A stretch of 33,108 nt of DNA, taken from contig JAPYUI010000003.1 of assembly GCA_029936175.1 (NCBI GenBank), positions 19,648-52,755 on the forward strand, read 5' to 3'. Below are positions 1-33,108 of this stretch, piece by piece. The stretch is from Kiritimatiellia bacterium (GTDB lineage Bacteria > Verrucomicrobiota > Kiritimatiellia > SS1-B-03-39 > UBA6053). The first letter of the stretch is position 1. Each line of letters starts with the position of its first letter. Made by a program: the position numbers and the translations under genes. The notes under the pieces are model-generated. The model was not told where the DNA came from, made no database searches, and was given only the letters and a program-made list of their open reading frames with translations.

Positions 1-400
1 CCCAGCGAAAGGCCAGGGGCGTGGTCAGGATCACGATATCGCCCGGCTTGAGGCAATCCATGGCCTTCTTGTAGGCAGCAAAGCCGAGAAAACGCTGGTC
101 TTCAGGCACGTCGAAGCGATCAGGCTGGTCCTTGAACTTGTGCGCCAGCGACTGGTAGCTGCGATCGAGTTTGTGCTCAAAGACATCGGCCATGGCCACC
201 ATCTTGGTCGGGGCATTGGGGACGGATATCGCCTGGGCAGCCGCCCCGCCGCCCCGGCCACCGGTACCAACAATGGCCACCTGGATCGTATTACCGGTCT
301 CCTGGCCCAGTACATGTGGAACGGCAACGCCCGACAAAGCGGAGATGCCGGTGGCTTTCATGAAGGTGCGTCGCGTTTTCTCGGGGGCTTTCTCACTCAT
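1..400 (-). CDS. Gfo/Idh/MocA family oxidoreductase, N-terminal part (runs off left edge)
   Basis: Only the first 133 codons lie in the window. The ATG at 400 opens with MSEKAPEKTRRTFMKATG, a twin-arginine (RRTFMK) signal followed by a short hydrophobic stretch ending near VPHVLG, so the protein is probably exported by Tat. The mature part starts with a Rossmann strand and glycine loop (VAIVGTGGRGGGAA, about residues 42-55), followed by the TKMVAMADVF strand that places an acidic residue near the NAD(P) ribose, as in Gfo/Idh/MocA enzymes. Verrucomicrobia and Planctomycetes carry many Tat-exported paralogues of this family, mostly of unknown sugar or polyol substrate. The catalytic EKP-type motif would lie outside the window. 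It is co-directional with and downstream of the sulfatase (71-nt gap), which fits a polysaccharide-use setting but does not name a substrate. Confidence 0.85.
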   Translation of the reverse strand, partial: MSEKAPEKTRRTFMKATGISALSGVAVPHVLGQETGNTIQVAIVGTGGRGGGAAAQAISVPNAPTKMVAMADVFEHKLDRSYQSLAHKFKDQPDRFDVPEDQRFLGFAAYKKAMDCLKPGDIVILTTPLAFRW

Positions 401-471
401 GCATGCGGATTGTAGGGAACGGCCTGTGCAGGTCGACAAAAAACGACCGCCGGATGCGCCACACGGCCGGG

Positions 472-2898
472 CTAGTCGACAAAGACACGATAGTAGCGAC
501 GCCCGAGGGCCGCAGGGGGATCCGTGAACGTGTACTCGATGCGATGACCAATCGTGATTAAATCGTCCACGATCAAGGTCCAGTTCTCCAGGTCGCTGGA
601 AGCCTCCAGGCCAAAGGTATGGCCGGGAATCGCCGGCCAGCTCAGCCGCATACCGGTTGGAGGATTTATCACGACCGGCTCGACCATGCGAAATTGCTCG
701 TCCCGCGGCACGGCGACCGGGTCAACGCCGGGCGGTGGGGCACTGAGTGGGGTCCCGCTTGCGCGCACCGTGGGATAGGATGGTGCCCAGTCCGGCTCAT
801 CCCGGGTCAACCACTGGGTGATGGTTTCCGCCAGGTCCTCCGCGGCGGATTGATTCAGCAGCCACTTCCAGTAATCACCGTCCAGGAGGTCCTTCGTCTC
901 GGAGAGATCCTGGCTCAGGTTGTACATCTCCCGCTTCCCGTCCTCATAATAATAGATCATCTTGTAGCGTGCCCCGGCGATATCCTTGATCACCGTCGAC
1001 GAGGGCCAGGCGCGCGTGTCAAGATAACCGGGGAAATGATAAACGATGGCCTCGCGGGAACGCGGGGTCGCGGGAGCGCGCAGGTGATCGGCGAAGGACA
1101 TGCCGTCGAGCACCTGGTCGGTCGGTTCAGCGGCCCCGGCCAAGGCCAGGAAGGTCGGATAAAAATCAACCGGATGAACCAGCGTATCCGTGCGGGTATC
1201 CGCGGGAATCTCTCCTGGCCAGCGCACCATGAACGGCACCCGGATCCCGCCCTCGTAAAAGCTCCCCTTGCGCTCGCGCAGCGGCGTATTATCCGTCGGC
1301 CCGATGAACCCGCCGTTGTCAGACGCAAAAATAAGCACCGTGTCTGCGACCATGCTGTCGTTGGTGCTCCCGTCGCCATCCGGATCATCGAGGTAGTCCA
1401 TTATCCGCCCGACCGCCTGGTCCATGGAGTCGACCTGGCTCGCATAGTTGGCATGGTCATGGCCCCCATCCGGCGGTTTCACCTGGTACTTGGGCGGGAG
1501 ATCCGGACGGGGCTGGATGGGTGAGTGGACGGCATAAAGGTGAAATTGCATGTAGACCGGGTAGTCCGCATGGAGGCCACTGCGATGGTCGTTCATGAAA
1601 TCGACAAAGGCATCCCCCATCGCGTCCGTGAGGTGCTTGTCGGTCCCGGCAAGCGCGTTCGTATCCGCGAAGCCGCGGTCGGCCAGGTAGGCACTCGTGT
1701 ACGGTGAGGCATAGGGGTCCAGTTCCGGCCCGATATTCCCGCCAAAGGTTCCGCTGGAGGCGAAATAGCTTCCGGGTGCCCCATTCGCCTGGCCCCCGTA
1801 GTTAAAATCGAAGCCCTGGTTGAGCGGCAGGGTTGCCGATCCGCCCTCGTGGCCCCCGACATGGAACTTGCCGAAGTGGGCGGTGATATAGCCGGCATCC
1901 CGCATCGCCTCGGCCAGGTTATCCGTATCGGCCGGCACGTCCTCGTTCTGCGAAGGACCTACCAGGATCGGGGTCCCATTCCCCCGGTTCAGGTTGTTTA
2001 CGTTGTACACGCCATTCCCCGCCCGCGGCGCGTACTGGCCGCTGAACAGGGCCGCACGGGTCGGGGCACAATTCGGGTGCATGTAACAGGACGTGAAGCA
2101 CAGGCTCTGGTCCGCCAGTCGGGCCACGTTGGGCGTCTCATAAAAAGCGGAGCCATTCCCGAGGTTGGGCTTGCCCGTGGAAAGGTCGGTCCAGCCCAGG
2201 TCATCGGCCAGAATCATGATGATGTTCGGCCCGGTGGAGGCCGGGGGGCGCGTGACCTGGCCCGGCAGCTCCACGGTGATGCTCTCGACCATGAAGCCGC
2301 CCCCGGTGGTCGCGCTCGCCGTGGACGAGATACTGAACACCGTCCCGGTGGAAACCACGAGGGGGGCCTGTCCAGCGACCCCAAAGGGCACCGTATTCGG
2401 CCCGTTTGCCCCCCCGGTGCTTGCCCATTTCAAGCGCGGGATGGGTGAAGCCTCGATGCTGTAATCCCCGCTGTAGCCACTCAGGCCCGAGAAGGGGTCC
2501 GGCCCGGACTCCAGCCGCATGCGCAATTGCTCGCTACCGTTTGACGCGTTAAAGGACCGCAGGCGGATCTCTGTAATCTCCACGGGATGATTAAAAGAGA
2601 GCAACAGCAGCTCATCGCGGGTATTGGCGATGCGTGGCCCCTCTCCTCCACCGGGATCATCCGACGACTGGATCCCCAGGTAAAGCCCCGACGCATTCGC
2701 AGCCAGCAGGGCGTTCGAATTCGTCGAAGCATCTTCCAGGGCGGCGGTAACGGTCAGGTTCGTGCCGTGCAGGGAAAAGGTTTTGCTGACCAGGCCGACA
2801 TAGGCCTCCGCATGGTGGTCGAAGACAAAGGTCTCGGCCGCGAGCAAGCAAAGCGGGGAAAAGACCAGGATAAGCGGGCCGGTGAAACACCTGTTCAT
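472..2898 (-). CDS. Exported sulfatase (FGly-dependent, arylsulfatase family)
   Basis: An 808-residue sulfatase that hydrolyses sulfate esters, probably on extracellular or periplasmic polysaccharide. I chose the ATG at 2898 because it gives a clean signal peptide (MNRCFTGPLILVFSPLCLLAA); the frame stays open further upstream but would run through the thiC riboswitch region. Residues about 22-215 form an extra beta-rich domain with no catalytic motif. The sulfatase core starts at IIMILADDLGW (metal ligands D232, D233). The maturation motif CAPTR (C277, R281) is the Cys-type C-x-P-x-R signature, so an FGly-generating enzyme should activate it. Further expected residues are K344 and H346, H458, D527-N528 and K544. 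The last 60 residues (LSWP...LENW...RYYRVF) form a C-terminal module also seen in the LamG protein at the right edge. The sulfated substrate cannot be read from sequence. Confidence 0.93.
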   Translation of the reverse strand: MNRCFTGPLILVFSPLCLLAAETFVFDHHAEAYVGLVSKTFSLHGTNLTVTAALEDASTNSNALLAANASGLYLGIQSSDDPGGGEGPRIANTRDELLLLSFNHPVEITEIRLRSFNASNGSEQLRMRLESGPDPFSGLSGYSGDYSIEASPIPRLKWASTGGANGPNTVPFGVAGQAPLVVSTGTVFSISSTASATTGGGFMVESITVELPGQVTRPPASTGPNIIMILADDLGWTDLSTGKPNLGNGSAFYETPNVARLADQSLCFTSCYMHPNCAPTRAALFSGQYAPRAGNGVYNVNNLNRGNGTPILVGPSQNEDVPADTDNLAEAMRDAGYITAHFGKFHVGGHEGGSATLPLNQGFDFNYGGQANGAPGSYFASSGTFGGNIGPELDPYASPYTSAYLADRGFADTNALAGTDKHLTDAMGDAFVDFMNDHRSGLHADYPVYMQFHLYAVHSPIQPRPDLPPKYQVKPPDGGHDHANYASQVDSMDQAVGRIMDYLDDPDGDGSTNDSMVADTVLIFASDNGGFIGPTDNTPLRERKGSFYEGGIRVPFMVRWPGEIPADTRTDTLVHPVDFYPTFLALAGAAEPTDQVLDGMSFADHLRAPATPRSREAIVYHFPGYLDTRAWPSSTVIKDIAGARYKMIYYYEDGKREMYNLSQDLSETKDLLDGDYWKWLLNQSAAEDLAETITQWLTRDEPDWAPSYPTVRASGTPLSAPPPGVDPVAVPRDEQFRMVEPVVINPPTGMRLSWPAIPGHTFGLEASSDLENWTLIVDDLITIGHRIEYTFTDPPAALGRRYYRVFVD

Positions 2899-2983
2899 AC
2901 CTGGAATAAAGCACAATGGAAATTCCCTGTCCACCTCGGCTGTACCACTTGACTCCGCCCCATGCATCCGCCATCGTCTACCT

Positions 2984-5017
<2,034 letters not shown>

Positions 5018-5035
5018 AAGCGGTAGAACACAGCG

Positions 5036-5055
5036 GGGAGGACGGGAGCCCTCCC
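5036..5055 (+). terminator. GC-rich hairpin after thiC, possible terminator
   Basis: GGGAGG (5036-5041) can pair with CCTCCC (5050-5055) 19 nt after the thiC stop, between converging genes. There is no U-run on either strand, so intrinsic termination is unproven; it could be a roadblock or simply an RNA 3' end stabiliser. Confidence 0.3.
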
Positions 5056-5069
5056 GCACACCCGGGGCC

Positions 5070-5495
5070 TTAGTTCTGCTGGATTGACTCGATATACAAG
5101 ACGAGCTCAAGCAGGTTCCCGCTGACCAGCGATTCGCGCTCGATTGCCTCCACCTCGATGCGGGCAAACTGTTTTCCCCAGACCGGGATGACCCGTGGGC
5201 AGGGATCTCCTGGCGACCGTCAATGAACCGTGCGAGTTCGACGGAGGAGAACTGGCCATTACGCCGGCGGGCGAAGGTGCGGAGATCCGGAGGTGGATGC
5301 TTCAGCAATTGAGCAATCGGTGCCTTTCCGGAGGCATCCGTCCCATGGCAGGAACTGCAATACCTGTGAAAGAGGGTTTCTCCTGGAACGGACGTGTCTT
5401 CCACCGGCCTTCGCGGGGAATCGGTTTTTTCGGGGGGCGGTCACACATCCGGAAAGCATCAAGCCAGCAAGTCCGGCAGTACGTATCCTTTTCAT
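5070..5495 (-). pseudogene. c-type cytochrome lipoprotein, interrupted by two compensating frameshifts
   Basis: Three reading frames join into one sensible 141-codon protein. The ATG at 5495 starts a lipoprotein signal (MKRIRTAGLAGLMLSGC, lipobox LSGC, C17). One extra base in the homopolymers at 5425-5437 (a run of six T and one of six G on the plus strand) shifts into the frame coding VEDTSVPGETLFHRYCSSCHG, which holds the haem-binding CxxCH (C46, C49, H50). One missing base near CCC 5192-5194 shifts back into GVIPVWGKQFARIEVEAI and ends at a TAA at 5070-5072. The two changes cancel, so the total length is a multiple of three. The fold matches small single-haem cytochromes with the IDGR...AHG...PVWG ending. 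The usual axial Met before PVWG appears to be Ile. It is either a recent pseudogene or two homopolymer errors in the read; the sequence alone does not decide. Confidence 0.75.
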
Positions 5496-5522
5496 ATACT
5501 GTTGCCCTTTTATGGGATGCCT

Positions 5523-5963
5523 TTAGAGGCTGAGGAAAGAGGTATCCTTGGAATCGGGCTCTTCCACCGCCTGCTCCTTGGTTGGATCGACAAAGACCTG
5601 ATACAGGTTTCCCCGCTCGGAATCGTAAACGTACTTCTTTCCGGGCGGAGCTTTCGGGAGTTCGGTCACATACTGGTGCTTGATCAACTCATGCAGGTTC
5701 GTCGGGACGCGTCCAATCTCCAACTGAAACCGGTAGATACGCTGGCGCAAAGCGAAGACCTTTTCGTCCTCCGGCGCATTCTCCCGGCGGTCCTTCATGC
5801 GCTTCCGGTAATCAACATTGGCGATCTCATTCGTGTCGACGTTGGTGATTTCAGGGTCCGCATTACGCGTCGCACGTGCCCGCTCACTCCTGGAGCACGC
5901 AGCCAGCAAAAGCGAGAGGGCGATTATGCCCGGTAGCACCATATGTTTCATACCTTCAATCAT
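5523..5963 (-). CDS. Lipoprotein with GspG-like C-terminal segment, function unknown
   Basis: A small lipoprotein with signal peptide MKHMVLPGIIALSLLLAAC and lipobox LAAC. I favour the ATG at 5963 because AAGGG lies 4 nt upstream; the ATG at 5951 (MKHMVL) gives the neatest signal peptide but its AAGG is only 1 nt away. After a charged linker, the segment LRQRIYRFQLEIGRVPTNLH...LPKAPPGKKYVYDSERGNLYQV resembles the C-terminal part of type II pseudopilin GspG proteins (the x-GRVP-x-NLxEL pattern and the P-GKxYxY-D-xxG turn), without the prepilin cleavage motif. Similar stand-alone lipoproteins are frequent in Verrucomicrobia and have no defined function. It lies between the broken cytochrome gene and a membrane protein gene, all on the minus strand. 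A role in envelope assembly is only a guess. Confidence 0.75.
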   Translation of the reverse strand: MIEGMKHMVLPGIIALSLLLAACSRSERARATRNADPEITNVDTNEIANVDYRKRMKDRRENAPEDEKVFALRQRIYRFQLEIGRVPTNLHELIKHQYVTELPKAPPGKKYVYDSERGNLYQVFVDPTKEQAVEEPDSKDTSFLSL

Positions 5964-5990
5964 CCTACCCTTGATAACCCGATCCATCCA

Positions 5991-6656
5991 TCACATTTCC
6001 AGCAGTTTCCCACACTTTTTCCAACACTTGTACATACTGGTCAGGGTCAATGTAAACGGCATGATCAAAACCGCTATCAGCCAGGGGTAGAGTTTCATGC
6101 GCGGCAGCGAAGCCCCGCCCGCATGAACGTAATGGATGAGCAGATAACCCGTCATCCCGATGACAAGGGTGACCAGCAGGCCCATGGTCAGCCAGGCACA
6201 CAGCAAGGCTTCCACCTTGAAATAGTCGTCCTGGCACAAGCTCGCGAATTCCGCCGCAAGGTGATTCAGGATGATCAGAAGCCAGGTAACCGTGATCGCC
6301 ATTGCGAGCACATTTACCGCGTAGAACACCACCGTCGGGACCGCCAACCACCAGTAGAGAAAAGGGATAAAATACAGCTGCAACATCGCCAGGGCAAAGG
6401 CGGTGGTCACCTTGCGATCCCAGGTGGCGCATACAGGCCTGACGGTGTACAAGGTGCCAATCCCCCAGAAGATCAGGATCAGGCCACAGGCGAAGGAGGG
6501 AATTGCCGGCAGGGGAATATTCATGTAATGCGAGAAACCCAAGCCGCAAACAAGGATACCGAAAACCACCCGGGAGAACCCCGCAGACAAGCGGAGAACT
6601 TGGTGGTGGTTCAGCACCGGACGGCCCTTACGCGTCATATGTGCATGCATGTGCAA
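5991..6656 (-). CDS. Multi-spanning integral membrane protein, unknown family
   Basis: I do not recognise this 221-residue protein. It has a short basic His-rich N-terminus (MHMHAHMTRKGRPVLNHHQ) and about five hydrophobic segments: near VVFGILVCGLGF, IPSFACGLILIFWGIGTLY, AFALAMLQLYFIPFLYWWL with VPTVVFYAVNVLAMAITVTWLLI, ALLCAWLTMGLLVTLVIGMTGYLL, and LYPWLIAVLIMPFTLTL. The C-terminus is short and basic (YKCWKKCGKLLEM). No catalytic or transport motif stands out. A start at the second Met (MHAH or MTRK) is equally possible, as no clear Shine-Dalgarno is visible. It is flanked by two small lipoprotein genes in the same direction (27-nt gap on each side), so the three may form an envelope-related operon. 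Confidence 0.75.
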   Translation of the reverse strand: MHMHAHMTRKGRPVLNHHQVLRLSAGFSRVVFGILVCGLGFSHYMNIPLPAIPSFACGLILIFWGIGTLYTVRPVCATWDRKVTTAFALAMLQLYFIPFLYWWLAVPTVVFYAVNVLAMAITVTWLLIILNHLAAEFASLCQDDYFKVEALLCAWLTMGLLVTLVIGMTGYLLIHYVHAGGASLPRMKLYPWLIAVLIMPFTLTLTSMYKCWKKCGKLLEM

Positions 6657-6682
6657 GCCCGCCCTTCATCCGCGCAAGCGCC

Positions 6683-7150
6683 CTAGTTCATAACCTCGAA
6701 CTCGATGACCTTTCCCTTGAAAAAAACGACGCGTCTCCTCTCGTAGGTCTCGTACTGGATCACTGGCGTGTATTGATACACCGGATAGTGATAATGTCCA
6801 CGGTTGCCACGACGCGTGGGAGGACAGTAGACCGATCCGGGGGGGTAGTAGAGGGTACTGCTCACCTGCTTGGTCCGTGTCCCCAGGTACGTCCAGATTT
6901 CCGAGGCACCCGCCTCGCTTGTCCGCTCCTTGAGCTGCTGCGGGCGGCCAAGCGCGACCAGGACCATGTCCCTATCGAAGCCCATCTGGATTTTTCCCGC
7001 TTGAACCTGTTGCTGCGTCTCCGGTGGCCAGGCATTAAACATTTCCTGGTTTGCGCTAATTCGCTTGCCCACCGTTTCACACGAACACAACCCCATCGCC
7101 AGGACAGCGACCATCAAACATTTCTCAAGTATCCGTATCGCCATATTCAT
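6683..7150 (-). CDS. BamE/SmpA-like lipoprotein
   Basis: I set the start at the ATG at 7150 (MNMAIRILEKCLMVAVLAMGLCSC), which gives a lipoprotein signal with a Cys at its end; the ATG at 7144 has an AGGTGG 6 nt upstream and may be the true start. The frame is open further upstream but without a signal. The mature protein has the BamE/SmpA-type pattern: a helical QQVQAGKIQMGFDRDMVLVALGRP stretch (the usual I-x-x-G-M-x-x-x-x-V-x-x-xLGxP block), then EIWTYLG. The remainder is a Tyr-, Pro- and Arg-rich stretch and a final beta strand (RRVVFFKGKVIEFEVMN). BamE itself belongs to the outer-membrane beta-barrel machine, but this domain is also found in many unrelated lipoproteins, so the role is not assigned. 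It diverges from the arsM-like gene across a 209-nt gap. Confidence 0.8.
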   Translation of the reverse strand: MNMAIRILEKCLMVAVLAMGLCSCETVGKRISANQEMFNAWPPETQQQVQAGKIQMGFDRDMVLVALGRPQQLKERTSEAGASEIWTYLGTRTKQVSSTLYYPPGSVYCPPTRRGNRGHYHYPVYQYTPVIQYETYERRRVVFFKGKVIEFEVMN

Positions 7151-7265
7151 CCACCTGTTGGAACGTCTTATCTTCGCTACCAACAACCCAAGCCCGGTCA
7201 AGCATTGAACCTGGAATAGCGCCCGAGGCACGTGGATGCCAGTATACACCGGTACGCGCCTGACA

Positions 7266-7284
7266 CGGCAACTAAATGTTGCCG
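7266..7284. promoter_or_regulatory. 19-bp perfect dyad between the BamE-like gene and arsM, possible operator
   Basis: CGGCAAC (7266-7272) and GTTGCCG (7278-7284) are perfect inverted repeats around TAAAT. The dyad lies 76 nt before the arsM-like start and 116 nt from the BamE-like start. The size suits a dimeric repressor such as an ArsR/SmtB member, but no regulator gene is nearby. It could equally form an RNA hairpin. A second small hairpin (CTGA-TTTG-TCAG, 7291-7302) follows. Confidence 0.35.
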
Positions 7285-7359
7285 AATCTTCTGATTTGTC
7301 AGCCGGCAAGAATCCTGCTAGTGCTACGGATTCATCCAAGCCAGCCCCGGAGATTGACC

Positions 7360-8454
7360 ATGAGTCAGGATCTACCCCAGGTACAGGAAGACATTGAAAA
7401 CGAAGTTATTCGCCGATACGCGGAAGGTGCCCAGGAGGTCGAAGCCAGCCTGTGCTGCCCGGTATCGTATGATGACAGCTACCTGAAGATTCTCCCGCAA
7501 GAGATTATCGACAAGGATTACGGCTGCGGAGATCCCTCCAAGTATGCAGTGCCGGGCGACACCGTCCTGGACCTCGGATCGGGCGGGGGGAAAATCTGCT
7601 ATATTCTTTCCCAGTTAGTCGGAGCCAAGGGCAAGGTCATCGGCGTGGACTTCAACGATACCATGCTCGCCCTCGCTCGCAAGTACCTGGACGAAATGGC
7701 TGAAAAGGTCGGCTATGCCAATGTCGAATTTCGCAAAGGCAAAATCCAGGATCTCGGGCTCGACTTCGACCGGGCGGAAGCCTTCCTGGAAGCCCACCCG
7801 GTCGCCCAGGCCGACGGCCTACAGAAATATGAAGTCGAATGCGAACGCCTGCGTCGCGAGGAACCACTCATCGAGACCAACAGCATCGACCTCATTGTTT
7901 CCAATTGTGTCCTCAACCTGGTGAAGCCCGAAGACAAGTTGGACCTGTTCCGGGATATGTACCGCGTCACCGCCCCCGGTGGTCGCGCCGTCATCTCGGA
8001 CATTGTCTGCGACCGCGACCCCGGCCCGGAGATCCTCGCCGACCCCGAACTGTGGAGTGGCTGTATCGCCGGGGCCTTCCGGGAGGACCGCTTTATCGAT
8101 ATGTTCGCCGAGGCCGGCTTCCAGGGGATGGAAATCCTCGTGCGCCAGGATGAACCCTGGCGCGTCATCGACGACGTCGAGTTCCGCTCAATGACCGTAC
8201 GCGCATGGAAACCCCAGGCCTCGCTCTCGCTGGAGACGAAACAAATGCAGGTCGTCTACGCCGGACCCTGGCACCAGGCAACCGACGATCGAGGGCGCAC
8301 TTTTACCCGCGGGCAACGCACCGGCATCAGTGAAGCCGAATACCAACAGATTCTCGACGGAAAATCTGCCCTGGCCGGCCACCTGATTCCCGTGGATGGG
8401 GGAAACTCCTCCAGCAGCGGGTGCTGCGAGTCCGGCGGATCGGCCTGCTGCTAG
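7360..8454 (+). CDS. arsM: Arsenite S-adenosylmethionine methyltransferase-like protein
   Basis: The ATG at 7360 has a GGAG 7 nt upstream and gives 364 residues. The class I SAM fold is clear: DLGSGGGK (71-78) is motif I, VDFND follows as the motif II acidic site, and PGGRAVISD (207-214) lies after it. The Cys set expected for ArsM enzymes is present: C56 (YGCGDP), C183 (SNCVLNL) and C235 (SGCIAGA); these hold As(III) during stepwise methylation. The C-terminal region with VVYAGPWHQATDDRGRTFTRGQR is the extra domain found in long ArsM forms. Two features are unusual: an insert of about 40 residues between motif III and the C183 strand (about 134-172), and a tail with paired cysteines (C355, C356, C363, C364), plus a CC pair at 32-33. 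Such pairs suggest metal or metalloid capture. Substrate is inferred from the family. Confidence 0.85.
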   Translation: MSQDLPQVQEDIENEVIRRYAEGAQEVEASLCCPVSYDDSYLKILPQEIIDKDYGCGDPSKYAVPGDTVLDLGSGGGKICYILSQLVGAKGKVIGVDFNDTMLALARKYLDEMAEKVGYANVEFRKGKIQDLGLDFDRAEAFLEAHPVAQADGLQKYEVECERLRREEPLIETNSIDLIVSNCVLNLVKPEDKLDLFRDMYRVTAPGGRAVISDIVCDRDPGPEILADPELWSGCIAGAFREDRFIDMFAEAGFQGMEILVRQDEPWRVIDDVEFRSMTVRAWKPQASLSLETKQMQVVYAGPWHQATDDRGRTFTRGQRTGISEAEYQQILDGKSALAGHLIPVDGGNSSSSGCCESGGSACC

Positions 8455-8534
8455 CCGGGCGGAGTGAACATGGTGATGACAGCCAAAACGAAGCAGCAGC
8501 CTCCCGCGTGCCCATGGCAGGCCAGGCACCACGC

Positions 8535-9746
8535 ATGAATAAAGCGCTCCACGGCCACCCCGCCTGGATCGGTATCGTCTACTTTCTCGTCGCGGCCACC
8601 CCGGGATTCTGGTTTCCGGTCGTGTCCAACATCCTGAAAGCCCAGGGCTGGAGCCACATCATCACCTGGACCTTTCTCGTCCCTCCCCTGGTCGGGATGA
8701 TCTCTCCCCTGCTTTTCGCCGCGCGGGCAGACCAGCACATTCCCGCGGAAAAACTACTCGCCGGCATTCTACTCGTCGGCTCGCTCTTTCTCTACCTGGC
8801 CTTTCACGAGCTCGAACGCGGGCTTTATCCGGAACGCTTCCTGATCTTTATCGCCATCACCGCTTTAATCACCGCACCCGCCTGGTCCCTGCTGACCACG
8901 ATCACCTTCACCTGGGTAGACAAGGGCAAGGGGAGTTTTGGCATATATCGGGTCTGGGCGACCCTGGGCTGGATGGCTGCCGGATGGATCGTGAGCAGCC
9001 TGGCGCTCGACACCTCCGCCTCAACCGGGAAACTCGCGGTCATTACCCGCATCATCGCGGCCGCCGCTTGCCTCATGCTTCCCAGCACCCCGCCAGGAGG
9101 TAAAGCCTCCAAGCGGTGGCGGGATTCCCTTGGCCTAAGCGCCCTGAAACTCATGCGTGAGCGGGACATCGCGGTATTTCTTATTATCAGCTGCCTGTTC
9201 TCCATCCCACTCGCCGCTTTTTACATGCATACCCCGCCGATGCTGCAGGAACTTGGGGTCAAAAGCGTCGCGGCGACCCTGACTATTGGCCAGGTGACCG
9301 AAGTCTTCGCGATCCTCGCGATCACCACCGTGATGGGCAAATGTCGCATCAAGTGGCTGCTACTCTTCGCGATCCTGTGCGGCGCGGCACGTTACGCCCT
9401 GTATGCCATCGCAACACGTCAGGGCTCCGTGCCCATGGCGATCATCGGCATCGCCTTCCACGGCCTGTGCTGGACCTTCTTCTACGAAGCCGGCCGCATC
9501 TTCCTCGACAGAAAAGTCTCCCTGGCCTTCCGCAGCCAGATCCAGGCATTGATGGGAATGTTCAGCGGAAGCCTCGGCAGTATCGCCGGCACCCTGGTCA
9601 CCGGGGCCCTGTACAACGGCATGGTGGTGGACGGAGTGCCCGGTTGGCCCGCTTACTGGTGGTTGCTCACCGGGATGATTATCCTCTGCGCTATTGGATT
9701 TCTCCTGGGCTATAAAGGTAACCCGGCGGGTCACGGGTCGGGATGA
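8535..9746 (+). CDS. MFS transporter, nucleoside:H+ symporter (NupG/XapB-like) family
   Basis: I chose the ATG at 8535 (MNKALHGHPAW), with an AGG 8 nt upstream; the frame is open back into the arsM end, and an ATG at 8514 is another option. The product has 403 residues and about 12 hydrophobic segments. Two blocks match the nucleoside proton symporter branch: IYRVWATLGWMAAGWIVSS after TM4-5 (the R-x-WGTxG block of NupG) and the late FFYEAGRIFLDRKVS...RSQIQALMGMFSGSLGSIAGT block. In NupG such residues support nucleoside import. Here only the family is clear; the substrate and direction are not. The gene follows the arsM-like gene by 80 nt on the same strand and may be co-transcribed with it. 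Confidence 0.82.
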   Translation: MNKALHGHPAWIGIVYFLVAATPGFWFPVVSNILKAQGWSHIITWTFLVPPLVGMISPLLFAARADQHIPAEKLLAGILLVGSLFLYLAFHELERGLYPERFLIFIAITALITAPAWSLLTTITFTWVDKGKGSFGIYRVWATLGWMAAGWIVSSLALDTSASTGKLAVITRIIAAAACLMLPSTPPGGKASKRWRDSLGLSALKLMRERDIAVFLIISCLFSIPLAAFYMHTPPMLQELGVKSVAATLTIGQVTEVFAILAITTVMGKCRIKWLLLFAILCGAARYALYAIATRQGSVPMAIIGIAFHGLCWTFFYEAGRIFLDRKVSLAFRSQIQALMGMFSGSLGSIAGTLVTGALYNGMVVDGVPGWPAYWWLLTGMIILCAIGFLLGYKGNPAGHGSG

Positions 9747-9815
9747 AGAGCAGGAAAATCCTCCCTTGTACCGCTTGGCCAACTGCGCTACCCTTTTCTC
9801 AACCGGAGAAACCCC

Positions 9816-10448
9816 ATGAAGATGAAACTGATCACCCTGATCCTTGCATGCACCTGTACCCTTCCCTGGACCCAGGCGGCCGTAGAACCCGTCAGCCTTA
9901 TTCTGGGAGGTACGGCCCTGGATTACACGGTACCCGCAGGCAAAGTCCTCGTAATCGAACATGCCATGGCCACCAGTTCGAACGGCAAACTGATCCTGCG
10001 GCGCGAATTCATCCTCGACAACGGGCCGGCCGTGCCGACCTTTTTGGATATTACCTTGAACAACAGCTACACCGACGGAACCTTGTACAGCCTGAACCGT
10101 CCGCTGAAGATCAAGGCGGGATCGAAAATTAACCGCAACCAGAACACCCTAAGCAGCACGACCTACCTGTTCGGACTGCTGGTGGACGAAGCCGATCTTT
10201 TCGCCGCTGTTCCGAACGAGATTGAAGACGGACGGGTTGCCGCCGGCATCTTCTCCGCAACGGTCCAGGCAAGCTCGGCACGGCCAGCACGTGCGGTGGT
10301 TGAAAAAAGTGCGGATGCCAACACCTACGTTACAGACGGCAGCGCGAGCGTGACCCGGACCGACGCCGGAACGCTCTCGGTAACCAGCTCCACGGATGAC
10401 GCGACAAAGCTCATCCGCGTGAATCTACGCGCGCGCCCGAGCGAGTGA
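9816..10448 (+). CDS. Small secreted protein, unknown function
   Basis: The ATG at 9816 has a GGAG 7 nt upstream. The 210-residue product starts with a signal peptide (MKMKLITLILACTCTLPWTQA, cleavage likely after AQA/TQA). The mature part appears beta-rich: SLILGGTALDYTVPAGKVLVIEHA is reminiscent of a jelly-roll strand pair with the P-AGKVLVIE turn, followed by LKIKAGSKI. The C-terminal third is rich in Ser, Thr and Ala (ATVQASSARPARAVV, SVTSSTDDATK). I do not recognise a family and no catalytic motif is visible. It lies between the MFS gene (69-nt gap) and the large propeller gene (81-nt gap), all on the plus strand. Confidence 0.8.
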   Translation: MKMKLITLILACTCTLPWTQAAVEPVSLILGGTALDYTVPAGKVLVIEHAMATSSNGKLILRREFILDNGPAVPTFLDITLNNSYTDGTLYSLNRPLKIKAGSKINRNQNTLSSTTYLFGLLVDEADLFAAVPNEIEDGRVAAGIFSATVQASSARPARAVVEKSADANTYVTDGSASVTRTDAGTLSVTSSTDDATKLIRVNLRARPSE

Positions 10449-10529
10449 ACGCTACACCTCGGGTCACCCACCTCCATTGCCCCATCAAGGCAAACCGCCT
10501 CATACTTTAACCCATCCCGGATTTTTCCC

Positions 10530-13500
10530 ATGCACCACGCCTGCCTCCCCACCCTCTTCTGTTTTCTCTTCACCCTCAATACCTGGAGCATCGATGCGCC
10601 GAAGGACCTCCTTGAACGCTCCGGTGTAAAAGGCGGCTTGATCGTCCACCTCGGTGCGAGCGATGGCAAACTGAGCAACGCCTTGAAGGCGCATGACGGC
10701 TTTTTGATTCACGCACTGAACCGCGACGCGAAGATCGTGGAACAGCTGGGCGAACACATCCAGGAAGCGGATGGTTACGGTCCGGTTTCCGCCGAGCACC
10801 TGAGCGGCGAGCGATTACCCTATGCGGATTCACTGGTGAATTTGATCGTGGTGGAAGACCCGCAAGCAATCAGCCAAGATGAAATGCTCCGGGTACTTGT
10901 ACCCAACGGGGTCGCGCTGATTCGCACGGGTGATGACTGGAAAAAAGTCGTCAAGCCCTGGCCGGAAGACATCGATGAATGGACGCACTTCATGCACGGC
11001 CCGGATAACAACGCGGTCGCAAAGGATACCCGCGTGTCGAGCCCGCAAAGGCTGCAGTGGCTGGGGGGACCGAAATGGGCCCGTGGACACGAGGTGCTCG
11101 CAACGATCAGCGCCGTGGTCAGTGCCAAGGGCCGGATTTTTTACATCGCCGACATGGGACCGATTGCCTCGGTCGACCTGCCGCCACAATGGCGGCTGAT
11201 CGCGCGCGATGCGTTCAATGGCATCCTGCTCTGGGAAAAGGAAATTACCAAGTGGGAATGGACCCACCGGCCCTTTCGCTCGGGACCGACGCATCTCCCG
11301 CGCCGACTGGTGGCGATTGACGATACCGTCTACTTCACGTTGGGACTCGGCGAACCGGTCAGCGCAATGGACGCGGCGACCGGCAAGGTGAAGCAACGCT
11401 ACGCGGGCACCGAAGGCACGGAGGAAGTTATTTTTGACGAAGGGATCATGTACGTGGTCGCAGGCGATCCGAAAGCGCAGGAGGCGGTCGACCTGGCCGT
11501 GCGCCGGGGCACCCGTCAACCCCGCATCGACAAGCGTATCATGGCCATCGATTCCGAGAGTGGAAAGGTATTGTGGACCAAGGCCGATTCGGACACCGGC
11601 GACCTGTTTGCGCAAACGGTGGCGGTGCAAGGCGATGCTTTGGTGCTGCAGAACACGCGGGCCATTATCTGCCTCGACACGAAAACCGGGGCGCAACGCT
11701 GGAGGACAACCCGCTATGCATCCATTGGGCGACCGGCCTGGTCGGTTCCAACAGTGGTTATGTACAAGGACGTGGTGATCTCGGGTGACCGCGGCGGACC
11801 GAAAAACGTACCGACCAGCGATCCCGGACCGCAAACCGTAAACTGGACAGTGAGCTTCTCCGGAGGCAATGCACCCCTGGGTGAAATTGCCGGGTATGCG
11901 CTCAAGGACGGCAGGAAAATCTGGAGCGAACCCTGCCAGGAAGGCTACAACGCACCGGTCGACGTGTTGATTTCGGATGGTTTATTGTGGACCGGGAATT
12001 ATGTGAAGGCCCGCGATGCCGGGATCACCCGGGGGCTGGATCCACAGACGGGCGAGGTGAAACGCACCCGCCCCAGCGATCTCAAATACTTTTCGCCGGG
12101 GATGAGTCACGCACGATGCTATCGGAACCGGGCGACGGACCGGTTTCTTCTGCTTGGACGTTCGGGGATAGAATTCGTCGACGTAAAGACCGGTGATGCC
12201 GAACCAAATCACTGGACCCGCGGCACCTGCCAGTTCGGGGTAATTCCCGCCAACGGAATGGTGTATGCGCCACCTCACACCTGCGCGTGTTACCTGAAGA
12301 CCAAGTTAAACGGCTTTAATGCCCTGGCCCCGGACCCCCAGCCCGCTTCGGCTGAATCGGCCCCGCAACTGAAAAAAGGCCCGGCCTTTGGCCGGGTCGA
12401 AGACCGGGCGGAGACCACGCCCGCCGATTGGCCGACCTTCCGACAGAACAACCAGCGAAGCGGTTCGGTGAAGACCACGGTTTCCCCGACATTAGAGCCG
12501 TCTTGGACAACTGAACTGGGCGGGGAATTGTCCGCACTCGTGGTTGTGGAGGACGTCCTGTTAGTCGCGCGCAAGGATACCCACCGGGTGTACGCGCTGG
12601 GCAGCGCCAACGGCAAGACGCGCTGGTCTTTCACCGCCGGGGGACCGGTGGACAGCCCCCCGACAATCCACGAGGGAATGGTGCTTTTCGGTTCGGTCGA
12701 CGGCCATGCCTATTGCCTACGGCTGAGCGACGGAAAACTCATCTGGCGTTTTCGTGCAGGCCCGGAAGACCGCCGCATCATTATTGACAATCACCTGGAA
12801 TCAGCCTGGCCGGTTCACGGAAATATCCTGGTGCAGAACGAGGCCGCGTACTTCTGTGCCGGGCGCTCGGTGTATCTCGATGGCGGAATATACCTTTACG
12901 CGCTCGACCCTGAAACGGGGGCGATCAAGCATGAGAACCTGTTCTCGCACCGCGATAAGGAAACGGGGCAACAACCGCGCGAGCGCGTGAAGGGTTTCGA
13001 TATGGACAGTGGTCTTCCGGACGTGTTTTCAAGCGATGGGACAGCGGTCTTCATGCGGGATACGAAGCTAAGCTTTGCATTGGAGCCGCAGGAAGCCACG
13101 ACCACCCACCTCTGGTCTCCGACGGGCTTCCTCGACGATTCCTGGTGGCATCGGAGTTACTGGTTGATCGGCGAGAACTTCCAGGCGGGTTGGGGGGGCT
13201 GGAGTCGTGAGGGCAACATCGTTCCCGCCGGGCGAATCCTGTGTTTTAACGAAGAAACCATCTTCGGTTTTGGGCGGAATATGTATCCCAAGGGCAACGC
13301 GGGCCAATGGAAAAAAGGCGAGTATTACCGACTCTACTCAGCGTCGGCGCCAGCGGAACCAAAGACGACCCCTGCTCCAAAGCCTGACCCGGCTGAGGCG
13401 GGAAAGAACAAGCGTCGCACCAAAAAATCAGCGCCCAGGTCGAAGGTGAATTACAACTGGTCTTTCGAGGTAGAGCCGGAAGTCCGGGCGATGGTGCTGA

Positions 13501-13724
13501 CGGAGAATGCCCTGTTTACTGCGGGGGCCCTGGGACATACCCACAAGTCACAGGAGGCCTACGAGGGCAAGGAGGGGGTCAGCCTGCAGGTCTTCACCCT
13601 CAACAACGGCACCGTTCTCAAACGGGTTGCATTGGAAAGCATGCCGGTATTCGACGGAATGGCAGCAGCCCGCGGGCGCTTATTCCTGGCCACCAAGGAT
13701 GGTCGGGTTCATTGCTGGAAGTGA
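10530..13724 (+). CDS. Exported PQQ-like beta-propeller protein with N-terminal methyltransferase-like domain
   Basis: The 1064-residue product starts with a signal peptide (MHHACLPTLFCFLFTLNTWS). Residues about 25-140 look like a class I methyltransferase fold: LIVHLGASDGKLS (37-49) sits where motif I does, ERLPYADSLVNLIVVED matches the LPFxDxxFDLVxxxx block, and LRVLVPNGVALI matches the L-x-P-G-G block. The acidic and glycine pattern is loosened, and the domain is apparently outside the cytosol where SAM is scarce, so it is probably not catalytic. The rest carries many PQQ/quinoprotein-type blades, such as MDAATGKVKQRYAG, ICLDTKTGAQRW, ALGSANGKTRWSF, CLRLSDGKLIWRF and YALDPETGAIKHE, in two groups separated by a linker around residue 620. 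A CACY pair lies near residue 590, and a Lys/Pro-rich linker lies near 945-970. No SD is seen before this ATG. Function unknown; no substrate is implied by the context. Confidence 0.85.
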   Translation: MHHACLPTLFCFLFTLNTWSIDAPKDLLERSGVKGGLIVHLGASDGKLSNALKAHDGFLIHALNRDAKIVEQLGEHIQEADGYGPVSAEHLSGERLPYADSLVNLIVVEDPQAISQDEMLRVLVPNGVALIRTGDDWKKVVKPWPEDIDEWTHFMHGPDNNAVAKDTRVSSPQRLQWLGGPKWARGHEVLATISAVVSAKGRIFYIADMGPIASVDLPPQWRLIARDAFNGILLWEKEITKWEWTHRPFRSGPTHLPRRLVAIDDTVYFTLGLGEPVSAMDAATGKVKQRYAGTEGTEEVIFDEGIMYVVAGDPKAQEAVDLAVRRGTRQPRIDKRIMAIDSESGKVLWTKADSDTGDLFAQTVAVQGDALVLQNTRAIICLDTKTGAQRWRTTRYASIGRPAWSVPTVVMYKDVVISGDRGGPKNVPTSDPGPQTVNWTVSFSGGNAPLGEIAGYALKDGRKIWSEPCQEGYNAPVDVLISDGLLWTGNYVKARDAGITRGLDPQTGEVKRTRPSDLKYFSPGMSHARCYRNRATDRFLLLGRSGIEFVDVKTGDAEPNHWTRGTCQFGVIPANGMVYAPPHTCACYLKTKLNGFNALAPDPQPASAESAPQLKKGPAFGRVEDRAETTPADWPTFRQNNQRSGSVKTTVSPTLEPSWTTELGGELSALVVVEDVLLVARKDTHRVYALGSANGKTRWSFTAGGPVDSPPTIHEGMVLFGSVDGHAYCLRLSDGKLIWRFRAGPEDRRIIIDNHLESAWPVHGNILVQNEAAYFCAGRSVYLDGGIYLYALDPETGAIKHENLFSHRDKETGQQPRERVKGFDMDSGLPDVFSSDGTAVFMRDTKLSFALEPQEATTTHLWSPTGFLDDSWWHRSYWLIGENFQAGWGGWSREGNIVPAGRILCFNEETIFGFGRNMYPKGNAGQWKKGEYYRLYSASAPAEPKTTPAPKPDPAEAGKNKRRTKKSAPRSKVNYNWSFEVEPEVRAMVLTENALFTAGALGHTHKSQEAYEGKEGVSLQVFTLNNGTVLKRVALESMPVFDGMAAARGRLFLATKDGRVHCWK

Positions 13725-13855
13725 GAGGATTCCACCTGCGCCGGACTCCCGGCCACTTGGGCGATTCTCGCGGAAACCGTCGATGACAACCCTGCGGCCT
13801 GCAAAGCATCGCCAGGGCCCTCCCCATCCGATACGTCTACCTTCCCTCGCAGTCC

Positions 13856-16800
13856 CTACTTCGCTTTCCCGGGTGCCGCGTCGTGCTCGCTCAGCTTGAC
13901 CGAGACGATCTTGGACACGCCTTTCTGTTCCATGGTCACCCCATATAACACATCGGAAGCGGTAATGGTCTGCTGGTTGTGCGTAATCACGATAAATTGT
14001 GACTGAGCCACAAACTCCTTCACCACCGAGACGAATCGATTGATGTTCGCGTCATCTAACGCGGCATCCAACTCATCCAGCACGCAGAAGGGACTCGGCT
14101 TCACCATGTAAAGCGAGAACAGTAATGCAACCGCTGTCATGGTCCGCTCTCCGCCGGAAAGCAGGGAAACGGTTTGTAATTTTTTTCCGGGCGGACGGGC
14201 GATAATATCGATTCCGCACTCCAGGACATCATTTTCATCGACCAGAATCAGCTTGGCGGTTCCACCACCAAAGAGCTTCTGGAACATGCCCTGGAAGTTC
14301 TCGTTCACCTGTTCAAAGGTCCTAGTGAAACGCTCGGTGCTCTCGATCTCGATCTTCTTGATCATTTCCAACAGCTGTTGCTTGCCGTTGATCAAGTCCT
14401 TCTGTTGATGCACCTGGAATTGATAAAGATCTTCCAGTTCCTGCAGCTCCTCGATGGCGACCAGGTTAACCGGGCCCATGGCGTCCAGCTTGGATTTCAA
14501 CTCGGCGACCCGCGTCTCCAACTCTTCGGGTGACGGGGGCTGCCCCTCTACCCATTCCGGGTCCGGCTCTTCGAACAAGCCTTCCTCGCTGATCTGGTAT
14601 TCCTCAGAGAGGCGGTCAACGGCACCCTGTCGACGCACCTTCTGCTCGGCGGCCCGGATCTCCAGCTTGTTCTTTTCTTCGTGCTGACTATCCATGCCCG
14701 CGCGTTGCTCACGCAGATGCCGATCCGCATCTTCCACCGTTTTCATGCGGGCACCACGCTGGTTCCGACATTCATCCAGCTTGGCGTTCTCGGTCTTCAC
14801 CGCCAGCTCCATCGGGGCCAGGCGACCCTCCGCCTCGCTGATTTGACTGGCTAGATTGGCAACCCGCGTCTTATAGGAGCTGACCCCTTCGGAACGCTCC
14901 TTGATCAGGGTTTCCAGTTCGGCCACGCGCTCCTGCATGGATTCCTGCTGGCGCGTCACATGGTCAGCCTGCTGGCTCAGCTCGGCAAATTGAATACGTT
15001 TTTCGGTTACACCGGCCCCGGTTTGCGAACGATCTTTTTCAAAGGCCTCGAGTTCCTTTTCCCGGGCGTTGATTTCCGAACGCGTATTCGACTGTTCGGT
15101 CCGCAGGCACTCGATCTGATCCGCGATCTTCGCCCGCTGGTCCCCCGGGGATGATCCCTGCCCCATCATGGCGTTCAATTCCACGGCGACTCTTTCCGCC
15201 TCCTGGTCCGCCTGTTTGACGGTGCGCATGAGTACCTGCTGCTCGCCTTCCTGCTGCGCGAGCTCGCGGCGGACCTGCCCCAGGGTTTCCCGCGCCTCCT
15301 GAACCGCTTCCCCCGAAGAAGCATCCTCCCGGTGCATGGCGACGAGCACCTGCTCTTTCCGCGCGAGCGCGGCCTGGCATTCCTCGAGTTCTCTTTCCGC
15401 CTGCTCGCGCATCTGCTTACGCGCAAGGGGATTCCCCTGTTGCTCGTTCGGCATCCAGTATTCGGCTGTTCCGTCTCCGCGGAGAATCGCTCCATCGCGG
15501 GTGACAAAGGAGGCACAGCCATCCCCGAGGACAACCTGCTCCAGGCTGTCCACGACCCGCACGGAACCCACCAGGTACTGTGCGAGATGGGTGACTTTCG
15601 GGTCAAAGGTTATTTGATCTATGAGGGCGACACCGATCGTGTTATCCGCCACGAGCGGCTCTTCAAGATTTGCGGACAGCATACGGGCCGCACCTTCCTT
15701 GCGCGTGCGCAACACCTCCATAAAGCTTCGCGCCACGGCGACATCCTCCACAACCACGGCGTCCAGCCAGGTCCGCAGCACCGATTCCAGGGCCACCTGG
15801 TATTCAGGTTCAACCGAAAACATTTCGGCCAAGGCGCCAATCACACCGCTGCGATCAACGCCATCGCCCTGCTCCTGCAGCAAGAGGCGAGCACCACCTG
15901 GAAAGGCTTCGTCTTCGCCCTCGGAAACCGTGAGCATCTCGATCCGGGTGCGCAGGCCGGCGGATTGCTGCTCCAGCTTGCCAGCTTCATTCTTAAGGCT
16001 CGAGGTTTCATCACCCTTGCTCTTCCGTCGATTCAAGAGCTCGTCCAGGACGTGCTGCTTAGCCTCCACATCGTTGCGTAAACGGGCGATTTTGCCTTCC
16101 AGCTCCTCCAGGCGAGCCTTGCTCTCAACCAGTCTTTTCGCCGACTCTTCCTGTTCAGCCGTCAACCGTTCCTTGCGAATGACCGAGGAGCGTTCACGCG
16201 CATCATATTCTGACAATTCGTTGTGCAACTGGGTGTTTCGGTCATCCAGCTTTATCGACTGTTGACGAAGGGAAGCCAACAGGTTGCGAGAGGCCTGGGC
16301 TTTCTCGTCTATCTGCTTCTGGGCCTCCAGGCTTTTGCTCAGGGAGGCCTGGGCGGCCGCCCGTGCTTCCTGGATATCCCCCAGGCGAGCCTGCTGCTCT
16401 TCCAGGTTCCTGCGGTGTTCCGCGAGTCGGGACTGGGCCTCCTCAGCATCCTTATTGTCGCGGTTGGCATAAGCCTCCAGCTCCGCGATACGATCACGAT
16501 TAACCCCAATAGATGACCGGGTGCCTTCGAACTCGTTCCGGAGTTCAATCGTGGTTTCCATAGCCGTGGCGATGGAGGACTCGGTATGCGCCAATTCCTC
16601 GCGAGCACTGGAGGCTTTCTGTTCCGTTTGCCGAACATCTTCTTTCCGCTCTTCGACCAGCTCACTCAATTCCTTGATCTGCCTATCTATCTGGAAGATT
16701 TCTTCATCCAGGGTTTTCAAGCGTTTGCGATTCAAGTACAGGTCGTAGCCACGCAACTCATCCTGAAGGCCCCGGTAGCGCCGCGCCTTTCCGGCCTGGC

Positions 16801-17419
16801 GTTGCAATGAACCTATTCGGCGCTTCTGTTCACGAATGATATCATCGACGCGCAAGAGGTTAGCATCCGTCTGCTCCAGTCGACGCATGGTGATTTTCTT
16901 GTCGGCCTTATACTTGGAAATCCCGCTGGCCTCCTCGAACACCAGGCGGCGATCCTCGGGATGACTGCTGAGGATCTGGTCGATTTTTCCCTGCTCCAGA
17001 ATCGAATAGGAGCCCTTGCCAATACCGGTGTCCATGAACAGGCGCTGGATATCTCTAAGCAGGCAAGGTTTCTTGTTCTTGTAGTACTGGCCTTCGCCCG
17101 AACGGTGAACGCGCCGGGTGATGGAAACCTCGTGATACTCAGTGCCCAGCGCTTCCTCGCAATCAGCCAGGGTCAGCGTAACCTCAGCCATGTTGAGCGC
17201 TCTCTTGGTATCGGTTCCGCTAAAGATAACGTCCGTCATCTGCCCGCCCCGCATCGCCTTGGCACTCTGCTCACCGAGTACCCAGCGCACGGCATCACTG
17301 ATATTGCTCTTTCCGCAACCGTTGGGGCCCACGATGGCCGTCAGTCCAGGTTCAAAAACCAATTCTGTCTTCTGGGAAAAACTCTTAAACCCGACCAAAT
17401 TCAATTTCTTCAGATACAA
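13856..17419 (-). CDS. smc: Chromosome segregation protein SMC
   Basis: SMC forms the ATPase and coiled-coil arms of condensin and compacts the replicated chromosome, normally with ScpA and ScpB (neither is in this window). The 1187-residue length is typical. The N-terminal head carries Walker A (GPNGCGKSN, 31-39) and the following QSAKAMRGG. Two long Glu-, Gln- and Arg-rich coiled coils flank a hinge of about 150 residues around GVIGALAEMFSVEPEYQVALE. The C-terminal head has the ABC signature LLSGGERTMTAVALL and Walker B (PFCVLDELDAALDD), followed by FIVITHN. The start is a TTG at 17419, supported by AGGAGA with about 8-nt spacing and by the conserved MYLKKLNLVGFKSF opening. It converges with the propeller gene and diverges from the parvulin gene. 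Confidence 0.97.
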   Translation of the reverse strand: MYLKKLNLVGFKSFSQKTELVFEPGLTAIVGPNGCGKSNISDAVRWVLGEQSAKAMRGGQMTDVIFSGTDTKRALNMAEVTLTLADCEEALGTEYHEVSITRRVHRSGEGQYYKNKKPCLLRDIQRLFMDTGIGKGSYSILEQGKIDQILSSHPEDRRLVFEEASGISKYKADKKITMRRLEQTDANLLRVDDIIREQKRRIGSLQRQAGKARRYRGLQDELRGYDLYLNRKRLKTLDEEIFQIDRQIKELSELVEERKEDVRQTEQKASSAREELAHTESSIATAMETTIELRNEFEGTRSSIGVNRDRIAELEAYANRDNKDAEEAQSRLAEHRRNLEEQQARLGDIQEARAAAQASLSKSLEAQKQIDEKAQASRNLLASLRQQSIKLDDRNTQLHNELSEYDARERSSVIRKERLTAEQEESAKRLVESKARLEELEGKIARLRNDVEAKQHVLDELLNRRKSKGDETSSLKNEAGKLEQQSAGLRTRIEMLTVSEGEDEAFPGGARLLLQEQGDGVDRSGVIGALAEMFSVEPEYQVALESVLRTWLDAVVVEDVAVARSFMEVLRTRKEGAARMLSANLEEPLVADNTIGVALIDQITFDPKVTHLAQYLVGSVRVVDSLEQVVLGDGCASFVTRDGAILRGDGTAEYWMPNEQQGNPLARKQMREQAERELEECQAALARKEQVLVAMHREDASSGEAVQEARETLGQVRRELAQQEGEQQVLMRTVKQADQEAERVAVELNAMMGQGSSPGDQRAKIADQIECLRTEQSNTRSEINAREKELEAFEKDRSQTGAGVTEKRIQFAELSQQADHVTRQQESMQERVAELETLIKERSEGVSSYKTRVANLASQISEAEGRLAPMELAVKTENAKLDECRNQRGARMKTVEDADRHLREQRAGMDSQHEEKNKLEIRAAEQKVRRQGAVDRLSEEYQISEEGLFEEPDPEWVEGQPPSPEELETRVAELKSKLDAMGPVNLVAIEELQELEDLYQFQVHQQKDLINGKQQLLEMIKKIEIESTERFTRTFEQVNENFQGMFQKLFGGGTAKLILVDENDVLECGIDIIARPPGKKLQTVSLLSGGERTMTAVALLFSLYMVKPSPFCVLDELDAALDDANINRFVSVVKEFVAQSQFIVITHNQQTITASDVLYGVTMEQKGVSKIVSVKLSEHDAAPGKAK

Positions 17420-17729
17420 TACGACTCTCCTGATGCCCGGGTCGAACCCTCCACCCGTAAAGCTAAACCACTGTGAATAAAGGCCTTAAGGGAGACCAAC
17501 CACCACTATATCATGTGTCCATTTGGCAGGCAACTACAAGATGTAGTGTTTTTAACCGTTCCGGACGCCGATATCCAGCGGGGCAGACCGAGCCCCTTTG
17601 CAGCGAAAGCACCGCCCGGACAATCCGGGGACACGGTTTGCTCAGGACGGGCCCGATACCAGGCCTGTGCGGGCTGGAAACCTAGTTTGTAGCTGACATC
17701 CCACGCGAAAAGAAATACGAAGGCGCACC
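17420..17729. other. Divergent smc/ppiC intergenic region (310 nt)
   Basis: No gene is supported here. The stretch must hold the promoters of smc (leftward) and of the parvulin gene (rightward), but I cannot identify -35/-10 pairs with confidence. It holds one small hairpin, ACTACA-AGA-TGTAGT (17533-17547), followed by GTTTTT on the plus strand, which could be a weak terminator or a leader attenuator for the parvulin gene. The smc Shine-Dalgarno lies at its left end. Confidence 0.4.
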
Positions 17730-18665
17730 ATGACAAAAACCCTGACCACGCTCCTGTTAGCCAGCACTTTCGCCGCCCTTGGCTTCGCCCAGGAGAGTCC
17801 TTCAACAAACGTCATCATGCGCGTGAACGGACAGAACCTGACCCGCGGCCTGCTCGACCGCGAACGCGCTGGACTGGCAAAAGCAATGCCGAACGCCACG
17901 GAAATTCTGGTCATGAAGACCGCTGTCTCCAATTTGATTCAACGGGTAGCGCTCAACCAGGCGACGGAAAAAGACCAGATCACGGTGACTGATTACGAGG
18001 TGGCAGAACAGGTCAGGGAGACAAAAGGGCTCCTCCCGGACAATACGTCATTCAATGGTTTCCTGGCACAACGGGGGATGGATAAAGGCCAATTCATTCA
18101 ACAACTGGCGTCCGCAATCCTGGTGAATAAGTTTTTCCAGAAGCGTGTCCCGCCGTATGAACCCTCTGCGGCCGACATCGGGAAGTACTTCCGCGAGAAC
18201 AAGGAAAAATTCTTTATTCCGGCGGCGGTCGACGTTCAGCATTTTATGATCGTGGTCGATAAAAACGATACCGGTGATACCATCACAAAAAAGCGCAACC
18301 AGATGACGCGCTACCTGGAGCAGATTCAGAAGGGGGAATCCTTCGACGACCTGGCGACGTTGTTTTCTGAAGGCCCGCGCGCAAGTGAGGGCGGGCGCCT
18401 CGGCATGCTGGGCCGGGAGGCCTTCAGCGATGAGCTTCGCGGGGAAGTCTTTCGGTTAAAGAAGGCCGGCGCGTTTACCGAGATCCTTACGTCCAAGCAG
18501 GGCCTGCACTTCTTCAAGCTGCTCGGACACAGGGAGGCTGTACCACTTCAACTCGACCAGAGCCAGGAACAGATCCGTGGATTTCTTAAACGCCGACATC
18601 AGCAGGTGGAACGAGACCGCATCCTGAAGAACCTGGTGGCAGCGGCCAAGGTTGAACGATTGTAG
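17730..18665 (+). CDS. Exported parvulin-type peptidyl-prolyl cis-trans isomerase (SurA/PpiC-like)
   Basis: A 311-residue periplasmic folding factor. The signal peptide MTKTLTTLLLASTFAALGFA ends near residue 20, and a GAAGG precedes the ATG at 17730. Residues about 22-160 form a helical SurA-N-like chaperone region that starts with the usual V-x-G-x-x-[IL]-T-R pattern (MRVNGQNLTRGLL). Residues 165-266 are a single rotamase domain: VDVQHFMI (H171), the FDDLATLFSEGPRASEGGRLGML stretch and the closing GLHFFKLL strand. The domain assists outer-membrane and periplasmic protein folding by isomerising prolyl bonds. It is a SurA/PrsA-like single-domain form; I cannot say which clients it serves. It sits alone between the divergent smc gene and the convergent valS operon. 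Confidence 0.9.
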   Translation: MTKTLTTLLLASTFAALGFAQESPSTNVIMRVNGQNLTRGLLDRERAGLAKAMPNATEILVMKTAVSNLIQRVALNQATEKDQITVTDYEVAEQVRETKGLLPDNTSFNGFLAQRGMDKGQFIQQLASAILVNKFFQKRVPPYEPSAADIGKYFRENKEKFFIPAAVDVQHFMIVVDKNDTGDTITKKRNQMTRYLEQIQKGESFDDLATLFSEGPRASEGGRLGMLGREAFSDELRGEVFRLKKAGAFTEILTSKQGLHFFKLLGHREAVPLQLDQSQEQIRGFLKRRHQQVERDRILKNLVAAAKVERL

Positions 18666-18805
18666 TCTGGCCCTTTGCTCCATCCGGGCCTTTCCTGGAA
18701 TCCGCGTAGCCTCCGCTGCCAGGTGTACACCGGGGCTACGCCGTTTGAATCCACCGCCGGAACGCCTTGCCCTGCATATCCGACGACCGGATATCGCCAC
18801 TATAC

Positions 18806-21544
18806 CTACTCCGACAGGGTGGAAACCAGCTTGTTCAGTTTCTCCACCCGCTCCAACAGGTCCTTCTTCAGCTCCCTTTGCCGGTCGATCACATCCTCGG
18901 GCGCGTGCGCCACGAATTTCTCGTTATCCAGCTTCTTGGTAGTCTTGTCGAGATTGCCCTGGACCTTGTTGAGCTCTTTCATCAAGCGCTCCACCTCGGC
19001 GTCCCGGTCGATGAGGCCTTCCACCGGCATGCAAATCGAACCGAGTTTGGTCAACGCGCTGGGGACCGCGCTGTCCGGTTCATAATCCGGGTCAAGGGTG
19101 ATGAGATCCGCCTTCAGCAGGGCCACCACCGAGGCCAGGTCCTTCTCCAGGCGCTTACACGCTTTTTCACTGTTGGGCTTGATGGTAAAATTCACCCGCT
19201 TGGCAGCGAGATTGTAATCCGACTTGAGCAGGCGTCCGGTCCGAATCAGATCGCGCTTGTCTTCGACGTACGCGAAAACCACCTGGGTCGCACCCCAGGG
19301 CTTCAACTCGTCCACGTCCAGGGCCGTGGGCCAGGGTGCCCCCTGGACACTCTCGTGTTCACCGTTGTACCCCATGGCATGCCAGAGCTCTTCGGTGACA
19401 AAGGGCATCACCGGGTGAAGCAAACGAATGGCCTGGCTGAAGACATGGTGCATGACCTTCAGGACGGTATCCTTGCGGGCGCTGTCATCGCCGAAAAAAG
19501 CCTGCTTGCTGGATTCGACATACCAATCGCAAAAGTTGTGCCAGATAAAGTCGTACAACTCCTTGGCGTAGTCGTTGAAGCGGAATTTCTCCAGGTTCTC
19601 GCCACAGGCGTTGATCGTGTTCTGCAACTTGAACAGGATATGCTTGTCGTCACTGCTCAATATCGACGTATCCAACTCGGGTCGCGCAAAATCGGTGGGG
19701 GTCGCACCCTGCATCTGCATGAAACGTGCGGCGTTCCATATTTTCGTGGCGAAATTCCGGCCGATCTCAAAGTCCTTGAACTCTTCACGCAACTTTTCGT
19801 TCAAGTTGCCGTCCTTGTCGAAACCCACTGTAAGCTGGACGTCCTGGCCGGTGGCCGTGAGCATGATCAGGGTGAACCGCAGGGAGTCGGCGCTGTACTT
19901 TTCGATCACATCCAGGGGGTCGATCGAATTGTTGTAGGATTTTCCAGGCAAGGGACTCTTGCTCATCTTCCGACCCAGTTCATCCCGCACGGTTCCATGT
20001 AGGTAAACCTCGGAAAAGGGTATCTCCCCCATAAATTCAAGGCCCGCCATGATCATCCGTGCGACCCAGAAGAATATGATTTCCGGTGCCGTACTGAGGG
20101 TGTTCGTCGGGTAGTAGAACTTCATGTCATCGCTTTCCTCCGGCCAACCGAAGGTGCTGAAGGGCCAGAGCCATGAACTGAACCAGGTATCAAGCACGTC
20201 ATCATCCTGGCGGATCTCGCCCGAGGAGCACTTCGGGCAAACCTGGGCATCCTCGCGGTCGGCCCATTCATGGTCGCAGGCACTGCAGTAAAAAACCGGG
20301 ATGCGGTGTCCCCACCATATCTGGCGGGAAATGCACCAGTCCCGGATGTTATCCATCCAGTTCAAGTACGTTTTATTCCAGCGCTCGGGCACAAACCTGA
20401 TGCGGCCTTCGTTCACGACATCAATCGCGGGACGGGCCAACGGCTTCATTTTTACAAACCACTGCGGTGACAGGCGGGGTTCGACCACGGTGTGGCAGCG
20501 ATAACAATGCCCCACCTGGTGCTCATGATCCTCAACTTTGACCAGGAGCCCTTCGGCTTCGAGGTCCGCGACAATATTTTTCCGGCATTCAAAGCGATCC
20601 TGACCGGCGTAAGGCCCGGCATTTTCGTTCATCGTCCCGTCTTCATTCATCACGTTAATCGAAGGCAGGTTGTGACGCTGGCCCATCAGGTAATCATTCG
20701 GATCATGGGCGGGAGTGACTTTCACCACGCCGGTACCAAACTCCGGATCGACATAGTCATCTTCGATGACGATCAACTCGCGACCGAGAATCGGAAGGGT
20801 CGGGGTTTTCTCCTTCAGGTGGGCATAGCGCTCATCGCGAGGATTAACCGCGATACCGGTATCTCCAAGCAGGGTTTCCGGGCGGGTCGTGGCGACGATA
20901 ATCGCCTGTTCCCTGGTCCCATCCTTCACCATGTAACGGATGTGGTAGAACTTTCCCTGCTCCGCGCGGTGTTCACTTTCTTCGTCGGAAAGGGCCGTAT
21001 GGCAACCACAACACCAGTTGATAATGTAGTTGCCTCGATAAATCAGATCTTTCTCATACAGTCGACAGAAGACTTCGCGCACCGCCTGACTCAAGCCCGG
21101 GCTCATGGTGAAGGCTTCGCGATCCCAGTCACATGAACACCCCAATTTGCGGAGCTGATGGGTAATGGTAGAGCCGTTTTTCTCCTTGTACTCCCAGACC
21201 CTCTCCAGGAATTTCTCCCGACCGAGATCATCCCGACTCAAACCTTCTTTCCTGAGGTCGCGTTCCACGACGCTCTGGGTGGCAATCCCTGCGTGATCGG
21301 TTCCCGGGACCCAAACGGTATTGTAACCCTGCATGCGCTTCCAACGGATAAGGACATCCTGGACCGTGTTATTCAGCGCATGACCCATGTGCAATACGCC
21401 TGTCACATTCGGTGGAGGGATGACGATGCTGTACGGTTCGCCGCCTTTCGTATGATCAGATGAGAAGACCTTATCGGCTTCCCACTTGGCGTACCACTTG
21501 GCCTCGATGGCATGCGGGTCGAAATGTTTATCAAGTTCAGGCAT
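18806..21544 (-). CDS. valS: Valyl-tRNA synthetase
   Basis: ValS charges tRNA-Val with valine in the cytosol. From the ATG at 21544 (MPELDKHFDPHAIEAKWY) it has 912 residues. The class I motifs are HMGH (52-55, within PPPNVTGVLHMGH) and KMSKS (526-530). The CP1 editing domain that removes mischarged threonine is marked by ATTRPETLLGDT (218-229) and the HDPND block. A zinc ribbon is formed by C420, C423, C436 and C439. The C-terminal anticodon-binding domain is followed by the Val-specific coiled-coil arm (VERLMKELNKVQGNLDK...). The loop after KMSKS is longer than usual: PLPGKSYNNS precedes IDPLDVI where most ValS have four residues. The start overlaps the cimA stop by 8 nt, so it is probably translationally coupled as the last gene of the hom operon. 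Confidence 0.97.
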   Translation of the reverse strand: MPELDKHFDPHAIEAKWYAKWEADKVFSSDHTKGGEPYSIVIPPPNVTGVLHMGHALNNTVQDVLIRWKRMQGYNTVWVPGTDHAGIATQSVVERDLRKEGLSRDDLGREKFLERVWEYKEKNGSTITHQLRKLGCSCDWDREAFTMSPGLSQAVREVFCRLYEKDLIYRGNYIINWCCGCHTALSDEESEHRAEQGKFYHIRYMVKDGTREQAIIVATTRPETLLGDTGIAVNPRDERYAHLKEKTPTLPILGRELIVIEDDYVDPEFGTGVVKVTPAHDPNDYLMGQRHNLPSINVMNEDGTMNENAGPYAGQDRFECRKNIVADLEAEGLLVKVEDHEHQVGHCYRCHTVVEPRLSPQWFVKMKPLARPAIDVVNEGRIRFVPERWNKTYLNWMDNIRDWCISRQIWWGHRIPVFYCSACDHEWADREDAQVCPKCSSGEIRQDDDVLDTWFSSWLWPFSTFGWPEESDDMKFYYPTNTLSTAPEIIFFWVARMIMAGLEFMGEIPFSEVYLHGTVRDELGRKMSKSPLPGKSYNNSIDPLDVIEKYSADSLRFTLIMLTATGQDVQLTVGFDKDGNLNEKLREEFKDFEIGRNFATKIWNAARFMQMQGATPTDFARPELDTSILSSDDKHILFKLQNTINACGENLEKFRFNDYAKELYDFIWHNFCDWYVESSKQAFFGDDSARKDTVLKVMHHVFSQAIRLLHPVMPFVTEELWHAMGYNGEHESVQGAPWPTALDVDELKPWGATQVVFAYVEDKRDLIRTGRLLKSDYNLAAKRVNFTIKPNSEKACKRLEKDLASVVALLKADLITLDPDYEPDSAVPSALTKLGSICMPVEGLIDRDAEVERLMKELNKVQGNLDKTTKKLDNEKFVAHAPEDVIDRQRELKKDLLERVEKLNKLVSTLSE

Positions 21545-23126
21545 TCTTTTTCTCTTCCAACAAAAGCTTGAACTCCATGCTGTCAATCAAGGCTTCCAGG
21601 GAGGCCTCGATGACATTTTCGGATACCCCAACCGTGCTCCAGGTATCAACCCCATCGGTGGACTCGACAAGCACTCGCGTCCTGGCGGCCGTATGCTCCT
21701 CGGGGTCCAGGATACGCACACGGTAGTCGGTCAAAATCACCTCGGCAAGCACCGGATAGAATCGGCTAAGCGCCTTGCGCAGGGCCTGGTCGAGCGCATC
21801 CACCGGGCCATCGCCTTCGGCTACGGTGTATTCAGACTCTCCATTCACATCGATTTTCACGGAGGCTTCCGAAATCGTTTTCCCAGACGCCTCCCGCTTT
21901 TCCGCAATGGCGCGGAACATTTCCAGGGTGAAAAAGGATTGATGCTGCTTGAGCGTTTTTTGAATCAACAGTTGAAAGGAGGCATCGGCCGCCTCGAATT
22001 CGTACCCGGCCTGCTCCATGCGTTCCAATTCGCCACGAATCTCCTTCACCTCGGGTGCACCCTTATCGTAGTGCAGCCCCATCTCAACCAGCTTGAGAAA
22101 CACGTTGCTCGCACCGGACAATTCCGAGATCAGAATATGCCGGTCGTTGCCGACTTCGGATGGGTCGACGTGCTCAAAACTGGCGGGGTTTTTCCGCACG
22201 CCATCCACGTGCATACCGGCCTTGTGGGCAAAGGCACTCTCGCCAACATAAGGCAACTTAGGATTTGGCCGCACGTTAGCCAATTCGTACACGAATTCGG
22301 CCACGTCATGCAATTGCCCGATACTGCCCTCCCGCAGGCAGTCGTAACCAAGCTTCAACTTGAGGTTGGCGATCACGGAATTCAGATTCGCATTACCGGT
22401 CCGCTCGCCAAAACCATTGATGGTGCCCTGGATATGCACCGCGCCGGCCTGGATGGACGCGATGGAGTTGGCCACGCCGAGCTCGGCATCGTTGTGTGCA
22501 TGGATGCCGACCGGAAGACCGGTGGCATCGACCACGGCCCGGGTATATTCAGCCACTTCGTGGGACATGGTGCCACCGTTGGTGTCGCAAAGTACGAGAA
22601 TGTCGGCCCCCGCGTCCCCGGCCGCCTTCAGGGTGGAAATCGCATATTCAGGATCATCCTTATACCCGTCGAAAAAATGCTCCGCGTCGTATACAACTTC
22701 TTTACCATGCTCCTTGAGAAAAGCGACGGTGTCCGCGATCATGGCCCGGTTCTCCTCTTCGGTCGTTCGCAGGACGTCGTGCACGTGCAGCTTCCAGCTC
22801 TTGCCAAATATGGTGACCACCGGGGTATCCGCCTCGACCAGGGCCTGGCAGCCAAGGTCGTCTCCAGGATGGATATTCGCCCGCCGGGTACTCCCGAAAG
22901 CCGAGATCCTGGCATGGCTCAAACCTTGCTTTTTCACGTCGCGAAAAAAGGCCATGTCCTTGGGATTAGACGCGGCATAACCGCCTTCAATATAGTCGAC
23001 GCCGAACTCGTCCAGGCGCTTGGCCACGCGCAACTTTCCGCCAGGAGAAAAGGAGATCCCCTGGCCTTGCGCACCGTCCCGCAACGTGGTGTCGTAGATC
23101 GCAATACGTTTCATATCCCGGATCAA
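21537..23126 (-). CDS. cimA: (R)-citramalate synthase CimA
   Basis: CimA condenses pyruvate with acetyl-CoA to citramalate, opening a threonine-independent route to 2-oxobutyrate and isoleucine. The 529-residue protein has the DRE-TIM metallolyase start YDTTLRDGAQGQG, the metal-binding HAHND block with GIHAHNDAELG, and GTINGFGERTGNANL, which separate CimA from plain LeuA by the RDGAQ and EGGYAASNPKD stretches. The C-terminal LeuA-type regulatory dimer domain (after about residue 390, with VNGESEYTVAEGDGPVDALDQALRKAL) is where isoleucine normally binds. The start is a TTG at 23126 that overlaps the lysC stop (TTGA), with AGAGGAAAG just upstream; an ATG 12 nt further in (MKRIAIYD) is the alternative. 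It lies between lysC and valS in a five-gene operon. Confidence 0.93.
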   Translation of the reverse strand: MIRDMKRIAIYDTTLRDGAQGQGISFSPGGKLRVAKRLDEFGVDYIEGGYAASNPKDMAFFRDVKKQGLSHARISAFGSTRRANIHPGDDLGCQALVEADTPVVTIFGKSWKLHVHDVLRTTEEENRAMIADTVAFLKEHGKEVVYDAEHFFDGYKDDPEYAISTLKAAGDAGADILVLCDTNGGTMSHEVAEYTRAVVDATGLPVGIHAHNDAELGVANSIASIQAGAVHIQGTINGFGERTGNANLNSVIANLKLKLGYDCLREGSIGQLHDVAEFVYELANVRPNPKLPYVGESAFAHKAGMHVDGVRKNPASFEHVDPSEVGNDRHILISELSGASNVFLKLVEMGLHYDKGAPEVKEIRGELERMEQAGYEFEAADASFQLLIQKTLKQHQSFFTLEMFRAIAEKREASGKTISEASVKIDVNGESEYTVAEGDGPVDALDQALRKALSRFYPVLAEVILTDYRVRILDPEEHTAARTRVLVESTDGVDTWSTVGVSENVIEASLEALIDSMEFKLLLEEKKNA

Positions 23127-24346
23127 CTTTCCTCTTTATCCAGATCGAAGGCGGTGTGGATGACGCGAACAGCCTTGTCGGCCTGCGCTTCCTTGATGAT
23201 GACCGAAGTGCGAATCTCGCTGGTGGAGATCATGTGAATGTTGATCTCATTTTCAGCGAGCGCGCTGAACATGCGGTAGGCGATACCGGTGTGGTTTCGC
23301 ATGCCGACGCCGACGATACTGATCTTGGCCACTTTCTCGTCGTACATGACTTCCCCGTGCTCAATACCGCTCATGGTATTCGCTAGCACGGTTTTCACCT
23401 TCTTGAGTTCATCCGCGTTGGCGGTGAAGGATATATCATTCCGCCCCTGCTTGCTGTCGCTCTGGACGATCACATCGACATTGATGTCGGCGCGGGAAAT
23501 CTCCTGGAATATTTTAGCTGCCACGCCGGGTTGGTCCACCACGTCGGTGATGGTTATCTTGGACTGGTTTTTATCTATAGCGATTCCGCGGATAACAACG
23601 TCTTCCATATCTTTGACCTCTTCTTTCACAAGCGTTCCCGGCTTACGCCAGAAACTGCTGAGCACTTCAAGCTCCACTTCATATTTCTTGGCAAATTCGA
23701 CCGCACGGGACTGCAGGATATTCGCGCCCATGCTCGCGAACTCAAGCATTTCATCGTAGGCGATAACATCCAGTTTCTGCGCCGCGGATACGATCCGCGG
23801 ATCGCTCGTATAAACCCCATCCACATCGGTATAAATCTGGCAGCGATCGGCCTTCACGGCCGCAGCCATGGCCACCGCGGTCAAGTCAGAACCCCCGCGC
23901 CCGAGCGTAGCGATATTCTGCTCAGCGGTCAGCCCCTGGAAGCCCGCCACGATGACCACCCGGCCCTTCTGGATCTCGTTGAGCACCCGGTCGGGCTGGA
24001 TATCTTTTATTTTCGCCTTCGTGTGGGTGCCATCGGTAAAAATCCCTGCCTGCGGTCCGGTCATGGATACCGCCTCCGCACCCAGGGCATGCAGGGCCAT
24101 GGCGAGGAGGGAGATGGAAATCTGTTCGCCGGTGGATAAGAGCATATCGAATTCGCGATCACTGGGATCCGCGTGGACTTCCCCAGCCAGCTTCACCAGT
24201 TCATCGGTGGTCTTTCCCATGGCACTGACCACCACGATCACCTGATTGCCGTCCTGAACCGTATCGTAAATCCGCTGCGCCACGCGCTGGATGGATGCTG
24301 CATCCGCAACGGAAGTTCCACCGAATTTTTGTACTAACAGTGCCAT
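23123..24346 (-). CDS. lysC: Aspartate kinase
   Basis: Aspartate kinase phosphorylates aspartate at the head of the lysine, threonine, methionine and isoleucine pathway. The 407-residue product has the KFGGTS motif (7-12), the VSAMGKTTDELV block, the catalytic LGRGGSDLTA loop and YTDVDGVYTSDPR. The C-terminal region holds two ACT domains (starting at VIRGIAIDKNQSKITITDV and KISIVGVGMRNHTGIAYRMF), the usual site of feedback by lysine and/or threonine. The ATG at 24346 has an AAAGGT upstream. The start lies 2 nt after the stop of the apgM-like gene, and the lysC end overlaps the cimA start, so expression is tied to its neighbours. It is monofunctional, with hom as a separate gene two positions upstream. 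Confidence 0.97.
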   Translation of the reverse strand: MALLVQKFGGTSVADAASIQRVAQRIYDTVQDGNQVIVVVSAMGKTTDELVKLAGEVHADPSDREFDMLLSTGEQISISLLAMALHALGAEAVSMTGPQAGIFTDGTHTKAKIKDIQPDRVLNEIQKGRVVIVAGFQGLTAEQNIATLGRGGSDLTAVAMAAAVKADRCQIYTDVDGVYTSDPRIVSAAQKLDVIAYDEMLEFASMGANILQSRAVEFAKKYEVELEVLSSFWRKPGTLVKEEVKDMEDVVIRGIAIDKNQSKITITDVVDQPGVAAKIFQEISRADINVDVIVQSDSKQGRNDISFTANADELKKVKTVLANTMSGIEHGEVMYDEKVAKISIVGVGMRNHTGIAYRMFSALAENEINIHMISTSEIRTSVIIKEAQADKAVRVIHTAFDLDKEES

Positions 24347-24348
24347 GA

Positions 24349-25491
24349 TTACCTTTTCTGAAAAAAATCAAAGAGACGTGTTGCCGACAGGATGCCCGCC
24401 TTGCCACGTCGAGCCTGCCCCTCGCTCCATTGTTTCACCGCATCGCTTTCGACATCCGGTTCATAGAGAACAACCGGTGTTTTCGCCGAGAGGGGTTTGC
24501 CGGTATCCGCGTCCACCGCACCGTTGGAGACCAGGGCCAGGCGCAGGTCTTTCCACGCCTGCAGATATTCCATGACTGGGCGCGTAATATGGAAATCCAG
24601 GTGGTCGAGATGCAGTACCCGCGCCCGCGCGCTACCGGTCGTCTCGGCCGAAGCAACGATGAGAAGGTGGTCGCGACCCATGATATTGCGCTCGAAAACC
24701 TCCGCGAAACTGGCACTGTCGAAAGCCTCTGTTTCCATTCCCAGCTGCCGGGCCAGGCCACGTGCGATGTGTGAGTCGCTGATACAGGCGGCACGATCCG
24801 GCATTGGCCGGCCGGAAAAATCGCCGGGCATATGCCCCCCACCCCAGAGCCAGACACCATTGGCCGGAATCTCCCCAAGATCGATACGGACGTCGTTGAC
24901 GGCATGGCAAGCCAGGATCTCCTCAGCGAGGCTGCGGAAACTCTCAAGGCGGCGATCTTCCCTGGCGCAGGGCCAGCAGGCATCGATACGCGAACCCACC
25001 TGCTGCCAAGGGGCAAGGCCTTCGCTGGCGTTTACGCGAAAGTGGTGGAAAACGGCGAGAAAGCGGCCGGGAGCGGTCACATGCAGCGTGATGTCGAGAC
25101 CGCCGCTGACCCGCTGCAAGGCTTCGACCAGCTCGCGGGTTTCATCGGCACTGAGGGGAATACAGGGGTCCAGCAGGCGTTCGCCATCCGTGTTGACGAG
25201 ACAGCCGCAGAACACGAGGTCGTAGGGACCCGCCTCCCGGCGAGCGGCGAGGCTCAGTGGACCGGGCTGGAGGGCCTTGGCCTCCTTCACGGATAAGCCC
25301 AGCAGGGTGCCGAGGCCAATTTCGCTTCGGCCCTTGGCCATGTTGGGATAGGGTTTGAGCAGACCGCTGCGCCCGCGTTCCGCAAGTTGTGCGGACGCGC
25401 TGCAGCGGGCGGTTTCCAACAGGGTACGACCGTCCAGTTGACCGCTTGCGGATCCCGAAGCTCCCTCAAATACTAACATGATCGTCTTCAA
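24349..25491 (-). CDS. Degenerate ApgM-like protein (phosphoglycerate mutase family) in the aspartate operon
   Basis: A 380-residue protein that follows the ApgM (archaeal-type cofactor-independent phosphoglycerate mutase) fold along its length: GRTLLETARCSASAQLAERG, the GLLGL-like turn, GPLSLAARR, FCGCLVNTDG, and especially AACISDSHIARGLARQLGM, which matches the ACISGxALxKGVAxMLGM block. But most metal-site motifs are gone. The N-terminal DGxGD is FEGASG, the GSDxAH nucleophile block is GRSEIGL (a Ser remains), the EAPDEAGH-type motif is LHLDHLDFH, and the PDHPTP block is SNGAV. It therefore is unlikely to be a normal mutase. Placed between hom and lysC, it may serve the homoserine or threonine branch; ApgM relatives have been proposed, from gene context, as homoserine kinase stand-ins. 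Start is a TTG at 25491, 12 nt after the hom stop, with AGGTG upstream. Confidence 0.8.
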   Translation of the reverse strand: MKTIMLVFEGASGSASGQLDGRTLLETARCSASAQLAERGRSGLLKPYPNMAKGRSEIGLGTLLGLSVKEAKALQPGPLSLAARREAGPYDLVFCGCLVNTDGERLLDPCIPLSADETRELVEALQRVSGGLDITLHVTAPGRFLAVFHHFRVNASEGLAPWQQVGSRIDACWPCAREDRRLESFRSLAEEILACHAVNDVRIDLGEIPANGVWLWGGGHMPGDFSGRPMPDRAACISDSHIARGLARQLGMETEAFDSASFAEVFERNIMGRDHLLIVASAETTGSARARVLHLDHLDFHITRPVMEYLQAWKDLRLALVSNGAVDADTGKPLSAKTPVVLYEPDVESDAVKQWSEGQARRGKAGILSATRLFDFFQKR

Positions 25492-25503
25492 TGGGGTTTA
25501 CAC

Positions 25504-26802
25504 CTAGTCCAGATCATCTACAATAATGCGGACGATATCGGGACCGACCACATCCATCTTTTCCAGGTCAGCAATAGCATCCATCACGTTCCGGACATCC
25601 GATATGCGGGTCAGGATGATCGCGGGCACGGAATCACCTACGTGCTCGGTTTTCTGGATGACCGAAGCAATGCTGATCCCGTGATCACCGAGGGTACGGG
25701 CCACTGCCGCCAGGGTGCCCGGTCGATCCAGGAGGCTTAACCGCAGGTAATAGCGGGCCTCAATATCCTGGATGGGGCGGATATCCGGGGGATTACTCTG
25801 CTCGTGCTGCGGTGCCAGACGGTGGCGGGCATCCAACGCGATGTTGCGGGCGATATCCACAATATCAGCCACGACCGCGCTGGCCGTGGGTTCACGCCCC
25901 GCCCCACGGCCGTAATAAAGCGTCTGGCCAACCACGTCGCCATTCACAAGAACCGCGTTGTAGACGCCATCAACTTTGGCCAGCATGTGGTTTACCGGGA
26001 CGAGGGTCGGATGAACGCGTACATCCACCGAGCCGTTGTCCTGCTTGATAATGCCAAGCAATTTTATGCGATATCCCAATTCAAGCGCATAGCGGATATC
26101 CAGGGTGGAGAGGCCGCGAATACCCTCGGTATGCACCTCATCCATCGAAACGGTGCGGCCAAAGGCGATACTCGCCAGCAGAATCGCCTTGTGCGCGGTG
26201 TCCAGTCCGTCGATATCCAGTCCGGGCTCGGCTTCGGCGAAGCCGAGTTCCTGTGCGTCCTTCAAGACCTCGTCAAAGGCATTGCCATCCCGTTCCATAC
26301 GGGTCAGGATGTAATTGCAGGTACCGTTGAGGATACCGTAGATGCTGTCGATATGGTTGGCTACCAGGCCCTCGCGCAGGGCCTTGATCACCGGGATACC
26401 CCCGCCGACGCTGGCTTCGTAAAAGAGATCGGTCTGGTGTTCGGACGCCGTCTTGAAGATATCCTCGCCGCATTCCGCCAGCAGGGCCTTGTTGGCCGTT
26501 ACCACGGACTTCCCGTTGCTGAGGGCTTGGATTATGAAGTCTTTTGCGATCGTGGTACCGCCGATGAGCTCGACCACGATATCGATATCCGGCGCCTGCA
26601 GGACATCCGCGGCGTCCGTGCTGAGGATGCCTGGATCCAGCACAACCCCACGATCCGTCTCGATGTCGAGGTCGACCACCTTCCGCAGAACCAACCGTAC
26701 CCCGGAGCGGTCCGAGAGCAAATCTCCGTTGGTGATGAGGGCCTGAACCACGCCCACCCCCACGGTGCCGAATCCCAGCACACCTATGCCAATTTCTTTC
26801 AT
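25504..26802 (-). CDS. hom: Homoserine dehydrogenase
   Basis: Homoserine dehydrogenase reduces aspartate semialdehyde to homoserine with NAD(P)H. The 432-residue form is the monofunctional type with a C-terminal ACT domain. The Rossmann glycine motif is GFGTVG (10-15). The substrate domain contains NGTCNYILTRM, and the AEADPxLDIDG-type block appears as FAEAEPGLDIDGLDTAHK, with the catalytic Lys in AHK. The ACT domain starts at YYLRLSLLDRPGTLAAVARTL and is the normal threonine-sensing site. The start ATG at 26802 has an AGGA about 10 nt upstream. It is the first gene of a leftward operon hom, apgM-like, lysC, cimA, valS and is preceded by a terminator and putative attenuator leader. Confidence 0.97.
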   Translation of the reverse strand: MKEIGIGVLGFGTVGVGVVQALITNGDLLSDRSGVRLVLRKVVDLDIETDRGVVLDPGILSTDAADVLQAPDIDIVVELIGGTTIAKDFIIQALSNGKSVVTANKALLAECGEDIFKTASEHQTDLFYEASVGGGIPVIKALREGLVANHIDSIYGILNGTCNYILTRMERDGNAFDEVLKDAQELGFAEAEPGLDIDGLDTAHKAILLASIAFGRTVSMDEVHTEGIRGLSTLDIRYALELGYRIKLLGIIKQDNGSVDVRVHPTLVPVNHMLAKVDGVYNAVLVNGDVVGQTLYYGRGAGREPTASAVVADIVDIARNIALDARHRLAPQHEQSNPPDIRPIQDIEARYYLRLSLLDRPGTLAAVARTLGDHGISIASVIQKTEHVGDSVPAIILTRISDVRNVMDAIADLEKMDVVGPDIVRIIVDDLD

Positions 26803-26824
26803 GCTTAAAACATCCTGTCGGGGT

Positions 26825-26853
26825 AAAAAAAAACGCCCTTCGCGGTGAAGGGC
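26825..26853 (-). terminator. Intrinsic terminator in the hom leader (attenuator)
   Basis: On the minus strand, GCCCTTC (26853-26847) and GAAGGGC (26841-26835) form a perfect 7-bp stem with a 5-nt loop, followed after one G by nine consecutive T. It sits 22 nt in front of the hom start codon and faces into the operon, so it would stop transcription before hom. A terminator in this place only makes sense as a regulated one. Confidence 0.85.
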
Positions 26854-26894
26854 ATTACGATCCGAATGCGTGTATCATTCAGCTCATAACGCCC
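26850..26894 (-). promoter_or_regulatory. Antiterminator helix competing with the hom leader terminator
   Basis: In the minus-strand RNA, GGGCGUUAUG (26894-26885) can pair over 10 bp, including G-U pairs, with CGUAAUGCCC (26859-26850). The second arm contains the first bases of the terminator stem, so the two structures exclude each other. The enclosed segment folds further into a small hairpin, GAAUG (26880-26876) with CAUUC (26868-26864). The first arm overlaps the end and stop codon of the 15-codon leader ORF. Confidence 0.65.
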
Positions 26895-26931
26895 GGGGGC
26901 CAACAATCATTTGGGTTAGCTTAACCATCAT
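26884..26931 (-). CDS. Putative 15-residue leader peptide of the hom attenuator
   Basis: ATG at 26931 to TGA at 26884-26886 encodes MMVKLTQMIVGPRAL. Nine of the first ten residues after counting Q aside are Met, Val, Lys, Leu, Thr or Ile: amino acids made from aspartate or by the branched-chain route, which is what the operon supplies or charges. The stop codon overlaps the first arm of the antiterminator helix. A ribosome that stalls at codons 6-10 (Thr, Met, Ile, Val) would leave that arm free and allow read-through; one that reaches the stop would cover it and let the terminator form. There is no clear Shine-Dalgarno; a short upstream ORF ending in AAATGATGG might couple translation. The peptide is too short to prove by codon statistics. 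Confidence 0.55.
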   Translation of the reverse strand: MMVKLTQMIVGPRAL

Positions 26932-27034
26932 TTGTGGCTGTAAGTAAGCAAATTGCAGGCCATTACAAGTAGAAACCCGCTGCAAAATTATGCTAGAACT
27001 ATAGGGATATGAGGTCCTACCGGAGGATTATAAG

Positions 27035-27280
27035 ATGAAAGCTGTACTTGTACTACTACTGTTAAGCGCCTGCATTTGGCTTGGTTACGAAAATTATCAG
27101 AACGGGCTTAGGATCGCGCAGCAGGAAACCACCATCCAGGCACTTCAGGACCAACTGAAGCAGCAGAAAGTCCGTGCTGCCCAGACGGTAAGCCCTTCAC
27201 ATCGACTCGGACCTGTTCGCCAGAAATCCTCCGGATCCAAGAAATCCCCGTTTCGACTCAGTGGGCCCAAGCGCAAATAG
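27035..27280 (+). CDS. Small membrane-anchored basic protein
   Basis: The ATG at 27035 has a strong GGAGG at 27022-27026 with 8-nt spacing. The 81-residue product starts with one hydrophobic helix (VLVLLLLSACIWLGYENY), which may be a membrane anchor or a lipoprotein signal with C13. A short coiled-coil stretch follows (RIAQQETTIQALQDQLKQQK), then a basic Ser- and Pro-rich tail ending GPKRK. No family is recognised. It diverges from the hom operon and lies 169 nt before the kinase gene on the same strand, so a joint transcript is possible. Confidence 0.75.
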   Translation: MKAVLVLLLLSACIWLGYENYQNGLRIAQQETTIQALQDQLKQQKVRAAQTVSPSHRLGPVRQKSSGSKKSPFRLSGPKRK

Positions 27281-27395
27281 TGTAGCCGCCCCGGGCGACC
27301 GAATAAGCGGGAGTACACGCGTCCCAATCTGGCCGCCCGCCACATCTTCTCCCCGGGAGACGATCCACTCCCCTGGGACGTGCCCGTCACATTGT

Positions 27396-27445
27396 ATCCG
27401 CTAACGATTGTATTTGAGCAAAAGCGGATTAGGGTTCGCTCAAAT
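27396..27445 (+). promoter_or_regulatory. Interleaved inverted repeats (possible H-type pseudoknot) before the kinase start
   Basis: ATCCGCT (27396-27402) pairs with AGCGGAT (27423-27429), and ATTTGAGC (27412-27419) pairs with GCTCAAAT (27438-27445). The two stems of 7 and 8 bp are interleaved: they either form a pseudoknot or exclude each other. The second stem ends 4 nt before the kinase ATG at 27450, which has no Shine-Dalgarno, so the structure would sit on the ribosome landing site. Function not shown. Confidence 0.4.
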
Positions 27446-27449
27446 TATC

Positions 27450-30400
27450 ATGCGCTTGGAATTCTCATGTCAGAAATGTGGCGTCATTGTCGAAGCCGAC
27501 AGCGAATTCGGAGGCGACCTGGTCCAGTGCCCGAAGTGTGATGCTACGATCATGGTCCCGATGGACGAAGTCGGCAACGGAATGGTCCTGGGAGGCTACA
27601 AGGTCCTGCACAAACTTGGTACCGGCGGGATGGGCGACGTGTACCTGGCCGAACATGCCACCATGCAACGCCGGGTAGCCTTGAAAGTGCTGCCGCCCGC
27701 AATGACCCGTGACCGAAAAGCCGCCGAGCGCTTTCTGCAGGAAGTACGCAACCAGGCCGCACTCAATCACCCGAATATTGCCACGGCCTATGACGCAGGC
27801 CACGACCGAGACATCTTCTATCTCGCGATGGAATATGTCGAAGGTGTCGATGTACAGCGCATTCTTTCAAAGAAGTCGCACATGCCCGAACGCGAGTCGT
27901 TGCGCGTGGCCCTTGAGGTCGCGCGCGGCCTCGACTACGCCTGGTACCGGAAGAAGATGATCCACCTCGACGTCAAGCCCGGGAATATTATTATCAGCAA
28001 GGATGCCGATGTCCAGCTGCTGGATATGGGGCTCTCCCGGTCCATGGGCGATATGGATCTCTCGGATACCAATTTCATCATCGGCACCCCGCTCTACATG
28101 TCACCGGAGCAAACCGATCCCGACACCGAGCTCGACTACCGGAGCGACATGTATTCTCTGGGATCAACCCTCTACCACATGCTTTGTGGGAGAACCCCCT
28201 ACGACGGAAAAACGGTCAGCCAGATACTGGCTGCCCGGGCCCTCCGGGACCCCCCGGAGATACGGGAGATCAATCCCGCGATTACGGAACCCTGTGCGGC
28301 CGTTGTCCATATCCTGCTGGCACGGGATCCCGCACAACGCTTTTCGGACTGGGCTACCGCCATCGCCGGAATCAGCCAAGTCCTGAGCAAGCACCGGAAC
28401 GCAACGACCAGCCTGATTACCGGCATTCCAGATGCGCCAGTCGTGAGAAAAAATGCATCCAGTACGCAACTCCCGCGGGTGAAACCAAGCCGGGCTCCAA
28501 CTGTTCCGACCCGGTTGAATCCCATGGTCAAGGTCTACCTCGCAACCCTGGGGGTGCTGGCCCTCGCCTTGACCGCCGGGATCATCGCCATGCTCCCACG
28601 GGTGGTCGAGATGCGTGTCCCCCCCCCGACGGAAAGGTCATCGACCCGGGCCCATCCCCCACCGGCCAAGGAGCTAAAGCCGACGGTCCCACCGGATAAC
28701 ATGACCAATGGAGTCGCATCGGCGATAGCCGCTGAAAAGGAACGGGCGCGCCTGGAAACAGACCGCATCGCGCGTGCAAAAGAAGCCACACAAGTCCGAG
28801 CGGACTACGCGGAAAGGATGGCGGCCATCAAGCAGAACCCCCATGCCTTCGACACCCACATCGCGGCCCTCAAGGTACTGGCCTCCCGCACCCATACGAT
28901 GAATCTGGAATCCCTGGCGACCGAGGTCCGGGAGCAAGGGGCTCTGCTACAGGAGCAACGCCGCCAGGCAATCGACGGTGTCATGAAAAAAATCAATCGG
29001 GCGATCGCCGATAATCTGGAGAAAGCGGATTATCCCGCGGCGATCCAGCAGGTCGAAAACTACACGGGACCCCTCGCGCAGGAAACCGCCGGCTTGCGCC
29101 AACAACTGCAAAAGAAAACCGAGGGTCTGATCCGGCAGCACCGCGCCGAGGCCGCGGAGGCCGGGCGCAAGGCCACCCTCGCCTACACCACCCTGGTCGA
29201 GCACCTGGCTGGGCTCATCATCAGCAACCGGACAAGCGAGGTGACAAGCGAGCTGGCCGCAGCCAAAAACCGGGCCGACCTGGAGCCCATGCTGGACAAG
29301 ATTCACGGACTCAAGGCCTCGATGAACCTGCTCAACGAGCTGGATGAGAGGATCCTGCTCACGTTCAAGCCCCAATTGGGACAGGCGGTCGAGATGGATA
29401 CCCCGGAGGGTCCGGTCGTTTTTGTGATCAAGGAGCTCGACGGGGAAACGGTTACCATCGTGCGCCAGGTTGAGGACAACGGTCCGATCGTCGGCTCGGT
29501 AGAGATGAAATTATCCCCACGCGATCTCAGCGGAACCGAGCGCGTCAAGCGCATCGAAGACAGCTATGGCGAGGATACAAATTTTGTCCTCGGCTTTCTC
29601 GCATTGCACGCACAACGAGAACAGACCGCGCAGAACTATTTCAGGAACGTGGATAACGATCTCGCCCGGGTACTTGTCCGCGACCTGGGCCCGCTCATTG
29701 AGCAAAAGGCAGCCGAGGAGCGAAAGGCAGCCGCTGCCCAGTTGGAACGTGAAGCTCGCTGGGCTTTTTCCAGTCTCCTGCACAGCAGCATGTTGCCGGC
29801 CGACATCCTGGCACCGGAAGCGCTGATCGCCGCGCTCGACCGATCGAAGTACGACGAAAATCGAATCCGGGTCATCCAGCTCATGAGCAATACCTACCGC
29901 ACGAAGTACGCTGACACCCGGTTCGCGGAAAGCTACGAATCCTTCCTCAACCGGCTGTCCAGCATGCGCTATTACCCGGTCATCACGGTGGAGGCGCTAA
30001 AACGAGGGCTTAAGGAGAGGAATCCCGGCTACAACGGCGGAGGGGTGTTCGAAACGGACAAGGAACGTATTGTCAAAGTGGATTTACTCGAGGTGGGATC
30101 TATCCATGACATCACACCGCTTAACGTCCTGCCACTGACCGACCTGCGTCTGGCTGGAGCCGGGATACAGGATCTCGCGCCGCTGAAAGGGATGCCCCTG
30201 CGCACCCTCATCCTCTCCGGCACCGGGGTAGAGGATATCCGCGCCCTGGCTGGACTGCCGATTGAGAACTTGAGCCTGAAGGGCAGCACCCGGATCCGAA
30301 ACCTGGAGGCGCTCAAACATCTTCCCCTGAAAAAACTCAACCTTGCCGGGACCCAGGTCAAACGACTGGATGCCCTTAAGGCTTTAACCCAACTGAACGC

Positions 30401-30653
30401 CCTTGATCTCCTGGACACCCCGGTCGAAAATTTGAGCGCACTGGCAGAACTCCCCCTGCAAGTCCTGAAATTCCAGCCGGGCACGATCAAAAAAGGCCTG
30501 GAGACGCTTCGTGAAAGCAAGACGCTCCAGCAGATCATGATCGACGATTTCAGCGGGATTCTGGGGGTGGAAGAATTCTGGCGGCGGCACGATGAGGGAA
30601 GGCTGGAAAAAACCGATCAAGCCGAAACGCCTGCCGGTGAGCAGGCCGAATAA
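27450..30653 (+). CDS. Transmembrane Ser/Thr protein kinase with N-terminal zinc ribbon and C-terminal leucine-rich repeats
   Basis: The 1067-residue protein starts at MRLEFSCQKC; a TTG in frame 42 nt upstream is less likely. A zinc ribbon (C7, C10, C27, C30) precedes a kinase domain at about 50-312: glycine loop GTGGMG (57-62), K79, catalytic loop HLDVKPGN (172-179; D174), DMG (192-194) and SPE (218-220). The Arg of the usual HRD motif is Leu, while the Asp, Lys and Asn are kept. A single membrane helix lies at about 361-382, so the kinase is cytosolic. The outer part has long Ala-, Glu- and Arg-rich coiled-coil segments and then leucine-rich repeats at about 891-1010 (LTDLRLAGAGIQDLAPLKGMPLRTLILSGTG type). 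The architecture suggests an outside sensor coupled to a kinase. No cognate phosphatase or regulator is nearby. Confidence 0.92.
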   Translation: MRLEFSCQKCGVIVEADSEFGGDLVQCPKCDATIMVPMDEVGNGMVLGGYKVLHKLGTGGMGDVYLAEHATMQRRVALKVLPPAMTRDRKAAERFLQEVRNQAALNHPNIATAYDAGHDRDIFYLAMEYVEGVDVQRILSKKSHMPERESLRVALEVARGLDYAWYRKKMIHLDVKPGNIIISKDADVQLLDMGLSRSMGDMDLSDTNFIIGTPLYMSPEQTDPDTELDYRSDMYSLGSTLYHMLCGRTPYDGKTVSQILAARALRDPPEIREINPAITEPCAAVVHILLARDPAQRFSDWATAIAGISQVLSKHRNATTSLITGIPDAPVVRKNASSTQLPRVKPSRAPTVPTRLNPMVKVYLATLGVLALALTAGIIAMLPRVVEMRVPPPTERSSTRAHPPPAKELKPTVPPDNMTNGVASAIAAEKERARLETDRIARAKEATQVRADYAERMAAIKQNPHAFDTHIAALKVLASRTHTMNLESLATEVREQGALLQEQRRQAIDGVMKKINRAIADNLEKADYPAAIQQVENYTGPLAQETAGLRQQLQKKTEGLIRQHRAEAAEAGRKATLAYTTLVEHLAGLIISNRTSEVTSELAAAKNRADLEPMLDKIHGLKASMNLLNELDERILLTFKPQLGQAVEMDTPEGPVVFVIKELDGETVTIVRQVEDNGPIVGSVEMKLSPRDLSGTERVKRIEDSYGEDTNFVLGFLALHAQREQTAQNYFRNVDNDLARVLVRDLGPLIEQKAAEERKAAAAQLEREARWAFSSLLHSSMLPADILAPEALIAALDRSKYDENRIRVIQLMSNTYRTKYADTRFAESYESFLNRLSSMRYYPVITVEALKRGLKERNPGYNGGGVFETDKERIVKVDLLEVGSIHDITPLNVLPLTDLRLAGAGIQDLAPLKGMPLRTLILSGTGVEDIRALAGLPIENLSLKGSTRIRNLEALKHLPLKKLNLAGTQVKRLDALKALTQLNALDLLDTPVENLSALAELPLQVLKFQPGTIKKGLETLRESKTLQQIMIDDFSGILGVEEFWRRHDEGRLEKTDQAETPAGEQAE

Positions 30654-30690
30654 GCAACGGAAGAGTCCCAAAACTTGTTTAAAAAATCGC

Positions 30691-30755
30691 GGTGGTCTCC
30701 ACCCTCGTGTTCGTGAAAACGGGACGGGGGCTATACAAACCAAATGGAGACCACC
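30691..30755 (+). repeat. 11-bp inverted repeat covering the transposase start codon
   Basis: GGTGGTCTCCA (30691-30701) and TGGAGACCACC (30745-30755) are perfect inverted repeats 43 nt apart. The right arm overlaps the ATG (30744-30746) of the transposase remnant. In several insertion sequences such repeats fold the mRNA and hide the start site when transcription enters from outside; here the role is inferred. Confidence 0.5.
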
Positions 30756-31265
30756 TTGAAAGAAAATACATGTACAGTGCCCTTGTCGCAAGCCAAAGCC
30801 GAAACGGCTGCATCCATAATTCGCGAGACCGTCCGGGCCTTCACGCGTGAGGGGATACTGAGCCGGGTCGAAGAAGAGGTCGCCGCCCTGGCAGGCTATT
30901 TCAAACGGCTGAGCAAAGCGGAAGAAGATGAAGCCGCTCATGAATTCCTTGACGAGTTGACGCGGTTCTTGAGCGACAAGAATCAAGCGGCGCAGGAGAG
31001 CCTGAAAGAAGGCATGGGAGACATGCTGACCGTGTATCGTCTGGCGATACCGGCAACGCTTAACGCCACGCTGCTTTCGACCAACCGTATCGAGAACGTG
31101 ATGAAGAATCTACGGAAACACCCGGGGCGGGTGAACCGATGACGAGAGGATACCGACATACCTGCTCGCTGAGTGGCCAGCTTGGAGTGAACCCAACCGA
31201 AATTCCTGCTCGGACGAAGCCTTACGCTCCATTCCGACGGATCAACTCACGCCAGAATGTATTAA
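30744..31265 (+). pseudogene. IS256/mutator-type transposase remnant, internally deleted with in-frame TGA codons
   Basis: The intact reading frame is 132 codons (30744-31142). Its end, DMLTVYRLAIPATLNATLLSTNRIENVMKNLRKHPGRVNR, matches the C-terminal part of mutator-family (IS256-type) transposases, where the consensus runs L-T-V-H-R-L-x-P-x-x-L-x-x-x-L-x-[ST]-T-N-x-[IV]-E. About 50 residues at the start (TAASIIRETVRAFTREGILSRVEEEVAALAG) resemble the N-terminus; the DDE catalytic middle is missing, so it is deleted in frame. Beyond 31142 the same frame continues with REDTDIPAR, a TGA, VASLE, another TGA, then 24 codons to a TAA. Trp is expected at the first two TGA sites (the RW-R...DxxRW block). 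It cannot encode an active enzyme. The tail runs into the stop of the LamG gene on the other strand. Confidence 0.75.
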
Positions 31266-33108
31266 GGCCCGGTCACCCCGATACGGTAATACATCCGCCC
31301 GGATGCATCGGTGTCCAGGGCCTGCAGCATCGCGCCCGTGCCCGGTACGTTGGGAATCACCATGTTCCACGTCCCGGTGTCCAGGCTCGCCCGGCCTTCG
31401 ATCTGGTACGTCCGCGCGTTGACCGATGGCCATGTCAGCAGGCGTTCACCAGGTGTTCCGGTTCGCTCGACCATCAGGTACAGAAAGCTGGTGGCGTCCT
31501 TGTCATCCGTTCCTGCGACCGCCTCGTCGACATCGCTCATGCCGTCGTTGTCGTCATCGGGATCGATGGAGTCGGGCAGGCCGTCGTTGTCATGGTCGGC
31601 AATCACGCCGGTCAACATTAAGGCCTCGGTCGTGGTCACCTGGATCATCGCATCGCTACCGGCGATCGTTCCACTGAGCTCGCCCGGGCTGCCGTTGTTG
31701 GCGACCTTGATCCAGTTGTGGTTGTGCGGTCCGGCCGATGCCACCGCGCCTATGGGCCCGTCAAGCAGGAGCGTGATGGCAGGGTCTGTGGCTTTGACCC
31801 CGGAGAAGTAACTCAAGCCGTACCAGGCTGCGAGCTCCGCGTGCGACAGGCCGCGATTCCAGAACGCGACGTCGTCCATCTCGGTGTTTCCGTGGCGTTG
31901 GATCGCCGGCGGAGTAGTGTCGTTGTTGCTGGCGTCCCGGGCGCCGAACACCAGCATGGAACCGGTGGGTGCGACATTGTTATCCGGCGAGTGTACGCCG
32001 GTCGTACCGAACGCACTCAGCGATTTGTTCGCGGCCTCGGAGTCGGCGACGTAGTAACGAAAGGTCGAATAGAAGTCGCTTTCCTTCGTATAGCCCAGGG
32101 CGAGGAAGTACCAGGGCCCGCCGTCGGTATTGTTGACGATGGTGAAATCGGCGGTGTTGTCCGCTCCGTCCGATCCGCGCACGTGCCCACGAACCCGGCT
32201 GGAGTTGCCTTGCCTTCGCAGATCCCAGCCGACGTTGCCATCGCCGAACTTGGAGATATGCAGGTCCTCATTGCCGTCCGGCAACTCGCGGAACCAGCCG
32301 GCCACGGTGAACTGCTCACCCGCATCGAGGTCACTGTGCTGTGCCGTCCCGCCAAAGAGATCCACGATGGCGTAGGCGTTGCTCTGGGCTTTGAAATAGT
32401 TGCCCGTCAAGCCGCCACCGGGATCGCCGGCCAGCCCTATGTCCGGTAGTGTGCCACCCGCGCCAACAATGGTGGCATCGTGGTCGCCTTTCCCGAAACC
32501 GCCATCGTCGGCCACATCGAACACCGTCTGTCCGGACACGTCCGCGTCGTCGAAGGTCCAGTGCGCGACCAGGGCATCGCCGAAGGATGCGAGACCGCTT
32601 ACGGTCACGGTGACCGTACCGCTGTCCGTGGTCAGGGTGTTTTTATTACGTGCAGTGTAGCCAAAGGTCTGCACGCTGGTCTGCCCGGCGAGCAGGGCCT
32701 TGAGCACGGCCGAAGCGGAGGGATCGAAGGTCAGGGACTGATCGCCGGCGTCGATGCTCACCGTGCCTTCGGCCGGTTGGGTCACCGAGATGATTTCCAG
32801 GTCACCGCTGGTGCTCGCTGTGCCATCGATCTTGTCATTCACCAGTACCGCGATGGAAATCGCAGTGGCTTCGTCAGTATTCGCTTCGTCGTCGGCCACG
32901 GCATCCGGCAGGGAAAGCTGGAGGGCCTCGATGCCGGAGATCTGGATCAGGGCGTCCTGGCCCGCCACCGTGCCGGTGATCGCGCCCGCGCTACCGTTGT
33001 TGGCGAGCTTGGTCCAGGTGTGCCCGTGCGGGCCAACGGAAACGGCCGAGGTGCCGACCGGGCCGTCGAGCAGAGTCCCGATCGCGGGATCGTTGGCCTT
33101 CAGCCCGG
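31262..33108 (-). CDS. Modular LamG-domain surface protein, C-terminal part (runs off right edge)
   Basis: About 614 residues are visible; the frame is open to the window edge, and the GTG at 32968 lies inside a conserved repeat, so it is not the start. Order in the visible part: a 65-residue module (32912-33106), a VCBS/cadherin-like segment (ISIAVLVND...EGTVSIDAG...FGYTARN), a LamG/concanavalin-like domain (LVAHWTFDD... to SHAELAAWYGLSYF), a second copy of the 65-residue module (31610-31801), a Ca-binding type 3 repeat (DHDNDGLPDSIDPDDDNDG), and a C-terminal module ending RMYYRIGV. Such proteins are exported and bind carbohydrate or matrix. The upstream module starts as if it followed another LamG domain, so the full protein probably repeats this unit. 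The 3' end abuts the decayed transposase. Confidence 0.85.
   Translation of the reverse strand, partial: GLKANDPAIGTLLDGPVGTSAVSVGPHGHTWTKLANNGSAGAITGTVAGQDALIQISGIEALQLSLPDAVADDEANTDEATAISIAVLVNDKIDGTASTSGDLEIISVTQPAEGTVSIDAGDQSLTFDPSASAVLKALLAGQTSVQTFGYTARNKNTLTTDSGTVTVTVSGLASFGDALVAHWTFDDADVSGQTVFDVADDGGFGKGDHDATIVGAGGTLPDIGLAGDPGGGLTGNYFKAQSNAYAIVDLFGGTAQHSDLDAGEQFTVAGWFRELPDGNEDLHISKFGDGNVGWDLRRQGNSSRVRGHVRGSDGADNTADFTIVNNTDGGPWYFLALGYTKESDFYSTFRYYVADSEAANKSLSAFGTTGVHSPDNNVAPTGSMLVFGARDASNNDTTPPAIQRHGNTEMDDVAFWNRGLSHAELAAWYGLSYFSGVKATDPAITLLLDGPIGAVASAGPHNHNWIKVANNGSPGELSGTIAGSDAMIQVTTTEALMLTGVIADHDNDGLPDSIDPDDDNDGMSDVDEAVAGTDDKDATSFLYLMVERTGTPGERLLTWPSVNARTYQIEGRASLDTGTWNMVIPNVPGTGAMLQALDTDASGRMYYRIGVTGP

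Follow-up and report, generated by a model that had tools for sequence, protein, structure and literature searches.

The closest described counterpart of the leader studied here is that of the enteric thr operon (thrL; Rfam RF00506, Thr_leader), where a short ORF with many Thr and Ile codons, followed by a terminator, lies ahead of the gene that opens an aspartate-to-threonine operon and an antiterminator competes for the 5' arm of the terminator. Outside Proteobacteria, the his leader of bacilli is ribosome-mediated (PMC2965389), as are the ilv leaders of Corynebacterium and Staphylococcus (PMC10272879, PMC5794164). These his and ilv leaders apply the same principle in other phyla, with amino acids and target genes that differ from those of the hom leader. 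A survey published in 2010 gave no groups other than Proteobacteria and Actinobacteria as previously known to use leader-peptide attenuation, and contributed one case from Firmicutes (PMC2965389). T-box leaders are similar in that they sense amino-acid supply, through tRNA, and choose between a terminator and an antiterminator.

We analysed a stretch of 33,108 nucleotides from a Kiritimatiellia bacterium (the window), in which hom heads an operon of the order hom-apgM-lysC-cimA-valS. We put the probability at about 0.85 that this operon is under a ribosome-mediated transcription attenuator and that the leader in the window is a divergent copy of a Thr/Ile leader that several families of the class have before hom. 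Judged by sequence comparison, the hom leader is a real, selected device that would work like the enteric thr type, with structural peculiarities of its own. In contrast to the enteric leader, the class leaders place the antiterminator arm either at the stop codon or within the final codons, the ORF in several class genomes starts a few bases after the inferred transcription start, and the operon here carries apgM, lysC, cimA and valS. It differs from T-box leaders in that there is no Rfam T-box match here and, if the inferred promoter is right, too little sequence ahead of the ORF to hold a specifier stem. RF00506 scored over its cut-off in none of the 334 class genomes and nowhere in the window; its sub-threshold matches in the class lie elsewhere than the hom leaders that we found. 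A literature search found no such leader reported for the lineage, which does not prove that there is none.

The hom operon and the layout of its leader

Profile matches confirmed the five genes of the operon, as the sequence-only reading had named them, all on the minus strand: hom, homoserine dehydrogenase and the first gene (25504-26802; NF004976, 527 bits); an apgM-like gene (24349-25491; matches to TIGR00306 and TIGR02535 below the curated cut-offs); lysC, aspartate kinase (23123-24346; NF005155, 582 bits); cimA, citramalate synthase (21537-23126; TIGR00977, 703 bits); and valS, valyl-tRNA synthetase (18806-21586, start codon uncertain; NF004349, 1153 bits). Threonine and isoleucine are both made by a pathway that requires lysC and hom, and cimA opens a second route to isoleucine. 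TIGR02535 stands for a proposed homoserine kinase, and this apgM-like gene, lying between hom and lysC, may be the homoserine kinase of the operon. The order hom-(apgM)-lysC-cimA-valS, complete or partial, also occurs in the leader-bearing genomes G038, G080, G041 and G011.

The leader lies before hom on the same strand. It contains a leader peptide ORF of 15 codons, MMVKLTQMIVGPRAL (26884-26931; ATG ATG GTT AAG CTA ACC CAA ATG ATT GTT GGC CCC CGG GCG TTA TGA), with the stop TGA at 26886-26884. An intrinsic terminator follows 27 nt after the stop: a 7-bp hairpin, GCCCTTC-ACCGC-GAAGGGC (regions 3:4; 26853-26835), which was the highest-ranked match in the terminator scan, then one G and a run of nine T (26825-26833) that is separated from the hom start codon by 22 bases. 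Because the upstream neighbours lie on the opposite strand, the terminator is not likely to be part of a preceding gene. The final codons of the ORF and its stop make up the 5' arm of a predicted antiterminator (region 2, GGGCGTTATGA, 26894-26884), which forms 11 pairs with the 3' arm TCGTAATGCCC (26860-26850). Between the arms, CTGAATG (26882-26876) and CATTCGG (26868-26862) form an upper stem-loop (26862-26882) of 7 pairs, giving 18 pairs in total. The 3' arm has GCCC in common with the terminator (region 3), so that the two hairpins are mutually exclusive. The window thus holds a short ORF before the first structural gene, an intrinsic terminator between this ORF and hom, and a mutually exclusive antiterminator that uses the 5' arm of the terminator, as attenuators in general do. 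The sequence-only reading had placed the ORF, the terminator and the nine T correctly; it had also recognised the antiterminator and its overlap with the ORF stop, but had listed only 10 of the 18 pairs.

The antiterminator was supported by a shuffle test as well as by sequence and, for the 5' arm and the upper stem-loop, by folding. In this test the terminator was kept fixed and the preceding region was shuffled 1000 times with its dinucleotides preserved. The gain from capturing the terminator 5' arm was -16.7 kcal/mol, compared to a shuffle mean of -2.9, and none of the 1000 shuffles equalled the window. The antiterminator hairpin alone had z = -5.65 and the folding of the entire leader z = -3.0. 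The 15-codon ORF alone was not significant in the window, as frames of such length are common.

Upstream of the ORF, on the minus strand, we found a probable -35 hexamer TTGTAA (in CTTGTAA, 26963-26968) and a probable -10 hexamer TACTTA (26941-26946), which, with the spacing read from the sequence, is 16 nt from the -35 and ends 9 nt before the leader ATG. The layout CTTGTnn-N16-TAnnnT is present upstream of most leaders of the class described below (L025-L052, L062-L068 and L078), and in the window and several relatives only 8-14 bases separate the end of the -10 from the leader start codon. This suggests that the leader ORFs are near-leaderless, with transcription starting only a few bases before the leader ATG. 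We found no Shine-Dalgarno sequence before the ORF in the window, which a near-leaderless start would explain if such ORFs are translated here. Two further features were seen in this region. A perfect palindrome, GGTTAAGCTAACC (26914-26926, minus strand), lies within the leader ORF close to the inferred transcription start and takes in CTA, a rare codon for Leu (2% of Leu codons); it is a possible pause hairpin. Divergently from hom, a small ORF at 27035-27280 on the plus strand (MKAVLVLLLLSACIWLGYENYQ...) has a signal- or lipoprotein-like start.

Related leaders precede hom in other families of the class

Upstream of hom, 23 other class genomes from eight other families (f2, f11, f12, f14, f17, f23, f30 and f31) carry an ORF of 12-18 codons, an arm adjoining its stop and a terminator that this arm can block; with the window this makes 24 leaders in nine families. 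Examples of the relatives' peptides are MKTVVTKIIIVSGGS, MVQTKVTTIIVGFS, MSVVINTVTIIVTTNP, MKTTTVIAITTTSCA and MMRLTVIMTMAGSS. The relatives usually have TGA-GGGG at the ORF stop and a terminator CCCCTC...GAGGGG or GCCCCGC...GCGGGGC 18-33 bases downstream, a range that includes the distance in the window. The core T-x-x-I-V-G of the window peptide resembles TTIIVG of G080, and its antiterminator arm within the last codons is paralleled in G039. The exact pattern TGAGGGG(10-38)CCCCTC(2-9)GAGGGGTTTTT had 10 matches in 346 genomes and its reversed control had none. Nine of these were leaders from which the pattern had come; the tenth, in G064, likewise lies before hom and has the leader peptide MNSAATIIITITTTGGF. 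The hom of this genome (L134) aligns as two pieces in different frames (residues 1-123 and 126-432), possibly owing to an assembly frameshift.

We built a covariance model, R2, from 16 leaders and searched the 346 genomes with it. Within the class, 20 matches had E values of 3.7e-7 or lower, and tblastn placed every one of them directly before hom; four (G039, G131, G132 and G311) are absent from the model. Weaker full-length matches in G135 and G127 were also located before hom; several equally weak ones cover the terminator part only. Phylum-wide, the R2 matches that we examined outside the class were a tRNA plus a terminator or an unrelated pilin-gene leader, and none preceded hom. In two loci of another class (L165 and L167) a conserved leader GGCGGGGCCTAGGG...TTTTTTTT lies mid-locus before a small Flp-type-pilin-like protein (MKQKRLERMKHSR...). 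In the upstream regions of ilvB from five genomes, inspected by eye, we saw no such attenuator.

The leader in the window matched R2 from end to end, stop aligned with stop, at 13.0 bits (E = 2.6e-4 over 401 bases). On 55 regions upstream of hom genes that have no leader, the best score was 10.0, and the leader of G011, from the same order as the window, reached 27. The first model, R1, had not found the window, and in the whole-genome search with R2 the window copy was below the threshold and its own genome gave no match. We therefore assign it to the R2 family by its position, layout and structure in addition to its score.

Twelve genomes represent the order. The hom genes matched in genomes of the same family or the same order are 49-56% identical to that of the window (53-56% within the family). 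No leader was found in the same-family genomes with a hom match, and among the same-order genomes only G011 has one; a scan of genome contigs for close relatives of this hom found none. The leader trait was clustered on the hom tree, with 7 changes compared to 17.1 after shuffling (0 of 500 shuffles as low), and the window hom branches, with weak support, beside the leaderless hom genes of its own family. The history of the leader, as read from this tree, fits inheritance with repeated loss; the change count does not prove a single origin.

The leaders point to threonine and isoleucine as the signal

We compared the residues of the 23 relatives' leader peptides with the proteins of the window. 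Thr made up 22% of the leader residues compared to 5% (p = 1e-26) and Ile 16% compared to 6% (p = 1e-10); Val was weakly enriched (11% versus 8%, p = 0.015) and Leu was depleted (2.8% versus 9%). These figures took G064 with another start; as MNSAATIIITITTTGGF, its peptide is more Thr/Ile-rich. Enrichment in codons for the products of the operon is thus strong in the 23 relatives (Thr and Ile) and absent by composition in the window alone, where Thr, Ile and Val account for 4 of 14 residues, not a significant share, with only one Thr and one Ile codon. Taken together, the peptide sequences point to threonine and isoleucine as the signal sensed by the leaders. The sequence-only reading had called the window ORF rich in the amino acids of the pathway and had proposed an independent version that senses several aspartate and branched-chain amino acids at once. 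Independence is compatible with the lack of RF00506 matches over the cut-off; Met, Lys and Leu as signals are not supported by an enrichment in the relatives that is strong only for Thr and Ile.

The switch and its proposed mechanism

The two arms were next compared across the leaders as a switch. In 21 of the 24 leaders the 5' arm of the terminator is predicted to pair with the stop-side arm (combined p about 7e-13, with related leaders treated as independent). In this test the arm starts at the stop codon, a start chosen after the result of the first version had been seen; that version, in which the last three sense codons were left free, was weak in the relatives because of competing protector hairpins. 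Each leader's own arm pairs also scored above swapped arms (p = 5e-5). The checks that the sequence-only reading had itself named thus support the ribosome-mediated attenuation of hom that it proposed: the ORF is retained in the relatives, the two arms fit each other genome by genome, and the scans gave no match to a riboswitch model.

We simulated a ribosome whose footprint on the RNA reaches 15 bases beyond the first base of the P site (the value of +15 is an assumption). In the window, predicted antitermination was about 50% with Thr6 in the A site, 93% with Met8 and 98% with Ile9, and 0% from Val10 to the stop. Over all leaders, in the co-transcriptional mode, with the terminator 3' arm not yet synthesised, Thr and Ile codons lay at positions where a stalled ribosome favours antitermination (difference 0.137, circular-shift p = 0.0006). 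Their effect was weak when the full-length leader was treated at equilibrium (p = 0.09). According to fold predictions, several relatives (e.g. G038, G062 and G131) have, between the ORF end and the arm, a protector hairpin that would promote termination in the absence of a ribosome. A strong protector hairpin is absent in the window, so that an untranslated leader should mostly read through; in the free leader the predicted probability of the terminator was 0.15, with an antiterminator much stronger than the terminator.

From the ORF, the alternative hairpins, their conservation and the Thr/Ile enrichment of the relatives, all of which come from sequence comparison, we infer a leader that is translated, stalls ribosomes and controls read-through from the probable promoter. 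Transcription would start just upstream of the leader ORF, as the promoter spacing indicates. When charged tRNA is plentiful, the ribosome would reach the ORF end and cover GGGCGTTATGA, the terminator would form and RNA polymerase would stop. When Thr or Ile is short, the ribosome would stall at Thr6 to Ile9 and leave the arm free; the antiterminator would then take the 5' arm of the terminator and the operon would be transcribed.

Alternative explanations

Riboswitches and T-boxes also typically use terminator/antiterminator pairs, and a ligand or an uncharged tRNA that binds an aptamer in the leader could choose the hairpin, the ORF being accidental. The terminator loop ACCGC does resemble a fragment of a T-box end. 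The sequence-only reading had held a riboswitch to be the main alternative, but no riboswitch or T-box model matched: in the window leader and ten relatives no Rfam family reached its gathering score, with only unrelated families below the threshold (E up to 10). Among these, NsiR1, suhB and anti-hemB were weak matches mainly over the hairpins and were rejected. The same scan does detect a TPP riboswitch elsewhere in the window. Moreover, the probable -10 is so near the leader start codon that a 5' UTR of a few bases is expected, which leaves no room for an upstream aptamer, and the Thr/Ile enrichment of the relatives would have no explanation. The related leaders largely refute a riboswitch or T-box, which we consider very unlikely. 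(The TPP riboswitch lies at 2981-3076 on the plus strand, 58.2 bits, directly before a thiC-like gene at 3116.) Control by a protein, for which we see the least chance, would involve a regulator on the DNA of the palindrome GGTTAAGCTAACC or an RNA-binding protein on the leader, with hairpins that merely stabilise the mRNA. The palindrome is perfect and lies in the ORF near the inferred transcription start; its three occurrences in the 5-Mb genome, however, are close to the number expected by chance for a motif with ten fixed bases, the relatives' leaders do not have it, and the terminator before the first gene would be left unexplained.

A different question is whether the leader in the window has decayed, that is, whether an ancestral Thr/Ile sensor is now mostly constitutive in its read-through, with little codon specificity. 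The single Thr and single Ile codon, the excess of the antiterminator over the terminator (with the low terminator probability of the free leader) and the lack of a leader in other members of the family all speak for this. On the other hand, a decaying leader would be unlikely to retain its ORF intact, 18 pairs that are nearly perfect and a perfect terminator followed by nine T, and the switch point in the window still falls between Ile9 and Val10. We regard decay as improbable, and a functional ribosome-mediated attenuator remains the reading that we prefer for the window.

Implications

A broader proposal, to which we would give slightly under even odds, is that these leaders form an undescribed family of Thr/Ile attenuators, unrelated in sequence to the enteric one and distributed across a single class of an understudied phylum. 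Its members would have the antiterminator arm in the stop codon and a near-leaderless ORF without need of a Shine-Dalgarno sequence, and the copy in the window would have drifted to read-through by default, stopping transcription only when the peptide is completed.

The same logic in another lineage, with unrelated sequence, is evidence that leader-peptide switches arise repeatedly. For these bacteria, known mainly from draft genomes, the leader predicts that valS and the synthesis of threonine and isoleucine are controlled together. Together with a searchable model, the 24 natural variants may help to answer how few control codons suffice for such a switch and whether near-leaderless ORFs can drive attenuation.
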